A stretch of DNA of 64,000 nt from positions 1 through 64,000 of the forward strand of contig JAFRRS010000023.1 in the NCBI GenBank assembly GCA_017427985.1, given 5' to 3'. Below, in pieces: positions 1-64,000 of this stretch; the stretch's first letter is position 1; the number at the start of each line of letters is the position of its first letter. Both the position numbers and the translations under genes were made by a program. This stretch comes from Bacteroidales bacterium. GTDB lineage: Bacteria > Bacteroidota > Bacteroidia > Bacteroidales > F082. Under the pieces are notes generated by a model that was not told where the DNA came from, ran no database searches, and saw nothing but the letters and a program-made list of their open reading frames with translations.

Positions 1-1
1 C

Positions 2-1345
2 CTTTCCGCCCGCGCGCACTACATGAACGGCGTGGGCTTCTATGAAAACGACAGCGTTGTGGAGGCGTGCAGGGAATACCTGAAAACGCTTGAGATAATG
101 GAGAACCGTTTTGACGAAAGCGAACTGGTCGGATACAAGGCAAAATTCATGGGGCTGACGTACACCCGTTTGGGGGAAGTGTATTTTTACAATGGAATAG
201 CCGATGCTTCACTTTACTCACGCAAAAAGGCTTTGGCTTGTTTCAAAAGACTTGAGAATTATGATTTGGCAAACACTTTCAGGAGTGTCGGCGGAGCCTA
301 TTTACTTGACCATCAAAATGACAGTGCTTTGTTTTATTATAGGAAAGCCATAAATTTGTCAAAAAAGAGTGGTAATGTTTCTGTCTATGCCTCATCATTG
401 TCTGAATCCGCACCTATTTATTATGAGTTAGGTTACATTGACAGCGCATTTATGATGGCAAGAAAAGCGCTGATGTCGCCGACAACTGAAGACCAACTTT
501 TATCAAGATGTTTCACATTAGGCTACTTGTTTGAAAAGGAATCCGAATATGACTCCGCCATATATTATCTTGAAAAAAGCATCGAACGAGTCTTTTATGC
601 CACACAAACCGCTTCTGCCGAATTACTAATGAAATGCTACCATTCATTGGGTGATACGATGAAAATGCAGCGTTACAAGATGATTTATGGAGACCATTTT
701 GACACATACAGAAAAAATTCTGTTGCCAAGAATGAATTGACAAAGATTTATGATGATTACATGCAAGAACAACTACAAAAAGCGAATCAACTAATTGAGA
801 AACAAAGGAAACACAGAAACATTTATGTTTTATGTATTGTGTTTGCAATTATTGTTAGTTTTATTGTAGTCACAAAAAGAATTGGCAAAAAAAAGATAGA
901 AAAGCACAAAACAGCTTTGGAAAAGACCGAAAGCTCTCTATCGGAAATCAGGATGAAGATAGAGATGAAACGATTCACTGATGAACCCATTTGCCAAACC
1001 GTTCTGAATGTTGTGAAAGAGCGACAGTGCAAGTCAAAGATAAACTATCTCGATTACAAAGATTGTGCATTAGGTATGGAACAAATTATCATGCTGCGCG
1101 AGACGGCAAACTTACATTACGACAAATTCACCATTCGTCTCAAAGAGAAATTTCCAGAACTCACCAATGATGACTTGGATTATTGCTGCCTGTATCTTTT
1201 GGGATTGAAAGACGCTGATGTTTCTGCACTCATGCAAAAGGAATTCACCACTGTATGTTACCATCGCCGAAAAATAAAAAGTATATTGAAATCAGAAAGG
1301 GATCTTACCGAAACGCTTTATAATCTTGCAAGTATAAAATCATAA
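2..1345 (+). CDS. TPR-containing membrane-anchored regulator (5' partial)
   Basis: The reading frame is open to the left edge, so the start lies outside the window; the first ATG at 23 is probably internal, because the residues before it already fit a TPR helix. The N-terminal half is a series of tetratricopeptide-like helical pairs (for example the region with YYRKAINLSKKSGN and YYLEKSIERV). One hydrophobic segment follows near residues 264-285 counted from the ATG, then a basic coiled coil and a C-terminal helical domain ending in a helix-turn-helix-like stretch (KDADVSALMQKEF, CYHRRKIKSIL). This architecture is common in Bacteroidota, where periplasmic TPRs are coupled through one membrane span to a cytoplasmic DNA-binding-like domain. 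The next gene encodes a DUF3244-like protein, a class often found beside such regulators, so local regulation is a reasonable inference. Target and signal are unknown. Confidence 0.75.
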   Translation, partial: LSARAHYMNGVGFYENDSVVEACREYLKTLEIMENRFDESELVGYKAKFMGLTYTRLGEVYFYNGIADASLYSRKKALACFKRLENYDLANTFRSVGGAYLLDHQNDSALFYYRKAINLSKKSGNVSVYASSLSESAPIYYELGYIDSAFMMARKALMSPTTEDQLLSRCFTLGYLFEKESEYDSAIYYLEKSIERVFYATQTASAELLMKCYHSLGDTMKMQRYKMIYGDHFDTYRKNSVAKNELTKIYDDYMQEQLQKANQLIEKQRKHRNIYVLCIVFAIIVSFIVVTKRIGKKKIEKHKTALEKTESSLSEIRMKIEMKRFTDEPICQTVLNVVKERQCKSKINYLDYKDCALGMEQIIMLRETANLHYDKFTIRLKEKFPELTNDDLDYCCLYLLGLKDADVSALMQKEFTTVCYHRRKIKSILKSERDLTETLYNLASIKS

Positions 1346-1401
1346 TAAATTGAATTACAGATAATTAAATCGTTTTCCCACCATTTCCCACCATAATTTT
1401 C

Positions 1402-1433
1402 TTGACATAATTGTTTTGCGAGTCTAATTTTGC
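1402..1433 (+). promoter_or_regulatory. Bacteroidota-type promoter for the 1455-4546 operon
   Basis: A TTG at 1402-1404 (within TTGACA) is followed after 20 bases by TAATTTTGC at 1425-1433, an exact match to the -7 consensus TAnnTTTGC. It lies 22 bases before the first ATG of the operon. Confidence 0.65.
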
Positions 1434-1454
1434 TCACAATTTAAAATCTAATGT

Positions 1455-1811
1455 ATGTTAAGAAAAATCATTCTTTTTGTTTTTTTGCTCGGTGTCACGA
1501 GCAAGATTTTCGCTGACAATCTTGTTATTAATGATGAGATTACAATACTTGCAAATAATGGATGCGGAAATGACAGGTCAGCCTCAATCTCCGCCCACAT
1601 CAACGGCCATTATCTGAATGTGGCGTTTCTTGCTGACCTCGGTTCAGTAACCATTAAAATACTGGACGAAAGCTACACCATGCTGGAGTTGTCCTACATA
1701 GAGACTCCCTCCGGCTACCAGTATTACATCCCGTTGGAAGGCCGTTACACATTGCTCATAGCGTTGGAGGACGGCGATGAATATCGAGGGGATTTTGAGG
1801 TGAGTGAATAA
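1455..1811 (+). CDS. Small secreted DUF3244-like protein
   Basis: A 118-residue protein with a clear signal peptide (MLRKIILFVFLLGVTSKIFA, cleavage expected after FADN) and a mature part made of short beta strands (NGHYLNVAFLADLGSVTIKILDES; EGRYTLLIALEDGDEYRGDFEVSE). Size, strand pattern and the closing YTLLIAL...YRGDFEV resemble the Bacteroidota DUF3244 family, predicted Ig-like, of unknown function. It is the first gene after a good promoter and 23 bases before the fibre gene, so it is probably co-transcribed with the following four genes. Assignment to DUF3244 is by eye; a sorting-tail-like beta sandwich is the alternative. Confidence 0.6.
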   Translation: MLRKIILFVFLLGVTSKIFADNLVINDEITILANNGCGNDRSASISAHINGHYLNVAFLADLGSVTIKILDESYTMLELSYIETPSGYQYYIPLEGRYTLLIALEDGDEYRGDFEVSE

Positions 1812-1834
1812 TAATTTTAAAATAATGTATTATT

Positions 1835-3127
1835 ATGAAGAGATTAATTTTAATTGTAACTGTTTTAGTAGCAGGACTATCCTGTAACATTCATGCACAA
1901 TGCGTACAATGTGACGAATCCGAGACACAATTAGGGACTAACGCAAGTCGTTTGGGAACCGGTACATCTGCGGCAGGACATTCCGCATTTTCATCGGGAT
2001 TTTACTCATCCGCTTCTGGGAACTATTCCACCGCTTTGGGATGTTATGCGTCAGCATCCGCCATGTATTCGGTCGCCATTGGGAAAAATGTCCAGGCACA
2101 AAACACGGCTTTTGTATTTGGAAGGGATGCCACCGCAACTGGAAGCAACTCCTTTGTCATAGGCAGTGGCTATACGGGAGATGTGGTTTTGACAAACAAC
2201 ATATCCAAAAGTATCATGTTTGCCGTAAACAGCAGCTCGCCTGCCATGATAATACGCCAAAAATCCACCAATGACGTCCCCGCTTTCGTCGGTGTGGGGA
2301 CAACAGACCCAAAGCAAGAGTTCCATGTTAATGGCAGTGTCATGATAAGCGGTTCAAATAAGAGCTTGTTGTTTGCCACATCCGCATCATCAACATACGG
2401 CAATTTTGGTATAAAATACACGGGTTTAGGGCTAAATTTCTATCTTCCAAATGAAGGCTCACCTACAAATAACCTTCTATTTATCAAAAACAATGGAAAC
2501 ATCGGCGTGGGCACAAACAGTCCAACGGTTAAATTTGAGGTATCAGGCACCGCCAAGGCTACATCACTTCAGGCGGTGTCTCTCAATGTGACTGGGAATA
2601 TAAACTTCAGAAGCCTGGCAGGGAATTCGACAAAAGCGATTGCCATCAACAGTGACGGCGACCTGTTATCAGCAGACCTTTCAACGTTTCAGGACAATTT
2701 GGGCAACCACACGGCCATCCAGAATATTAACCTTAATGGGTATAAGCTGGTTGGTGGAACTTCTGGAAATGGCGGGATATTCGTTGCAGACAACGGCAAT
2801 GTGCGTATCGGCGCGGGAACAATGAACCCGACAAAAGCCCTTGAAGTTAATGGCACTATTCGTTCAAAGGAAGTTATAGTTGAAGTGGCTAATTGGTCTG
2901 ATTTTGTTTTTGATAATAATTACCATCTTATGTCGTTAAAAGACACGGAGAGTTTTATCAAGCAGAACGGACATCTGCCCAATGTGCCATCTGCGGCTGA
3001 AGTTGAAAAAGGAGGCATCGAACTCGGTGAGATGAACGCTGTTTTGTTGCAGAAGATTGAGGAACTTACACTATATGTAATTGAACTCGAGAAAAAAATA
3101 GAAGAACTAAAAGGAGATAAAAAATGA
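1835..3127 (+). CDS. Secreted fibre protein with YadA-head-like repeats
   Basis: This 430-residue protein starts with a signal peptide (residues 1-21, ending HAQ). Residues about 30-110 consist of 14-residue-type repeats rich in Ala, Ser and Gly (SSASGNYSTALGCYASAS, MYSVAIGKNVQAQN, TAFVFGRDATATGSNSFVIG), the pattern of the left-handed beta-roll head of trimeric autotransporters (Hep_Hag/YadA head). Repeated GNIGVGTNSPTVKFEVSG-type motifs follow, as in phage tail fibres. The C-terminus (FIKQNGHLPNVPSAAEVEKG, then a coiled coil of about 30 residues ending in KIEELKGDKK) is a module seen at the end of many Bacteroidota fibre-like proteins. No membrane anchor barrel is visible, so attachment must come from another protein; the gene overlaps the next one, an outer-membrane-barrel-like protein, by 4 bases. 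Adhesion or surface-fibre function is inferred. Confidence 0.7.
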   Translation: MKRLILIVTVLVAGLSCNIHAQCVQCDESETQLGTNASRLGTGTSAAGHSAFSSGFYSSASGNYSTALGCYASASAMYSVAIGKNVQAQNTAFVFGRDATATGSNSFVIGSGYTGDVVLTNNISKSIMFAVNSSSPAMIIRQKSTNDVPAFVGVGTTDPKQEFHVNGSVMISGSNKSLLFATSASSTYGNFGIKYTGLGLNFYLPNEGSPTNNLLFIKNNGNIGVGTNSPTVKFEVSGTAKATSLQAVSLNVTGNINFRSLAGNSTKAIAINSDGDLLSADLSTFQDNLGNHTAIQNINLNGYKLVGGTSGNGGIFVADNGNVRIGAGTMNPTKALEVNGTIRSKEVIVEVANWSDFVFDNNYHLMSLKDTESFIKQNGHLPNVPSAAEVEKGGIELGEMNAVLLQKIEELTLYVIELEKKIEELKGDKK

Positions 3128-3747
3128 AAAATTGTCTGTTAATAGCCGTTTTGCTGATTTCACTATCAGCCCATGGCCAGCAAAAAGACCATAAAAACAC
3201 AATCTATTTGGGAATGGGGTCATATATGATTTCGCAAGAGAACAAAATATCCACTCACAGTGAGTATGGTGCTATAAAAGAATTCCGACCAGCAATAGAT
3301 GTGTTTTATAACAGGCTGGTTTGGAATGGTTTGGGTATTGGCATCGGGTATTCATATAAAAATGCCGACCCCAACGCTCACCTGACAACCGGAGAATTAA
3401 TATCATGTACGGAACAATCACATTCCATGCTGTTGTCTGTCAACTACAAATTTGGTCTTAAGAATTTCAGTTTGACACCATATTTCTCAACAGGTCCGGC
3501 ATTTGTGCGGTTTTTATTTCCAGATACATATCCTACTCCTTATAAAACCGATTATGAATCTGTTATTATGATTAGTCCTGGCGTTAGATTTGGATATGAA
3601 ATCAATCAATTGATGTTTTATATATCATACAATTATGATTATTATAAACTATCTCCCAAAATTAACATAGCTGTTATTGGCACTTGGACATTCCCTAATG
3701 AATTCGGCCACCATTGTTTTAAAGCAGGATTAGGATGGTCTTTCTAA
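3124..3747 (+). CDS. Outer-membrane beta-barrel-like protein
   Basis: A 207-residue protein with a signal peptide (MKNCLLIAVLLISLSAHGQQ). The mature part alternates polar and hydrophobic residues in strands (NTIYLGMGSYMIS, GLGIGIGYSYKN, HSMLLSVNYKFG, LTPYFSTGPAF, MISPGVRFGYEI, MFYISYNYDYY) and ends in a strand with terminal phenylalanine (FKAGLGWSF), as expected for an outer-membrane barrel with 8-10 strands. The start overlaps the end of the fibre gene (ATGA-type overlap), suggesting translational coupling. It may anchor or export the fibre; this is inferred from context only. Confidence 0.65.
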   Translation: MKNCLLIAVLLISLSAHGQQKDHKNTIYLGMGSYMISQENKISTHSEYGAIKEFRPAIDVFYNRLVWNGLGIGIGYSYKNADPNAHLTTGELISCTEQSHSMLLSVNYKFGLKNFSLTPYFSTGPAFVRFLFPDTYPTPYKTDYESVIMISPGVRFGYEINQLMFYISYNYDYYKLSPKINIAVIGTWTFPNEFGHHCFKAGLGWSF

Positions 3748-3758
3748 ATAATATAACT

Positions 3759-3995
3759 ATGAGACATTTTTATTTGACTTTTCTTATTCTTTTGGTTTGT
3801 AACATGTTACAAGCCCAAGAAGAGGTTTTCATGTATAATGAAAACAACAAAGAGTTCTTTGAAGTAAATGACTCCGTTAAATATATTAAGAGTTATGGTG
3901 GCGAAATTGTTTTGCCTAATGCGAGACAGGGTTTGTACTATGTTGTTGTCACATTAAAAGACAAAACTATAACAAATAAGATGGTAATTCAATGA
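3759..3995 (+). CDS. Short secreted protein resembling a lone T9SS sorting tail
   Basis: From the ATG at 3759 this encodes 78 residues: a signal peptide (MRHFYLTFLILLVCNMLQAQ) and about 58 mature residues. An upstream ATG at 3735 would overlap the previous gene and put NNIT in front of the signal sequence, so I prefer 3759. The end (GLYYVVVTLKDKTITNKMVIQ) has the shape of the last strands of a T9SS type A sorting domain (G-hydrophobic-Y-x-V...K.hydrophobic), but no cargo domain precedes it. It may be a small periplasmic or surface accessory of the fibre operon, or the surviving tail of a deleted cargo protein. Confidence 0.5.
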   Translation: MRHFYLTFLILLVCNMLQAQEEVFMYNENNKEFFEVNDSVKYIKSYGGEIVLPNARQGLYYVVVTLKDKTITNKMVIQ

Positions 3996-4003
3996 TTATA
4001 ATT

Positions 4004-4546
4004 ATGAAAAACAAATTAAAAATCGCTTTGCTGATAACAATAGCATTCGTGTTTTCTTGCAAACATAATAGAAATGATACAAATGATAATATAATTGGTC
4101 ATATAGAATGCGAGGATATTATAAAACCATCAAATCTTAAACCAATAAACTGGAACGGTTGGAACGACGCTTACACTGTCGGCTACACTTTTTACGACAA
4201 TATCGAAGATGCCTGTCACGATTATGATGGTGATACAATACTATGCTATGGACATATATCAAAAAACTTGTATTTAGACCACCCTTCATTAGAGCCCGAA
4301 TGGATTTTCTTGGAAGGCAGCGAGAATCAACAAGATGGACAATGTGTCCGTATCATGTTTAATTCGGATATTATGCAAAACAGCATTGAAAAAGATTCCC
4401 TGATTCGTTTATTGAACAGTTCAAGCTACTCCGACACTTGTCTTGTAAAAGGTGTTTTGGGATTAGGAGTATGGTCGATGCCACCATGTCAATACGTTTA
4501 TCCTGTAATAGGTGTTTGCCGACTTGAAGACATCTACTTTAAATAA
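4004..4546 (+). CDS. Lipoprotein of unknown function
   Basis: The product starts with a lipoprotein signal (MKNKLKIALLITIAFVFSC, lipobox VFSC), so it is probably anchored in a membrane. An ATG at 3992 in the same frame overlaps the previous stop codon and is an equally possible coupled start. The mature part, about 160 residues, contains aromatic and acidic stretches (NGWNDAYTVGYTFYDNIEDA, GDTILCYGHISKNLY) and several cysteines. I do not recognise a family. It is the last gene of the five-gene envelope operon; the next gene has its own promoter. Confidence 0.55.
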   Translation: MKNKLKIALLITIAFVFSCKHNRNDTNDNIIGHIECEDIIKPSNLKPINWNGWNDAYTVGYTFYDNIEDACHDYDGDTILCYGHISKNLYLDHPSLEPEWIFLEGSENQQDGQCVRIMFNSDIMQNSIEKDSLIRLLNSSSYSDTCLVKGVLGLGVWSMPPCQYVYPVIGVCRLEDIYFK

Positions 4547-4580
4547 TTGAACATGATATGAATAATTAAAAAAAAAGAGT

Positions 4581-4589
4581 TACTTTTGC
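4581..4589 (+). promoter_or_regulatory. -7 box before the RHS gene
   Basis: TACTTTTGC matches TAnnTTTGC and lies 18 bases before the ATG at 4608. No TTG sits at the usual distance upstream. Its presence argues that the RHS gene as seen here is expressed from this short start. Confidence 0.45.
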
Positions 4590-4607
4590 AAAGTTAATAA
4601 AATAACC

Positions 4608-6680
4608 ATGGGGGACTTCGTCAGCTTTTCAAATCTTATCGCAGAATACACCAACAAGGGCACTTTGGCTTCTGTCACATATATCGGACAGCTGTTGGAG
4701 TATTTTTACGACAGATATGACCGCTTGATTGGCATTGATGAAACAAGAAGCGACACTTCATATCACACCGGCCTGCAATATGACAATTATTCAAGGGTTG
4801 CCAACAAGACGTATCCTTCAGGATATAAGGTGTATTATGAGTATTTCCCAAACGGTTCAAAGAAAAATGTGAAAGACGCACGAGGCAACATACTTTGGCG
4901 TGCCGACGAAATAAACGCATCGGGACTGCTTTTGCAGGCCACCACAGGCAACGGGGCGGTCACGACAAACAAATATGACGCCGCCAACCGACTAATAAGC
5001 TCCGCAACCTCGGGCGGAATACAAAATTTCGCCTATACCTTCGACGGATTCGGCAACCTGACAAGCCGCACCGACAGCATTGGAAACATAAAGACGGAGT
5101 CGTTAACCTACGACAACCTCGACAGACTTACCGGCATCTCGCTCAACAACGTGAGCAGCACCATAGCTTACGACACATACGGACGCATGACAAGCAAGCA
5201 GAAAAACGGCACCACCGTCTTTGAATCGGCACAGTTCAGCACCAGAAAGCCGCATGCGCTGACACATGCCAACACCACAAGCGCCGAGTTCCCTAATTGC
5301 CAGACTATAGACTACAACGCCTCCGACAAGGTTGAGATGATTTCACAAGGCACAAAAAAAGCCGTTTTCACCTACGGATACGACACCCAACGCATCAAAA
5401 TGAACATAACCGACACACTGACCAACAGGAGTCTGACGAAAGACTATGTTGGCGGCTGCGAGTTTGTGGACGACAACGGGACGAAGAAGGTGTACACATA
5501 TCTCACCTGTCAGTACGGCGTTTTCGCCATGGTGGTGCGCTCAGGCGGCACCGATGCCGTGCATTACGTCTACAAGGACCATCTCGGCAGTTGGACCACT
5601 GTAACAGACTCTGTTGGCACCGTTGTGGAGCGCAAGAGCTTCGACGCATGGGGCAACTTGCGCGACCCGCAGACATGGAGCGCCAACCTGAACCGCACCC
5701 CGCGATTCGACCGCGGCTTCACCGGGCACGAGCACCTCTACGCTTTCGGACTGATAAACATGAACGGCAGGATGTACGACCCTCTGATGTCGTCGTTCCT
5801 CTCGCCCGACAACTACATCCAAGACCCGACAACCCAGCAGGGATTCAACAGATATGCGTATTGCGCTTACAACCCACTGAAATACGTTGACCCGAGTGGG
5901 GAACAGTATTTCGGGTGGAATGGAGGATCAAGTTATTATGACGAACAAGCTGCAAGATTGGTTATGAGCATCCGTTATAACATGTATCTTGAAAGCATGC
6001 AAATGACAATGGAGCGCATTGATAACTTTTCAAACAGCTTGTGGTCTCAAGGAGATTTACATGGTGGTGCTATAGGCGGAAACGGTTGTCATGGTGGAGG
6101 ATCAACGGGAGGAAATAAACCAAAAACCAAGCACACCCGTTTTAACGAACATCAGCTCAATGCAATAGTTGAGTCGGATCGTGGGAAATGTGTATTATCT
6201 GGTTTAGGATCCATGATGACAAGTTGGGATAATATGGGCTGGGGAGAAACCACCAAAGAGTGGGTCATGAAAGAACATGATTATTGTGCAAATCATCCAG
6301 ATAAGGAGCCTAGCTGTCATGGATATGAAGCATATAATCTTCTAGATTTTATTACATGGGATAATAATGGAAAATATAATACATATAAAGCAAAGCAAAT
6401 TGGTATGAATGAAATATATGATTATATGGACGATGGATGGGTTGTTGCGGCTTTGTGCAGATTATATGATGGATCAAGTCATTATGCAAATGTTACCAGT
6501 TGTACTATGTATGGTGATGGGGCAATTGATATATCCTTCTTAAACAATCCTCTTCCTAAAAATACAATAATGGCTCTCTATCATTCAAACTCAATATATG
6601 AATTCAACAATTCATATGAAAGTGCTATGGAAATTAGATTCATAGCCATTAAATTAATTCATAAAATAATAAGACCATGA
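4608..6680 (+). CDS. RHS-repeat polymorphic toxin with papain-like tip
   Basis: Residues about 1-350 contain RHS/YD repeats (YDRYDRLIGIDETRS, YDAANRLISSATSGG, YDNLDRLTGISLNN). Residues about 325-432 are the RHS-associated core (YKDHLGSWTTVTDS, FDAWGNLRDP, GFTGHEHL, GRMYDPLMSSFLSPDNYIQ, GFNRYAYCAYNPLKYVDPSGE), normally the end of the cage where the toxin is cleaved off. The variable tip has Cys528 in KCVLSGLGSMM, His625 in SSHYANV and Asp641/Asn646 in GAIDISFLNN, in the order and spacing of a C39-like or papain-fold cysteine peptidase. At 690 residues, with no signal peptide or N-terminal domain, it is short for a Bacteroidota RHS protein, so it may be an N-terminally truncated copy or a tip donor. 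The core is GC-rich and the tip AT-rich, typical of tip exchange. The next gene overlaps by 4 bases and may encode immunity. Confidence 0.75.
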   Translation: MGDFVSFSNLIAEYTNKGTLASVTYIGQLLEYFYDRYDRLIGIDETRSDTSYHTGLQYDNYSRVANKTYPSGYKVYYEYFPNGSKKNVKDARGNILWRADEINASGLLLQATTGNGAVTTNKYDAANRLISSATSGGIQNFAYTFDGFGNLTSRTDSIGNIKTESLTYDNLDRLTGISLNNVSSTIAYDTYGRMTSKQKNGTTVFESAQFSTRKPHALTHANTTSAEFPNCQTIDYNASDKVEMISQGTKKAVFTYGYDTQRIKMNITDTLTNRSLTKDYVGGCEFVDDNGTKKVYTYLTCQYGVFAMVVRSGGTDAVHYVYKDHLGSWTTVTDSVGTVVERKSFDAWGNLRDPQTWSANLNRTPRFDRGFTGHEHLYAFGLINMNGRMYDPLMSSFLSPDNYIQDPTTQQGFNRYAYCAYNPLKYVDPSGEQYFGWNGGSSYYDEQAARLVMSIRYNMYLESMQMTMERIDNFSNSLWSQGDLHGGAIGGNGCHGGGSTGGNKPKTKHTRFNEHQLNAIVESDRGKCVLSGLGSMMTSWDNMGWGETTKEWVMKEHDYCANHPDKEPSCHGYEAYNLLDFITWDNNGKYNTYKAKQIGMNEIYDYMDDGWVVAALCRLYDGSSHYANVTSCTMYGDGAIDISFLNNPLPKNTIMALYHSNSIYEFNNSYESAMEIRFIAIKLIHKIIRP

Positions 6681-7417
6681 AAAAATACTTAGTATTAATT
6701 TTTTTTATTGTCTGCCAGTACATAACCTCTTGTGCTCAAGGTATTGATAACGGCATCTATAAAAATGGCGATAGTTTTGTATGCGTTAAAAATGACAGCA
6801 TAATTATATGTCGTAACAATTATTTCAATTGTTATTATGGTTCCTATACAAGCGAAAACCTTCGAATTTTTCTGAAAGAAAACATTCTTTTGGGGAGAAA
6901 TGCAACCATTGACATTGAAAAAGCATCAGACAATTACATAGAAATAAAATTACTTAGCAAGTATAAAAACTTTATTATAGGCGAATCTATCGATAATTCT
7001 TATGATACAACCATATACCAAAGTGTGTCTCCTTATTATCACATTTTAATTAATCATAATAAATGCATCCATTCGGATAGCAATCAAACAATCCGTATTG
7101 ACAAAGATGCATCTATGCAATATGATCTGTCAAAAGGGTTTTTATTAGATGATGATGGACGTTTGAGTAATTTTATAGATTATTATAAGTTTTCGCTTGA
7201 GTTTGGAAACCGTTACATCTTCTCACAAAAATACTACCCTTTTTGCGCTACTTTAATCAACGAACAATATCCACAAGACTTTGAATTGATTTATAAGAAA
7301 CATAAAATTATTCAAAAATTTAGCAATGATTATATAGTTGAGTATTTATTTGACAATTCCAATTGCGACTCATGTTTTAACGAGCTGAAAAACAAGTTCC
7401 CGTTGCTGTTTGAGTAG
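6677..7417 (+). CDS. Secreted or lipoprotein, candidate immunity protein
   Basis: A 246-residue protein starting with a hydrophobic signal (MKKYLVLIFFIVCQYITSCAQG); TSC-A could be a lipobox, otherwise cleavage after CAQ fits a Sec signal. The rest is AT-rich in codon use, like the toxin tip before it, and contains no family I recognise. The C-terminus has a CDSC pair (NSNCDSCFNELKNKF). It starts in a 4-base overlap with the RHS toxin stop, the position where immunity genes sit. An exported immunity protein would make sense if the papain-like tip acts in the periplasm. This role is inferred from position only. Confidence 0.5.
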   Translation: MKKYLVLIFFIVCQYITSCAQGIDNGIYKNGDSFVCVKNDSIIICRNNYFNCYYGSYTSENLRIFLKENILLGRNATIDIEKASDNYIEIKLLSKYKNFIIGESIDNSYDTTIYQSVSPYYHILINHNKCIHSDSNQTIRIDKDASMQYDLSKGFLLDDDGRLSNFIDYYKFSLEFGNRYIFSQKYYPFCATLINEQYPQDFELIYKKHKIIQKFSNDYIVEYLFDNSNCDSCFNELKNKFPLLFE

Positions 7418-7471
7418 AAATGTTGTGTTATGCAACCCCATTCTGTCATATATTATTCTTTTATTAGTTGT

Positions 7472-7525
7472 GGTTTCAACCGTTATGTCTACTGCATGTA
7501 CAACCCCTTGAAATATGTTGACCCT
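7472..7525 (+). pseudogene. Remnant of an RHS core end
   Basis: The frame reads GFNRYVYCMYNPLKYVDP, nearly identical to GFNRYAYCAYNPLKYVDP at 5841-5894 in the intact RHS gene. The fragment has no start, is not joined to RHS sequence upstream, and after VDP continues only to a stop near 7590. The rest of 7418-7701 is AT-rich; a 25-codon frame at 7613-7690 (ending KWALDLIHP) could be the tail of a lost toxin tip. This is the usual footprint of displaced tip/immunity cassettes. Confidence 0.7.
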
Positions 7526-7701
7526 GTCCCCTTCCCTGAAAATGTAAACTTTCCCTTTTTAGGACAGTCATTAATTAGACTGCAAAAATAATAATTTAGT
7601 TTTGAAAAAGAAATGATCAATTGTTACTCAAGCAGATATAAATTAGATTTCACCTATTATAAATGGGCTCTTGATTTAATTCATCCATAAAAACTAATAC
7701 T

Positions 7702-8535
7702 ATGAAAAAACTATTCTTTTTTTTAATTTTGCAATTATTTACTATCACTGTCTTGTTCTCCCAAGACATCTCCATCAACCTATCAATCAGATGGAGCGAG
7801 AGGTCTTATATCCTTAACACGGATTCAATAGTCAAATGTCCTGAATTGGTTATGTCTTATACTAACAATTCAAATAATGATTTGTATTTCAGGAAGTTTT
7901 CGCATTATCGAAATGGTTTTCCTGATTTCCAGTATTTTGAAATACCTGATTTTCATTATTACAATCCCATGGAAGATGAAGGTTGTGATTACCGGGAATA
8001 TTGCAAGAAACACACTAATTATCGGAAAACAATTAGAGGATTTGTTGAAAATGAGCAATATAAAGATGAAAAGTATTATATTGTAATAAGCTTACCCATT
8101 GTTAATTATAAATACTGGGAAGCCATTAATGAAAAGGTATGGGATGATGATGAGATAGAAAGTGACTTCATCAATAAGAAACTAATGATAATAAACGACT
8201 ATCTTAGCGATTCAATTTATGATAATATTGATGACAGGAAGCAACACAAGGAATATTTTTCGGCATCAGATATTACAGAAGAAGCTATCGAAAAAAGAAT
8301 TAACAGCCAGTTCATGTTTCTTAAAGCTGGAGAAACAAGAGAAGACGTGTATAACCTCGCTTGCTTTGATATTGTTAAAGGAACTTATACGTTTGTGCTT
8401 AAAGGGGATTTTTTCAGTAACAGTATTTTCACTGGATGGTGTGACAACGCTCATCTCCCTCTTCCCGAAAAAGTCGGGGAATACAAGCTTTACGCCGGAG
8501 GATTCACGTCAAACAGCGTAACGGTTACGTTTTAA
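7702..8535 (+). CDS. Secreted protein of unknown function
   Basis: A 277-residue protein with a signal peptide (MKKLFFFLILQLFTITVLFSQD). The mature part looks all-beta, with an N-terminal section (ELVMSYTNNSNNDLYFRKF) resembling the immunoglobulin-like folds in which a ligand-binding domain is followed by a C-terminal strand pair (KVGEYKLYAGGFTSNSVTVTF). No family is recognised. It follows the RHS remnant, so it may be an orphan immunity gene left from an older toxin cassette. A palindrome that may terminate transcription lies 22 bases after the stop. Confidence 0.5.
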   Translation: MKKLFFFLILQLFTITVLFSQDISINLSIRWSERSYILNTDSIVKCPELVMSYTNNSNNDLYFRKFSHYRNGFPDFQYFEIPDFHYYNPMEDEGCDYREYCKKHTNYRKTIRGFVENEQYKDEKYYIVISLPIVNYKYWEAINEKVWDDDEIESDFINKKLMIINDYLSDSIYDNIDDRKQHKEYFSASDITEEAIEKRINSQFMFLKAGETREDVYNLACFDIVKGTYTFVLKGDFFSNSIFTGWCDNAHLPLPEKVGEYKLYAGGFTSNSVTVTF

Positions 8536-8557
8536 ACGACCCGAAAAAAAGGATCCT

Positions 8558-8585
8558 GTATAGACGTGCCATGGCGCGTCTATAC
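8558..8585. repeat. GTAGAGACG-family palindrome (variant), possible terminator
   Basis: Perfect 9-base arms GTATAGACG / CGTCTATAC flank a near-palindromic centre containing CCATGG. It is one of eight related palindromes in this window and lies just after the stop codon at 8535. Confidence 0.7.
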
Positions 8586-8623
8586 TGACGCAAAAATATA
8601 ATATATTGTATCGAAATATTTTG

Positions 8624-8632
8624 TATTTTTGC
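8624..8632 (+). promoter_or_regulatory. -7 box immediately before the GT2 gene
   Basis: TATTTTTGC matches TAnnTTTGC but ends only 4 bases before the ATG at 8637, so a transcript started from it would be leaderless or nearly so. An upstream TTG at 8606 is only 15 bases away, closer than usual. Confidence 0.4.
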
Positions 8633-8636
8633 CGAA

Positions 8637-9656
8637 ATGAAAAACGTAGCAGTAGTCATATTGAATTTTAATGGGAAAAAGTTCCTTGGGAAGTTCCTTC
8701 CAAATGTCATAGAGCACAGCTCGGAGGTGGCGGACATCATCATTGCCGACAACGCCTCTACTGACGACTCTGTGGCTTTCATGAAGGGGAATTATCCCAA
8801 TATTCGATTGATTACCAACGATTTCAATGGCGGTTTCTCTACCGGCTACAACATCGCATTACGTCAAGTCGAGGCAAAGTATTATTGCCTTTTGAACTCC
8901 GACATTGAGGTTACGCCACACTGGATTGAGCCTGTCATTGAGCTTATGGAAAGCGACCCGATGATAGCAGCCTGCCAACCTAAAATCCTCTCATATCACG
9001 ACAAAAACAAGTTCGAATATGCCGGTGCAGGCGGCGGTTTCATAGACAAATACGGCTATCCTTTCTGCAGAGGCAGGGTTTTCCAGCATCTGGAGAACGA
9101 CGAAGGGCAATATGACGACATAAAAGAAGTGTTCTGGGCCACGGGAGCCTGCATGTTTGTCAGAGCCGACGTTTATCACAGGTTCGGCGGCCTCGACGAC
9201 AGTTTTTTCGCCCACATGGAGGAGATTGATTTTTGCTGGAGAGTGAAAAGCCAAGGCTATAAAGTGATGTATTGCCCTCAATCGAAAGTGTATCACATCG
9301 GTGGCGGCACCCTGCCAAAAAGCTCGGCGAGAAAGACTTACCTGAATTTCCGGAACAACCTTTCTTTACTAATGAAAAACCTGCCAAAAGGCGCTGTTTT
9401 CACCACTATTTCATACAGAATACTCCTCGACTGGGTGGCAGGTATAAAATTCCTGTGCGACGGCAGCTTCGCCGACCTTTGGGCTGTAACAAGAGCACAT
9501 CTGAGCTTCTACAGACATATTCCTGCATTAAGGAAAAAGAGAAAAGAGCTGACGCACACACATGTGTCACAAGTGTATCAGAAAAATATCGTTTTCAAGC
9601 ACTTTTTAGAAAAGAAAAAGCTTTACACAGAGCTTAACGAGACTGATTTTTCTTGA
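8637..9656 (+). CDS. Family 2 glycosyltransferase
   Basis: A 339-residue GT-A glycosyltransferase. It opens with VAVVILNFNG, the nucleotide-binding first strand of GT2 enzymes, so the ATG at 8637 is the right start. DNASTDDS follows, then the metal-binding acidic motif in LLNSDIEV (about residues 86-91), and an acceptor-side MEEIDFCWR motif near residue 195 (the ED-type motif of rhamnosyltransferase-like GT2 proteins). The C-terminus carries a basic amphipathic stretch, suggesting membrane association. Such enzymes add sugars to O-antigen, capsule or glycoprotein glycans. It stands alone between the accessory island and the long minus-strand operon; sugar donor unknown. Confidence 0.85.
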   Translation: MKNVAVVILNFNGKKFLGKFLPNVIEHSSEVADIIIADNASTDDSVAFMKGNYPNIRLITNDFNGGFSTGYNIALRQVEAKYYCLLNSDIEVTPHWIEPVIELMESDPMIAACQPKILSYHDKNKFEYAGAGGGFIDKYGYPFCRGRVFQHLENDEGQYDDIKEVFWATGACMFVRADVYHRFGGLDDSFFAHMEEIDFCWRVKSQGYKVMYCPQSKVYHIGGGTLPKSSARKTYLNFRNNLSLLMKNLPKGAVFTTISYRILLDWVAGIKFLCDGSFADLWAVTRAHLSFYRHIPALRKKRKELTHTHVSQVYQKNIVFKHFLEKKKLYTELNETDFS

Positions 9657-9663
9657 AATAAAG

Positions 9664-9736
9664 GATTATAGTCATCATTTTTCGGCTACCACCTTCCTTC
9701 GGAAGCTGAAGGCCTTCAAAATTGATGACTATAATC
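9664..9736. terminator. Large inverted repeat between convergent genes
   Basis: Perfect 14-base arms, GATTATAGTCATCA at 9664-9677 and TGATGACTATAATC at 9723-9736, enclose a GC-richer inner part with further CTTC/GAAG pairing. It lies exactly between the convergent GT2 gene and aroQ and could terminate both; the length of about 73 bases also fits a miniature repeat element. Confidence 0.65.
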
Positions 9737-10156
9737 TTATTTTGTAATTAGGAATAATATTGCTTCAGCATAGCCTTCCAAACCATGACCAACAATTGAG
9801 TGAACAGCGGCTTCGGCCGTATATGAATGATGTCTGAACGCTTCCCTTTCATAAACATTCGAGATATGAACCTCCACAACAGGCAGCCCTATTGCCCTAA
9901 CCGCATCAGCCAAGGCTATTGATGTGTGGGCATAACCTCCAGGATTCATCACAACACCGTCGTATTTCCCCATCGCTTCATGAAGTTTGTCGATAAGCAC
10001 ACCTTCATGATTTGTCTGAAAATCGTCAATCACACAATCAGGGAATCTCTTTTTCATAGATTGCAAAAACTCATCAAGAGACTGATTACCATACACTTCG
10101 GGTTCACGTTTTCCAATAAGGTTCAGATTGGGACCGTTCAAAATTAAAATCTTCAT
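9737..10156 (-). CDS. aroQ: 3-dehydroquinate dehydratase, type II
   Basis: Type II dehydroquinase converts 3-dehydroquinate to 3-dehydroshikimate, step three of the shikimate pathway, in the cytoplasm. The protein starts with the family signature KILILNGPNLNLIGKREPEVYG, which includes the catalytic tyrosine of the flexible loop. NPGGYAHTSIALADAV and VEVHISNVYEREAFRHHSY carry the catalytic histidine and substrate-binding residues. The 139-residue length is normal for the dodecameric type II enzyme. I chose the ATG at 10156, two bases after the stop of the Ca2+ ATPase gene; a TTG two codons earlier would overlap that stop. It is the last gene of a long minus-strand operon, an unexpected position for a shikimate gene. 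Confidence 0.93.
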   Translation of the reverse strand: MKILILNGPNLNLIGKREPEVYGNQSLDEFLQSMKKRFPDCVIDDFQTNHEGVLIDKLHEAMGKYDGVVMNPGGYAHTSIALADAVRAIGLPVVEVHISNVYEREAFRHHSYTAEAAVHSIVGHGLEGYAEAILFLITK

Positions 10157-10158
10157 AA

Positions 10159-12912
10159 TCAATCTTTAAATTTCTTAAAAAACCTAATAATCTCACCGAC
10201 AATAAGCACCGGGCTTGTGCCAAAGAAACATATCAGCCAGTCTTGCCAACTGAGTGGTGCCACCGTAAACATCTCTCCGCCAAACGTCACTATCAGGAAC
10301 TGCCCTACAAGGATTATCACCAAAGCAAGCTCAAAACCGCCAAAATTCTTTCCAATACCATGCAATGACGACTTTCCGGTATGGTAGGCTTTTGCGTTGA
10401 ATAGATTCCAGAACTGCATAAAAACAAAAATCGTGAACGTCAGAGAGTGCTCGTAACAAGTATAACTCCCCTCTCCCATCACATTGAAATTGAAGAAGTT
10501 AAGCAGATAATCCTTAAAAGAGAATGATACCATCTCACTGACATCGATATGTTTGAAATGCTGTACAAAGCCGAACATGATAAGCAGGAAAAGAACCCCA
10601 ACGATGAGTATCGAGCGAATCATCGGCTTTGTCAAGATATGGGCGTCTTTTGAGCGCGGCTTGTCGTTCATCACTCTTTCCGAAGGAGGCAGCGACGCCA
10701 AGGCGAGAGCTGCAAAGGTGTCCATGATTAGGTTGACCCAAAGCATCTGCGTGACTGTGAGCACCAATTCCGTACCGAGCAATGCGCCGAAGAGCACCAC
10801 GAGACACGCCGCCACGTTTATCGTCATCTGGAACAGTATGAAACGCTGTATGTTGAGATACAGCGAGCGTCCCCACATCACCGCACGCGCAATGCTGTTG
10901 AACGAATTGTCAAGAATTGTTATGTCTGAAGCCTCCTTTGCCACTGTGGTGCCGTCGCCCATTGACAGACCGACCTGCGCCGCTTTAAGGGCTGGGGCGT
11001 CATTGGTGCCGTCGCCCGTGACAGCCACAACTTCCCCGCTGAGTTGCTGAAGGCGCACAAGACGCTCCTTGTCCATCGGACGGGCACGTGACATTATCTT
11101 TATCATCGGGATGCGACGTTTCGCGTCTTCATCTGATAACGCCTCGAAATCCTTGCCTGAGATATGGTTGAAGTTGGTTTGGTCGGTATCTTTCCACAGC
11201 CCGAGCTGACGACCAATCTCTATGGCAGTGCAAGGAGTGTCGCCTGTGACAATCTTAACGTCGATGCCCGCATTCATGCAGCTCGCCACAGCATCAGCAA
11301 CATCGGGACGTATCGGGTCGGCGATAGCAACAGAGCACAGGAAAATCAGATTGTCTGCCACGAGGTTGTCAGTAACAGGGTCAAACGACTTTTCACTTGG
11401 GTCGCCCTCCTTGTATGCCACAGCCAAAGTCCTCATTGCCTTGCTGTTATACGCATACAATCGATTCTCAATTTCTTTGCGATACGGCTCAATATCCACT
11501 ATCCCCGTTTTCGTCACAATTCTGTTGCAATGCTGCAAGATAATCTCAGGAGCACCTTTCACGTAAAACATCGGTCTGTTGAACACCTTCGATTCAAAAA
11601 CCGTCGCCATGAACTTGTATTTCGTCGAAAACGGCACCTGATAAAGCAGTCTCTCCCCTTCCCTATAATCCAAATAATTAACTCCTTGATTATTAAGCCA
11701 AAGCAACAACGCGCCCTCGGTTGGGTTTCCGATTACCTTCACCTTGTTTTTATCTGTAAAATCAAGAAATGCGGTGGTATTGACCGACAAACACTCTTTC
11801 AAAACGTCGCTCACCTCTTTGTCGTCAAGTTTCTTATCAGGCAAAGCGTAACATGAAATATCATTGACCGTCATCTGGTTTTGCGTCAATGTGCCGGTCT
11901 TGTCAGTGCAGATGACAGTAGTGGCACCCATAGTCTCACAGGCGTGCATTTTTCGCACCAAGTTGTTGGCAATCAACATTCTATGCATGCTCAGCGCAAG
12001 GCTTAGAGTGACGCTCATCGGGAGACCTTCTGGCACTGCCACAACAATGATTGTGACTGCAATCATGAGAGTGTTAAGGAAATACTGCGCAAAGTTAAGC
12101 CATTCAATACCGTCATCCAGACTATCTACATACAGGAAATACATGAGGAAACGCGTCATAAGCACCACTGCCGCTATGAAATAACTCGCATAGCAAATCA
12201 CATTCCCCAACTTGTCGAGTTGGATATTAAGAGGTGTCTTGTTGTTGTTGTCAATCTGCGAGCCTTTGTAAACCTTGCCCCATTCAGTGGCGTCGCCGAC
12301 TTTCTCCACGCGCATCACGCCATGTCCGTCGATGACCTTGCTCCCTCGCATCAGACAATTCGAAGGATATGTCGCTTCTTCATCAAACTCACTTTCCTCG
12401 GTCGTTTTTCTTGCCATCGGCTCACCTGTGAGATCCGCTTCATTCACCTGCAACGAGAAAGCTTCGAGCAGCACGCCGTCGGCAGGAACCTCGTCTCCAG
12501 TTTCAACAAGCACGATGTCGCCCACAACAATATCACGACGAAAGACAAGTGTCACGTTGCCGTCACGAACAACCTTCACAGTTTCCTCGTCATTGATTTG
12601 GTTTAATATATCAAACTTTTTGTTCGCCTTGACTTCAAAAACAAAGCCGACACACGTAGCCAGCATTATCGCGATAAAAATCCCGAGCGGCTCAAACAAA
12701 ACGCCGAAACCCTCGTCTGTAGTGACATATTGATATATTGACACTCCTATCGACAACGCCAGAGCAATAAGAAGTATCTTGATAATCGGGTCTTTGAATT
12801 TCTCCAAAAACTGAACAAAAAGTGACTTTTTCTTTGGTGGAGTAAGAACATTAAAGCCGTGCTTTGCACGACTTTCTTCAACTTGTTTGGAACTAAGTCC
12901 CTGATATTTCAT
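10159..12912 (-). CDS. Calcium-translocating P-type ATPase, PMCA/SERCA type
   Basis: A 917-residue P-type ATPase with the full set of motifs. Actuator-domain TGEP is near residue 167. The phosphorylation motif ICTDKTGTLT has its Asp at residue 337. KGAPE lies in the nucleotide domain, and the hinge is VTGDGTNDAPALKAA. PEGLP in M4 and NLIMDTFAALALA in M6 are the Ca2+-site signatures of P2A/P2B pumps. About ten membrane spans are visible. It would export Ca2+ from the cytoplasm; Mn2+ cannot be excluded. It starts 19 bases after the eighth secreted-protein gene and ends two bases before aroQ, so it appears to belong to the same operon. Confidence 0.92.
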   Translation of the reverse strand: MKYQGLSSKQVEESRAKHGFNVLTPPKKKSLFVQFLEKFKDPIIKILLIALALSIGVSIYQYVTTDEGFGVLFEPLGIFIAIMLATCVGFVFEVKANKKFDILNQINDEETVKVVRDGNVTLVFRRDIVVGDIVLVETGDEVPADGVLLEAFSLQVNEADLTGEPMARKTTEESEFDEEATYPSNCLMRGSKVIDGHGVMRVEKVGDATEWGKVYKGSQIDNNNKTPLNIQLDKLGNVICYASYFIAAVVLMTRFLMYFLYVDSLDDGIEWLNFAQYFLNTLMIAVTIIVVAVPEGLPMSVTLSLALSMHRMLIANNLVRKMHACETMGATTVICTDKTGTLTQNQMTVNDISCYALPDKKLDDKEVSDVLKECLSVNTTAFLDFTDKNKVKVIGNPTEGALLLWLNNQGVNYLDYREGERLLYQVPFSTKYKFMATVFESKVFNRPMFYVKGAPEIILQHCNRIVTKTGIVDIEPYRKEIENRLYAYNSKAMRTLAVAYKEGDPSEKSFDPVTDNLVADNLIFLCSVAIADPIRPDVADAVASCMNAGIDVKIVTGDTPCTAIEIGRQLGLWKDTDQTNFNHISGKDFEALSDEDAKRRIPMIKIMSRARPMDKERLVRLQQLSGEVVAVTGDGTNDAPALKAAQVGLSMGDGTTVAKEASDITILDNSFNSIARAVMWGRSLYLNIQRFILFQMTINVAACLVVLFGALLGTELVLTVTQMLWVNLIMDTFAALALASLPPSERVMNDKPRSKDAHILTKPMIRSILIVGVLFLLIMFGFVQHFKHIDVSEMVSFSFKDYLLNFFNFNVMGEGSYTCYEHSLTFTIFVFMQFWNLFNAKAYHTGKSSLHGIGKNFGGFELALVIILVGQFLIVTFGGEMFTVAPLSWQDWLICFFGTSPVLIVGEIIRFFKKFKD

Positions 12913-12931
12913 AACTTAAAAAAACAAAAAA

Positions 12932-14257
12932 CTATTCTTTATTACTCATTTGAATAATGTTGTTGTTATATATCTGAGCCTTTATCTTCGAGCAATAAAC
13001 TCCATCCTTCAGTTCAGGCTCTGCAACAATTATCTCTTGAACGTCTTTAAGTATTAGTTTTGTAGAAATATGCGCTGTGTCGACATATCTCTGATAATAA
13101 TCATTATTTTCGCTAACCGAAAAGTCGTCTGCCCGCTCACGTATTTTGAAATTTGCCATCTTCGCTATCTCGTTTTCCGCGCTTATAAGGGCGACACGTC
13201 TCGCCTCGTTTCTTGCCTTTGAATTGTCATTCCCGACAACCGCCTGATATCCATGCGATTCATAACTATAGTTCATGCTTTCCGTTGGGAATGAAATGTG
13301 ATAATCCAGCTCAGCGACCTCCCAATCGGCGTACATTACACCATTTTCACATTCAAAACCGTTAATTTTGCACGACAGCTCGGTTTTGTATGTCATTCGG
13401 ACGATATCCTGCACTTTGTCATGATAATCAGCGCTCTGGTTAAGAGACTGATAATCAGTTATCATCCTGTTTGTACTTTTAATCATGGATTTATGCGGTG
13501 TGAAATTCGTCAGTGCCTGCATGAAAGTGTCGGCGATGCAGTGCCACAGTCCATGTCTTGTGTTCTGGTTCACCGCGTTTCTCGAGACGTTTCCTCCGGC
13601 TCCATAATTATAGTATCTCTCAATTACATTATTTGTAATGGTGTCAATCGTTGACGACTGAACCGAATAACGGCCTTCTGTTTTTGAAACCCATTCCAGG
13701 TTATTGATTTCAACATTGGCTGCATTCATTTTCAGCTCAAACAAATCGCCATATTCCGGTTTTCTAATGGTTCCATCATAATAGAACATATATGAGCCGT
13801 TGAACTCCGCGATTCTCTCATTGCTTTCATCATAATCTTCGTAAACGTTAAGCAAAACGACCGCTTCGTCATATTTGGTGAAATAAATGTCTATTATGTC
13901 ATAGCCGTATTTGCTGATTGACGCGTCAAACTCAGCAAGGCAATGTGATTTTTGGTCATCAATGTTGTTTCTCCCATCATTTTCAATATGGTAATAAAGC
14001 TCATAAACCGACGACATTGTCAGTTTTTGTGAAATGGCGTGCATGAACACCGCCCTCATTATTGCCTGGTTGACAGCCGTTGTGGAGTCAAGAGCCATAT
14101 CCGACACGCCTATCGCGCCATACGGATTGTAAAACCACGATGGAAGCTGCTCGTAATCAGCGTAGGCGGGAGAAAAAACCTCTCCCGCATACGCTTCTTT
14201 TGCGCTTGTGAAGACACAAGCAATAGAGACAATTACGTATAGTAATTTCTTAGTCAC
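12932..14257 (-). CDS. Secreted protein of unknown function, last of the eight-gene set
   Basis: A 441-residue protein with a signal peptide (MTKKLLYVIVSIACVFTSAKEAYAG). It begins with a LPSWFYNPYGAIGVSDMALDSTTAVNQAIMRAVF segment, which resembles the start of LPP20/FlgO-like domains (P.WF..P....G.S.....A...A...A). The C-terminal third has a second alternating region (ARNEARRVALISAENEIAKM) of the same kind. This suggests two repeats of a TolB-N/CsgG-like fold, read by eye only. It starts 2 bases after the preceding lipoprotein gene, so the two are probably coupled. Confidence 0.55.
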   Translation of the reverse strand: MTKKLLYVIVSIACVFTSAKEAYAGEVFSPAYADYEQLPSWFYNPYGAIGVSDMALDSTTAVNQAIMRAVFMHAISQKLTMSSVYELYYHIENDGRNNIDDQKSHCLAEFDASISKYGYDIIDIYFTKYDEAVVLLNVYEDYDESNERIAEFNGSYMFYYDGTIRKPEYGDLFELKMNAANVEINNLEWVSKTEGRYSVQSSTIDTITNNVIERYYNYGAGGNVSRNAVNQNTRHGLWHCIADTFMQALTNFTPHKSMIKSTNRMITDYQSLNQSADYHDKVQDIVRMTYKTELSCKINGFECENGVMYADWEVAELDYHISFPTESMNYSYESHGYQAVVGNDNSKARNEARRVALISAENEIAKMANFKIRERADDFSVSENNDYYQRYVDTAHISTKLILKDVQEIIVAEPELKDGVYCSKIKAQIYNNNIIQMSNKE

Positions 14258-14259
14258 AA

Positions 14260-14814
14260 TTAATAATCCATCTTTTCCATTTCCTTGTCGAAAACTTGTT
14301 TGAATTTCTCATATTCAAAGTCCGTTCTCAACTTGGCGTCGTTAGAAACCTTTGATTTGATTTCATCGAGGACGTTGTTAGCGCTGATTTCGAGGCAAAC
14401 ATAGTACATTGTGCCGCTCTTCATCTTCTCTGACCAGCCTGGCATTGCCGGGAGAGCGCCTTTCACTGTCTGTTGCACGACTGTACGGCTCAAATCCTTA
14501 AGACTCTGTTTGAATTCCTGGGCGTCGCCATCGATGTAGGTTGATGAATAGTCTTCAATCACACTGCTGATCTTGACTTCCATGATACGAGCGAGTTCCT
14601 GACGGGCGTTGTTGGCTGCTGCCTGTTTTGCCTTAGGAATCTGGTTCTCGAACTGTGCCATGAATGAGCCTTCAGCTCTGATGGCGTCTTTTGTTGACAA
14701 GCACTGTGCGCATGCTTCTTTTTCTGGATCTTTTGCGACTTCTTTGCTTGAGCCACATGATACGACAAACATTCCGAGCAATGCTGCGCAAACTAATAAA
14801 CTAAGTTTTTTCAT
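14260..14814 (-). CDS. LPP20-like lipoprotein
   Basis: A 184-residue protein with a lipoprotein signal (MKKLSLLVCAALLGMFVVSC, lipobox VVSC-G). The mature part contains QIPKAKQAAANNARQELARI followed by a mixed alpha/beta section ending YYVCLEISANNVLDEI. This is the layout of the LPP20/FlgO-like lipoprotein family, in which an alpha helix of 'A..A...AR..LA' type precedes a beta sheet. It is one of three proteins in this operon with that helix (with the products at 14870-15805 and 12932-14257). Function unknown; probably in the outer-membrane inner leaflet. Confidence 0.6.
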   Translation of the reverse strand: MKKLSLLVCAALLGMFVVSCGSSKEVAKDPEKEACAQCLSTKDAIRAEGSFMAQFENQIPKAKQAAANNARQELARIMEVKISSVIEDYSSTYIDGDAQEFKQSLKDLSRTVVQQTVKGALPAMPGWSEKMKSGTMYYVCLEISANNVLDEIKSKVSNDAKLRTDFEYEKFKQVFDKEMEKMDY

Positions 14815-14869
14815 AGTAATTTTTTTTAAAATTTTTGCCTACTCTAGCTTTTCGGCTTCCGCATATTAA

Positions 14870-15805
14870 CTAAAACTTGATTCTAATTTCCTTGTTAGGT
14901 CTGCTGTTACCGGCTCTGAAACTTATCTTCACCGTCGGTTCGTCCTGAGGATAGCAGTATTCGCTGTCAAAATCGACATTGCACACGCCGTCGCTGTATC
15001 TGACATCGAATCCCATCGCGCATGACGAGGAGACATTAGGCTTCTGCGATGTTGTCATCACACGGCCTTTGTAAACGAGACGCACCGCCATGTGACCAGG
15101 TCTGTTCTCTACAACCTCAACCATTATCGACTTGTAAATGTCGTTATACAATCCGATGATTGTGTTGATTTTATGGATTCTCGAATCATCCTCTCCAAGT
15201 TCGCTTTTCAATCCGCCCAAGAGAGAAATGTTTTTGCTGATGTCTTCGATGCTTCCAACAGTCTCCACTTCATCTTCATAAAGCTTGATCTTATCGTCGA
15301 TTTCTTTTTCATGAGCATTATATGCTGCTATGAGGTCTCTTCTCTCAAACTCTGAGAACGGGTATCTGATATAGACCATGTAATACTCCGCACCTGTCTT
15401 CTTACAATAGTAACGCTCATAATAGACGTCGGCTTTCTGAATCGCAATGCCTTGAATTGCAGGCATCTTAGCCAATTTCGTCTTGGTGTTGTTGATATAT
15501 TCCTGTTTGAACTCGCTCTTGTCGCCATAGACGTTCATCACTGTTTTATCAATGATTTCGCCTTCCACCATGACAGCCACCGACTGCGAGATGTCGTCGA
15601 CGACCACTTTCATTGCGGCAGCCTTAGCATCAGCGAGATTCGCACCTTCCTGACCTTTCACATAGATATAGTCAGGACGTTCTTTTTCTGTCACCCATTT
15701 AGGTTTCTCTGACGGGTTCGCCTCCGCAAGCTTGTAGCCTTTTTTCTGAGCCACTGCGCAAACTGGAAGCAACAACGCCATCGCTATTATCAAAATCTTT
15801 CTCAT
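14870..15805 (-). CDS. Secreted LPP20-like protein with C-terminal beta domain
   Basis: A 311-residue protein with a signal peptide (MRKILIIAMALLLPVCAVAQ). Residues about 30-160 (KPKWVTEKERPDYIYVKGQ, ANLADAKAAAMKVVVDDISQ, YYMVYIRYPFSEFERRDLI) match the LPP20-like plan. A coiled stretch (YNAHEKEIDDKIKLYEDEVE) leads to a C-terminal beta domain (GHMAVRLVYKGRVMTT...TVKISFRAGNSRPNKEIRIKF). It is separated by 12 bases from the gene before it and by 55 from the next. No enzymatic motif is visible; role unknown. Confidence 0.6.
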   Translation of the reverse strand: MRKILIIAMALLLPVCAVAQKKGYKLAEANPSEKPKWVTEKERPDYIYVKGQEGANLADAKAAAMKVVVDDISQSVAVMVEGEIIDKTVMNVYGDKSEFKQEYINNTKTKLAKMPAIQGIAIQKADVYYERYYCKKTGAEYYMVYIRYPFSEFERRDLIAAYNAHEKEIDDKIKLYEDEVETVGSIEDISKNISLLGGLKSELGEDDSRIHKINTIIGLYNDIYKSIMVEVVENRPGHMAVRLVYKGRVMTTSQKPNVSSSCAMGFDVRYSDGVCNVDFDSEYCYPQDEPTVKISFRAGNSRPNKEIRIKF

Positions 15806-15817
15806 GACTCAATTTTT

Positions 15818-16372
15818 TTATTGTTCCATAATCCAAGACACATCAGGTTCGCCAGCCTCCTCTTGATTTTCGCTTTCATCGATGGCTTTGTAGTACTCGA
15901 TTGCTCTTTCCTTACCTATTCTAATGAGTTTCTTCAGCTTAGGATCACGAGCCTGTACCATTTTTATAGCCTTGGCGACAGCTTTGTCCTCATTGTTTTC
16001 CATTCCTTTCTTGGTAATCATCTCCTGTGAAAGAATCACTTTGTTGACGTTATCCACGAAATAGAACGAGATTTCAACTTCCGCCATGAATTGAGGAGGA
16101 ATCGATGCTGTTGCGTTTTTTGAAAGAACAGTCACCGAGGTCACGATGAGGAAACGGCTTTCATTTGTCGACGAGCCGAGACCGTTCAGCGTGACAGCCT
16201 GATTCAGTCTGTTATAAAGCACTGTGAGCGCGTCGCCTTTCACCTCTTTATTAATTGGCATGAGCACACGAACAGGAATCATCTGCTCAAAACTCATCTC
16301 GTTCTGGGCTTTGACAATCGAGCCAGACAAAACCATGAGCACTGCCAGCAGTAAAAATTTGATTTTCTTCAT
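15818..16372 (-). CDS. Secreted protein of unknown function
   Basis: A 184-residue protein with a signal peptide (MKKIKFLLLAVLMVLSGSIVKAQ). The mature part (PVRVLMPINKEVKGDALTVL, ESRFLIVTSVTVLSKNATAS, MAEVEISFYFVDNVNKVILS, KAIKMVQARDPKLKKLIRIG) looks like a compact alpha/beta domain similar to TolB-N/CsgG-type modules: a small-molecule-free sheet with a helix after the first strand. Family not recognised. Co-directional, 16 and 12 bases from its neighbours. Confidence 0.55.
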   Translation of the reverse strand: MKKIKFLLLAVLMVLSGSIVKAQNEMSFEQMIPVRVLMPINKEVKGDALTVLYNRLNQAVTLNGLGSSTNESRFLIVTSVTVLSKNATASIPPQFMAEVEISFYFVDNVNKVILSQEMITKKGMENNEDKAVAKAIKMVQARDPKLKKLIRIGKERAIEYYKAIDESENQEEAGEPDVSWIMEQ

Positions 16373-16388
16373 ATCAATTCAGTTTTAA

Positions 16389-17810
16389 TTATAAAATCAG
16401 CCAAACTTCGCTTGGGCCGCGCATATAAATTGTACTCTCAATATTGAAGTTGTTTCTCAGGAAGCTTTGCAATCCCTGCAGATAGCTCTGTGTGTCAACA
16501 CGCTGGATGGCGTTGCGTCTGCCCACCTTGGTAAGAGGAATCATCACCTGGTTGAATGTCAAGAGGTTCGGTGTGATTGTTCTTGTCGGGTTGTTGTCGA
16601 CGGTGTTGTCCTGGAGCCAGAAGTAAATGATGTCGTTAAGAGGTGTCTCCTCGCCTTCAAACGAGAACGTGTCTTTTATCAGGTTGTATTCTGAGTTTTC
16701 TGTTCTCTTGACTTTCACCGTAATCTGGCGGCCGTTCTTCGACATATTAATAAACTCATCCTGAATCTTCTTGCAGAACGAATCCATGTGGTTAAGCACT
16801 GCCTCTTCAAGCAAAGTGTTGACTGTAGCAGAGTTAGAAGGTTTTCCGTCACCGTGTGCGTGGGCGATTTCGCGTGCGTTGGCGCTCACGTCGACAGCTC
16901 TCATGTTGAATGTCACATAACGTCCCATGCCCTTCTCCATGACTTCAAAGTCGAGGTCGACCAGGAAGTCAACATTGGCGGTACGTTTGATGCGGTCGAT
17001 TGGAGATTCTGCAATAGCGCCGTCGAGACCGTAGTCGTCTCCAACGAGAGCGTTCTCCTGCTCTTCCTGTTTCATGCTCTTGAGGAGGAACTCAAGGCTC
17101 TGTGTCTCAAAGCCCTTGTTCTTGAAAATCTCGTTCAACGAGGCTATCACGAGACGTAAATCACGGCTGTCTTCACGGCCAAAGATGTCGTAATCAGGGA
17201 TGCTCTGTGTTTTTCCTGTCTCGTCTTTCCATTTCTGTACGAAGCCCATATCATTGCAATACACGTCGGAAGGAACCACCATAAGAATAGGTTTAGCATA
17301 CTTTCCTGCCGCTGTTTCCTTGATATTCTCGGCATAGCCTTTTTCCTGCATGTAAGTCACGAGCTCGTCGTATTTCACCTGAACGTCAACAGACACTGTA
17401 TACACCTTGCCGTTTTTCACTGCCTGAGGCTGACCTGTCTTGTTGATGAAGCGGTGATATTGTCCTCCAGGAGTTTTATTTGTCGGGAGAGCGAGGAAAT
17501 TCTCAAAGAACTGGATGTTATCCTCTGCCTTCGAATAGCTCACGATAGCTGGTGTCGCCTTTGTGTTTTCCGATGCTGCGATGCCGCGGAAGAGGCAAGC
17601 CGCCACCGCGTCGCGCTTTGCCATCGCCACGCCTTCATTGGCATCTTTTGCTGTTGTTGTCACTGTGAACACTTTCGTGCCGTCCTGTCCCACTCCGATA
17701 TACTGGACCTCATAAACCTGGTCCAACACAGAGCGTTTTTCATTATGTTTCTGTGCAAACACAGTGTTTGCCAAAAGTAGCAAGACAAGGGCTTGAATCA
17801 ATCTTTTCAT
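16389..17810 (-). CDS. Secreted 473-residue protein, paralogue 2 (DUF6175-like)
   Basis: Signal peptide (MKRLIQALVLLLLANTVFAQ), then a long two-part protein nearly co-linear with the product of 18920-20341, also 473 residues. Shared stretches include MAKRDAVAACLFRGIAAS, KPILMVVPSDVYC, VQKWKDETGKTQSIPDYDIF, RDLRLVIASLNEIF, DRIKRTANVDFLVDLDFEV and the ending ESTIYMRGPSEVWLIL. This matches what I remember of the Bacteroidota family DUF6175, but I could not check. No catalytic motif is evident. The N-terminal helix with AKRDAV resembles the LPP20-like helices of neighbouring products. A secreted envelope complex is a reasonable inference. Confidence 0.65.
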   Translation of the reverse strand: MKRLIQALVLLLLANTVFAQKHNEKRSVLDQVYEVQYIGVGQDGTKVFTVTTTAKDANEGVAMAKRDAVAACLFRGIAASENTKATPAIVSYSKAEDNIQFFENFLALPTNKTPGGQYHRFINKTGQPQAVKNGKVYTVSVDVQVKYDELVTYMQEKGYAENIKETAAGKYAKPILMVVPSDVYCNDMGFVQKWKDETGKTQSIPDYDIFGREDSRDLRLVIASLNEIFKNKGFETQSLEFLLKSMKQEEQENALVGDDYGLDGAIAESPIDRIKRTANVDFLVDLDFEVMEKGMGRYVTFNMRAVDVSANAREIAHAHGDGKPSNSATVNTLLEEAVLNHMDSFCKKIQDEFINMSKNGRQITVKVKRTENSEYNLIKDTFSFEGEETPLNDIIYFWLQDNTVDNNPTRTITPNLLTFNQVMIPLTKVGRRNAIQRVDTQSYLQGLQSFLRNNFNIESTIYMRGPSEVWLIL

Positions 17811-17832
17811 ATCATATCTTATTTAATTCTTA

Positions 17833-18420
17833 CTATTTCCAATTTATCGGCACATTTTTCATTTCGATGCGGCAGTTCCCAATGTTAAAGCTAATCACTG
17901 GCATTACCTTGGTCTTGGTATAGTCAATTTGTCCGGGAATCGTCACAACATATTTAACAGGCACATCTGTTATCATGTCATAAGTACTTGTAGTACCAAA
18001 ATATGTCGAATTATGTGACACGCCTTCACAATCGTAAGAAATGAAATCACGTCCGACAGAAACATTTTCATTCATGCCATGATTTGTGATTTTTGCAGTA
18101 AGTTTCACTGTTTGAGCACCCTTACTACCCACCAAAGAAACAAACTCGAATTCGTAAGTATCCTCACAAGCGTTTGATATTGTCATCTCTTTGCTTGATT
18201 TCGGCTGCTCTTTCTTAGGCTGTTGCGCTGGAGTCACCTGTTGGGCTTTTTCCTCGTTGTTTTTTTTGCGGTTTATTTTCTTTTCTCTTTTAGTTGTATT
18301 GTCTCTCGCTTTGAGAGTCTGCTGTTCGAACGGATCGTTTGACTGAGCGCGGACTATTTCCGGCATTGCCGAAAGAAACATTACAGCAATTACAAGGTAA
18401 ATCAACTTTTTCATATTCAA
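17833..18420 (-). CDS. Secreted protein, paralogue of the 18435-18902 lipoprotein
   Basis: A 195-residue protein with a signal peptide (MKKLIYLVIAVMFLSAMPEIVRAQ; the first ATG is two codons further upstream). A charged linker rich in Lys, Gln and Pro (residues about 35-75) leads to a C-terminal beta domain of about 115 residues. This domain parallels the neighbouring lipoprotein: YEFEFVSLVGSKGAQTVKLT against MDFKLISLIGDKEEQTMVLN, and the shared ending IEMKNVPINWK / IEMKNVPIMWK. The linker suggests it spans peptidoglycan or reaches a partner. Function unknown. Confidence 0.6.
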   Translation of the reverse strand: MNMKKLIYLVIAVMFLSAMPEIVRAQSNDPFEQQTLKARDNTTKREKKINRKKNNEEKAQQVTPAQQPKKEQPKSSKEMTISNACEDTYEFEFVSLVGSKGAQTVKLTAKITNHGMNENVSVGRDFISYDCEGVSHNSTYFGTTSTYDMITDVPVKYVVTIPGQIDYTKTKVMPVISFNIGNCRIEMKNVPINWK

Positions 18421-18434
18421 TTATTTAATGATTA

Positions 18435-18902
18435 TTATTTATTCTCTTTTTCTATCTTTTTCCACATAATCGGGACGTTTTTCATCTCAATGTGGCAGTC
18501 GTCAATGTCAAAAGTTATAGCTGCCATTTTTTTCACTTTTCTCGGCACCACTTTTCCCGGGATATTGATATGGAAATCCACTTTCTTATCAGTTTTTGCT
18601 GTGATATTAAAGCCACTTATCCCATTATGTCCAACTCCTTCAGTATCATATGCGACGAAATTTCCACCCACGCGGACATCTTTGTTAACACCTCTATTTA
18701 TTAAACGGCAGTTGAGAACCATTGTCTGTTCCTCCTTGTCCCCTATCAGGGAAATAAGTTTGAAATCCATCTCTTCGCCTTGGCAAGGGTTGCTTATCTC
18801 GATACTCTTGTTTGAATATTTTATCTTCTGATAAATTGTGCCGCACGATGTTGTCAGCAACATCGTCAGCGCAAGACCGAAAAGTAAAAACAGTTTCTTC
18901 AT
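18435..18902 (-). CDS. Lipoprotein, paralogue of the 17833-18420 product
   Basis: A 155-residue lipoprotein (MKKLFLLFGLALTMLLTTSC, lipobox TTSC-G). The single beta-rich domain (MDFKLISLIGDKEEQTMVLN, CRLINRGVNKDVRVGGNFVA, MAAITFDIDDCHIEMKNVPI) looks Ig-like, as in DUF4352/LEA-type domains. It is clearly related to the C-terminal domain of the downstream gene. It lies between the two 473-residue paralogues, giving the order A-B-B'-A'. Confidence 0.6.
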   Translation of the reverse strand: MKKLFLLFGLALTMLLTTSCGTIYQKIKYSNKSIEISNPCQGEEMDFKLISLIGDKEEQTMVLNCRLINRGVNKDVRVGGNFVAYDTEGVGHNGISGFNITAKTDKKVDFHINIPGKVVPRKVKKMAAITFDIDDCHIEMKNVPIMWKKIEKENK

Positions 18903-18919
18903 GTTATCTCATTTTTAAG

Positions 18920-20341
18920 TTACAATATCAGCCAAGCCTCTCCCGGACCACGCATATAAATTGTGCTTTCAATATTATATTCGTTGCTAAGGAACTCCTG
19001 AAGCTGTGTCACATATTCATTTGAATCGAGGCGACGTATCGCATCGTGTTTGTTTTTTGTAATCATCGGTATCATCACCTGACTGAATGACAACACGTTA
19101 GGTGTTATATTTCTTGTCGGGTTATTATCAATGGTATGATCTTGCAGCCAGTAATAGATGATGTCGCAGAGTTTCGTCTGCTTGCCTTCATATTCAAACT
19201 TTGACTTCTGGAAATCGTATTTAGACTTGTCAGTCTTCTTGACTTTCACTGTGATACGATGTCCTTCTGTCTCCATTTTGTTGTAATGGTTTTGTATTTT
19301 ATCGCAGAAATCGTCCACATAATTAATCACCGCCTCTTCGAGCAGTGTGTTTATCGTCGCCACTCTTGAAGGGCGGCCATCTCCGTATGCGTGAGCTATC
19401 TCGACTGCATTTGAGCACGGGTCGACGGCGCGCATGTTGAACGCGACGTAGCGGTAATCGTCTATTTCATAGAGAGCGAAATCGAGGTCGACGATAAAGT
19501 CGACGTTTGCGGTACGTTTTATGCGGTCGAGCGGCGACTCCTTAACTGTGCCCGAAAGTCCGTAGTCCTTGCCGATAAAGGCGTTTTCGTCCGTTTCCAT
19601 TGACAGGCTTTTGAGCAGGAACTCAAGGCTTATGGTCTCGAATCCGCGCGAGGCGAAAATCTCATTCAGCGACGAAATCACGAGACGAAGGTCGCGGCTC
19701 TCCTCTCTTCCGAAAATGTTGTAGTCGGAGATTGTCTGCACTTTTCCCGTCTCATCTTTCCATTTCTGGACGAAGTCCATCTCGGTGCAGTACACGTCAG
19801 CAGGAACGACCATTATGACAGGTTTAAGATATTTTCCAGCAATGGTTTCCGTCGGCTTGACCGAATAGCCTTTGTCTTGCATATACTGAAGGAGATTGTC
19901 GTAAAGCACCTGCACGTCGATAACAGCATCGACACCGTAGTCAAGTTCCTTCACGTCAGCCTCCCAGGATTTGGCGACGTATCTTGCATATTTCCCGACA
20001 ACTTTTTTAGAACTCGGGATTTTAAGGAAATCTATAAAATACGACTCGTTGCTTTGGATAACGCTTTCCTTCACTATTGCAGGCATCGGGCGTGTTTTCG
20101 TAGAGGCCGGCAGTCCGCGGAGTAGACACACCGCCACGGCATCACGCTGAGCGATTTCATGTGCCTCTTCAAGAGTATTGGCGATGATTCTCATCTCGAT
20201 AACCTTGGTCCCCTTGGGTCCCTGGCTAACACGAACATCAAACTGGGCGTTAAGAATGTTGTTAGCATCCCTGTTCTGCGCCAGAGAAACATTCGCCATA
20301 GCCATAATTATCAACAAAAAATATGATAATCTCTTTAACAT
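18920..20341 (-). CDS. Secreted 473-residue protein, paralogue 1 (DUF6175-like)
   Basis: First gene of the operon, 30 bases after the probable transcription start. It has a signal peptide (MLKRLSYFLLIIMAMANVSLAQ). The sequence is co-linear with the product of 16389-17810: IAQRDAVAVCLLRGLPAS, KPVIMVVPADVYCTEMDFVQ, YNIFGREESRDLRLVISSLN, ending IESTIYMRGPGEAWLIL. No active site is evident. Two copies of equal length in one operon suggest a heteromeric partner pair. The family name DUF6175 is from memory and unverified. Confidence 0.65.
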   Translation of the reverse strand: MLKRLSYFLLIIMAMANVSLAQNRDANNILNAQFDVRVSQGPKGTKVIEMRIIANTLEEAHEIAQRDAVAVCLLRGLPASTKTRPMPAIVKESVIQSNESYFIDFLKIPSSKKVVGKYARYVAKSWEADVKELDYGVDAVIDVQVLYDNLLQYMQDKGYSVKPTETIAGKYLKPVIMVVPADVYCTEMDFVQKWKDETGKVQTISDYNIFGREESRDLRLVISSLNEIFASRGFETISLEFLLKSLSMETDENAFIGKDYGLSGTVKESPLDRIKRTANVDFIVDLDFALYEIDDYRYVAFNMRAVDPCSNAVEIAHAYGDGRPSRVATINTLLEEAVINYVDDFCDKIQNHYNKMETEGHRITVKVKKTDKSKYDFQKSKFEYEGKQTKLCDIIYYWLQDHTIDNNPTRNITPNVLSFSQVMIPMITKNKHDAIRRLDSNEYVTQLQEFLSNEYNIESTIYMRGPGEAWLIL

Positions 20342-20377
20342 ATCACATTTGAGAATTAATCACCTATTATTTAATTT

Positions 20378-20408
20378 GCAAATATACACAATATTTTATA
20401 TGATGCAA
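20378..20408 (-). promoter_or_regulatory. Promoter of the ten-gene minus-strand operon
   Basis: On the minus strand TTG (20408-20406) is followed after 19 bases by TATATTTGC (20386-20378), a full match to the Bacteroidota consensus, 37 bases before the ATG at 20341. No comparable box was seen between the following genes. Confidence 0.7.
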
Positions 20409-20423
20409 CAAAAAAAGCTGTTT

Positions 20424-21188
20424 TTACAAAACGAATTTTGTAATCTCCTGATTCGGTTCAAGTTCCACTGGCTCTTTCCCATATTGGAATACCATCATTT
20501 TCTTGCCGCCTTTGAGATAATATTTGTCGCCTATTACCCAAATCGCAGTCGCCTCACGCAATCCGACGACTTTCATTTCCTGGCGCACTGCAAGATACTC
20601 GTTGATGCGGTCCTGACGTGTCTCACCGCCATGTTTTATCATCTTGTCGATTTCCGGATGCGGGTCAAGATAATGAGGATTTATCTGGAACGGTATGAGA
20701 TTCAATGTGTTGAAGCTTGCAGGCTGGACTATTGGCATATCGTTTGTGGTGCACAGTGTCGGGCAAGCGATGTTAGAGCCAGCGCTCCATCCTATATAAG
20801 GTGTGCCGTTGTTTGCGCATTCGGCGATAGCCTGCATCAGTCCGAATTTATGAAGCTCAGCCACAAGATGGAATGTATTTCCGCCACCAACCACAATGCA
20901 GTCGGCGGTCTTCACAAGCCCCACCTTATCCTCCACTTCATGGACTGACACGAATTTCTTCACGCCAAGTTTCTCGTTAAAGACTTTCTTTACCTTTTCG
21001 GTATATGCGTCATAGCTTGCAGGATAAGGATTTCCGCCAATGAAAACGCCTGCAAATGGCACAAAAGCCACCTTGCTTTCGGCACCAAGTTTGTTTTTTT
21101 CGAAAAACTGTTCGAGCTGAGTCATAGCCCAAGCCAGGTATGTTTCACCGAAGTTTGTTGAATTGCTGATTAAAAGTAAGTTTCTCAT
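20424..21188 (-). CDS. pepE: Dipeptidase E-like peptidase, family S51
   Basis: A 254-residue cytoplasmic serine peptidase that removes N-terminal Asp from dipeptides in characterised family members. The protein begins MRNLLLISNSTNFGETYLAW. The nucleophile elbow is GWSAGSNIACPT, preceded by VVGGGNTFHLVAELHKFGL, both typical of S51. I moved the start from an upstream ATG at 21287 to 21188, because the extra 33 residues are low-complexity and a minus-strand -7 box (21218-21210) lies inside them. It is transcribed on its own, divergent from the GH97 gene. Confidence 0.88.
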   Translation of the reverse strand: MRNLLLISNSTNFGETYLAWAMTQLEQFFEKNKLGAESKVAFVPFAGVFIGGNPYPASYDAYTEKVKKVFNEKLGVKKFVSVHEVEDKVGLVKTADCIVVGGGNTFHLVAELHKFGLMQAIAECANNGTPYIGWSAGSNIACPTLCTTNDMPIVQPASFNTLNLIPFQINPHYLDPHPEIDKMIKHGGETRQDRINEYLAVRQEMKVVGLREATAIWVIGDKYYLKGGKKMMVFQYGKEPVELEPNQEITKFVL

Positions 21189-21209
21189 TTTTTTAGTATT
21201 AAAATTTTG

Positions 21210-21218
21210 ACAAAAATA
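21210..21218 (-). promoter_or_regulatory. -7 box for pepE
   Basis: Minus-strand TATTTTTGT, 21 bases before the start at 21188; it supports the shorter start. Confidence 0.45.
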
Positions 21219-21227
21219 ATGATTTTT

Positions 21228-21259
21228 TTGATATGAATGGATTTTTGTTTTATTTTTGT
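21228..21259 (+). promoter_or_regulatory. Promoter for the GH97 gene
   Basis: TTG at 21228-21230, spacer of 20 bases, TATTTTTGT at 21251-21259; ATG at 21307. Confidence 0.5.
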
Positions 21260-21306
21260 AAAAATTTAGAAAAAAGAGAAAAGACAACAGAAAAAGAATT
21301 TTTGAG

Positions 21307-23298
21307 ATGAGAAAGTTATTGATTTTGTTACTACTTGTTGGAATTGGCAGGATTAACGGAATTTGTGAAAACTATGAATTGAGGTCACCGGATGGGAGAA
21401 TTAGCGTAACTATTAATGTTGAGGATGATGTGAGATACAGCGTCATGCATGACAGCACAGTTATCATCAACGAGTCGGCAATTTCAATGGAGTTGGAAGA
21501 CGGCACTGTTTTAGGCGTTAATGGGTTGGTTGACAAAGTGAAAAACAAGACTGTCAACGAGGATATTAAGGCATATTTTTATAAGAAGACGATTGTCAAA
21601 AACAACTATAATGAATTGGTTATCAACTTCAAAGAAAACTTCTTCAGACTCACTTTCAGGGTTTTTGACGACGGTGTGGCATATCGTTTCTCGACGACAT
21701 TCAAAAACCCGATTGTTGTCAAAAAAGAGAATGTAAACTATTGTTTTGACGACAACTATTTGGCGTACATACCTTACGTGAACGCGAGAAAAGGCGAAGG
21801 CGATTTCCTGACGCAGCAATTCTTCACTTCTTTTGAGAGCCAGTACACAATCGATTCGATTTCAAACATGGATGCCGAGCGTCTTGCTTTCACACCTTTA
21901 TTAATAAGCATGAAGGAAGGCAAGAAAGTTGTTTTTGTTGAAGCCGATTTGGAAGACTATCCCGGAACATTTTTCCGCAAAGGTGAAGGAAACAGCTTGG
22001 TTGCAGTTCAGTCGACATATCCTAAAGTTGAGGAGCAAGGCGGACATAACATGCTGCAACTCGTTGTAAAAGAAAGAGAAGACTATATCGCCAAGGTCAA
22101 AGGAACGAGAGATTTCCCATGGAGAGCGATGGTGATTTCGGACAACGACACCGATTTGCTCAACAACGACATGGTTTACAAACTCGCATCACCTTCAAGA
22201 ATCAAAGACGTGAGTTGGATCAAGCCAGGCAAGGTGGCATGGGAATGGTGGAACAACTGGAATCTCACAGGTGTGGATTTCAAACCAGGTGTCAACAACG
22301 ACACATATAAATATTATATGGATTTCGCGTCCGACAATGGAATAGAATACATCATTTTGGACGAAGGCTGGGCAGTAAACGGTCAGGCTGACTTGTTCCA
22401 GATTGTGCCTGAAATCGATTTGGCTGAGCTTGTGGCTTACGGCAACGAGCGCAACGTCGGAATAGTGCTTTGGGCTGGATATTATGCCATTGACAGAGAC
22501 ATGGAGCATGTTTGCAAGCACTACAGCAAGATGGGCATCAAGGGATTCAAGGTCGACTTCATGGACCGCGACGACCAGAAGGTTGTGGACTTCTATTATA
22601 GAATGGCTGCTATGGCTGCAAAATACAACCTGTTCATTGACTTCCACGGCGCATACAAGCCTACAGGACTGAGCCGCACCTACCCTAACGTGCTGAATTT
22701 CGAGGGCGTTTACGGTTTGGAACAGTCGAAATGGGACAACAGCACTGAGCAGGTCAACTATGAATGTATGATTCCGTTCATCAGAATGGTGGCAGGCAGC
22801 ATGGACTACACCCAGGGTGCTATGGACAACGCAAGCAAAGAGAGCTTCAAAGCCATCTACAACAACCCGATGAGTCAGGGCACACGCTGCCGCCAGCTCG
22901 CTGAGTATGTTGTGTTTGAATCACCATTCTGCATGTTATGCGACAGTCCTTCAAAATATATGCAAAACCAGAACTGCGTGGAACTTATTGCAGCCATCCC
23001 GACGATTTGGGATGAGACTATCGCCCTTGACAGCAAACTCGGCGAATATGTGGTGATTGCTAGACGCTGGGGCGACACATGGTATATCGGAGCGATAACG
23101 AACTGGGAAAAGAGGACGCTTGATATTGATTTGAGCAAGCTCCACATCCAGAACGGAAGTTGCAGGGCATTTATGGACGGACCTGATGCCAACGAAGACG
23201 GCACCGACTATAAGATAACCGACTTGGCCATCAAGAACAACAAAGTCGCGGTGAATTTAGCAAGCGGCGGTGGCGTTGTCTTAGTGATTAGCAACTAA
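21307..23298 (+). CDS. GH97 family alpha-glycosidase, secreted
   Basis: A 663-residue enzyme of normal GH97 length with a signal peptide (MRKLLILLLLVGIGRINGIC). The N-terminal beta-sandwich is followed by the barrel with WEWWNNWNLTGVDF, IIL-DEGW, GFKVDFMDRDD (Asp417), DFHGAYKPTG and VYGLEQSKW (Glu472), then a C-terminal beta domain. In GH97 an Asp in the KVDFM motif is the nucleophile of the retaining alpha-galactosidase branch (D415 and E470 in the B. thetaiotaomicron enzyme, as I recall). The inverting SusB branch lacks it, so alpha-galactosidase-like activity is more likely than alpha-glucosidase. It is transcribed alone; its stop overlaps that of convergent truA by 4 bases. Confidence 0.88.
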   Translation: MRKLLILLLLVGIGRINGICENYELRSPDGRISVTINVEDDVRYSVMHDSTVIINESAISMELEDGTVLGVNGLVDKVKNKTVNEDIKAYFYKKTIVKNNYNELVINFKENFFRLTFRVFDDGVAYRFSTTFKNPIVVKKENVNYCFDDNYLAYIPYVNARKGEGDFLTQQFFTSFESQYTIDSISNMDAERLAFTPLLISMKEGKKVVFVEADLEDYPGTFFRKGEGNSLVAVQSTYPKVEEQGGHNMLQLVVKEREDYIAKVKGTRDFPWRAMVISDNDTDLLNNDMVYKLASPSRIKDVSWIKPGKVAWEWWNNWNLTGVDFKPGVNNDTYKYYMDFASDNGIEYIILDEGWAVNGQADLFQIVPEIDLAELVAYGNERNVGIVLWAGYYAIDRDMEHVCKHYSKMGIKGFKVDFMDRDDQKVVDFYYRMAAMAAKYNLFIDFHGAYKPTGLSRTYPNVLNFEGVYGLEQSKWDNSTEQVNYECMIPFIRMVAGSMDYTQGAMDNASKESFKAIYNNPMSQGTRCRQLAEYVVFESPFCMLCDSPSKYMQNQNCVELIAAIPTIWDETIALDSKLGEYVVIARRWGDTWYIGAITNWEKRTLDIDLSKLHIQNGSCRAFMDGPDANEDGTDYKITDLAIKNNKVAVNLASGGGVVLVISN

Positions 23299-24023
23299 TA
23301 AGTTACATCTTCGAGGAAAAGGGCGTGAGCTGGCATTGATGTGCCGGCTGAGCATCTGTCTTTGTTTTCGATAACGGCGCGGAAGCCCTCGAGCGTCATC
23401 TTACCATTCCCCACTTCCAGGAGTGTGCCCACAATAGCACGCACCATATTTCTCAAAAAACGGTCTGCTTTGATGTGAAAGACGAGCAATCCGTTCTGTT
23501 CATACCAATAAGCCTCCATGATTCTGCAGTTGTTGGTCTTCACTTGGGTATGAAGTTTTGAGAAACTCGTAAAATCCTGATATTCAAACAGAATTTTAGC
23601 AGCCTCGTTCATTTTTTCAATATCGAGAGGTCCGTAAACAAACAAAGAATCGTCGGTATGGAACGGGTTTTTCGTGCGGGTAATGTAATAATGATAGGTG
23701 CGCGATTTGGCGTCGAAGCGGGCATGAAGGTTAGGGTCAACCTGCCAGCAACGATAAACGACAATGTCATCAGGCAGAAACATATTCAATTGGCTGACAA
23801 AGAGTTGAAGGTCATTTATCGGCTCGCTTTCGAAATGTGCATAGAAGTTGCGCGCATTGACGCCTGTGTCAGTGCGACCGCAGCCGATGACGCTCACGGT
23901 CTGTTTCAGTTTAAGGCTGATACATTTTTCAAGAACCTCCTGAACAGAGACGTCATCGGGCTGAATCTGCCAGCCGTGATAAGCCTTCCCGTTATATGCC
24001 AAATGCAAGAAATACCTATTCAT
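23295..24023 (-). CDS. truA: tRNA pseudouridine(38-40) synthase
   Basis: TruA isomerises uridines 38-40 in the tRNA anticodon arm. The protein begins NRYFLHLAYNGKAYHGWQIQ and contains the catalytic Asp motif GCGRTDTGVNARNF. It also has SRTYHYYI and FHIKADRFLRNMVRAIVGTL, both family-typical. The 242-residue length is normal. The start at 24023 is preferred over an upstream ATG at 24062: the added residues do not belong to the fold, and a minus-strand TAATTTTGC lies at 24048-24040, just before the chosen start. Confidence 0.94.
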   Translation of the reverse strand: MNRYFLHLAYNGKAYHGWQIQPDDVSVQEVLEKCISLKLKQTVSVIGCGRTDTGVNARNFYAHFESEPINDLQLFVSQLNMFLPDDIVVYRCWQVDPNLHARFDAKSRTYHYYITRTKNPFHTDDSLFVYGPLDIEKMNEAAKILFEYQDFTSFSKLHTQVKTNNCRIMEAYWYEQNGLLVFHIKADRFLRNMVRAIVGTLLEVGNGKMTLEGFRAVIENKDRCSAGTSMPAHALFLEDVTY

Positions 24024-24039
24024 AAAACTTTTTTGCACT

Positions 24040-24048
24040 GCAAAATTA
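24040..24048 (-). promoter_or_regulatory. -7 box for truA
   Basis: Minus-strand TAATTTTGC, 16 bases before the ATG at 24023; no TTG at the usual distance. Confidence 0.45.
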
Positions 24049-24067
24049 AAAAAAATGCACAAAAAGT

Positions 24068-24099
24068 TTGCATTATTGAAAAATAATTTTTATCTTTGT
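24068..24099 (+). promoter_or_regulatory. Promoter for aat
   Basis: TTG at 24068-24070, spacer of 20 bases, TATCTTTGT at 24091-24099, 31 bases before the ATG. Confidence 0.6.
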
Positions 24100-24130
24100 C
24101 GAGAATTTTAACCTCTAAAAACGTAAAGCC

Positions 24131-24889
24131 ATGCCAGTATACATGTTACAAGACGAGGTGTTGGATTTTCCGCCTGTAAACCAAGCGACTAAGGATGGTT
24201 TGCTTGCCATTGGAGGTGATTTGTCACCTGAGAGGCTGCTCGTCGCCTACTCATCTGGAATATTTCCTTGGTACACAGAGGGAGAGCCTATTTTATGGTG
24301 GTCGCTTGACCCCAGGATGGTGATGAAACCGACTGATTTGAAAATCACGAAATCGTTATGGAAGACGATAGAATCGAACAAATATTCCTGTTCCTTTGAC
24401 GCTGATTTTGAAGGAGTTATAAGAGCATGTGCCACCGTTCCCCGCACTGACGACCAGACCGAGGAGGAGGAAGACCAGGACGAGCCGAGTCCGTGGATCA
24501 GCGAGGACATGATAGCGGCTTATTGCGAACTTCATGATATCGGGATGGCACATTCCGTCGAGGTTTATCTGGAGAACGAGCTTGTAGGCGGGCTTTACGG
24601 TGTGTCGATTGGCAAGGTTTTCTGCGCTGAGTCGATGTTCCACACCAAAACAGACGCATCAAAAGTTGCACTTTATAATTTATGCCAGTTTTTAATCAAG
24701 AACAACATCGAACTCATTGACGCTCAGCAGGAAACAAGACACATGAGAAGAATGGGCGCAGCACCAGTATCGAGGAAAGAGTTCATGAAGATGCTAAAGG
24801 GGCTTATCAACGAGGAAAGCCTTGTGGGGAACTGGGGAGACGGGAGTGCGGAGTTTTTGAAGTTAGAAGTTAGTCAGTTGGATAGTTAA
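24131..24889 (+). CDS. aat: Leucyl/phenylalanyl-tRNA--protein transferase
   Basis: Aat transfers Leu or Phe from tRNA to N-terminal Arg/Lys of proteins, creating N-degrons for ClpS/ClpAP. Conserved blocks are present: FPPVNQATKDGLLAIGGDLS, YSSGIFPWYTEGEPILWWSL, DPRMVMKP, GLYGVSIGKVFCAESMFH, IELIDAQQETRHMRRMGA. There is an acidic insertion at about residues 103-117 (DDQTEEEEDQDEPSPW). At 252 residues it is slightly long. The last six residues (VSQLDS) and the stop lie inside one arm of an inverted repeat, so the C-terminus seems to have been altered by that element. Confidence 0.93.
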   Translation: MPVYMLQDEVLDFPPVNQATKDGLLAIGGDLSPERLLVAYSSGIFPWYTEGEPILWWSLDPRMVMKPTDLKITKSLWKTIESNKYSCSFDADFEGVIRACATVPRTDDQTEEEEDQDEPSPWISEDMIAAYCELHDIGMAHSVEVYLENELVGGLYGVSIGKVFCAESMFHTKTDASKVALYNLCQFLIKNNIELIDAQQETRHMRRMGAAPVSRKEFMKMLKGLINEESLVGNWGDGSAEFLKLEVSQLDS

Positions 24890-24907
24890 CTGAACAACTG
24901 ACTAACT
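24868..24907. terminator. Inverted repeat overlapping the 3' end of aat
   Basis: Perfect 13-base arms AGTTAGTCAGTTG (24868-24880) and CAACTGACTAACT (24895-24907). The hairpin lies between convergent aat and kdsA and includes the aat stop codon in its loop; it could terminate both genes. Confidence 0.65.
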
Positions 24908-24916
24908 GATTAACTT

Positions 24917-25729
24917 TTATAAGGATTCCTTTATTTTTATGAGTTTTTCGAGAAGCGACTCCACTAGGTCGAGGCGGAGCATGTTGGCACCATCTGATTT
25001 GGCAATGGCTGGATTTGGATGCGTTTCCATAAAGAGACCATCGGCACCGACAGCGACAGCGGCTTTGGAAATCAATTCGATAAGCTCAGGCTTGCCGCCA
25101 GTGACGCCTTCCGTCTGATTAGGCTGCTGCAACGAATGAGTCACATCCATTATGACTGGCACGTCGCATTTCTGCATCTCATAGATGTTGCGATAATCGA
25201 CAACGAGATCCTGATAACCGAAGAAATTGCCCCTGTCCGTAAGCATAACAGACTGATTACCAGCCTGTTGCACCTTTTCCACCGCAAAACGCATCGAGGC
25301 ACCAGACAAAAACTGCCCTTTCTTGATGTTTACCGTCTTACCTGTTTTTGCGGCAGCAATCAATAAGTCGGTCTGACGGCATAAAAACGCTGGAATCTGA
25401 AGAACATCAACATATTCTGCAGCCATAGCAGCCTCTTCACAAGAATGAATGTCTGTCACAACCGGAACATTGAACTGCTCTGAGATATTTTTCAGAACAT
25501 TGAGAGCCTTCAGGTCGCCAATACCCTGAAACGAGTCGATTCTGGAACGGTTCGCCTTACGGTATGAGCCTTTGAAAACAAAAGGAATATCAAGGCTTTT
25601 CGTGATTTCAACCAGTTTCTCGGCAATTTTGAAAGGCGATTCCTCATCTTCTATGACACAAGGTCCCGCAAGAAGAAAAAAGCGGTTTGGCTTCAGATTT
25701 TTAAGAAAAGGATAGTTATCAAGATTCAT
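24917..25729 (-). CDS. kdsA: 3-deoxy-8-phosphooctulonate (KDO-8-P) synthase
   Basis: KdsA condenses phosphoenolpyruvate with arabinose-5-phosphate to make KDO-8-phosphate for lipopolysaccharide core. The 270-residue TIM barrel shows FFLLAGPCVIEDEE, FKGSYRKANRSRIDSFQG, VVTDIHSCEEA, LQIPAFLCRQTDLL, KKGQFLSG, DVTHSLQQPN and FMETHPNP, all family hallmarks. CVIE, as opposed to variants lacking this Cys, suggests the metal-dependent class, an inference. It has its own -7 box and is convergent with aat. Confidence 0.94.
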   Translation of the reverse strand: MNLDNYPFLKNLKPNRFFLLAGPCVIEDEESPFKIAEKLVEITKSLDIPFVFKGSYRKANRSRIDSFQGIGDLKALNVLKNISEQFNVPVVTDIHSCEEAAMAAEYVDVLQIPAFLCRQTDLLIAAAKTGKTVNIKKGQFLSGASMRFAVEKVQQAGNQSVMLTDRGNFFGYQDLVVDYRNIYEMQKCDVPVIMDVTHSLQQPNQTEGVTGGKPELIELISKAAVAVGADGLFMETHPNPAIAKSDGANMLRLDLVESLLEKLIKIKESL

Positions 25730-25744
25730 TTGATGTAAATTTTT

Positions 25745-25753
25745 GCAAAGATA
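25745..25753 (-). promoter_or_regulatory. -7 box for kdsA
   Basis: Minus-strand TATCTTTGC, 15 bases before the start codon at 25729. Confidence 0.5.
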
Positions 25754-25796
25754 GGGATTTTAGTTGAAAGAGAGTGAGATTGAGGGAAAGTTTTTT

Positions 25797-25840
25797 AGGA
25801 TTAATAGGATGAGTGGGATTAATGGGATTATTATTAATAG
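25797..25840 (+). repeat. Degenerate GGATTAATG/GGATTAGTG tandem repeat
   Basis: Several imperfect 9-10 base units of GGATTAATAGGATGAGTGG type lie in the divergent kdsA/TIGR02757 intergenic space. Related units occur at 26821-26853 and inside murD2 at 38455-38495. Confidence 0.6.
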
Positions 25841-25860
25841 GTGTGTATTTAAAAAAGAAT

Positions 25861-25869
25861 TATTTTTGC
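25861..25869 (+). promoter_or_regulatory. -7 box for the TIGR02757 gene
   Basis: TATTTTTGC, 13 bases before the ATG at 25883. Confidence 0.5.
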
Positions 25870-25882
25870 AAAAATTTGAATT

Positions 25883-26656
25883 ATGGAAGATTTGAAAGGC
25901 TATTTGGATGCGTTGGTTGAGAAAAACAACACAGTAGGTTTTATAAAAGACGATCCTGTGCAGTTTCCGCACAGATACAGTGACATTCATGACATTGAGA
26001 TTGTGTCGTTTTTGGTGGCGACTATTGCGTGGGGTAACAGAAAAATGATATTGAACAACGCCAACAAGATGCTTGAGATGATGGGAAAATCGCCATACGA
26101 TTATGTGATGTCGGGGGGATATGAGAAGCTTGAGGATGCGAAGTGTGTGCATAGGACGTTTTTTGGAAGGGATTTGAAGTATTATTGTAGGGGGATGAGG
26201 TTTTTGTACGAGGTTCCTCGCTCCTTCGGAGCTCGGAATGACAGCGACAGTTTAGAGCAGGTGTTTTATAATGAGGAGCATGATGTGTGGAAGGGAATTC
26301 AGAATTTCAGGGATTTGATGGCGGAGGCGAATGGAGTGACGAGCAAGCACATATCGAATCCAAGTTGTTGTGAGCCGAAAAAAGGCTCGGCGTGCAAGAG
26401 GCTTCACATGGCATTGAGATGGCTGGTGAGGAACGACGGCATCGTCGACTTGGGAGTCTGGAAACGATTGAGTCCCAAGGACTTGATGATACCTTTGGAT
26501 GTCCACGTGGCGAGAGTTTCGAGAGATTTAGGCTTGATTGACAGGAAGAGCAACGACAGGCAGACGGTGGAGATGCTGACATCGAAATTAAGAGAATTTG
26601 ATAAAGATGATCCCGTAAAATATGACTTTGCGCTATTTGGAGTGGAACTGATGTAA
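25883..26656 (+). CDS. TIGR02757/DUF2400 family protein
   Basis: A 257-residue protein with the features of the TIGR02757 family of Bacteroidota and other bacteria, function unknown: HRYSDIHDIEIVSFLVATIA, WGNRKMILNN, KRLHMALRWLVRNDGIVDLG, MIPLDVHVARVSRDLGL and YDFALFGVELM. The LDVH/VDLG pattern recalls HhH-type DNA glycosylase folds, a weak analogy. Residues about 111-121 (VPRSFGARNDS) are encoded by a dispersed repeat (26214-26244) and look like an in-frame insertion in a loop. Confidence 0.8.
   Translation: MEDLKGYLDALVEKNNTVGFIKDDPVQFPHRYSDIHDIEIVSFLVATIAWGNRKMILNNANKMLEMMGKSPYDYVMSGGYEKLEDAKCVHRTFFGRDLKYYCRGMRFLYEVPRSFGARNDSDSLEQVFYNEEHDVWKGIQNFRDLMAEANGVTSKHISNPSCCEPKKGSACKRLHMALRWLVRNDGIVDLGVWKRLSPKDLMIPLDVHVARVSRDLGLIDRKSNDRQTVEMLTSKLREFDKDDPVKYDFALFGVELM
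26214..26244 (+). repeat. Intragenic dispersed repeat (TTCCTCGCT...GCTCGGAATGACA type)
   Basis: It begins TTCCTCGCTCCTTCGGAG and ends in CTCGGAATGACAG, a variant of the element at 39563-39588. It has inverted CGCTCC/GGAGC symmetry and lies in frame within the TIGR02757 coding sequence. Confidence 0.65.
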
Positions 26657-26690
26657 GATATAGTTTTAAGACCATGTAAAACCTTAATAA

Positions 26691-26741
26691 TGTTGATAAC
26701 TTTGCTGTTTTGGCAAGTTATCAACAATTTGTTGATAACTT
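26691..26741. promoter_or_regulatory. Triple TGTTGATAAC motif with perfect 27-base palindrome
   Basis: TGTTGATAAC occurs at 26691-26700 and 26730-26739, and inverted at 26717-26726; the last two form a perfect palindrome at 26715-26741. A -7 box, TAACTTTGC (26697-26705), overlaps the first copy. The motif differs by one base from the DnaA box TTATCCACA, but a repressor operator or simple terminator fits as well. The rest of 26657-26893 is AT-rich. Confidence 0.45.
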
Positions 26742-26788
26742 ATTTATTAATATTTTATAAATAGGGCTGAAAACCAGAGGATAATTCT

Positions 26789-26797
26789 TATTTTTGC
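26789..26797 (+). promoter_or_regulatory. -7 box for the large T9SS cargo gene
   Basis: TATTTTTGC matches the consensus, 96 bases before the ATG at 26894. The leader contains GGATTAGTG-type repeats (26821-26853). Confidence 0.5.
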
Positions 26798-26820
26798 AAG
26801 ATTGATTTCACTATTTTTTC

Positions 26821-26853
26821 AGGATTAGTGGGATTGATATTATTAGTGGGATA
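26821..26853 (+). repeat. GGATTAGTGGG-type short repeat in a 5' leader
   Basis: Units AGGATTAGTGGGATTGAT and TATTAGTGGGATAAG, related to the repeats at 25797 and 38455. Confidence 0.5.
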
Positions 26854-26893
26854 AGTAATTGAAAATAAAATAATAACAACTAAATTAAACAAA

Positions 26894-29800
26894 ATGAAAC
26901 GTAGATTTACTTTATTGTTAGCGGCATTTTTCATGCTGATGACAAGTCTGGCATTTGGACAGACAAGAGAAGAAGTAGTTGCGTACACATTGGACGGAAC
27001 CATAACAGGTGGTTCTTCTGGTTATGCAACTGAAAGTGAGATTACCCAAGATGAGCTCACATGGATGGTTATGGGTAACACCACAATGAATCCATGGCGT
27101 ATCGGTGGTAAAAGTATAACAAATGAAGACCGTACTGTATATTCAACAGGTACAATCAGCGACAACATCACTAAAATTGTCGTAACTCACGGCACTGCGA
27201 GTAACATTACGGTCAACTCGATGACACTTGTTGTTTCTGCCAACGCCGATTTCAGCAATCCAGTTAGTACGCTGACAGGTGATTTTGTTGCCAGTTCTAC
27301 TACTACATTTACAAGACCTACAGCAACTGATTGGACTGGCAAGTATTACAAAATAACATACAATGTTACAGTGTCACAAAACTCAAACAAATTTGTACAA
27401 TTCATTAGCGCTGAATTCTACAAAGAAAGCGGCGGAACACCGAGTGTTGCGACCCCGACGTTCTCACCGGCAGCTGGAACATATTATGCGGCGCAGAACG
27501 TGACGATAAGCAGCACCACAACAGACGCTACGATTTATTACACTTTGGACGGCAACGACCCGACAACATCGAGTGCAGTGTTCTCCTCTCCTATCGCAAT
27601 CAGCGAGACGACGACAGTGAAGGCTATGGGCGTGAAGGCAGGCATGAACAACAGTGCTATTGCAAGTGCAACATACACCATCGAAGCTGCTCCGACACCA
27701 ATCACGATTGCAGAAGCCAGAGCTCTGGCAGCCAACGAGTACGCTTTGGTTCAGGGTGTTGTGACATTCATTGATGGAAGAAACATCTACATCCAGGATG
27801 AGACAGCAGGTATCGATCTTTACTTGAACAGCAACACAGTTCCTTCTGGTTTGGCATTAGGTGACATGGTTCTGGGTTACGGAAAGAAGACTGCCTACAA
27901 CGGACTCGTCGAACTTACCGGAATCAACGGAGGAGATGCATCACAGTTCAGCATCGTTTCGACAGGCAACACTCTTCCTTTGGCAGAGAAGACCATTGCT
28001 GAAATCAACGCTGACGGAGCAGGAAGCAATATGCTGCAAGCTACACGCGTGAAGGTTGTTGACGCTATTATCGGCACCATCAACACCAGCAGCAACACCC
28101 CTCTCACACAGGGCGAAAACTCAATCAACATCTACAAAGTGCCGGCTTTGAACAACATCTCAGCAGGCGATGCAGTTGACGTAATCGCTGTCATAGGTTA
28201 CTACAACAACCCACAGCTCCGTGTTGCATCTGCAAGCGACGTTGAGATCCACGTAGCTCCGCAATATGTTGCAACACCTACATTCTCTCCGGAAGCAGGT
28301 GTCTATACATCAGCACAAAGCGTTACAATCGCATGTGAAACAGAAGATGCCACAATCTATTACACATTAGACGGCACAGACCCAACAGCGAACAGCACCG
28401 TTTTCAGCGATGCAATTGAAATCAGTGAGAACACAACAATCAAAGCTTTTGCAGTAAAAGAAGGAATGCTTGACAGCGAAATCGCCTCAGCAACATACAA
28501 TATTGAGCTTCCGACTTTGACATTCAACAAGTTGGCATCTCACAACGATGTCACTGACAATGGCATTTACATGATTGTTGACGTGGCAGGCGGTTATGCT
28601 TTGACAAGTGCAAACGGGTCAAGCTCAGCACCTACAGCGGTGGCAGTTACAATTGAGAACGACGCCATCAGCGGAAACATCGCCGACGAGTTACAATGGA
28701 ACTTCACAGCAGTGGAAGGCGGTTACAAGATCAACCCAATCAATTCAACAAGCACATATCTTTACACAACAAGCACCAACAACGGCGTAAGAGTTGGCGA
28801 CAACACTAACAACGTTTGGGAGCTTGACATAACCGACAATGCAAATTACCATGGTTTCAAGAACGTCGCTTTCACACGTTATTTAGGTGTTTACAACAAC
28901 GCAGACTGGCGTACCTACACAACAATTCACAACAATATCAAGAACACTCAGATTGAGATCTTCGTTCTCGGTGATGCTCCGGTTCACACATATTACGCAG
29001 TGAATGTCGCAACAGGAATCGCAAACGGCACGGTGGAAGTCAGTCCGACAACAGCAGAAGCAGGCACAACAATTACAGTAACAGCAACACCAGCAACAGG
29101 TTATGAGTTGGCGACTTTAACATACACCGTTGGTCAGAGCACATTCAACATCAACCAGGAGACGATGCAATTCACGATGCCTTCAGGCGATGTGACAGTG
29201 AACGCCACATTCTCAGAACTCGAGCATGTTGCAACACCAACATTCACACCAGCAGCAGGTTCATTCATCACCGCTCAGCAGGTTGAAATAGCATGTGCCA
29301 CAGAAGGCGCAACAATTTATTATACAACTGACGGCACCGAACCGACAGAAAACAGCGCAGTCTATGCTGAGGCATTTACAGTGAGCTCAACAACAACTGT
29401 TAAGGCTTTGGCTGTTAAAGAAGGCATGAACGACAGCGACATCGCGTCAGTGACATACACCATCATTGAGCCGATGACAATTGCAGCAGCTAGAGCAATC
29501 GAGGCCAACCAATATGCTTTGGTGCAAGGTATCGTGACATTCATCGACGGAAGAAACGTTTACGTACAGGATGAGACAGCAGGTATCGACCTTTACCTCA
29601 ACAGCAACACCGTTCCTTCAACATTAGCTCTCGGCGACATGGTTTTAGGATACGGAAAGAAGACAGTTTTCAACGGACTCGTCGAGCTGACCGCCATCAA
29701 CGGAAGCAATGACAATCAGTTTGTGATTGTCTCGACAGGCAACCCGCTCCCAGTGGCAGTGAAGACCATTGCTGAAATCTTGGCAGACCACAACGGCGAC

Positions 29801-32800
29801 AAGATGTTACAGTCGACACGCGTCCAGATTGTCGATGCTACAATAGGAGCCATCAACACAAACAACAACACACCTATCACTCAGGGCGAAAGCACATTGA
29901 ACATCTACAAGATGCCAGTCGTTGAAGGTCTTGAAGAGGGTGACAACGTGACTGTCATCGGTGTCATCGGATGCTACAACAACCCGCAACTACGCGTGGC
30001 TATGGCTAACGACGTCACATTCACACATCCTGCAGGAATCTTTGTAAATCCATCGTCATTGTCAGGATTCACTTATGTTTATGAAGAAGGTCCGTCGAAT
30101 GTGAAGACATTCAACATCACAGGAAGAAGCCTCACCGCAGCGACACACATCTATGCTCCTGAAAACTACGAGATGTCATCGTTCCCTGGCGACAACTTCT
30201 ATCCAGAGAGCCACATCACCATCAACACCTACACAGGAGTTTACAACTACACCATCAAGGTGAGATTGAAAGCAGGTTTGGAAGTAGGAACATACGATGA
30301 GAACATCACCATCACTCAGAGTGAAGTCGGAGATATGGCCATCGCTTTGAGCGGAAGCGTTACCGGCGACCAGCCACAGCCACAGGGCGGTTACACACGC
30401 ATCAGCGACCTTTCACAGCTGACAAGCGGTGCAAAAGTCGTCTTCGCAGCACGTTTCGATGAAAACGCCACAAGCTATTACGCCATGACAGCACAGGCAT
30501 CAGGCAAGCCAACGGGCGTTTTGTTCACAAGCGTCATTGATGAAGACGAAACACTTCCAGCTGAAATCACTGATGAGGAAGAAACATATTACTGGACAGT
30601 GGACGTTGACGGTGACAACTACACCTTCACCAACGCCAACGGCGACGTTTTGGGCTACACCAGCAGCACCAACTTCGCAACAGGTGGTGACAACACTGCA
30701 TGGGCAATCACATACCAGACTTCAGAAGCCACAGCAATGGTTCCTGAATATTCAGCATTCGTCATCAACAATGTCAACAACGCCATCAGAGCTTTCGCTT
30801 TGAACAGCAACCACAACTTCGGTCCTTACCACACACAGAACATTGCTGCTGACAACTACAACTTCTTCATCGACATCTTCGCCACAGCGGGCGGCGGCAC
30901 ACTCACTTGCGCCACACCTACATTCACACCTGAGGCTGGAACATATTACGAGGCACAGGAAGTCGCAATCTCTTGCAACACCGCTGACGCAACGATTTAC
31001 TACACATTGGACGGCAGCGACCCAGATGAGAACAGCGAGATTTACACTGAACCGATTTCCGTTGAAGAAAGCATGACAATCAAAGCCATCGCGATGAAGG
31101 AAGGCTATGAAAGCAGCAACATCGCGACAGCAGAATACACTATTATATTAGGTGCTGTGACCATCTTCAACCAAGATTGGGAAAATGGCATGAACGACTG
31201 GACATTCGTGACAGTGGAAGGAGGCAATGCCTGGACTATTGCCACATACAGCAACAACCACTACGCATACGCCAACGGCTACAACGGCGGAGTGAACGAG
31301 CAATGGTGCATCTCCCCTGCCTTCGACCTCTACACCTACAGCAATGCAACTTTGACATTCAGAAATGCAAAGAACTACACAGGTCCGGATTTGCAGATGT
31401 TCTTCTCTAACAATTATGACGGTGAGAACCCAGCCACAGCAACATGGACAGAGCTCGAATTCAACAAGTCGACAGGTTCATACGCATGGACTGAGTCAGG
31501 AACAATCGACCTCGCGAACTTCACAGGTGAGAGCTGCTACATCGGATTCAAGTACACCTCAACAGAAAATGCAGCAGCGGCTTGGGAAGTTGATGATATC
31601 ACATTGATGGGATTCACAACCCAAACATACATCAATGTTACACCAAGTGCTTTGACAGGATTCACCTATATCGTAGGCAATGGTCCGTCACAGGTACAGA
31701 CCTTCACCGTATCAGGTGGCAACTTGCCTCCTGCGCCAGGTGGATCTACTGGTGGTATTACTATCACATGCAGCAACACCCATTATGAATTCTCACTCGA
31801 CGGAGAAGAATTCTGGCCTTATACTATTGGCATCCAGGCTACTGGAACTCTTGAGCCTACAACAGTTTATGTGAGACTCGAAGAAGGTTTGCCTGTCGGT
31901 CCGTGGGACGGCGTTGTCACCTTTGAGGATGGTGGCTTTGAAGTGACTGCAACAGTAAGCGGTACTGTGACCGAAGAACCAATCCCTGGTGACGACTGGA
32001 ACAGAATCTACGCTCTCAGCGACTTGCACGACGGCGACCAGGTCATCATTGCTTCACGTTACGACGCAACAGTCGGCGACGGCTACTATGCGATGCCGGC
32101 AGTCGTGACAGGCAAGCCAGACGGCGTGCTCTTCACATCAGTGAATGACGGCGGCGTTGAAAAACTTCCTGCAGAGATTAGTGGCGACGCTGACACATAT
32201 CTGTGGAACGTGACATTGGACGGTGACGTCATCACACTCGTGAACGCGGCAGGCGACACTCTCGGCTACAGCAGCAGCACCAACTTCGCAGGTAACGTCA
32301 ACACAGAATGGAACATCGTTCTTGAGACATCGGGCGAAGGCGCAATGATTCCTAACTACACAGGTTTCGTCATCACCAACGGCACCACAACAAATCGTGG
32401 CATCGCCAAGAACGCATCACACAAGTTTGGAGCATATTCGACATCGAACCTCAACAACTCCGACTACAACTTCTACATGGATCTCTTCGTACAAGGCGGC
32501 TCGGTGACTCCGACAGTGGCGACACCAGTGTTCAGCATGGCATCAGGCACATATTACGAAGCCATCGAAGTTGAAATCACATGTGCTACAGAAGGAGCAA
32601 CGATTTACTACACCACCGACGGCACCGACCCAGATGAGAACAGCGAAGTTTATACCGAGCCTATCATGGTTGAAGAGAGCATGACTATCAAAGCCATTGC
32701 AATGATGGAAGGCTATGATAACAGCGGCATTGCTTCAGTCAACTACGTCATCATCACCGACGTTGAGGTTCTTTTGTATCAAGACTGGGAAGGTGAGATG

Positions 32801-33493
32801 AACGGCTGGACATTTGTCACTGTTGAAGGTAACAAGCCATGGGTCATCGGCTCATACAGTGGCAACCACTATGCTAACGCCAACGGCTATGGTGACGATG
32901 TCGACAACGAGCAGTGGTGCATCTCCCCTGCCATCGACCTCAGCTCACGCGACTATCAAAACGTGACTCTGACATTCATGAACGCGACGAAGTTCGACGG
33001 TCCGGCACTCGAGCTTTACATCTCGAATGACTATGACGGTCAGGATCCAACTGCTGCAACATGGGAGCCATTGGAATACATTCAATCAGAAGGCAACTAC
33101 ACATGGACAGAGTCTGGTGAGATTTTGTTGGATGAATTCATTGGAAGCACATTCCACATCGGCTTCAGATACATCAGCACCATAGACGAAGGCGCTGCAG
33201 CATGGGAGGTCGACGACATCATGATCGTTGGAGAATTCTATGACAATGTCATAACAGCTGAAACAACTCTTAGCGTTGATGTCTGGAACAACAGCAACGA
33301 GCTCATGATTGAGAACAATGGCAACGAGACATTGAATGTTGTGGTTTACAACATCGTTGGCCAGCCAATGTTGAGCAAGAGAGTCGCAACAGGTTCCAAC
33401 ATCATCCGTCACAACCTCGCAGAAGGCGTTTACATCGTGAGAATCGCCGACAGCAAGGAGATGACGAGCGTGAAGGTAGACGTGAGACGATAG
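26894..33493 (+). CDS. Giant modular T9SS-secreted surface protein
   Basis: A 2199-residue protein with a signal peptide (MKRRFTLLLAAFFMLMTSLAFGQ) and a C-terminal T9SS type A sorting domain (VVVYNIVGQPMLSKRVATGS...EGVYIVRIADSKEMTSVKVD). Five chitobiase C-terminal-like modules (ATIYYTLDGTDPT signature) are encoded near 27445, 28267, 29228, 30911 and 32515. Two OB-fold-like modules (YALVQGVVTFIDGRNIYIQD) lie near 27703 and 29473. Two blocks, each of Ig-like, unknown, chitobiase-like and choice-of-anchor J-like modules (WCISPAFDL), lie near 30034-31620 and 31630-33240. No catalytic domain is recognised, so adhesion or polysaccharide/protein binding is likely. It would be exported across the outer membrane and attached or released by T9SS. 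It is transcribed alone and followed by a strong palindrome with a T run. Confidence 0.85.
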   Translation: MKRRFTLLLAAFFMLMTSLAFGQTREEVVAYTLDGTITGGSSGYATESEITQDELTWMVMGNTTMNPWRIGGKSITNEDRTVYSTGTISDNITKIVVTHGTASNITVNSMTLVVSANADFSNPVSTLTGDFVASSTTTFTRPTATDWTGKYYKITYNVTVSQNSNKFVQFISAEFYKESGGTPSVATPTFSPAAGTYYAAQNVTISSTTTDATIYYTLDGNDPTTSSAVFSSPIAISETTTVKAMGVKAGMNNSAIASATYTIEAAPTPITIAEARALAANEYALVQGVVTFIDGRNIYIQDETAGIDLYLNSNTVPSGLALGDMVLGYGKKTAYNGLVELTGINGGDASQFSIVSTGNTLPLAEKTIAEINADGAGSNMLQATRVKVVDAIIGTINTSSNTPLTQGENSINIYKVPALNNISAGDAVDVIAVIGYYNNPQLRVASASDVEIHVAPQYVATPTFSPEAGVYTSAQSVTIACETEDATIYYTLDGTDPTANSTVFSDAIEISENTTIKAFAVKEGMLDSEIASATYNIELPTLTFNKLASHNDVTDNGIYMIVDVAGGYALTSANGSSSAPTAVAVTIENDAISGNIADELQWNFTAVEGGYKINPINSTSTYLYTTSTNNGVRVGDNTNNVWELDITDNANYHGFKNVAFTRYLGVYNNADWRTYTTIHNNIKNTQIEIFVLGDAPVHTYYAVNVATGIANGTVEVSPTTAEAGTTITVTATPATGYELATLTYTVGQSTFNINQETMQFTMPSGDVTVNATFSELEHVATPTFTPAAGSFITAQQVEIACATEGATIYYTTDGTEPTENSAVYAEAFTVSSTTTVKALAVKEGMNDSDIASVTYTIIEPMTIAAARAIEANQYALVQGIVTFIDGRNVYVQDETAGIDLYLNSNTVPSTLALGDMVLGYGKKTVFNGLVELTAINGSNDNQFVIVSTGNPLPVAVKTIAEILADHNGDKMLQSTRVQIVDATIGAINTNNNTPITQGESTLNIYKMPVVEGLEEGDNVTVIGVIGCYNNPQLRVAMANDVTFTHPAGIFVNPSSLSGFTYVYEEGPSNVKTFNITGRSLTAATHIYAPENYEMSSFPGDNFYPESHITINTYTGVYNYTIKVRLKAGLEVGTYDENITITQSEVGDMAIALSGSVTGDQPQPQGGYTRISDLSQLTSGAKVVFAARFDENATSYYAMTAQASGKPTGVLFTSVIDEDETLPAEITDEEETYYWTVDVDGDNYTFTNANGDVLGYTSSTNFATGGDNTAWAITYQTSEATAMVPEYSAFVINNVNNAIRAFALNSNHNFGPYHTQNIAADNYNFFIDIFATAGGGTLTCATPTFTPEAGTYYEAQEVAISCNTADATIYYTLDGSDPDENSEIYTEPISVEESMTIKAIAMKEGYESSNIATAEYTIILGAVTIFNQDWENGMNDWTFVTVEGGNAWTIATYSNNHYAYANGYNGGVNEQWCISPAFDLYTYSNATLTFRNAKNYTGPDLQMFFSNNYDGENPATATWTELEFNKSTGSYAWTESGTIDLANFTGESCYIGFKYTSTENAAAAWEVDDITLMGFTTQTYINVTPSALTGFTYIVGNGPSQVQTFTVSGGNLPPAPGGSTGGITITCSNTHYEFSLDGEEFWPYTIGIQATGTLEPTTVYVRLEEGLPVGPWDGVVTFEDGGFEVTATVSGTVTEEPIPGDDWNRIYALSDLHDGDQVIIASRYDATVGDGYYAMPAVVTGKPDGVLFTSVNDGGVEKLPAEISGDADTYLWNVTLDGDVITLVNAAGDTLGYSSSTNFAGNVNTEWNIVLETSGEGAMIPNYTGFVITNGTTTNRGIAKNASHKFGAYSTSNLNNSDYNFYMDLFVQGGSVTPTVATPVFSMASGTYYEAIEVEITCATEGATIYYTTDGTDPDENSEVYTEPIMVEESMTIKAIAMMEGYDNSGIASVNYVIITDVEVLLYQDWEGEMNGWTFVTVEGNKPWVIGSYSGNHYANANGYGDDVDNEQWCISPAIDLSSRDYQNVTLTFMNATKFDGPALELYISNDYDGQDPTAATWEPLEYIQSEGNYTWTESGEILLDEFIGSTFHIGFRYISTIDEGAAAWEVDDIMIVGEFYDNVITAETTLSVDVWNNSNELMIENNGNETLNVVVYNIVGQPMLSKRVATGSNIIRHNLAEGVYIVRIADSKEMTSVKVDVRR

Positions 33494-33497
33494 TAGG

Positions 33498-33517
33498 AGA
33501 TGTTTCCTGAAACGTCT
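33498..33517. repeat. Degenerate GAGACG-family palindrome
   Basis: Arms AGATGTTTC and GAAACGTCT with one mismatch, directly after the stop of the 2199-codon gene. Confidence 0.5.
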
Positions 33518-33525
33518 AAATTATT

Positions 33526-33553
33526 GTAGAGACGCGCCATGGCACGTCTCTAC
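33526..33553 (+). terminator. GTAGAGACG-family palindrome with T run
   Basis: Perfect arms GTAGAGACG / CGTCTCTAC around a near-symmetric CCATGG centre, followed by GTTTTTTTG. It has the form of an intrinsic terminator for the cargo gene and belongs to the dispersed palindrome family. Confidence 0.7.
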
Positions 33554-33585
33554 GTTTTTTTGATAGAATTGACAGACAAAAAAAA

Positions 33586-33611
33586 TAGAGACGTTTCGGG
33601 AAACGTCTCTA
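33586..33611. repeat. GAGACG-family palindrome, 11-base arms
   Basis: TAGAGACGTTT and AAACGTCTCTA with a four-base loop. Read on the minus strand it lies downstream of gcvP and is followed by TTTTTTTTTGTC, so it may terminate gcvP. Confidence 0.7.
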
Positions 33612-33627
33612 CAATGTTTCATCCCGT

Positions 33628-33648
33628 GGGACAAGGCTGCCTTGTCCC
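33628..33648. repeat. GGGACAAGGC palindrome
   Basis: Perfect 10-base arms GGGACAAGGC / GCCTTGTCCC with a one-base centre, just below the gcvP stop. The preceding TTTCATCCCGT also occurs at 40093-40102, beside another palindrome. Confidence 0.6.
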
Positions 33649-33663
33649 CTAAGGGTCGTGTTG

Positions 33664-36525
33664 TTATTCCATCACGCGGCATACCAGATTTCTGTCGCCG
33701 AAGGCGTCGTCGATTCTGGTGACGTGTGGGAAGTATTTATCCTGAACATCGCTCTTCAATGGGAAGCCTGCCTCTTCACGGCTGAATGGGAAGTTCCATT
33801 CGTTCGCCATCAGCATCTCGGCTGTGTAAGGAGCGTGTGAGATGATGTTGTCGCCCTGAGGTGCCTTGCCGTCCTCGATGTCCTTGATTTCCTGACGGAT
33901 CTTTATCATAGCGTCGACGAATCTGTCGAGTTCTGCCAACGGCTCGCTCTCGGTAGGTTCGACCATCAAGGTCTCGTGAACCGGGAATGCCACTGTTGGA
34001 GCGTGGAAGCCGTAGTCCATCAGACGTTTTGCGATGTCGATAGCGGCAACACCTGTTGTCTTGTTGATCTGGTTGATGTCGAGAATCATCTCGTGTGCAA
34101 CGTGACCGTGGTTGCCGGTATAGAGGATCGGATAGTAATCTTTGAGTCTGTCTTTCAGGTAGTTAGCGTTGAGGATAGCGCCCATAGTAGCTTTCTTCAG
34201 ACCTTCACCGCCCAACATCTTGAGGTAGCAGTATGTGATTGTGAGGATCTGTGCGCTTCCGAATGGAGCTGCTGACACAGCGCCCATCTGTTTCTCACCA
34301 CCAGTCTTGAAGCAGACGTGGCTTGGCAGGAATGGAACGAGGTGTTCTGCAACGCCGATAGGACCTACGCCAGGACCGCCACCGCCGTGAGGGATAGCGA
34401 ATGTCTTGTGAAGGTTGAGGTGGCAGACGTCAGCGCCGATGAAGCCTGGGCATGTCAAACCGACCTGTGCGTTCATGTTAGCACCGTCCATGTAGACCTG
34501 ACCGCCATTGTCGTGAACGAGTTTCACGAGGGTGCGGATGCCGTCTTCATAGATACCGTGTGTTGAAGGATATGTCACCATGAATGCGGCGAGAGTGTCC
34601 TTATATTGCTCGGCTTTCTCCTTAGCGTCGGCGAGGTCGATGTTACCGTGCTCATCGCATTTCACGACGACGACCTGCAGACCTGCCATAGCTGCTGATG
34701 CAGGGTTGGTTCCGTGTGCTGATGCTGGGATCAAGCAGATGTTACGGTTACCTTCGCCCTTTGCCTCCTGGTAACGGCGGATGGTCATCAAGCCTGCGTA
34801 TTCTCCGCTTGCGCCTGAGTTAGGCATGAATGAGATGCCTTTGAAACCTGTGATTTCGCAGAGGTCTTTCTCCATCTCTTTGATCATCTCGAGATAACCT
34901 TCAGCCTGTTCTGCCGGCACGAATGGGTGGATGTTGCCGAATTCTGGCCAGCTGAGTGCGAACATTGATGTTGCAGGATTCAGCTTCATTGTGCATGAGC
35001 CAAGAGGAATCATGCAACGGTTCAAGCTGAGGTCACGATTCTCGAGTTGTTTCATGTAACGCATCATGTCGGTCTCGCTGCGATACTTTGAGAATACTGG
35101 GGCTGTGAGGAATGCCGAGGTTCTTCTCATGCCTTCCTGGATGCCGCAGAAACTCTGGCAGTTAGGGTCGCAAACGAGTGGCTGATGTGCTTTGTCGAGA
35201 GCTTCAGCGATGACCATTCCGATTTCGTCGAGGTCTTCGCGGCATGTTGTCTCATCGATGCTGATACCGAAGTGCTGCTTGTCGATGATACGGAAGTTCA
35301 TACAGTGTTTCTCAGCGGCTTCCTTCACTTTGCATGTGCAAGCGCCTTCTGGCAACTCGAACAACAATGTGTCGAAGAAGTGTTTGTTGAGCTGTTTAAC
35401 GCCGTATTTCTCCAACTCTTTGGCGAGTTTTCCAGCGAGGCAGTTGATATGATGTGCGATTTCCTTGATGCCGTCCTGTCCGTGATAGATTGCGTAGAAT
35501 CCTGACATGATGGCGAGCAAGGCCTGAGCTGTGCAGATGTTTGAAGTAGCTTTCTCACGTTTGATGTGCTGCTCACGTGTCTGCAATGCGAGACGATATG
35601 CCGGGTTGCCGAGAGCATCTTTCGAGATACCGATGATACGGCCTGGCATCGAGCGTTTGTAAGCTTCTGTTGTTGCGAAGTAACCTGCGTGTGGACCGCC
35701 GAAGCCCATCGGGAGACCGAAACGCTGGTTGCTGCCGAACACCACGTCAGCGCCCCATTCACCTGGAGGTGTGATAAGAGCGAGGCTCATCAAGTCGGCT
35801 GCGACACCAACCTGCATGCCTTTCTCTTTCCAAACTTTCACGCTTTCGCGATAGTCGATGACTTCACCGAACTGGTTAGGATTCTGGACGATAACGCCGA
35901 AGTATTCCTCACCTGCGCTGAAGTTCTTGATATCGTCAACAACGACTTCGATTCCGAGGAAATGAGCTCTTGTCTTGATGACCTCGATTGTCTGCGGGAA
36001 CATGTCGTTAGCCACAAAAATCTTCTTGACGTCGGCCTTCACTTGAGCACGGGTACGCTCGTGATAGAACATGAGCATTGTCTCAGCGGCTGCAGTAGCC
36101 TCGTCGAGCAACGAAGCGTTTGCCAATGGCATTGCTGTCATGTCGCTGATAACGGTTTGGAAGTTGAGCAAAGCCTCGAGACGGCCTTGTGAAACCTCAG
36201 CCTGGTAAGGAGTATATGATGTATACCAACCTGGATTTTCAAGGATGTTACGTGTGATGACGCCAGGAGTAATCACGTTGTAGTAACCCATTCCGATGTA
36301 GCTGCGGAACTGTTTATTCTTTGCGCCAAGAGCCTTAAGGTGGCTGATGCATTCGTATTCGTTCATTCCGCGACCGATTTTCAGGTCTTCTTTCAGACGA
36401 ATATCCGGAGAAATAATCTCATCGACGAGCTGTTCGGTCGATTTCACGCCAATGACCTTGAGCATTTTCTCAACATCTGCTTCTGTCGGACCATTGTGAC
36501 GTTTAATGAAGTTGTTGTTAATCAT
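33664..36525 (-). CDS. gcvP: Glycine dehydrogenase (decarboxylating), P protein
   Basis: The P protein of the glycine cleavage system decarboxylates glycine with pyridoxal phosphate and passes the aminomethyl group to GcvH. At 953 residues this is the single-chain form with fused N- and C-terminal halves. Visible features are FIKRHNGPTEADVEKML at the start, ENPGWYTSYTPYQAEVSQGR, PMGFGGPHAGYF, FMPNSGASGEYAGL and the PLP lysine in NLHKTFAIPHGGGGPGVGPI. Partners gcvT and gcvH are not in the window. It is transcribed alone from a -7 box 38 bases upstream. No glycine riboswitch fits in the roughly 30-base leader. Confidence 0.96.
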   Translation of the reverse strand: MINNNFIKRHNGPTEADVEKMLKVIGVKSTEQLVDEIISPDIRLKEDLKIGRGMNEYECISHLKALGAKNKQFRSYIGMGYYNVITPGVITRNILENPGWYTSYTPYQAEVSQGRLEALLNFQTVISDMTAMPLANASLLDEATAAAETMLMFYHERTRAQVKADVKKIFVANDMFPQTIEVIKTRAHFLGIEVVVDDIKNFSAGEEYFGVIVQNPNQFGEVIDYRESVKVWKEKGMQVGVAADLMSLALITPPGEWGADVVFGSNQRFGLPMGFGGPHAGYFATTEAYKRSMPGRIIGISKDALGNPAYRLALQTREQHIKREKATSNICTAQALLAIMSGFYAIYHGQDGIKEIAHHINCLAGKLAKELEKYGVKQLNKHFFDTLLFELPEGACTCKVKEAAEKHCMNFRIIDKQHFGISIDETTCREDLDEIGMVIAEALDKAHQPLVCDPNCQSFCGIQEGMRRTSAFLTAPVFSKYRSETDMMRYMKQLENRDLSLNRCMIPLGSCTMKLNPATSMFALSWPEFGNIHPFVPAEQAEGYLEMIKEMEKDLCEITGFKGISFMPNSGASGEYAGLMTIRRYQEAKGEGNRNICLIPASAHGTNPASAAMAGLQVVVVKCDEHGNIDLADAKEKAEQYKDTLAAFMVTYPSTHGIYEDGIRTLVKLVHDNGGQVYMDGANMNAQVGLTCPGFIGADVCHLNLHKTFAIPHGGGGPGVGPIGVAEHLVPFLPSHVCFKTGGEKQMGAVSAAPFGSAQILTITYCYLKMLGGEGLKKATMGAILNANYLKDRLKDYYPILYTGNHGHVAHEMILDINQINKTTGVAAIDIAKRLMDYGFHAPTVAFPVHETLMVEPTESEPLAELDRFVDAMIKIRQEIKDIEDGKAPQGDNIISHAPYTAEMLMANEWNFPFSREEAGFPLKSDVQDKYFPHVTRIDDAFGDRNLVCRVME

Positions 36526-36562
36526 ACAGTTATATTTTGATTAGTTATTAATTTCAAAACGT

Positions 36563-36571
36563 GCAAATTTA
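36563..36571 (-). promoter_or_regulatory. -7 box for gcvP
   Basis: Minus-strand TAAATTTGC, 37 bases before the ATG at 36525. Confidence 0.5.
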
Positions 36572-36581
36572 TATTTTTTTA

Positions 36582-36613
36582 TTGAAAAATCCGAAAGAAT
36601 TTTATATTTTTGC
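36582..36613 (+). promoter_or_regulatory. Promoter for the 36632 lipoprotein gene
   Basis: TTG at 36582-36584, spacer of 20 bases, TATTTTTGC at 36605-36613; ATG at 36632. Confidence 0.6.
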
Positions 36614-36631
36614 ATCATAAATTTTAAAACT

Positions 36632-37375
36632 ATGAGAAAGACATTCATTTTTATAATGATGACATTGATAATCACCATGTCAGGCTGCAAGAAAGACAAA
36701 TCCAAATCATTGAATTACAATGATTCAGACCCGTTGTCAATAGTCCTCAGGGAGACTCGGCAGGTCAATGCCACATCAGAATATGACATAACATACACCA
36801 CTTCGAACGACAAGGTTGTAAGCATCCTTAACGCGGGAAACATCTACGGCAAAAACGTGGGGCAAGCCAAGATTACGCTCAGCAACAGCTATGAAAGCAA
36901 GACAGTGGACGTCAATGTGGACCTGTTCAGAGAGCCGTCATTGGATTTCGGTTGCACGCCAAAAGCAATAAAATCACAGTTTGGCACACCTTACAATGCG
37001 GGTTATAACGCTGAAGGCTACTTGGTTTATGTTTACAGCGGCAACGAGGGCTATTCTTACGCCTGCGGTGAGATGGACTTTTTCTTCGAAAGCGGCAGAT
37101 ACATCGAGGCTGACGTCTATATCAGAAAGAATCTTGACAATCTTTTGAATAATTATCTCAACGAAAGTTTCACCCTCACCGACACCATCAAGGTTTACAA
37201 CCCAAACATTTCTGATTCAACAGACGCGTTGATTTACAGATATCATGAGGACATGAACATTATCTGCGGCAGGTATCCGTCAGGCAACGAATGGCAAGAG
37301 ACATTCCTTTTCTACACAAGTCTTGATGAAAAAGGCACTAACCGCCTGATTAGAAAGCCTTTGCGAAATCCTTGA
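36632..37375 (+). CDS. Lipoprotein with Ig-like domain
   Basis: A 247-residue lipoprotein (MRKTFIFIMMTLIITMSGC, lipobox MSGC-K). Residues about 35-100 (RQVNATSEYDITYTTSNDKV, ILNAGNIYGKNVGQAKITLS) match the pattern of bacterial Ig-like group 2 domains. The C-terminal half (GEMDFFFESGRYIEADVYI) is not recognised. The last 26 bases overlap the 3' end of the convergent murD2-like gene, leaving no room for a terminator. Confidence 0.65.
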   Translation: MRKTFIFIMMTLIITMSGCKKDKSKSLNYNDSDPLSIVLRETRQVNATSEYDITYTTSNDKVVSILNAGNIYGKNVGQAKITLSNSYESKTVDVNVDLFREPSLDFGCTPKAIKSQFGTPYNAGYNAEGYLVYVYSGNEGYSYACGEMDFFFESGRYIEADVYIRKNLDNLLNNYLNESFTLTDTIKVYNPNISDSTDALIYRYHEDMNIICGRYPSGNEWQETFLFYTSLDEKGTNRLIRKPLRNP

Positions 37376-38654
37376 AAACGCGACCGCGTTCCTCAAAATT
37401 CTTGTATTGGTCATAGCTCGCTGCCGCTGGAGACAGCAGGCATGTGTCACCTGTTTTTGCTTTCTTCCTGATTATCTCAAAGGCTTCGGCGAGGTCTTTA
37501 AACTTATTCACATCTCCTTGATAATCATTGGCTTCAAGCATAGAGAGCATACGTTCTCCCGCTTTGCCGGTAAACAAAATATGAGCAACAGGATTTTTCA
37601 AAAGATAATCGACGAGTGGAGTGTAGTCAATCTCCCTGTCGTAGCCACCAAGGAGCAAAAACCTCACATTTTTAATGGTTTGCAATGCTGCGACCGCAGC
37701 CTGAGGGATAGTGGAAATACTATCATTGTAAAACGTCACGCCGCGAAATGTGCCAACAAGCTCCTGACGATGCTCCAACGGCTTGAAGGTTTTCAAATAA
37801 GGCAAAACCTCGTCAACAGGCACGCCGAAAGCCTGAATTGAGCACAACGCCGCCTTGATATTCAACTTGTTATGCTCGCCTTTCAGCGGAATCCTATCCC
37901 AATCGACATCAAAATCGTAATACTGATAGTTTATCGTGTGAAGCATCATTTCAGAGGCGAAATAGCTGAATTCATCTGTGGTGACAGCCCAGTCTTTTTC
38001 ACCCATGTATCTGATAATGTTCAACTTAGCATTGCGATAAGCCTCAAAAGTCCCAAAATGGTCGAGATGCTCTTCAAAAACATTCAGCAGGATTCCGATG
38101 TGCGGGCTGCGATGGATGAACTGCAGCTGATGTGCCGACAACTCGAAAACGATTATCGATTTCTCATTGATGTTTTCGATGATATCAAACACTGGAAGTC
38201 CAATATTTCCAGCCAAAATAGCATCTCTCCCCGACTCTTTCAGAAGATGACAAATCAGCGTTGATGTGGTGCTTTTGCCCTTGGTTCCAGTCACGCCGAT
38301 TATCTGATTGTGGAATTCCTCGAGGAACAAATCGGTTTGAGATGTGATTTTTGACAAATCAACGTTTTTGCCAAGCAATGAGATGCCTGGAGTTTTGAGA
38401 ACGATGTCATAATCGTTGATGGCGTTGAAATAATTTTCTCCGAAGTATAATTTAGGATTAGTGGGATTAGTGGGATTATTAGGATTAATAATAAGATTCT
38501 TGAAAGCAGACTCGTTCTTGTCGGCGATGCCGACGATGGCGTGAGGCAGGTATTTTTGGATGAAAGCCAGCGAGGAGCGGCCTTCGCGTCCGAAGCCCAA
38601 AATCAGGATGCGTTTGCCACGAAGACGTTTGAATATGGTGTTGATTTTAACCAT
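37350..38654 (-). CDS. murD2: UDP-MurNAc-L-alanine--L-glutamate ligase-like (MurD2)
   Basis: A 434-residue Mur ligase: N-terminal UDP-binding domain (KRILILGFGREGRSSLAFIQ), ATP-binding P-loop GVTGTKGKSTTSTL, FELSAHQLQFI, NVFEEHLDHFGTFEAY, and C-terminal LLLGGYDREIDYTPL and LLSPAAASYDQYKNFEERG, the MurD-type ending. The adjacent overlapping gene encodes a MurL-like epimerase. In Xanthomonas, MurD2 adds L-Glu and MurL then epimerises it to D-Glu, so the pairing suggests MurD2, not classical MurD. Residues about 54-67 (NPNNPTNPTNPK) are encoded by a GGATTAGTG microsatellite and look like an expanded loop. Confidence 0.8.
   Translation of the reverse strand: MVKINTIFKRLRGKRILILGFGREGRSSLAFIQKYLPHAIVGIADKNESAFKNLIINPNNPTNPTNPKLYFGENYFNAINDYDIVLKTPGISLLGKNVDLSKITSQTDLFLEEFHNQIIGVTGTKGKSTTSTLICHLLKESGRDAILAGNIGLPVFDIIENINEKSIIVFELSAHQLQFIHRSPHIGILLNVFEEHLDHFGTFEAYRNAKLNIIRYMGEKDWAVTTDEFSYFASEMMLHTINYQYYDFDVDWDRIPLKGEHNKLNIKAALCSIQAFGVPVDEVLPYLKTFKPLEHRQELVGTFRGVTFYNDSISTIPQAAVAALQTIKNVRFLLLGGYDREIDYTPLVDYLLKNPVAHILFTGKAGERMLSMLEANDYQGDVNKFKDLAEAFEIIRKKAKTGDTCLLSPAAASYDQYKNFEERGRVFKDFAKAF
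38455..38495. repeat. Intragenic GGATTAGTG microsatellite in murD2
   Basis: Tandem units GGATTAGTGGGATTAGTG followed by GGATTATTAGGATTAATA. In the murD2 frame they encode repeated N-P-T/N-N. Related units lie in intergenic DNA at 25797 and 26821. Confidence 0.75.
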
Positions 38655-40002
38655 TCAGCCCCTCCTTCAAGATGTCTTTGAACAATTCAGGCAGATTGTT
38701 GCCTTCATCGAACTGCGAAATATAGTCGGGAACCGTCAAATCATCGGTTTTTTCAACGTTTTCGAGAATTGTGCCTTGCAAATTCTTATCTGTCTGCAAG
38801 ATGTTGTTGACGCAGGCGCGCACCTCGCCCACAGTTCCGACACATTCAAACGGTTTGACGTCAACGGAACCGTCGAGTTGGTCAAGAATCGGACGCAAGT
38901 TATTGTCTTTCAACAAGTCTTTGCCAAAAATTTCAGTCAGTTCGGCTCTTGGAACAAACGGCGACAAAGCCATCCACGTGAACAGACACTTTGGACATTT
39001 TCCGCACCATGAATCGGTTTTTGAGCCCGCATTGCAGCTTTTGAACACTTTTCTGTAGGCATTGGCGCGACTGAAAAGCTTCGCGATTTGAAGCTCATTC
39101 AACGGGCGCAAGAAGCTAAAGTATTGAATGTCAGCGTCAATATATTCCGACACGTAATGTCTGAAGTCGTTTTCAAACGCCACAGACTTGCTATACTGGT
39201 GGTTTATCTCTGTATCTGGAACCGTTGGCTCGTTTGCCGATGACTCGTTCGACAAAGCGATGTACTTCGATTTCGTCGCAAAGCCTATCAAAATAGTATA
39301 AAATGCCAGTAATGCGGAGAACGGAGTATGGCCGTTGAGATAACCTTCTGCGTTCATCTTCAACATCGTAGGGTCAAGTGTGCGTTTCACCACCGCCACC
39401 TGATTCTCGTCATATCCCGCAGCCGCCACACATTCTTTTGTCGCGCCTCTCGGATTGATAATCAACGGGATGGCAGGAATTCGGTTCTTCAAAAGTTCAA
39501 GCGTGACAACTGAGTCTTTGCCGCCACCGACAGGAATTAACGTTTTTTCGGTGAGAAAACGCGATTCCTCGCTTCGCTCGGAATGACATGCTTCGCTTGC
39601 GCACTCAACAGTCATGAAATCGCTTATATTCGTCGTGATTCCGTTGACATAGAAAAACTCTCCCAGCCCGTTGAAATACAGCTTTTTCCACCAGCGAATC
39701 TGTTCCTCGTCAAGTGCAAAAGGCTTGATAATCACCTTTTTAGGACAAACGATTTTCCAATAGCTTATCAATTCTATCATTCCGATGTGGAAAACCAGAT
39801 TATCAAGTAACGGCTTCGGGATTTCATTCCATTTATAAAATGAACGTGATGGGATTTCAAAACAAGGGTGAAATTCAATATCATTAACGACAAAGTCAAA
39901 TTTTGCAAAAAAATTCCCGTTTTCCACAGAATAATGGAAGTCCTCATAACAGAAAAACTCGAATTTTTCCCTCAAAGAATCATATTTCGCTTGATTTGAC
40001 AT
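38647..40002 (-). CDS. murL: UDP-MurNAc-L-Ala-L-Glu epimerase-like protein (MurL)
   Basis: A 451-residue protein with GGGKDSVVTLELL, a PP-loop-like motif, and CGKCPKCLFTWMAL near the end, the features I associate with MurL. MurL inverts the alpha carbon of the terminal glutamate in UDP-MurNAc-L-Ala-L-Glu, in an ATP-dependent reaction. Its start is separated from the repeat region by a good promoter, and its end overlaps murD2 by 8 bases, so the two are translated together. Just before the PP loop, residues about 139-147 (CHSERSEESRF) come from a dispersed repeat at 39563-39588. Whether the insertion is tolerated is unknown, but the frame is intact on both sides. Confidence 0.78.
   Translation of the reverse strand: MSNQAKYDSLREKFEFFCYEDFHYSVENGNFFAKFDFVVNDIEFHPCFEIPSRSFYKWNEIPKPLLDNLVFHIGMIELISYWKIVCPKKVIIKPFALDEEQIRWWKKLYFNGLGEFFYVNGITTNISDFMTVECASEACHSERSEESRFLTEKTLIPVGGGKDSVVTLELLKNRIPAIPLIINPRGATKECVAAAGYDENQVAVVKRTLDPTMLKMNAEGYLNGHTPFSALLAFYTILIGFATKSKYIALSNESSANEPTVPDTEINHQYSKSVAFENDFRHYVSEYIDADIQYFSFLRPLNELQIAKLFSRANAYRKVFKSCNAGSKTDSWCGKCPKCLFTWMALSPFVPRAELTEIFGKDLLKDNNLRPILDQLDGSVDVKPFECVGTVGEVRACVNNILQTDKNLQGTILENVEKTDDLTVPDYISQFDEGNNLPELFKDILKEGLNG
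39563..39588 (-). repeat. Intragenic CHSERSEESR-coding dispersed repeat
   Basis: Plus-strand GATTCCTCGCTTCGCTCGG followed by AATGACA. In the murL frame it reads CHSERSEES. This kind of repeat-derived peptide is widespread in Bacteroidota proteins, as I recall. A variant lies in the TIGR02757 gene at 26214. Confidence 0.75.
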
Positions 40003-40021
40003 AGCTCACATCTAATGACTT

Positions 40022-40052
40022 ACAAAATTATATATAAAAACGTTATTCCCAA
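40022..40052 (-). promoter_or_regulatory. Promoter for murL-murD2
   Basis: Minus-strand TTG (40052-40050), spacer of 19 bases, TAATTTTGT (40030-40022), 19 bases before the ATG at 40002. Confidence 0.6.
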
Positions 40053-40123
40053 CAAAAATCTTCAACAATCATTTATATTAACACCACAACATTTCATCCC
40101 GTACGTATAAGGCATTATACCAT

Positions 40124-40145
40124 GAGACGGTCAGCGGACCGTCTC
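40124..40145. repeat. GAGACG-family palindrome at the end of the GH3-beta-lactamase gene
   Basis: Arms GAGACGGTC / GACCGTCTC with loop AGCG. The stop codon and the last codons (VETVR) of the 40131-43019 gene are inside it. TTTCATCCCGT lies just upstream, as at 33617. Confidence 0.7.
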
Positions 40146-43019
40146 TACGGCATTGTAAAAATATTCGTGTATGTGCGTCCTGATGTCGAGTTTCGACAGT
40201 TTATTGTTCGAAGAATCCGGATAAACCCTGTTCGACAAAAATATCACAATCAATTGATTTTCAGGGTCTGCCCACACAAAAGTGCCGGTAAATCCAGTGT
40301 GCCCGAAGCTCTTCATCGACGATTGTTTCGCAGGCGTGTAATACGGCACCGAAGGGTCAACTTCAGGTTTGTCGAAACCGATTCCGCGACGGTTCATGTT
40401 ATCTTTAAACGGCGCCGACGTGAATTTCCTAATCGTATATGACGACAAAAACCGCTTGTTGTTTGCATATCCCTCATTCAGAAGCAGTTGCAACATCACG
40501 GCGAGGTCACGGGCATTGGCGAAAAGTCCGGCATGACCTGCGACACCGCCAAACAATGCGGCTGCCTGGTCGTGCACGTCACCGCGAAGCTGCTGCATCC
40601 TGAAATAATTGTCGTTCTCAGTCGGGGCAATCTTTTCTATCGCGATGTGTTTCAATGGCTTATAAAAAATATGATTCAGATTCAGCGGCTTGTAAAAACT
40701 CTCTTCAACATATTTTTCAAACGGCATATTCGTCACCATTTCCACAATTTTCGGAAGGAAATAAAAGCCCAAATCGCTGTAAGTGTACTTCTTATCGCCT
40801 AATTTCAACGCTGTCACCTTGTCGAAAACATCAAATTTGAAGTCTTTCGAGATGTACATGTCTTTCGCCACGCGCACGGTATGCTCCTCGTCAATGCTTT
40901 TTCTGAAAACCTCAGGGTCGGGCTTGCCGTCAACCAACAAAGACTGATATATCGGAACCCAAGGCGTGAAACCTGCCTGATGCGTCATGATTTCAATCAG
41001 TTTGATATCGGCCTTATCAGTGTTTCTTAAATATGGGAAATAATCACCAAGAGTGCTCTCGAGACTAATTTTGCCGTCGTCGTAAAGCTTCATGATGGCA
41101 AAAGTTGTTGCAAAAACCTTTGTCAGCGAGGCGATGTCGTAAACATCATCACTTTGGACCTCATGTACGCAGTCGTACGTGAAATGTCCGAAACATTTTT
41201 CATAAATAATCTTGCCGTCCTTCATGGCAAGAATCTGGCATCCCGGAAATGCCTCGATTTCAATACCATTCAATGCAATGGAATCAACTTTTCTGGTTAA
41301 TTCATTGTCAATCAACGAAACAGGAAGCGTCTCAGGTGTCAGCATGTCTTCAAAACCCAAGCCTTCGCCAACTTTGTATTTTTTATTAATCGTGACAGGA
41401 AGTTTTCCCACAGGATTGAGCTTGCCAACCATCACGTCAACAACAGCATTTACTGCACATCCCCTGTCTTCGTAGCCGATGATGATAGCAGCGGGAGTCT
41501 TCTTGAAAGTGAATTTGTTCAAGGCGTACGGACACGCGAAAAGATTGAAAATTATTTTGTTGTCTTTGCTAATATCCTTCACAAATTCAACAACATAATT
41601 TGTGATGCCGAAGTCTTTTGTAGCATAAATCGAGGTGTTTTGGATGTTTACGACGACTTTCTTGTAATTCTTCAGCTCACTGAGAATCCGCTGTTTTTCA
41701 GAATTGTTGCAATTTTCGGCAACTAAAAAGCTGTTCGCGTCATAACCTTCCTTTTTGAGTTTTTCACCCACATTGTCTGTCTTTCCGAAAGTCACCACGG
41801 CGATTTTTTGAGATTTGTCGAGAGGAAGCGCATCCCTGTCATTTCTAAGCATCGTAACCGCTTCATTATAAAGCCTTTGCCTCAAATTATAATAACTCAC
41901 CTGATGCAAGTCATTATCCACAAACAATTCCGATTGCGGTTTATATTTTGCGATTCCAAGACGATATTTATATCTCAAAACTTTCTTGCAACTCTCCTCC
42001 ACCCTATTGGCGACATCTTCTCTATCCATTTGATTTACAATGTATAATATTGTCATTTCAGGGTTTATCGGCATCAGAACCACATCCACGCCAGCCAAAA
42101 TCGCATACAATCCGACATTATCAGGATGAACGCCTTGATAAGCACCCTTCATCTCCATCGCATCGCTGAAAATGATTCCGTCGAAGCCCATTTCCTTCTT
42201 CAAAAGACCTGTCACCACATTCTTTGAAATCGACGACGATAGGTTTTTCTGAGGCTCCAAGGCAGGCATGTAAAGATGTCCCACCATCGCGCCTGCAACT
42301 CCTTTTTTTGTCAGATAATCAAAAGGATAAAGCTCGATTTTTTTCAATTCCTTAAGTTTTTTATTGACTTTTGGAAGCGTCTCGTGCGAATCGGTTTTCG
42401 TGTCACCATGCCCCGGGAAATGTTTGATTGTCGGCAAAACGCCGTTATTCTGAAGTCCCATGGCGTACTGAAGTCCGCGCTCAGCAACTGCTTTCGGGTC
42501 AGAGCCGAAACTGCGCATCCCTATGACAGGATTCGTCGGCTCGTTGTTCACGTCAACGTCAGGTGCGAAGTCGATGTTGATGCCAATACGGCGGCACTGC
42601 TCGGCAATCTGAGCTCCCATCTCTCCAATAAGTGATTGATTCTGAATGGCTCCAAGCGTCATCTGGAACGGATATGAGATTCCGTCGTTGAGTCTCATTC
42701 CCAGTCCCCATTCACCGTCGATGCCTACCATCAAAGGCGTTTGCGCCATAAATTGCCATTCGTTAACCTGCTTCAACAAAGGCTCGGCATCAGTGCGGAA
42801 AAACGTCACTCCACCGATGTTATATTTTTCGATAAGTTCCTGAATCTCAGCAAAATACGGCTTGTTTGGCAGATTCGCACGCACGTTTATCAGCTGCCCT
42901 ACACGCTGCTCCACCGTCAGCGAGTTATAAACCGAATCAACCCAACGGTCTTCATCCGACTGGGCTTTGGCGACAAAACATAAAAACAGGACAATTATCA
43001 GTAAAAACAGTTTCTTCAT
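40131..43019 (-). CDS. Secreted GH3 beta-N-acetylhexosaminidase fused to a beta-lactamase-like serine hydrolase
   Basis: A 962-residue protein with a signal peptide (MKKLFLLIIVLFLCFVAKAQ). Residues about 30-370 are a NagZ-type GH3 domain (GGVTFFRTDAEPLLKQVNEW, KHFPGHGDTKTDSHETLP, FSDAMEMKG), which would release GlcNAc from peptidoglycan fragments. A GH3 C-terminal sandwich follows (to about 590). The final part is a class C beta-lactamase/esterase fold with SLTK (nucleophile Ser), YSDLGFYFL and FGHTGFTG. This fusion is known in Bacteroidota and is probably a cell-wall recycling or remodelling enzyme. It overlaps the thioredoxin gene by one base. The end of the gene is formed by a dispersed palindrome. 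Confidence 0.88.
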   Translation of the reverse strand: MKKLFLLIIVLFLCFVAKAQSDEDRWVDSVYNSLTVEQRVGQLINVRANLPNKPYFAEIQELIEKYNIGGVTFFRTDAEPLLKQVNEWQFMAQTPLMVGIDGEWGLGMRLNDGISYPFQMTLGAIQNQSLIGEMGAQIAEQCRRIGINIDFAPDVDVNNEPTNPVIGMRSFGSDPKAVAERGLQYAMGLQNNGVLPTIKHFPGHGDTKTDSHETLPKVNKKLKELKKIELYPFDYLTKKGVAGAMVGHLYMPALEPQKNLSSSISKNVVTGLLKKEMGFDGIIFSDAMEMKGAYQGVHPDNVGLYAILAGVDVVLMPINPEMTILYIVNQMDREDVANRVEESCKKVLRYKYRLGIAKYKPQSELFVDNDLHQVSYYNLRQRLYNEAVTMLRNDRDALPLDKSQKIAVVTFGKTDNVGEKLKKEGYDANSFLVAENCNNSEKQRILSELKNYKKVVVNIQNTSIYATKDFGITNYVVEFVKDISKDNKIIFNLFACPYALNKFTFKKTPAAIIIGYEDRGCAVNAVVDVMVGKLNPVGKLPVTINKKYKVGEGLGFEDMLTPETLPVSLIDNELTRKVDSIALNGIEIEAFPGCQILAMKDGKIIYEKCFGHFTYDCVHEVQSDDVYDIASLTKVFATTFAIMKLYDDGKISLESTLGDYFPYLRNTDKADIKLIEIMTHQAGFTPWVPIYQSLLVDGKPDPEVFRKSIDEEHTVRVAKDMYISKDFKFDVFDKVTALKLGDKKYTYSDLGFYFLPKIVEMVTNMPFEKYVEESFYKPLNLNHIFYKPLKHIAIEKIAPTENDNYFRMQQLRGDVHDQAAALFGGVAGHAGLFANARDLAVMLQLLLNEGYANNKRFLSSYTIRKFTSAPFKDNMNRRGIGFDKPEVDPSVPYYTPAKQSSMKSFGHTGFTGTFVWADPENQLIVIFLSNRVYPDSSNNKLSKLDIRTHIHEYFYNAVETVR

Positions 43020-43840
43020 TACTTAATTTCTTTTATAAGTTCTTCTATATCAATAGGTTTTGCCAAAATAATCTTATCTTTGTCGAGCAAAAACATCGCC
43101 GGTGTCTCATCGACAGCGTAAGAATCGACGATTGGCGAATACCATCCGCTGCCGTCGCAAATGTTATAATGCCTATCAAGACGATATTTCTTCAAAAGAC
43201 GCTTGACATTTTTCAAATCAGTTGATACACAAACAGTTACTATTTCGACATTTTTGTTTTTCTTTGAAAACCCTGCCAGTTCCTTAATCAAATCGCGGCA
43301 ATGCGGGCAAGAATACGACCAGAAAAACACCACAACATATTCCGCATCAATCTTATCAAGGTCCAAGTCCTTATCAAAAATCGTAACACTTTGAATCTCA
43401 GGAGCTTTTGAGCCAATTTTCACACGTTCAAACTTCGTTGCCAAAGCCATAATCTCATCCCGCTGCTCCTCATTGGCATTGACAAACTCAAAATAAGGCA
43501 TGCGCATCAGATAATCGATTACCAGATTTGCGCCGAGCTCCGAAAAACCATATATAAGATATTGATACACAAACTTATACATTGCAAAAGAGGTCACGCT
43601 GCGGCTCAAAATATTGTCAGAAGCCAATATCAGATTGTACATCTGGGCTCGCGGCTCCAAATCCTTTTCCTGTTCCTGCGTCAGATAATCCGTCAAGGCA
43701 TTTATCATGAATTCGCTTTCAATCAGAGTGGTGTCGCTGAAGTCGATTTTATCGAGAAAAGCATCGTATGTTTGTCCTCTCAAAGGAGAAAAAACAAACA
43801 TTAACACAATGATTATAAGCGATTTAAAAGTTTTCATCAC
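43019..43840 (-). CDS. Secreted thioredoxin-like (TlpA/ResA type) protein
   Basis: A 273-residue protein with a signal peptide (KTFKSLIIIVLMFVFSPLRGQ). Residues about 30-135 are helical, and a C-terminal thioredoxin fold (GSKAPEIQSVTIFDKDL, VVFFWSYSCPHCRDL, YAVDETPAMFLLDKDK) holds a CPHC active site and the cis-proline (TP). Probably a periplasmic disulfide reductase or oxidant sensor. The stop and the start of the GH3-beta-lactamase gene share one base. The Trx-like protein may keep that enzyme or an envelope partner reduced, which is inferred from context. Confidence 0.8.
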   Translation of the reverse strand: MMKTFKSLIIIVLMFVFSPLRGQTYDAFLDKIDFSDTTLIESEFMINALTDYLTQEQEKDLEPRAQMYNLILASDNILSRSVTSFAMYKFVYQYLIYGFSELGANLVIDYLMRMPYFEFVNANEEQRDEIMALATKFERVKIGSKAPEIQSVTIFDKDLDLDKIDAEYVVVFFWSYSCPHCRDLIKELAGFSKKNKNVEIVTVCVSTDLKNVKRLLKKYRLDRHYNICDGSGWYSPIVDSYAVDETPAMFLLDKDKIILAKPIDIEELIKEIK

Positions 43841-43851
43841 GAATTATCTGA

Positions 43852-45411
43852 TTATTTCAAAACCTCTTTGATTCGTCCGGCGAACTTCTCATCTTCTACA
43901 AGCAGAAGTGCCTCTTTCGCGTCATTTTTATAATCTCCGGATTCATAAGCCTCAATCAGTTTGTTCACCGTGAGTTCCGTACCGAAATACGCGAAAACCT
44001 TGTAAAAACGCGGCATAATTGCAGGTTTCACATGCTTCAAAGTCGACGCGAAAGTGTCTTTTCTGTCTTCAGGAGCGTTTGCCATCGCATTTTTTATCGC
44101 AAGCTGCACATCTACAACGTATTTGTCGGCGCAGTTTTCCAAAAGACCACTCAAAAAATTGGCATCAGCCACGACAACCACATCCTTTAAAATTTTATAA
44201 GCCAAATCCCTAATCTCTTGATTTCCAGAGTTAAGGAACTCTTTCACTTTCATATTGAGCCCCACCATCGGACGCTTTTCCAAAATTTGAAGCACGGCAA
44301 GTTTCTGCTGGTCGCTGCCTCTTGCCACGTCGTTTAAAACAGCGACGTAATTGCCTTCATAAGTCATCATTGCATCTTTGATAACTTCTTGATATTCACC
44401 GCCGAACATCGGCTTAACGGCTTCAATCCCTTGAGCGTTGTCAATGTTGAAAACGGCTTTAATGGCAGCCTTTACGACCTTTGGATTTTCAGAATAAAGC
44501 TGCTTGATGACAAACTCCATCTGCGAATCGTTCTTTATCTCGCCGAGCCAGTTCAGAACGTCAACGAGAGCATCGCCTTTCTTGCAAATCTTCACCGCTT
44601 TCGCGCAAACCTTCTGATTTGCATACGGTTTCATGATGTCAAAAGCAGCCACTCTCACACGTTTATCATTGTTTTTCAATGCTTTATAAAGATACGGCAG
44701 ACATTTTTCACTTTTAGTTGCCGATAAAAGCTTCATCCCAGCGATTTTATAGTCTGCAATCTTGCTTTTATACAGTTTTTTCGCGCCTTTTTCAACTATC
44801 GAAGCCGTCTTTTCATTGCTTCCGACCACCAAAAGCGCATTGTAAATCTCAATTTTTGTCTCGTCATCAGCGTCTTTGAGCCATGAAATGAGCTCATTTT
44901 CCATGCTTTGGATATTAAGTTTTCCAACAGCGTACGCCAGTGCCGCCTTGTATCTCAAATCATCATGATGCTTGACGATATACTTTGTAATGATATCATT
45001 CGTGCCTGGAATATTTGCGACAGCTCTTATCGCAGCATCAGCAAGCTTCTCATTTTCAACAAGTTTCATAATCTCATTGCTCTCATTTGCAGAATACAGT
45101 TTTGACAAAAGAGAAACAAGAAACGCGTTGCTTTTGCAATCCTCAAATTTTTCGACGAAAGCAAATATCGAATTTTTCAGAGCGTTTTTAATTTCATAAA
45201 CATCATAATAGAAAGCATCTTCGGCAAGGTTTTCCAATGCTTTTTCGGTCTCAGCAATCACCGCTTCGTCATCGGTAACAAGTCTTTTCAAAATCTCCAA
45301 CACGCAATTTTCGTCACGGCATCTTGTTTTGTCAAAATTTTGGGCATTTACACAAAACGACGGCATCAACAGCAATGCGAAAAACACGGCAACACTTTTC
45401 AATATTTTCAT
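43852..45411 (-). CDS. Secreted HEAT-repeat protein
   Basis: A 519-residue protein with a signal peptide (MKILKSVAVFFALLLMPSFCVNAQ). The rest is a series of about twelve helical HEAT/PBS-lyase-like repeats (YLYKALKNNDKRVRVAAFDI, MKPYANQK; FLNSGNQEIRDLAYKILKDV), which form a curved protein-binding solenoid. No enzymatic domain. First gene of an operon with the thioredoxin and GH3-beta-lactamase genes (11-base gap, then 1-base overlap). Confidence 0.75.
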   Translation of the reverse strand: MKILKSVAVFFALLLMPSFCVNAQNFDKTRCRDENCVLEILKRLVTDDEAVIAETEKALENLAEDAFYYDVYEIKNALKNSIFAFVEKFEDCKSNAFLVSLLSKLYSANESNEIMKLVENEKLADAAIRAVANIPGTNDIITKYIVKHHDDLRYKAALAYAVGKLNIQSMENELISWLKDADDETKIEIYNALLVVGSNEKTASIVEKGAKKLYKSKIADYKIAGMKLLSATKSEKCLPYLYKALKNNDKRVRVAAFDIMKPYANQKVCAKAVKICKKGDALVDVLNWLGEIKNDSQMEFVIKQLYSENPKVVKAAIKAVFNIDNAQGIEAVKPMFGGEYQEVIKDAMMTYEGNYVAVLNDVARGSDQQKLAVLQILEKRPMVGLNMKVKEFLNSGNQEIRDLAYKILKDVVVVADANFLSGLLENCADKYVVDVQLAIKNAMANAPEDRKDTFASTLKHVKPAIMPRFYKVFAYFGTELTVNKLIEAYESGDYKNDAKEALLLVEDEKFAGRIKEVLK

Positions 45412-45487
45412 AACAATTTTATTAAATCTTTTATTTTCAATAATTTACATAACAAAAATTCGTCAAATCGACAAGATTTTTCAAATT

Positions 45488-45496
45488 ACAAATATA
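45488..45496 (-). promoter_or_regulatory. -7 box for the HEAT/Trx/GH3 operon
   Basis: Minus-strand TATATTTGT, 76 bases before the ATG at 45411; no TTG at the usual spacing. Confidence 0.4.
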
Positions 45497-45530
45497 ATAT
45501 TTTTAACGGAGATGGCATCATATTATTTTG

Positions 45531-45539
45531 TAAATTTGC
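45531..45539 (+). promoter_or_regulatory. -7 box for the MATE gene
   Basis: TAAATTTGC ends 9 bases before the ATG at 45549, implying a leader of only a few bases. Confidence 0.45.
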
Positions 45540-45548
45540 AACGATTTT

Positions 45549-46877
45549 ATGAAGACAAGTATTTCGACAAAAGAGATTTGGCGCATCGCGGTTCCTATCA
45601 TGATCGGCAACCTCGCGCAAACGCTCATCACGTTCACCGACACGGCGTTTCTGGGGCATCTGGGCGTCGTCGCGCTCGGCTCCTCAATGATGGCGGGCAT
45701 GTATTATTTCGTGTTCACCACCATGGCGATGGGCTTGGCGATTGGTATCCAGATAATCATCGCGCGACGTTTCGGCGCCAAAGAATACAACAAAATCGGG
45801 AGCATCTTCCAACACGGCGCGGCATCGATTCTCATCTTCGGACTGCTTTTGTTCGCGATAATGAGAATCTTCTCGGGCTCGCTCCTCAATTTCATCATCG
45901 AGTCTGACGGCATCTACACCGGCGCGATGGAATACATCGGATTCCGCCAGTTCGGCATCGTTTTCGTGTGCTTCAACTACCTCTTCCGCGCTTTGTACAC
46001 TGGACTTTCAAACACAAAAGTCATTACTTATTCAACGATTATAATGGCGGCAGTCAACATCATCCTCGACTACTGCCTGATTTTCGGCAAGTTCGGTTTC
46101 CCAGAGATGGGCATCGGCGGCGCGGCATTGGCTTCGCTGATAGCTGAGGTCACAGCGACGACATTCTTCTTCGTCTACACCTATATCAAATTAGGGAAAC
46201 GCGAATACGAGCTTTTCAAGCCGCACGGGTATGACAAGGAGCTGGCTGGCAACATCGTGCGCATCGCCACCCCGACCATGTTCCAGAAGTTGTTCTCATT
46301 CACCACATGGTTCATTTTCTTCATCCTTGTGGAAAAAATGGGCGAAGAAGCCATCGGGATCTCGTCAATCGCACGCAGCGTCTACATGATTCTTTTCATC
46401 CCGGTCTTCGGTTTCCTTGCCACCTCCAACACCCTGACGAGCCGCATCATCGGGGCGGGACACGCCGACGAGGTGATGGCGACGCTGTTTAAAATCATCC
46501 TCAACTGCATCTTATGCTGCATCCCGCTGATTCTGGTGTGCGTCTTCTTCCCCACCGCGGTGATGAGCATCTACACCGACGACATGACACTAGCCAGCGC
46601 CGCCATCCCTTCAATATTCGTGATTTGCGGAGCTATCATATTCCAGGCATTGGGCGCGGTCTCATTCGAGGCGGTCTCGGGAACCGGCAAGACCAACGCC
46701 GCATTGTGGCTTGAGTTTGGCATTCTACTGCTGTACATCGCCTACATTTGGATGCTCACCAACATCACCACCCACGTGGAATGGGTGTGGACGTGCGAAT
46801 ACATCTATGGCGGCTTACTCGCAATAGTATCAATACTTTACATAAAATTTGCTAATTGGAAAAAATTGAAAATATAA
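45549..46877 (+). CDS. MATE family efflux transporter
   Basis: A 442-residue membrane protein with about twelve hydrophobic spans in two related halves (IMIGNLAQTLITFTDTAFLG; MFQKLFSFTTWFIFFILVEK). It is of the DinF/NorM-like MATE type, exporting organic cations, drugs or metabolites in exchange for Na+ or H+. The codon use is visibly GC-richer than in the neighbouring genes. It is divergent from the HEAT operon and followed by a palindrome of the GAGACG family. Substrate unknown. Confidence 0.9.
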   Translation: MKTSISTKEIWRIAVPIMIGNLAQTLITFTDTAFLGHLGVVALGSSMMAGMYYFVFTTMAMGLAIGIQIIIARRFGAKEYNKIGSIFQHGAASILIFGLLLFAIMRIFSGSLLNFIIESDGIYTGAMEYIGFRQFGIVFVCFNYLFRALYTGLSNTKVITYSTIIMAAVNIILDYCLIFGKFGFPEMGIGGAALASLIAEVTATTFFFVYTYIKLGKREYELFKPHGYDKELAGNIVRIATPTMFQKLFSFTTWFIFFILVEKMGEEAIGISSIARSVYMILFIPVFGFLATSNTLTSRIIGAGHADEVMATLFKIILNCILCCIPLILVCVFFPTAVMSIYTDDMTLASAAIPSIFVICGAIIFQALGAVSFEAVSGTGKTNAALWLEFGILLLYIAYIWMLTNITTHVEWVWTCEYIYGGLLAIVSILYIKFANWKKLKI

Positions 46878-46881
46878 TGTG

Positions 46882-46903
46882 GAGACGTACGGCCGTACGT
46901 CTC
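46882..46903. repeat. Perfect 22-base GAGACG-family palindrome
   Basis: GAGACGTACGG directly joined to CCGTACGTCTC, between the MATE gene and the 46922 gene. No T run follows on the plus strand. Confidence 0.75.
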
Positions 46904-46921
46904 TACGATAATTCATAAATA

Positions 46922-47233
46922 ATGAAAAAAATTGAAATAAAAGATTTTGAGCTTTACACCACAGGAATCATCAGCATCGCGTGGAAAGAAGGTAAAAAAG
47001 ACATGTTTTTGAACGTCGACCTCGACCTTGCGGCAATGATGAAACTCTGCAAGATTGAAGGTCTGTCATACGAAAAGGTACAGCAACTCTCTGACAATCA
47101 GCAGCCTTTGACATTCCACAAGGCATCAGTGTATCTTTTCCAAGAGGACGACCGTCCTGGTCAGTACTGCCTCAGTGAAGCAATGTTTGAAGACGATGGC
47201 ATCGACATCTACTACTGCGAAATCAAAGGCTGA
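46922..47233 (+). CDS. Small cytoplasmic protein of unknown function
   Basis: A 103-residue protein with no signal peptide (MKKIEIKDFELYTTGIISIA...). The sequence alternates short strands and helices (MFLNVDLDLAAMMKLCKIEG) and is acidic. No family recognised. Its last 59 bases overlap the frame of the following exonuclease gene, suggesting translational coupling. Confidence 0.55.
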   Translation: MKKIEIKDFELYTTGIISIAWKEGKKDMFLNVDLDLAAMMKLCKIEGLSYEKVQQLSDNQQPLTFHKASVYLFQEDDRPGQYCLSEAMFEDDGIDIYYCEIKG

Positions 47234-47765
47234 CGACAACATCTTGCCCGACCTTCATGACTTCGCCGCCATCGACTTCGAGGCTGCCAACGGCGAGACC
47301 ACCAGCGTGTGCAGCGTCGGCATCGTCATCGTGCGTGACCGTGAGATTGTGGAGGAGTTCTACAGTCTCGTGAAGCCAGTGCCGAACTATTACGATTTCT
47401 ACACCACCAAGATTCACGGATTAAAGAAGAAAGACACCGAAAACGCCCCTATCTTTCCGCAGGTGTGGAATCAGATTGAGAAGAAACTCAAGGGGTTGCC
47501 GTTCGTGGCACACGGCTACGAATTTGAGAAACGCTGTCTGAACTCGCTGTTTGAGCACTACCACATGGGGCGCAAACGCTTCAAGATCTACGACACCAAG
47601 CGCGCCTCGGAAATCGTCTTCCCCGACTTGGAAAACCACAAACTCCAGACCGCCGCTGCCGCCTGCGGCTACGATTTCAACAAAAAGAACAAGCACCACA
47701 ACGCCTTAGCCGACGCGGAGGCGTGCGCGATGATTGCGATGGAGGTGTTTAATTCTCAAAATTAG
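47175..47765 (+). CDS. DnaQ-like 3'-5' exonuclease
   Basis: A DEDDh exonuclease of the DNA polymerase III epsilon/RNase T superfamily. Motif I is AIDFEAANGE, motif II KGLPFVAHGYEFEKR, motif III HHNALADAEACAMIAM with the DEDDh His and Asp. The ATG at 47175 overlaps the previous gene by 59 bases, and its first 20 residues are low-complexity. In-frame alternatives are the ATG at 47196 and a TTG at 47244, which would start close to the fold; the true start is uncertain. The 3' end overlaps the convergent DUF2442 gene by 17 bases. Confidence 0.8.
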   Translation: MKQCLKTMASTSTTAKSKADDNILPDLHDFAAIDFEAANGETTSVCSVGIVIVRDREIVEEFYSLVKPVPNYYDFYTTKIHGLKKKDTENAPIFPQVWNQIEKKLKGLPFVAHGYEFEKRCLNSLFEHYHMGRKRFKIYDTKRASEIVFPDLENHKLQTAAAACGYDFNKKNKHHNALADAEACAMIAMEVFNSQN

Positions 47766-48015
47766 TAAACAAATCGTTGTAATACAGATTCTTAGGATTA
47801 ATTATCAAATCCCACGAATCGCCCCATACCACATTGCCATTTTCAAGTTTAAATTCTTTGAAACGTGACAAATCGTGATACTCTTCATAAAACGGGCTCG
47901 GAGTCTTTAAGAAAAACGGTTCAAAGTCGACAATAACGCAATGATTGTCAGCGAAGGTTATTTTTAGCTTATATCCTTCAACATATTGAGCATCAATGAC
48001 TTTAAACTTATTCAT
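47749..48015 (-). CDS. DUF2442 protein
   Basis: An 88-residue protein matching DUF2442: VEGYKLKITFADNHCVIVDF, EEYHDLSRFKEFKLENGNVV, WGDSWDLIINPKNLY. This family regularly pairs with DUF4160, and the two genes overlap by 4 bases here. The pair is often listed as a possible toxin-antitoxin-like module, without solid functional proof known to me. Confidence 0.85.
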   Translation of the reverse strand: MNKFKVIDAQYVEGYKLKITFADNHCVIVDFEPFFLKTPSPFYEEYHDLSRFKEFKLENGNVVWGDSWDLIINPKNLYYNDLFTNFEN

Positions 48016-48314
48016 ATTTTCTTTTTAATCTCTTCGCAAACGATTTTTTCTTTCAACACAAAAACTTTATGCCATTTCATTGCGATTTCAACGGCATATT
48101 TTTCTACAAAACGCATTGCTTCCCTATATTTTGCTGATGGAAGCGGTTCAAAACCCTTGGTGTTGCGTGTTTCTATCCTCTTCAAGACGCCATCTTCAAA
48201 AACAATTATGAAAACGGTTTCGCAATCACCGTATTTTGCGTGAACGTGTAACGGCTCATGTTCGTTTGAATAGAATAAAAATACTATTCCAAGGTAATCA
48301 TAAATCTTAGGCAT
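48012..48314 (-). CDS. DUF4160 protein
   Basis: A 100-residue protein with the DUF4160 pattern: YDYLGIVFLFYSNEHEPLHV, HAKYGDCETVFII, EAMRFVEKYAVEIAMKWHKV. The conserved EHEPLHVHA histidines are present. First gene of a two-gene operon with DUF2442, from a strong promoter. Confidence 0.85.
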   Translation of the reverse strand: MPKIYDYLGIVFLFYSNEHEPLHVHAKYGDCETVFIIVFEDGVLKRIETRNTKGFEPLPSAKYREAMRFVEKYAVEIAMKWHKVFVLKEKIVCEEIKKKI

Positions 48315-48338
48315 AATATTATCTTTTTAAATTGCGTT

Positions 48339-48370
48339 GCAAAGATACAACAAATTTGGAAATTTGTCAA
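48339..48370 (-). promoter_or_regulatory. Promoter for the DUF4160-DUF2442 pair
   Basis: Minus-strand TTG (48370-48368), spacer of 20 bases, TATCTTTGC (48347-48339); the ATG is at 48314. Confidence 0.65.
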
Positions 48371-48385
48371 AAAAAATGTTTATTA

Positions 48386-48412
48386 AAACGAGTTGATTAT
48401 TCCAACTCGTTT
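48386..48412 (-). terminator. Terminator of the Skp/CsgG operon
   Basis: Perfect 10-base stem AAACGAGTTG / CAACTCGTTT with a 7-base loop, 18 bases after the stop at 48430. On the minus strand it runs into a T-rich stretch. Confidence 0.65.
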
Positions 48413-48429
48413 ATGCAAATATAAATCAC

Positions 48430-49578
48430 TTATTCTACGCTACCCATTATTTGCAAAGAATATTGTTGACCATCGCTTAAAGTTACATTTATGGTGTGTT
48501 TAAAGGACAATCCCTGCTTTCCATTGGGATTATAATAAACATTGATGACACCAACTTCACCTGGGTTTATTGCATTATAATCTACATCAACAATTATTGC
48601 TTTACTTGTGTTTGAGACAGAAATAATACTAATTGAATTTTTTGTCGGATTTTTAAGCATAAATTGCCCTCTTGCATAACCAGACAACACGCTAATCTTT
48701 CCCAAATCACATATTTTAGGTTCAAAATATGGATTACCCTGAGTTATCGATTCTTGTTGTAAAAGAATTTCTGTCCTGACAAGGCGAACAGCATACTCTG
48801 ATTTGCCATATGTCCAACTTTTATCGTGTGCATAAAAACTATTGCTGTTCATTCTTAACTTTTTCCTATTGGAATTTAATGCATCCAATTCCTCTTGTGT
48901 CGGTAATCTCCAATCATTGTATCCATATGCGCTATTTTTATTTGTTGCGGTTATTAATGAAGAAGGTGCGGAAGAAAACACCCCCAAGTCTTCAGGGAAC
49001 ACATACAGATAATCATATAACAGATAAGGTGATGATTGTGATGGATTGTAATTGTTGGGTATTTCCAAATTGTCTGCTAATTGCTTTGCGATTCTCTTCA
49101 TTAATTCTCGCTCGGTTTCGTTTTTCTGTTCTCCACCTGCCGTGGACAGCAATTCTCCGTTTTCTACATTTATTAAACGAATATCAATATTATATTCTCC
49201 GACATCAAATTTTGAGGAATTATCAGAACCCCATCGTGTGTCTCTGACAATAAAATTGACTATTCCCGTAACAATTGCATCAACACCAAGTATTTCACCT
49301 ATTTTCTTCCTTTGCGATGCAGAAAGACTGTTTTTTTGAAAGTTTTGTTCGAGAATGACTTTATCAACTTGAGTCCTTTCAATTAATGTAAAACATCCAG
49401 AATTGAACAATTCAACAGAAAGCATGTCTGCCAATCCGTCTATTTGTGATTGGCTTCTGTTTACGCCGGCATTTAAATCAAGTATTGCTATCCGCAATTT
49501 GTTTGGCTTCTGCGCAATTGCACTATTTGACATAAGTAACAGCAATAGAAATAATAATATTTTTGGCACAAATTTCAT
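48430..49578 (-). CDS. Secreted CsgG-like/DUF1566-like/DUF1573-like fusion protein
   Basis: The product (about 382 residues) has a signal peptide ending NSAIAQ. Residues about 28-170 form a CsgG/TolB-N-like domain (LRIAILDLNAGVNRSQSQID, MLSVELFNSGCFTLIERTQV, GEILGVDAIVTGIVNF). Residues about 190-265 contain YGYNDWRLPTQEELDALN, the signature of DUF1566/Lcl-type domains, and the C-terminus (DLGKISVLSGYARGQFMLKN, NPGEVGVINVYYNPNG) resembles DUF1573. I chose the ATG at 49578, two bases after the upstream stop; an ATG at 49587 overlaps it. The combination suggests an envelope-associated assembly or sensor protein, function unknown. Confidence 0.7.
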   Translation of the reverse strand: MKFVPKILLFLLLLLMSNSAIAQKPNKLRIAILDLNAGVNRSQSQIDGLADMLSVELFNSGCFTLIERTQVDKVILEQNFQKNSLSASQRKKIGEILGVDAIVTGIVNFIVRDTRWGSDNSSKFDVGEYNIDIRLINVENGELLSTAGGEQKNETERELMKRIAKQLADNLEIPNNYNPSQSSPYLLYDYLYVFPEDLGVFSSAPSSLITATNKNSAYGYNDWRLPTQEELDALNSNRKKLRMNSNSFYAHDKSWTYGKSEYAVRLVRTEILLQQESITQGNPYFEPKICDLGKISVLSGYARGQFMLKNPTKNSISIISVSNTSKAIIVDVDYNAINPGEVGVINVYYNPNGKQGLSFKHTINVTLSDGQQYSLQIMGSVE

Positions 49579-49579
49579 A

Positions 49580-50776
49580 TCATTCATCTTCTTCTGTTAA
49601 TGCATTATAAATTGCTTCAAGTCCTTCCAATTGGAACATGGCGGTTTTATCCAAACCGTTTTGTTTATAATTAACAACCATTATACGTTTGTCCTTTATT
49701 TGCCCCAATATAGAAGCATTACGTTTTAGTTTTCCGCTAAAACGATCATATTGAACATTTTCGTAAAAATATCCTGAATCGATAGAAGAACTACCTTCTG
49801 ATGAGTCATCAAATTGCATAATATCATAATAATATGTATTAAAAATGAAACTTTGTTCTGATGATCCATCAAATGATATCATCAAATATTCCAAATTCTC
49901 TCCTTTTGCGGTTTCTTCAGTTTTATATCCGCATGAAGAATCAGGCAAGGTAAATCCCCATTCTAGATTATTCTTATTATTCCATAATACCATATAACTG
50001 TGATCTGTCATGGAGCTAAGATAAATCTTGCTTCTGTCTTCGTTCCACTGCCATTTTCCATATATGTCAGAATTCTCTGCATTAAGTTCGCTTTCTGATT
50101 TTGCTTCTATTTTATAAGAAAACGATTTATTAATAGTTATGTAGGCGTTAAAAAATATTGTATAATTTCTTGTTGAGTATGTTTTTTCATCAACCCTCGC
50201 TAGATTACCAGTGACTTTAGAGCAAATATTATTCCCTGATAAAATCAAATGATCATTTTGTTCATCATAATATACATCATAATTGTAATTATAAGTTTTT
50301 TCATAACTTGGTATTTTAAAATCAATATGGCCTGGATGATAAACGTCAAAACCGAAAAAATCTTCACCCGCATAAACTTGTGTTTCGTATGAAAAAGAAC
50401 ATCCCGGAGTTTTTTCTGTAATATGTAAGTGTAATACCATATGATCATTTTGCCATAATAATACACCATTTCCAGAGATAGCCAAGTTTTGACTCGTGTA
50501 ATGAGACCAGTCTGGTACCAATGGTATAACATATGCCATGGTCACGGTATAATCGTCGTTAATAAACAATCTTGGAGGTGTAGTATTATGTTTATGAAAG
50601 CCATTATCAAAGAAATTCTCGATCCTTTCTTCAGAATATGAATCGTTTTTATTAAAAATAATTTCTATTTTTTTAAAACTTGGTATAGAATTGTAAACAT
50701 CCCATTGTGAAGTTTGAGCATAACAAACCTTAAACAATGTTATTACAAATACAACTAAAAATGATATTTTTTTCAT
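49580..50776 (-). CDS. Secreted protein of unknown function
   Basis: A 398-residue protein with a signal peptide (MKKISFLVVFVITLFKVCYAQ). It is aromatic-rich and largely beta (TMAYVIPLVPDWSHYTSQNL, NYNYDVYYDEQNDHLILSGN), with an acidic end (LTEEDE). No family recognised. Middle gene of the three-gene operon, 16 bases after the Skp-like gene. Confidence 0.5.
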   Translation of the reverse strand: MKKISFLVVFVITLFKVCYAQTSQWDVYNSIPSFKKIEIIFNKNDSYSEERIENFFDNGFHKHNTTPPRLFINDDYTVTMAYVIPLVPDWSHYTSQNLAISGNGVLLWQNDHMVLHLHITEKTPGCSFSYETQVYAGEDFFGFDVYHPGHIDFKIPSYEKTYNYNYDVYYDEQNDHLILSGNNICSKVTGNLARVDEKTYSTRNYTIFFNAYITINKSFSYKIEAKSESELNAENSDIYGKWQWNEDRSKIYLSSMTDHSYMVLWNNKNNLEWGFTLPDSSCGYKTEETAKGENLEYLMISFDGSSEQSFIFNTYYYDIMQFDDSSEGSSSIDSGYFYENVQYDRFSGKLKRNASILGQIKDKRIMVVNYKQNGLDKTAMFQLEGLEAIYNALTEEDE

Positions 50777-50792
50777 ATTATTTGATTAAATG

Positions 50793-51464
50793 TTATTTTA
50801 TTCCCAGTTTAGCTTTAACAAAATTTGTTGCATCTATAGCATTATCTCCAGTCGTAATGATATTGTTAATATCAAAAACAAAACTATAACCATTTTCTTT
50901 GGTTACATCACTAATAGCAACTTGTAATTTTTTCATGACAGGCTCAAGAAGTTCTGTCTTTTTTAACTCATAATCCTTTTCGATATCTTCTTGAAATTGC
51001 ATAATTCTATTCTGAAAATCAATAAGTTCATTTTGTTTAGTTTTTTTCATTAATTCTGACATAGTATTTTTACTTGCTTCAAATTCTTGTAATTTATTTT
51101 GGTATTCTGAATACATTGCTTTCAAATCGTTTTCTAACTCCACATTATAAATTCTTAAAGCAGTTTCTGCTTCCGTATATTCTGGCATGGCATTAAGAAT
51201 TTCCATAGTATTAATATGAGCAATTTTTAGTGTTGTGGATTTATCATTGGTGTAAACATTGTCAACAAGCTTAGTCGACAACTCTTCAGTTTCAGCAGGC
51301 CCAGTTAAAATAGTGGTCTCAATTTTATTGATTTGTGTTGAACAAGAATCTGCTGATGATATTTCTTCAGCAGATTTGTTTTCATTTTGAGTAGCTTTTT
51401 CTGTTGTTGTGCATCCTTTTGCAAATGTAAGGAGCATCGCAATTATTAATCCAAACTTTTTCAT
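50793..51464 (-). CDS. OmpH/Skp-like lipoprotein
   Basis: A 223-residue protein with a lipoprotein signal (MKKFGLIIAMLLTFAKGC). After a Ser/Thr/Glu-rich linker of about 60 residues comes an OmpH/Skp domain: KIAHINTMEILNAMPEYTEA, a long coiled-coil hairpin (YNVELENDLKAMYSEYQNKL), and MKKLQVAISDVTKENGYSFVFD. Skp is a periplasmic trimeric chaperone for outer-membrane proteins; a lipid-anchored version would act tethered to a membrane. It starts just after the structured-RNA locus and leads the operon. Confidence 0.75.
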   Translation of the reverse strand: MKKFGLIIAMLLTFAKGCTTTEKATQNENKSAEEISSADSCSTQINKIETTILTGPAETEELSTKLVDNVYTNDKSTTLKIAHINTMEILNAMPEYTEAETALRIYNVELENDLKAMYSEYQNKLQEFEASKNTMSELMKKTKQNELIDFQNRIMQFQEDIEKDYELKKTELLEPVMKKLQVAISDVTKENGYSFVFDINNIITTGDNAIDATNFVKAKLGIK

Positions 51465-51512
51465 TGTGTTAATTTTTTGTTACTATTTTTTTTATTGCTA
51501 TAAACAAGGCAT

Positions 51513-51757
51513 AAAAAAAAGCGTGAAACTTGACTGTTTCCCGCTGCTTAAGGTATTTGGCGTAACCCGATTTACACAAGAAATAAGTCAATTCACGCCT
51601 ATTAATGCGAACATCTTGACTAAAACTTTGTAAATCTTCGTAAAAATCGCCAAATTTTTAAGCAGAAGAATTCAGCTTTAATGCTAAGTATTTATCTCTT
51701 TCTATTTTATTTCACGCTAACTGCGCTTTTACCCATATAAATTATATTTTTTATTAT
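51513..51757 (-). ncRNA. Structured RNA candidate, 6S RNA-like
   Basis: No coding frame of note. A minus-strand -7 box TATCTTTGC lies at 51773-51765. The RNA can fold as one long irregular hairpin with paired segments: 51710-51717 with 51521-51528 (GCGTGAAA/TTTCACGC), 51658-51665 with 51544-51551 (CTGCTTAA/TTAAGCAG), 51648-51655 with 51555-51562 (ATTTGGCG/CGCCAAAT), 51629-51636 with 51569-51576 (GATTTACA/TGTAAATC), and 51616-51621 with 51586-51591. A large asymmetric internal loop follows the closing stem, and the 3' end runs into eight Ts. A rod of about 197 bases with a bubble is the shape of 6S RNA, the RNA polymerase-binding regulator. An alternative is a long structured leader of the Skp operon. 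Confidence 0.55.
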
Positions 51758-51764
51758 TACCGAT

Positions 51765-51773
51765 GCAAAGATA
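51765..51773 (-). promoter_or_regulatory. -7 box for the structured RNA
   Basis: Minus-strand TATCTTTGC; expected start near 51757. The paired structure begins about 40 bases later, so the 5' end may be processed. Confidence 0.5.
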
Positions 51774-51827
51774 CACTTTTTTTTAATTGGAGAAATGATT
51801 TGTTAAAAAATATTCATAACTAACTAA

Positions 51828-51866
51828 AGATTTCTCCACTCCGCTACGCTTCGGTCGAAATGACGG
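51828..51866. repeat. Dispersed repeat overlapping the 3' end of the YqiA-like gene
   Basis: It contains TTTCTCCACTCCGCTACGCT and TCGGTCGAAATGACGG, a form of the 'TCATTTCGACCGAAGCG...GGAGTGGAGAAATC' repeat common in Bacteroidota. The last codons (VISTEA) and the stop of the 51844-52419 gene lie within it. Confidence 0.7.
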
Positions 51867-52419
51867 TAAGCCACTCCCCGACCTCGTGCTTCACGTAGCT
51901 CTCGCTGATGATATGCGACGGCAAGGTCTTCTTCTGACACATCTTGCGGTTCTTGAAAATCTTGGCGTAGTCGCGTTTGATGTCGTCACCCAAAAGTTCG
52001 TCATGCTCCGTGTGATGACACGTAACATTATCATTAACAACGAATTTGAATTTCTTAAACTCAAACAAATCCTGCATCGTGAACTTGAACGAGGTCGCGC
52101 CATCGCTTCTCCTCGCATGATATTGCACCGTCCCGACACTGCTTTTCAACGACTTCATCGGCTCGATGACAGGGTTTATCACCAACTTCGGACCAGTGAA
52201 ATCGCTGCACAACACATAAAAACCGCCCAATGAAGTCCCTATCATCGCAAACACCTCGTTCTCCTTCGCGAAATCGTTGATTTTCTTGATGGAAGCCGCC
52301 GCATGATGGTCAACTTCAAGCGCACACCATTCATAATCAGGATAATACATGTTAAGGAAGCCCACCGTCTGAGTGAACGGCGAGCCTCCAAAACCGTGAA
52401 TATACACTATCTTTTTCAT
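51844..52419 (-). CDS. YqiA-like alpha/beta hydrolase
   Basis: A 191-residue protein beginning KKIVYIHGFGGSPFTQT with the nucleophile elbow GTSLGGFYVL, as in the YqiA/YcfP (UPF0227) esterase group. ANDN-type acid and late His are less clear (VVNDNVTCHHTEHDELLG). The ATG at 52419 is two bases after the stop of the phosphorylase fusion; another ATG at 52431 overlaps it. It is the last gene of the glycogen operon. The C-terminus is encoded by a dispersed repeat. Substrate unknown. Confidence 0.78.
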   Translation of the reverse strand: MKKIVYIHGFGGSPFTQTVGFLNMYYPDYEWCALEVDHHAAASIKKINDFAKENEVFAMIGTSLGGFYVLCSDFTGPKLVINPVIEPMKSLKSSVGTVQYHARRSDGATSFKFTMQDLFEFKKFKFVVNDNVTCHHTEHDELLGDDIKRDYAKIFKNRKMCQKKTLPSHIISESYVKHEVGEWLTVISTEA

Positions 52420-52421
52420 AA

Positions 52422-55400
52422 TTATATCCATTTTACGAGCGGCAAATCCTGTCTGTTAGGCAGCATCTCGTTAGTCGGGAAAATTCTGAACGTGTAGTTG
52501 AATATTCCGGCGTATGTTATCGGCATGCTGATGTAATATCTTGTCCAGCCTTCGCCAGCGTCGACAAGCTTCAATGGCTCAACACGTAACAGCTTGTCAA
52601 TCACATCGTTAGTCTTGTCAGCAATCATCAATTCCATGCCAACGTCGCCTTTCTGCAATCCCGGTGTCCTCAGCGTAATCTCGGCAATAAACACGTCGCC
52701 GAACGTCAGCGGACGCACATCAGGATCTGGCACCTTGATGGATTCGACCTCAATCTTGTCCCAGTTCGCCTCAATATTGCGCTTCCAGTCGACAATTTCA
52801 AACGCCTTGGCGTATCTGTTGGCGCGCATCCAGTTGGTGCGCTCGATGAGTCTGTTGTAATACTGCGCGAAATAGTCGTCGAGCATGCGTTTCATTGTGT
52901 AGAACGGCGCAATCTGCATCATGTCATTCTTCATGCACTGAATCCATTCCGTCGGGATGCCGTCGTTGTCTCTGTTGAAATACAACGGGATAATCTCATT
53001 TTCGAAGGTGTTGTAAATCGTCTCGGCGTCAAGCTCATCCTGATAACGTTGGTCGTCGTAGGTGCGTTCCTCTTTAATTGCCCAGCCTGCCTTCGGACGA
53101 TAACCCTCTGCCCACCAGCCGTCGAGCACCGAGAAATTGAGCGTGCCGTTCATCGCAGCTTTCTCTCCAGATGTTCCCGAAGCCTCCAACGGACGTGTCG
53201 GTGTGTTCATCCAAATATCAACACTCGAGGTCAGAAGCTTACCGATTTCCATATCGTAGTTATTGATAAACAACACTTTACCGATAAATTCTTTTCTTCT
53301 TCCAACTTCGATGATATTCTTAATCAAATCCTGACCAGCCTTGTCGTTAGGGTGCGCTTTTCCTGCAAAGAGGAAGATGACCGGACGATTCGGGTCGTTG
53401 ACGAGTTCTGCCAAACGTTCGAGATTTCTGAACAGAAGATGCGCGCGTTTGTAGGTGGCGAAACGTCTCGCGAAGCCGATTATCAAAGCCTTTTCGTTGA
53501 GTTTCTCAACCGTCTCGATGATGAGTTTCGGGCTCTCAGAGCGACGGCGCATGTCATCGGCAAGCTTTACCTTGATAAACTCTATCAAATTGTGTTTCAA
53601 TTCCTTACGAATCTCCCAGAAGTCTTTTGCAGGAACGTCCTGAATCTTTTCCCAGACTGTCGGGTCAGATTGGTTTGCAAGATAATTCTCGCCCAACACC
53701 TTATTATATAAGCGCTGCCAGTTCTTGTCTGCCCATGTCGGGAGATGCACTCCGTTGGTGACATAGCCGATATGGTTTTCCTCGGCGAAATATCCCGGCC
53801 ACATCTGCTGGAACATCTCACGGCTCACTCTTCCGTGGATTCGGCTCACTCCGTTCACTTCCTGACTGAGGTTCACAGCCAAAACGCTCATTGAGAACTT
53901 CTCGCTCGGGTCGTTGTGGCGCATGCGTCCGAGATTCATGAAGTCTTCCCACGAAATGTTGACTCTGCCTGGGAATTGCGACAGATACGTCCTCATCAGA
54001 TTCTCCTCAAAAGCGTCGTGACCTGCCGGTACTGGCGTGTGCGTCGTGAACAATGTCGAAGTCTTCACAAGTTCCTTCGCCACATCGAAATCCAGATTGT
54101 GTTTTGTTACGTAGTGGCTGAGTCTTTCAAGACCGCAGAAAGCCGCATGACCTTCATTGCAATGGAATATTGTAGGCTTGATATTCAATGCATTAAGCAT
54201 CCTGATACCGCCAACGCCGAGGAAAAGTTCCTGTTTGATACGCATCTCGCTGTCGCCGCCATAAAGCTGTCCAGTGATGGCTCTGTCCTCTGGAGAATTT
54301 TGCTCGATATCAGTGTCAAGCAGATACAAACTGATTCTTCCCACGTTGACTTTCCACGCTTTCGCAAACACGCTCCTACCTGGGAACGCGATGCTTATTG
54401 TCACCCAGTTGCCTTCTTCGTCACGAACAGGCTCCAACGGCAAAAGCGAGAACTTCTGCGGCAGGTATTGCGACAATTGGTCACCCCAAACCGAAAGCTC
54501 CTGATTGAAATAGCCGTAACGATATAACAGACCTATAGCCAATAAGTTGGCATTAGAATCGGAAGCCTGTTTGAGGTAGTCGCCGGCAAGAATGCCGAGA
54601 CCGCCAGAATAAATCTTCAGTGACTTCAACAAACCGTATTCCATGCTGAAATACGCGATTTTGTTGTCGTTTTCGGGCTTCACCGACATATATTTCTTGA
54701 ACTTGTCGTAAACTTTATTCAGTTTCTCGACAAAATTTGCATCCTGTTCAAGGCTCTCAATCTGGAACTTGGTAAGGCTCTTAATAAGAGCTATCGGGTT
54801 CTGTTCAAGACGCTCAAATGCAACAGGGTCAATGCTTTCGAACAACTCGATGGCATCAACGTTCCAGCACCACCAAAGGTTGTTGGCGAGTTCCTGCAGC
54901 TTCTTCATACCGTCTGAATACACCGGTTCAATCAAAATTTTCTTCCACGTCGGGGCGTCTTGTTTCTTATAGTCAAAATTTCTTAACACTTCTGAATATT
55001 TTTTGCTCTGTTTAATATACTCTTTTCCTCCTGATTTTCTGATGGCAAGGTCGTAGGCATTTAAATAATTGACAATCAATTCTTTCCAAACCAATTTAGA
55101 TGCAATTTCAATCGCCTTTTCAGAAATCTGCTTATTCTCTTTTTCAGTATGGGCGGACATCTTTTCTATGACTTCCGCCATCTTGTTGACAACCGTCTCA
55201 CCGTTTCCCTCCTCGCGATGAATCAATGTAACAGCTTCATTATCAATATTTTCACTCAGGATATATCTTCCGAAACCTGAAATATCCATTGTGATTGTCG
55301 GGATGCCGTGTGCGATGCTCTCAAGCGGAGTGTAACCCCATGGCTCATAATAAGATGGGAACACCGAGAGGTCGAAAGCATACAGGAATTCGTTGTATTT

Positions 55401-56660
55401 TATGTTGAAAATGCCGTCATTGCCGTTGAGATAAGCAGGCACAAACATCACTTTCACGCGGTCGCCCTCATTGTTTTGCAAGCCGTTTTCGCGCAAAGCA
55501 TTGAGAACCATATCCCATTGATAATCATGGACATGATGCGTACACGGGAAGTCAGTGTGACCCATAATCTCGACATCTTTGTTGAGACGATGCTGCAAAT
55601 CCTTCGAAGGGCCTGCAATATTTCCAGGAACAGCAATCACCGCCACGATGTCACGTTTCAGGTTCTCATCGTGGTTCAGCTTCGCCAACATCTTGATATA
55701 CAAATCGGTGCCCTTGTTATGGAACTCATAGCGGCCGCTGTTGATAATAAACATCGAATCGCGTGAGACCTCTTTCCCGCAAAGGGCGTCGATGATTTCA
55801 AAAATCTTTTTTCTGGATTTTTCGACGCACGTAGAGACGTGCCGCTGACCGTCTCTGCGGGTATTAAAATCAGAATTGATTCCGTTTATCGTGATAAAAT
55901 CCGGTTTCCTCAGCAGAAACTGCTCACATTCCTGCGCCGTAATCTCGCTAACAGTGGTGAAAACGTCTGCGTTTTGCGCAGATTTCATCTCCATCGACTG
56001 CTGCGATACTATGTTGAAACGGCTCGCCATCGTCTGCCAGTTGTACGAGTCGAGCTGGCTGTAAAGCGGCAGTCCGTTGCCGCTGATGGCGCGTCCCAGA
56101 TACGTCGCATGCGTGGTGAAAACCGTTGAAATATATGGGCAATGCTCTTTGATGTACAGCACTCCCGCACCCGTCATCCACTCATGGAACTGCGCCACGA
56201 CGTTGTCGTCTGGACCGACATTCCACTCCACGAAGCTCTCGATGACTTTTCCAGCAGCGTAACCGAAAACAACAGGCTCAATATAATCCCACTGACCCTG
56301 AATCGAGTCGAGTTGATAACGCTCCCAGAGATGTCCAAGTATCTCATTCTTAATTGAATACATCGAAGTATAGTCGATGAGGATAGCAATCGGTCTGGCT
56401 GAAATCTTCCAGCGTCCTACGCGCACCTTCACGCCAAGCCGCTCCGCCACATTCTCACGCCACTCGGCAAAAAGCGACGGGTCTTCAATGAAATACATGG
56501 TCTCATGCGCCTCTTTCACGATGTCAGGACCAATAGTAATATAATGATCATCAAGCAGTTGCTTCAGTTCTTCGGCTTTTGTGGAAATGACGGTGTAAAT
56601 ACCGCCCACCATGTTACAAACTTCCCAGCTTGTCTCAAATAAAAAATCAGGCTTCTTCAT
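52422..56660 (-). CDS. Glycogen synthase (GT3) - alpha-glucan phosphorylase (GT35) fusion
   Basis: A 1412-residue bifunctional protein. Residues about 1-550 are a GT3-type glycogen synthase (FETSWEVCNMVGGIYTVIST, QFHEWMTGAGVLYIK, TTHATYLGRAISG, SVFPSYYEPWGYTPLESIAH). Residues about 590-1412 are an alpha-glucan phosphorylase (LQELANNLWWCWNVDA, YFSMEYGLLKSLKIYSGGLG, HCNEGHAAF, EASGTSGEKAAMNGTLNFSV, the last next to the PLP site). One half builds glycogen from nucleotide sugar; the other releases glucose-1-phosphate. Residues about 268-277 (DGQRHVSTC) come from a dispersed palindrome, in frame, just after NGINSDFN in the synthase half. The gene lies in a glycogen operon, after GH57. Confidence 0.88.
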   Translation of the reverse strand: MKKPDFLFETSWEVCNMVGGIYTVISTKAEELKQLLDDHYITIGPDIVKEAHETMYFIEDPSLFAEWRENVAERLGVKVRVGRWKISARPIAILIDYTSMYSIKNEILGHLWERYQLDSIQGQWDYIEPVVFGYAAGKVIESFVEWNVGPDDNVVAQFHEWMTGAGVLYIKEHCPYISTVFTTHATYLGRAISGNGLPLYSQLDSYNWQTMASRFNIVSQQSMEMKSAQNADVFTTVSEITAQECEQFLLRKPDFITINGINSDFNTRRDGQRHVSTCVEKSRKKIFEIIDALCGKEVSRDSMFIINSGRYEFHNKGTDLYIKMLAKLNHDENLKRDIVAVIAVPGNIAGPSKDLQHRLNKDVEIMGHTDFPCTHHVHDYQWDMVLNALRENGLQNNEGDRVKVMFVPAYLNGNDGIFNIKYNEFLYAFDLSVFPSYYEPWGYTPLESIAHGIPTITMDISGFGRYILSENIDNEAVTLIHREEGNGETVVNKMAEVIEKMSAHTEKENKQISEKAIEIASKLVWKELIVNYLNAYDLAIRKSGGKEYIKQSKKYSEVLRNFDYKKQDAPTWKKILIEPVYSDGMKKLQELANNLWWCWNVDAIELFESIDPVAFERLEQNPIALIKSLTKFQIESLEQDANFVEKLNKVYDKFKKYMSVKPENDNKIAYFSMEYGLLKSLKIYSGGLGILAGDYLKQASDSNANLLAIGLLYRYGYFNQELSVWGDQLSQYLPQKFSLLPLEPVRDEEGNWVTISIAFPGRSVFAKAWKVNVGRISLYLLDTDIEQNSPEDRAITGQLYGGDSEMRIKQELFLGVGGIRMLNALNIKPTIFHCNEGHAAFCGLERLSHYVTKHNLDFDVAKELVKTSTLFTTHTPVPAGHDAFEENLMRTYLSQFPGRVNISWEDFMNLGRMRHNDPSEKFSMSVLAVNLSQEVNGVSRIHGRVSREMFQQMWPGYFAEENHIGYVTNGVHLPTWADKNWQRLYNKVLGENYLANQSDPTVWEKIQDVPAKDFWEIRKELKHNLIEFIKVKLADDMRRRSESPKLIIETVEKLNEKALIIGFARRFATYKRAHLLFRNLERLAELVNDPNRPVIFLFAGKAHPNDKAGQDLIKNIIEVGRRKEFIGKVLFINNYDMEIGKLLTSSVDIWMNTPTRPLEASGTSGEKAAMNGTLNFSVLDGWWAEGYRPKAGWAIKEERTYDDQRYQDELDAETIYNTFENEIIPLYFNRDNDGIPTEWIQCMKNDMMQIAPFYTMKRMLDDYFAQYYNRLIERTNWMRANRYAKAFEIVDWKRNIEANWDKIEVESIKVPDPDVRPLTFGDVFIAEITLRTPGLQKGDVGMELMIADKTNDVIDKLLRVEPLKLVDAGEGWTRYYISMPITYAGIFNYTFRIFPTNEMLPNRQDLPLVKWI
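55831..55858. repeat. GTAGAGACG-family palindrome inside the GT3-GT35 gene
   Basis: Arms GTAGAGACG (55831-55839) and CGTCTCTGC (55850-55858), one mismatch. The reading frame passes through without a stop and adds about nine residues. Confidence 0.75.
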
Positions 56661-56673
56661 TTTAATAAATCAG

Positions 56674-56695
56674 GAGACGGATTTTCATCCGTCTC
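56674..56695. repeat. GAGACG-family palindrome between glycogen genes
   Basis: Arms GAGACGGAT / ATCCGTCTC with loop TTTC, in the 39-base gap between the GH57 and GT3-GT35 genes. It could attenuate transcription or stabilise the upstream message. Confidence 0.75.
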
Positions 56696-56699
56696 TACT

Positions 56700-57833
56700 T
56701 TATTTCATTCTGTTAATAAAATCAGTTAAAATGTTCATGTAGTTGATGTAATAGTCGTAAGGGGTGCCGCCCTGGTGTTTGGTGCACATCGCCGAGAAAT
56801 TCTCTGCTGCCTGAAGTGCGCGCCAGTCACGCAAAAGCTCTTCATCCTTTGAGGCTTTCACCTTCTTGAAGCATCCGTACAAGGTGGCGAGAGCGTCATC
56901 CTGCATGTCGTTGCCCATCCAGTTGGAGAGGTCGCGCTCCTCGTCCTGGCACGAGAGCGGAATCGGGGCGTCGAACACACCAGTTGGCTGCAGCTTGTCG
57001 ACAATCTGATGCGGAGTAACCAATTGGAAATCAGTGTTTTTCAAGATGGCATCAGGCAGATATCTCATAAACTCAAAGATGCCCGTCGAAGCGTCCAAAG
57101 CCTCGCCAAACGTCTCATAATCAATGAAAATGTTTACAAGCTCCTCCTCTTCAGGAAGCGAGTTAAGCCAGTTCACGAAGTCATCTACATTATAACTCTG
57201 ATGACTGAACCTCAATGTTATCTCGTCGCTAATCTTCCAGTTACGGAGCATCACCTTAAGTTTAGGATTTATCGCGTTGACATACAGATAGTTAGGACTC
57301 TTCCAACCCAAGACGTGCTTAGCGCCTTCAGTCAAGATGAGGTCGAAGCCCATTTCAGCAACATCAGCACCGATTTCGTTGGAATAAATGAGCTCGGTGT
57401 TATGGAATGTCTTCGGTCTGACGTTGAACACCTCTTTCATAAGTTTTTTATGCTCAGTCACTTCCATCTTGAAAGCGTCCTTATTCATCAGCGATGCCAC
57501 CGAATGCGAGTAAGTCTCAGCCAGCACCTCCACGTTGCCTGTCGCCACAAGTTTTTTGAAGCTCTCCAAAGCATACGGTGCATACACCTCCATCTGCTCA
57601 ATTGCCGGTCCCGAGAACGAAATAGCAAATTTCATCTTGTTGCCAAGCTCTTCTATCTTTTTGAGCATCAATTGGTTCATCGGAAGATAGCAACGCTCTG
57701 CCACGCGCTGCATCGTGATGCGGTTGTTGTAGTCGTCATAGTAGAAATGACGTTTCCCGATATCGAAGAAACGATATGTGCGGAGCCTGTACGGCTGATG
57801 CACTTGGAAATAAAAACAGATCGATTTACTCAT
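56700..57833 (-). CDS. GH57 family alpha-glucan-active enzyme
   Basis: A 377-residue protein of the short GH57 type. It begins SKSICFYFQVHQPYRLRTYR (HQP near the N-terminus is a GH57 mark). FHNTELIYSNEIG carries the nucleophile Glu region and FIDYETFGEA the acid Asp region. GH57 members are alpha-amylases, 4-alpha-glucanotransferases or branching enzymes; in this operon a role in glycogen branching or trimming is likely, but the activity cannot be told from sequence. Confidence 0.88.
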   Translation of the reverse strand: MSKSICFYFQVHQPYRLRTYRFFDIGKRHFYYDDYNNRITMQRVAERCYLPMNQLMLKKIEELGNKMKFAISFSGPAIEQMEVYAPYALESFKKLVATGNVEVLAETYSHSVASLMNKDAFKMEVTEHKKLMKEVFNVRPKTFHNTELIYSNEIGADVAEMGFDLILTEGAKHVLGWKSPNYLYVNAINPKLKVMLRNWKISDEITLRFSHQSYNVDDFVNWLNSLPEEEELVNIFIDYETFGEALDASTGIFEFMRYLPDAILKNTDFQLVTPHQIVDKLQPTGVFDAPIPLSCQDEERDLSNWMGNDMQDDALATLYGCFKKVKASKDEELLRDWRALQAAENFSAMCTKHQGGTPYDYYINYMNILTDFINRMK

Positions 57834-57848
57834 ATTATTGAATTTTAA

Positions 57849-58979
57849 TTATTTATCCACTAATCTACGTCCCAAGACGATTCCTGTCCAATTTAAAGAT
57901 ATAACATGCAAAGTGGAAATCTCTTTCCCGAATCCAGTAATGCCACAGTTATACCTTATTCTTATATAGTTGTTCTCAACACTATTTCTTCCGCGATTTA
58001 TCTTGAAATCAAAAACAAAACCTCCTTCAAGCATTATGTGGCATTTATCCAAACTCTCGGTTCCAGGATGCTTCTTTTTCGGATATGCCTCTATATTACC
58101 ACCGATTCCAAGTGCAGGAGCAACTCTAATTGAATTATTATCAATGACATTATAACTCAAAACAGCATAAAAAGGCAAACAGTTCACATGCGAGCCTTTC
58201 GGATAGATGCTATCATTTGAAAACGACTGGGCAAAACGTGTGTTTCCACTCATAATATCATATCCAAGAGCCAACTCAAACCTTTTATAAACAATTTCAA
58301 AGCACAATCCTAAACCAAAAATCGGTTGTGGCATGTCTCCAGTTGCAAATCCGGAGCATAATTCCAAGCTGAATCCCCATCCCCAATCTGAAACCTCATA
58401 ATATGGCTGTCTGATGAGATTTTTTGCAATCCATTTATAACGGCTGTCAGGATTATCCGCCAAATACTTGTCAATCCGTTCATTGTATAACTTATTATTC
58501 CGATTATATAACGGTTCCAGCGACCAGTCCAGATAAATAGTCAGAAAGTCTTTGTCTTTTGCAGCAAGATTGGCTTCTTCAATATTTGAACTCAGCACAT
58601 GCTTGTCCTCAACGCTCCTACGATATAATTGTGGGTACATGTAGTCATATTTTGGTCCCACTTTGTCCTTAAACGAATCAAAATATGTCGAATCCGAACC
58701 AAGCAGCGTTGTCAACTCATCAAAATCTCTTGTCCAAAACAGAATCAGCGATAACTCCCCGGGAGTGAACGAATAATAGTTATCGTCCTCCAGCTGCAAC
58801 AGATAATCCTTGATTTCCCTCATTTTCTCATAGTCACGTTCCAAGAATTTCTCAAGCATATACGCCCTACCCTTTTCAATCTTTTCCATCTTCGACTGTT
58901 GGATTTCCATCTCAACCTGTGCGAAAGACGGGAAGACTGTGGCGACAAACAATGCTATAAGAATTAAACTCTTTTTCAT
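57849..58979 (-). CDS. Outer-membrane-like protein inside the glycogen operon
   Basis: A 376-residue protein with a signal peptide (MKKSLILIALFVATVFPSFAQ). Residues about 25-195 are helical and TPR-like (KGRAYMLEKFLERDYEKMRE). The C-terminal half shows beta-barrel strands (WGWGFSLELCSGFATG, GLGLCFEIVYKRFELALGYD, IMLEGGFVFDFKI, HVISLNWTGIVLGRRL). It overlaps the GT4 gene by 4 bases (ATGA) and lies 15 bases before GH57, so it is co-expressed with cytoplasmic glycogen enzymes, an odd setting. Family unknown. Confidence 0.6.
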   Translation of the reverse strand: MKKSLILIALFVATVFPSFAQVEMEIQQSKMEKIEKGRAYMLEKFLERDYEKMREIKDYLLQLEDDNYYSFTPGELSLILFWTRDFDELTTLLGSDSTYFDSFKDKVGPKYDYMYPQLYRRSVEDKHVLSSNIEEANLAAKDKDFLTIYLDWSLEPLYNRNNKLYNERIDKYLADNPDSRYKWIAKNLIRQPYYEVSDWGWGFSLELCSGFATGDMPQPIFGLGLCFEIVYKRFELALGYDIMSGNTRFAQSFSNDSIYPKGSHVNCLPFYAVLSYNVIDNNSIRVAPALGIGGNIEAYPKKKHPGTESLDKCHIMLEGGFVFDFKINRGRNSVENNYIRIRYNCGITGFGKEISTLHVISLNWTGIVLGRRLVDK

Positions 58980-60265
58980 GACCTGTTTATTGCTTTCTCA
59001 TACACCGCCTTGATCTTCTTGGCTGCGTATTCCCATTTGAGATTATCAACTTCTTCTTTTCCTTCCTTACGGAAAATTTCATTCACTGCCTTGTATTTGC
59101 AGATGCCGTAAATGGCGTCCGCCAGTCCATTGATGTCCCAGAAATCGACTTTCAAGGCGTGCTCCACCACTTCAGAAACGCCCGACTGCTTCGAGATGAC
59201 AACCGGCACCTTCAGTCGCATAGCCTCAAGTGGCACAATACCGAAAGGCTCTGATATTGAAGGCATCACGAAGACATCCGTCATCGCGAACATCTGGTCA
59301 ACGTCGTTACCTTTCAAGAATCCGGTGAAATGGAAGTTCGAACCTATTTTTAGCTGCGCCACACGTTTTATCATCTTTTGAAGCAAATCGCCTGTGCCAG
59401 CCATCACGAAATGTATGCTCGGGTCAACCTGCAGAATCTTGTATGCAGCCTCCACGAAATACTCGGGGCCTTTTTGGTATGTGATACGTCCGAGGAACGT
59501 CACGACCTTGTTTTTCAGTCCGCTGCGCTCGTATTCGTCGAGAGACTTGTCGCTCGGCTCCACTGCATTGTGTACTGTTATCACCTTGTCCGGGTTGATG
59601 CCGTATTTCTCGATGACGATGTTGCGTGTCCAGTCGCTCACGGTAATCACAAGGTCTGCCGCCTCCATGCCGCGTCTCTCGATGGCGTAAACGTCGGTGT
59701 TGATGTTCTCGCCCGAGCGGTCGAACTCAGTGGCGTGCATGTGCACCACCAGCGGCTTGCCTGTCGTCTCCTTGGCGGCGATGCCTGCAGAATACGTCAG
59801 CCAGTCGTGCGCGTGAATGACATCGAAATCGTATTTCGTGGCGAGCGATGAGCCTATCAAGGCGTAACGTGCCACCTCTTCCATGAGGTTAGCGCCATAT
59901 TTGCCCGAAAACTCGTATCTCGGCGCGAACACCGAGCTGCGGAAGCCGCGTGTCGCATGACGCTGCTCCTCAACCATCAGCTCATACTGCTCCGGTCCCA
60001 CATACGGGATGATATTGGAGCCGATTTCCATGTATTGCACTCTGTCCCAATAACTTCGCTCCGTCTCATGGTCGATGTCGATGGTGACGTCGCTGGCGTT
60101 GAGCAGACGCACATTGGTCTGATCCTCATCGCCGTGAGCCTTAGGCACCACGAAAAGCACGTCGACGCCGTTCTTGGCGAGACCTTTCGTCATGCCGAAA
60201 CAAGCCGTACCGAGACCGCCAGTGATATGAGGCGGAAACTCCCAACCAAACATCAATACTCTCAT
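58976..60265 (-). CDS. GT4/GT5-type glycosyltransferase, glycogen synthase-like
   Basis: A 429-residue GT-B enzyme. It begins RVLMFGWEFPPHITGGLGTA, then HAHDWLTYSAGIAAKETTG, HMHATEFDRSG, VITVHNAVEP, VTFLGRITYQKGPEYFVEAA, and SEPFGIVPLEAMRLKVPVVI with the E-x7-E motif. This fits the family 4 alpha-glucan synthases of Bacteroidota and cyanobacteria-like clusters. With the GT3 half of the fusion it gives the operon a second potential synthase or maltosyltransferase activity. It starts 2 bases after the debranching enzyme gene. Confidence 0.87.
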   Translation of the reverse strand: MRVLMFGWEFPPHITGGLGTACFGMTKGLAKNGVDVLFVVPKAHGDEDQTNVRLLNASDVTIDIDHETERSYWDRVQYMEIGSNIIPYVGPEQYELMVEEQRHATRGFRSSVFAPRYEFSGKYGANLMEEVARYALIGSSLATKYDFDVIHAHDWLTYSAGIAAKETTGKPLVVHMHATEFDRSGENINTDVYAIERRGMEAADLVITVSDWTRNIVIEKYGINPDKVITVHNAVEPSDKSLDEYERSGLKNKVVTFLGRITYQKGPEYFVEAAYKILQVDPSIHFVMAGTGDLLQKMIKRVAQLKIGSNFHFTGFLKGNDVDQMFAMTDVFVMPSISEPFGIVPLEAMRLKVPVVISKQSGVSEVVEHALKVDFWDINGLADAIYGICKYKAVNEIFRKEGKEEVDNLKWEYAAKKIKAVYEKAINRS

Positions 60266-60267
60266 AG

Positions 60268-62277
60268 CTATTTATTATTAAAATTATCATTACCATAGAC
60301 GTGATGAATCGCATACAACGGGTCATCATTCTTCAGGTAATTAATCACGTGATTCAGGTACAGCAACGCCGCCACGCTTGTCGACTGCGAGATGCAGCCG
60401 CGTGCCTCATGAGGCGGATTGCCGTCATAGATTTCAGAAATGCTGCCGATGCCGTTCTCGAAGATGGCACTTTCAAACCCGTTGTACAAATCCTCAAGAT
60501 ACGGGAGAGCCGTCTTTCCGTAAAGTCGCACGCACAAATCGGTGTAAGGCATAATCAGCCAAGGAAATACCGTTCCCATGTGATAAGCCTGCTCACGCTC
60601 GCGGTGGTTGCCGATAGTCACGCCGCGATACTGCACGTCTCTCGGCGACAAAGAACGCAAGCCCCTGATTGTCAATAATTCAGAACGTGTTATATCAAGA
60701 ATGCGTTTCTTCATCTCGTCGCTGATTGGCGAATAACGCAACGAGCCAGCAAGAAGCATGTTCGGGCGCACCATCTCGTTTTTCTCGTTCTCGTTGACGA
60801 AGTCATAGAACATGCAGTTTTTCTCGTCGTAGAACGTCTTCACAAACGAGCTCTCGATTCTTTCGGCGTAATCCTGCCATTTTTCGAGAAGCGGATTCTT
60901 CTTGTCTGCTGATTTCAGCAGTTCCACGCCATATCTCAAAGCGTTATACCACAACGCGTTAACCTCGATTGCATAACCCGTTCTCGGTGTCCACGGCTTG
61001 CCGTCACAGAACACGTTCATCCATGTGAGTGCGAGGTTTTCATTGCCGGCATAGAGAAGCCCGTTGTAATGAGCCTTAACGTTGAAATCCGTGCCGTTGA
61101 TGAAGCTCTCGAGGATGGTGGTGACGACTTTGCCGTATTCGTGCCAAATCGCCTTTCTCTCTTTTCCGAGCATCGACTCATATTTCTGGAGGTTCATGAA
61201 GAACCACAACGGAGAGTCGACGGCGGTGTAATAAAGGCTCTTCTGGTAGTATTTGTGCGGGAAGAACGCGCCTTGCATCCTCTCGATGAAATATTTCAGC
61301 ATTTCCTTGAACGTCTTCTCGTCGCCTTTAGCGAGGCAGATGCCAGGCAGCGAGAGGAATGTGTCACGGCTGCATGAGCCGAACCACGGGAAGCCCGCAA
61401 ACATTCTTGTTCCCTTGTCGCTTTTTATAACAAACTGCTCCGCCGAGTTCTGCAGACAATGCTCGAAGCTGTCGCGCGGGATGCGGTGTTCAATCTGTTT
61501 CTCAAACTGTTTCTTAAACAAGGCAGGGTTACGCTCCTCGATGCCCGCCGACACCACAACGCACTCGCCTTTTTTCATCGTGACCTCAAAGAAACCAGGC
61601 ACATAGAGGTCTTCGGTGGCATCGTAGCCTCTCTCGAACTCACGGATGTAGAACACATCCTTATACCAAAGCGGGCAATGGGTGTATTCTGTCGCTTTTG
61701 AAATCTGCAGGCACAAAGTGTCGTAGTTCTCGTACATCTGCCACGCCGCTCCGTTTTTCAGTGCCGTATACTTCCTGTTGGCGGCATAGTTCTCATGTGT
61801 CACCATGTGGACGTTACGAAAAGCGAGGAAAGGCATGAGGCGCAGCGTGATAGGCTGCATTGCATCCTCGAGGGTGTAGCGGATGAGGATTCGAGGCTCT
61901 TTTTCCTCGAAGATATATTCTTTTGTCAGGATGGAGCTGCCGACACGGTATTTCAGCTTAGGTATCGGTTCGGCTGTAAACTCGCGCAGGTACTTGTGTC
62001 CGCGCGGTGCCACGGTGCCGTCCTGGTATTCATGAACGCCGAGGTGGAATTCCTCCTTGTTTGCGATGATTGTCTCGTCCAACGACGACAGCAGCACGTG
62101 GTTGTTGTTGTCGAGCTGAGGCTGTGGCAACACCAGCAAGCCATGGTATTTCCTTGTGTTACAGCCGATTATGGTCGTGTTGAAGAAGGCACCCGAACGG
62201 TTGGAGCGCAGAATCTCCTTGTTCATCGTGAACTCCAAATTCACTAATTGCCGTTTGTCGAAAGAGATATATGCCAT
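60268..62277 (-). CDS. Glycogen debranching enzyme, archaeal type (amylo-alpha-1,6-glucosidase)
   Basis: A 669-residue protein with the N-terminal beta domain of GDE (NRSGAFFNTTIIGCNTRKYH, GLLVLPQP) and the C-terminal alpha/alpha toroid (GFPWFGSCSRDTFLSLPGIC, DSPLWFF, GYAIEVNALWYNALRYGVEL, HMGTVFPWLIMPY). It hydrolyses alpha-1,6 branches of glycogen. First gene of the operon debranching enzyme, GT4, outer-membrane protein, GH57, GT3-GT35, YqiA-like. Confidence 0.92.
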   Translation of the reverse strand: MAYISFDKRQLVNLEFTMNKEILRSNRSGAFFNTTIIGCNTRKYHGLLVLPQPQLDNNNHVLLSSLDETIIANKEEFHLGVHEYQDGTVAPRGHKYLREFTAEPIPKLKYRVGSSILTKEYIFEEKEPRILIRYTLEDAMQPITLRLMPFLAFRNVHMVTHENYAANRKYTALKNGAAWQMYENYDTLCLQISKATEYTHCPLWYKDVFYIREFERGYDATEDLYVPGFFEVTMKKGECVVVSAGIEERNPALFKKQFEKQIEHRIPRDSFEHCLQNSAEQFVIKSDKGTRMFAGFPWFGSCSRDTFLSLPGICLAKGDEKTFKEMLKYFIERMQGAFFPHKYYQKSLYYTAVDSPLWFFMNLQKYESMLGKERKAIWHEYGKVVTTILESFINGTDFNVKAHYNGLLYAGNENLALTWMNVFCDGKPWTPRTGYAIEVNALWYNALRYGVELLKSADKKNPLLEKWQDYAERIESSFVKTFYDEKNCMFYDFVNENEKNEMVRPNMLLAGSLRYSPISDEMKKRILDITRSELLTIRGLRSLSPRDVQYRGVTIGNHREREQAYHMGTVFPWLIMPYTDLCVRLYGKTALPYLEDLYNGFESAIFENGIGSISEIYDGNPPHEARGCISQSTSVAALLYLNHVINYLKNDDPLYAIHHVYGNDNFNNK

Positions 62278-62309
62278 TTTTCAGAAAATTTTATCCAAAT
62301 TATGAAACT

Positions 62310-62341
62310 GCAAAGATATTATATTTAAAAATAAAAAACAA
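62310..62341 (-). promoter_or_regulatory. Promoter of the glycogen operon
   Basis: Minus-strand TTG (62341-62339), spacer of 20 bases, TATCTTTGC (62318-62310); ATG at 62277. Confidence 0.65.
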
Positions 62342-62399
62342 GAAAAATGTTTTTTTAGTTAAAATAGTTCATTACAACAATTGATTTAAAACTTTTTCA

Positions 62400-62408
62400 T
62401 ATCTTTGC
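62400..62408 (+). promoter_or_regulatory. -7 box for the M3 peptidase gene
   Basis: TATCTTTGC, 25 bases before the ATG at 62434; a TTG at 62381 is 16 bases upstream, closer than usual. Confidence 0.5.
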
Positions 62409-62433
62409 AATTTGTACAAAACTCAACATCACA

Positions 62434-64000
62434 ATGAAAATTAAACATTTTTTAATCATTATTACTATGAGCGTCATAGGATTAACATCTTGTAACTCAG
62501 ACAGTTGCAACGACAACCCATTTTTCTCTGACTTCGGCACGCCTTTCGAGGCGCCGGCTTTCGACAAGATAAAGAACGAGCATTACATGCCCGCCTTCAT
62601 CGAGGGTATGAAGCAGCAGAAAGCCGAAATCGAGGCTATTTGTGCCAACACCGAGACTCCAACTTTTGAGAACACCATCTGGGCTTACGACAAGTCTGGC
62701 GAGCTGTTCAGCAAGGTCGCGGGCGTGTTTTTCAACCTGATGGAGTGCATGAGCAGCGACGAGATGATGAAGATTGCCGAAGAGGTGTCGCCTCTCATCT
62801 CAACACACGGCGACGACATCGCTATGAATCCGGTTCTCTTCCAGAAAATAAAATATGTGTACGACCACCGTGCCGAGATGAACCTCGACGAACAGCAGAA
62901 CCGCGTCGTTGAGAAGTACTACAACGACTTTATCCGCAGCGGCGCAGGTCTCGACGCTGAAGGTCAGGCAAAACTGCGTGACATTAACGGCAAGATGTCG
63001 CTTCTCAACCTGCAGTACAACCAGAACATGCTCGCTGAAAACGCGGCGTTCAAGATGGTTGTCGACAACGTGGAAGACCTTGCAGGACTGCCGGAAGCCA
63101 ACATCAAGGCGGCAGCTGAACAGGCTGAAGCTGACGGAATGCCAGGAAAATATATGTTCACAACAGCGAAGCCGAGCCTCATCCCGTTCCTGCAGTTTGC
63201 CGACAACCGCGCTCTTCGCGAGAAGCTATACCGCGGCTATTTCATGCGCGGCAACAACGACAACGAGAACGACAATAAGCAGGTTGTCAACGAGTTGGTT
63301 AATCTGAGACTGCAAAAAGCGCAACTCCTCGGCTATCCTGACTACGCCTCATATATCCTCGCCGAAAACATGGCAAAGGACGTCCCTACCGTTGACGAGT
63401 TCCTGAAAGGGCTTTATGAGCCAGCTCTCAAAGTGGCAAAAGAAGAACTCAAGGAGATGCAGGCAATCGCCGACAGAGAAGGCGCAGGAATCAAACTCGC
63501 CTCTTGGGACTGGTGGTACTACGCCGAGAAGCTCCGCAAGGAGAAATACGACTTCGACGAAAACGCCCTCAGACCATATCTTTCTTTAGACAACGTACGC
63601 AACGGCATGTTCATGGCAGCCAACAAGTTATATGGTGTCACTTTTGAAAAGAGAACCGACATCCCTGTGTATTTCGACGGTGTCGAGACTTTTGAGGTGA
63701 AGGATTATGACGGCTCGACATTAGGTCTCCTCTACCTCGACTATTATCCACGCGCAAGCAAGAGCACAGGAGCATGGTGCACCTCATTCCGCGAAGGCGG
63801 TTATGACATCAAAGGAGTACGCCACAGCGCTCTGGTTCAATTGGTTATGAACTTCACACCAGCCTCAGGCGACACTCCTTCCCTGCTCAACTGGGACGAG
63901 ACTGAGACGATGTGGCATGAGTTCGGACACAGCCTCCACGCCTTCTTCTCGGAAGGAAAATACTCCAGAACATGCGGCAACGTGCCTCGTGACTACGTGG
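62434..64000 (+). CDS. M3 family metallopeptidase, lipoprotein (3' partial)
   Basis: The frame runs off the right edge after 522 codons. A lipoprotein signal (MKIKHFLIIITMSVIGLTSC) is followed by the helical M3 fold: FEAPAFDKIKNEHYMPAF at the start and WHEFGHSLHAFF carrying the zinc HEXXH motif at residues 495-499. Dcp-type enzymes release dipeptides from C-termini, and the layout (N-terminal PF.TP....PFDKI, then the zinc motif) fits the Dcp/oligopeptidase A group. Probably an envelope-anchored peptidase. The downstream catalytic Glu and the end are outside the window. Confidence 0.88.
   Translation, partial: MKIKHFLIIITMSVIGLTSCNSDSCNDNPFFSDFGTPFEAPAFDKIKNEHYMPAFIEGMKQQKAEIEAICANTETPTFENTIWAYDKSGELFSKVAGVFFNLMECMSSDEMMKIAEEVSPLISTHGDDIAMNPVLFQKIKYVYDHRAEMNLDEQQNRVVEKYYNDFIRSGAGLDAEGQAKLRDINGKMSLLNLQYNQNMLAENAAFKMVVDNVEDLAGLPEANIKAAAEQAEADGMPGKYMFTTAKPSLIPFLQFADNRALREKLYRGYFMRGNNDNENDNKQVVNELVNLRLQKAQLLGYPDYASYILAENMAKDVPTVDEFLKGLYEPALKVAKEELKEMQAIADREGAGIKLASWDWWYYAEKLRKEKYDFDENALRPYLSLDNVRNGMFMAANKLYGVTFEKRTDIPVYFDGVETFEVKDYDGSTLGLLYLDYYPRASKSTGAWCTSFREGGYDIKGVRHSALVQLVMNFTPASGDTPSLLNWDETETMWHEFGHSLHAFFSEGKYSRTCGNVPRDYV

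Follow-up and report, generated by a model that had tools for sequence, protein, structure and literature searches.

How does a dispersed palindrome come to lie in frame within the gene of a metabolic enzyme, and what does it do to the protein? The question is raised by a copy in a glycogen synthase gene in the window, by which we mean the whole 64,000-nt stretch analysed here. The window lies on contig C21 of the 2.49 Mb assembly of genome G000, whose named relatives, Candidatus Limimorpha among them, are Bacteroidales MAGs from the rumen and the horse gut; judged by sequence, the genus is probably Candidatus Limimorpha. The initial annotation had proposed that the repeat added about nine residues to the enzyme without breaking the frame, and that such elements act as a source of new peptide segments. 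The account we arrive at, and consider probable, is that a REP-like palindrome has spread in both the genes and the intergenic DNA of the genus, that it is kept in frame in tolerant loops, and that its types are replaced in register.

The host gene and the palindrome family

The protein carries a Glycogen_syn domain (PF05693, E 2.5e-98), and the model of its GT3 half matches yeast Gsy2 with a Z of 34.7 and an rmsd of 3.1 over 535 residues, which places it in the GT3 fold. The proposed tie between the protein segment and a palindrome holds: the translation NGINSDFNTRRDGQRHVSTCVEKSRKK is present and the 28-nt palindrome GTAGAGACGTGCCGCTGACCGTCTCTGC sits exactly at 55831-55858, coding on the minus strand for R268-T277, and the frame is retained. 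The features that concern us here are as follows.

52422..56660, minus strand: gene for a GT3 glycogen synthase of 1412 aa, one half of which is phosphorylase-like
55818..55865, minus strand: length-variable GT3 loop NTRRDGQRHVSTCVEK, with different repeats in orthologues
55831..55858, minus strand: in-frame copy of the dispersed 28-nt palindrome with a degraded S5 core, encoding residues 268-277, RRDGQRHVST
8558..8585, no strand assigned: intergenic palindrome copy, S1 core
33526..33553, no strand assigned: intergenic palindrome copy with perfect arms, S1 core
33585..33612, no strand assigned: intergenic palindrome copy, S3 core
40121..40148, no strand assigned: S5-core palindrome copy that overlaps ORF 40131-43019 at its 3' end, stop codon included
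46879..46906, no strand assigned: intergenic palindrome copy, S2 core
56671..56698, no strand assigned: S8-core palindrome copy lying upstream of the glycogen synthase gene, in a short gap

The family follows the pattern GTAGAGACG-N10-CGTCTCTAC, from which the copy at 55831-55858 deviates at one of the 18 fixed positions. Copies with perfect arms split into subfamilies by their self-complementary 10-nt cores: S1 (TGCCATGGCG), S2 (CACGGCCGTG or TACGGCCGTA), S3 (TTTCCTGAAA), S4 (ATGTGCACAT), S5 (GTCAGCGGAC), S6 (CGATTAATCG), S8 (GATTTTCATC), S9 (CAAAATTTTG) and further types, and a sister family, GTAGGGGCGAAT...ATTCGCCCCTAC, is also present. At up to 3 mismatches the pattern occurs at 7 sites in the window, against 0.02 expected from shuffles, and about 166 times in the whole G000 genome, against once for a reversed-pattern control. 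With up to 1 mismatch allowed, copy numbers in the 24 genomes of the same genus that were scanned range from 2 to 71 (controls 0); of 16 genomes belonging to other Bacteroidales families, 9 have none. Because the window copy is degraded and its loop is variable in length, one might suspect a chance resemblance to the palindrome in a fast-evolving part of the protein, but the seven matches in the window, and the near-perfect elements that occupy the same loop in relatives G077, G107, G026 and G109, speak against it, and the controls rule it out for all practical purposes. Rfam gave no match within 52000-58000.

Several observations on individual copies may be recorded here. The last codons and the TGA stop of the 962-aa ORF 40131-43019 come from the palindrome at 40121-40148, and genome G077 carries another one, GTAGAGATAAGGCATGCCTTATCCCTAC, at that site. 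At 33480-33520 there is one more palindrome, a degraded one (AGGAGATGTTTCCTGAAACGTCTAAA), next to two good copies. At three positions (46879-46906, 56671-56698 and C21:109617-109644 of G000), G077 has tandem arrays of the GTTAATCAGTTAGTCAGTT type in place of the intergenic palindrome. Two close relatives, G090 and G099 (200 kb each), are almost without perfect palindromes, yet their AroA and AnmK retain repeat-derived peptides in degraded form, which suggests the trace of a past burst; we had considered this close pair for observing turnover and dropped it, as almost no perfect copies were there.

Residence within genes is frequent. In a 464-kb sample of G000, 23 of 44 copies (shuffle 0) lie within ORFs, called greedily at a length of at least 80 aa, and the main host proteins belong to real Pfam families: EPSP synthase, AnmK, a helicase, an LD-carboxypeptidase, TruB, GH97, GH78, a methyltransferase and an EamA transporter. 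AroA alone has four copies in this count (five in the analysis of its model) and AnmK three. Eighteen of the in-ORF copies are read in frame 0, as VETxxxTSL, and five in frame 1, as RDxxxxVST; none of the 23 uses frame 2, which has an in-frame TAG stop. The peptide VETFPETSLEIVF is an example of a segment derived in this way, and VETFPETSLQ-like peptides in proteins of rumen Bacteroidales are to be read as repeat-derived and not as conserved motifs. In-frame copies in many genes bear out the idea of the initial annotation that the repeats supply peptide segments; we saw no sign that the new peptides are useful, and they look tolerated, with an effect on the enzymes that would be near neutral.

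Occupied and empty loops in three enzymes

What did not survive comparison with orthologues is the simple addition of about nine residues. The distance from the NGI to the LCG/LSG motif is 33-37 residues in GlgA orthologues that bear an element and 31-35 in element-free orthologues of the same clade, single element-free proteins lack 2-6 residues relative to the window protein, and the alignment to yeast Gsy2 crosses the repeat segment with essentially no gap. As the loop lengths with and without a repeat overlap, the repeat in GlgA took the place of native loop sequence. Residues 267-271 of the model have a pLDDT below 50 and a helix begins at 272; the displaced sequence would have been part of an unconstrained loop before that helix.

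The orthologue alignment, which had been suggested as the check, reveals no conserved peptide common to this segment; what the initial annotation missed is that the loop is a site common to several repeat types across the genus. In the closest orthologue, that of G077, which shares 95% identity over GT3, an S2 element occupies this loop and is read in the same frame; elsewhere the loop holds S4 (G109) or S2 (G103, G107, G026), an exact copy of another dispersed repeat, GATTTCTCGACTNCGCTCGAAATGAC (G079), or a one-mismatch copy of the latter (G035); the remaining orthologues are without a recognisable repeat. Over 49 GlgA orthologues, or about 51,000 codons, all recognisable repeats fall in this one loop. 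The repeat GATTTCTCGACTNCGCTCGAAATGAC was found in 8 of the 8 relatives searched (control 0). At up to 2 mismatches its copies number 23-25 in G103 and G035 and 4-10 in the other six, and G000 has 3 copies at up to 3 mismatches. A glgA tree built with the loop removed has a weak backbone, on which repeat type and presence are scattered and occupied and empty loops are left unordered.

AroA and AnmK behave as GlgA does, with loops that hold different types in different species and are empty in others. In AnmK, most species have an empty loop 2 (LANRLSLPYDKDG), whereas in the others (LATRVETHGRASLQYDRDG) it holds S2, S4, S4b or S6 cores; AroA loop 3 reads MPKSLHLDG when empty and MPVVETFPETSLHLDG or other types when filled, and is absent from more distant AroA. 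The AroA model places all five elements of G000 in or next to coils (residues 61-67, 136-144, 170-178, 286-294 and 371-379). Two side observations concern AroA. Loop 1 is filled by other short in-frame repeats, SYPSYPSYP, SPTNPTNP, GINGIN and SVPSASIAP, in L113, L115, L117-L120, L122-L125 and L128. At loop 5, insertion and deletion seem linked, because many species are without the conserved segment IGVKFEKISNDELIV that adjoins the repeat site (L112, L113, L115-L118 and L120-L128).

Taken over the three enzymes, 109 orthologous sequences (about 75,000 codons) contain 62 recognisable elements in ten loops, and five codon-shuffled controls contain 0. Each of the ten loops uses one reading frame and holds 2-5 core types. 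If each extra type is counted as one event with two equally open frames, the chance of such agreement is 0.5^20, and it is about 6e-4 when the 18:5 genome-wide frame bias is allowed for, values that treat types as independent events and are weakened by relatedness and by site preferences. Elements often begin in the same alignment column (AroA loops 1 and 3, AnmK loop 1), and boundaries are shifted in AroA loop 2 and AnmK loops 2 and 3. The clearest single case is AroA loop 2 of two sister species, where a common coding flank, TGTGGAAGACAATTT, is followed by GTAGAGACG-TTTCCTGAAA (S3) in G000 and by GTAGAGACG-GATGAGAATC (S8) in G077; the sisters are 90% identical, and the two cores differ at 8 of 10 positions while both are self-complementary.

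How types might change at a site

In the model that we prefer, a REP-like palindrome with GTAG, a hairpin, fixed outer arms and a variable 10-nt core has spread through the genus, genic and intergenic DNA alike. Within genes, a copy would survive only where it sits in a tolerant loop and leaves the frame intact; two frames are open, V-E-T-xxx-T-S-L and R-D-xxxx-V-S-T, the third having a TAG stop. At an inherited loop site, one type would later be swapped for another in register, such that the peptide core changes and length and frame are kept. It is this last step, replacement in register at inherited sites, that is favoured by the use of one frame per loop while types vary from 2 to 5, although site-specific amino-acid preferences could also cause a loop to keep one frame.

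A different history, less probable to our minds but to be taken seriously, is that the loops are merely insertion-tolerant places at which every species acquired a repeat of its own, having lost another or never had one. Empty loops are common among orthologues, two unrelated repeat families occupy the same GlgA loop, and AroA loop 1 has accepted in-frame repeats of other kinds (SYPSYP, PTNPTN), all of which recurrent insertion would readily accommodate; it is harder to reconcile with 62 elements in ten loops that hold one frame per loop despite two being open, or with start columns that so often coincide. With type and presence scattered on a poorly supported glgA tree, insertion, loss and interspecies recombination are not cleanly separable. 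It seems improbable, on the other hand, that a single ancestral insertion at each site gave rise to new types in place, both arms changing together by hairpin-templated correction. The arms do remain self-complementary while cores differ, and a study of Rickettsia japonica leans to common origin and divergence for RPE-4, RPE-6 and RPE-7 (PMC3767692), but core types present at one locus reappear in unlinked genes and at intergenic positions, and sisters that are 90% identical differ at 8 of 10 core positions. Those two facts together imply that copying between loci is needed.

A mobilising or copying activity is probably at work, and copying between dispersed copies by way of their common arms would account for the changes of type. 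No donor copy was traced for any replacement. It is tempting to speculate that the outer arms serve as recombination handles between which cores are exchanged in register at inherited sites, continually rewriting three to four loop residues of housekeeping enzymes in a genome-wide exchange of loop cassettes, but we hold this to be rather unlikely.

As to what might mobilise the palindromes, Y1 transposases that cleave single-stranded DNA close to a REP are regarded as the movers of REPs (PMC8266576). At C21:111868 the stop codon of a gene lies within GTAG in both G000 and G077 and the hairpin continues only in G000, a site pair that fits insertion at GTAG. G000 has a single Y1 transposase gene (Y1_Tnp), 1.35 kb from the nearest copy and not directly flanked by one, and none was found in the incomplete assemblies of G109, G035 and G079, all of which carry copies. 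A RAYT/Y1 transposase, the obvious candidate, may be the mover but is not supported as such, its presence not tracking that of the palindromes; PMC3733652 reports no obvious correlation between RAYTs and REPs.

Known palindromic repeats and the present family

The genus comprises about 99 genome-sequenced species, with many occupied loops in several genes, and its sites can be seen as a series from empty through occupied to exchanged, so that the choice between insertion hot spots and ancestral insertion can be tested by comparison and in the laboratory. Reports of palindromic repeats within genes have mainly concerned Rickettsia and a small number of other bacteria. In-frame REPs and Rickettsia palindromic elements (RPEs) are already known (PMC3733652, PMC3767692, PMC10969869), as are different types at the same orthologous site (PMC3733652, PMC3767692), and for Rickettsia no decision was reached between hot spots and divergence from one ancestral insertion. 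On in-frame palindromes in Bacteroidetes, the open-access literature searched held nothing beyond PMC3733652, and a search with the literal motif returned unrelated papers only. Within that literature, what is new is the Bacteroidales host, the in-gene fraction, the number of occupied loops per gene, the sharing of one loop by two unrelated families and the constancy of the register.

The nearest relatives in form are the GTAG REPs. As described in the available text of Di Nocera et al. (2013; PMC3733652), these are short hairpins in high copy number; they have a GTAG end, fall into many subfamilies that differ by complementary stem changes, supply stop codons from their termini, and include in-frame copies inside genes and, in one pair, Xanthomonas recB, different REPs at about the same site. 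All of this is shared by the present family, whose copies begin with GTAG and continue as a hairpin, in keeping with a GTAG tag beside a palindrome of 20-40 bp. In a GTAG REP the tag at one end is unpaired; perfect copies here pair GTAG...CTAC, and many others are without the second TAC. GTAG REPs are mostly intergenic in that account, whereas about half of the sampled copies here (23 of 44) are intragenic; and no RAYT gene of the kind that flanks GTAG REPs was seen beside the copies. Bacteroidetes are named in the same text only under the CGTC repeats, with whose description the GlgA-loop repeat of G079 agrees: on the other strand it reads CGTCATTTCGAGCGCAGTCGAGAAAT, which fits a CGTC tag and a stem starting with AT. 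GTAG plus a hairpin is also the substrate form of TnpA-REP systems, in which the tyrosine transposase is REP-associated (PMC8266576), the difference being that G000 has only one Y1 transposase, 1.35 kb from the nearest copy, and that none was found in the carriers G109, G035 and G079.

In behaviour the closest parallel is with the RPEs, palindromes inserted in frame in protein genes, which likewise occupy housekeeping genes and exposed parts of proteins, and for which different types are found at the same site in orthologues (PMC3767692, PMC10969869). RPEs belong to Rickettsia and measure 68-192 bp in the R. japonica table (PMC3767692), so that a 28-nt repeat falls well short of their range of about 70-190 bp, and the likeness drawn here is one of behaviour. 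By analogy, then, the family may best be filed as GTAG-type REP-like repeats that colonise coding loops and appear to work, in that respect only, as the Rickettsia palindromic elements do.
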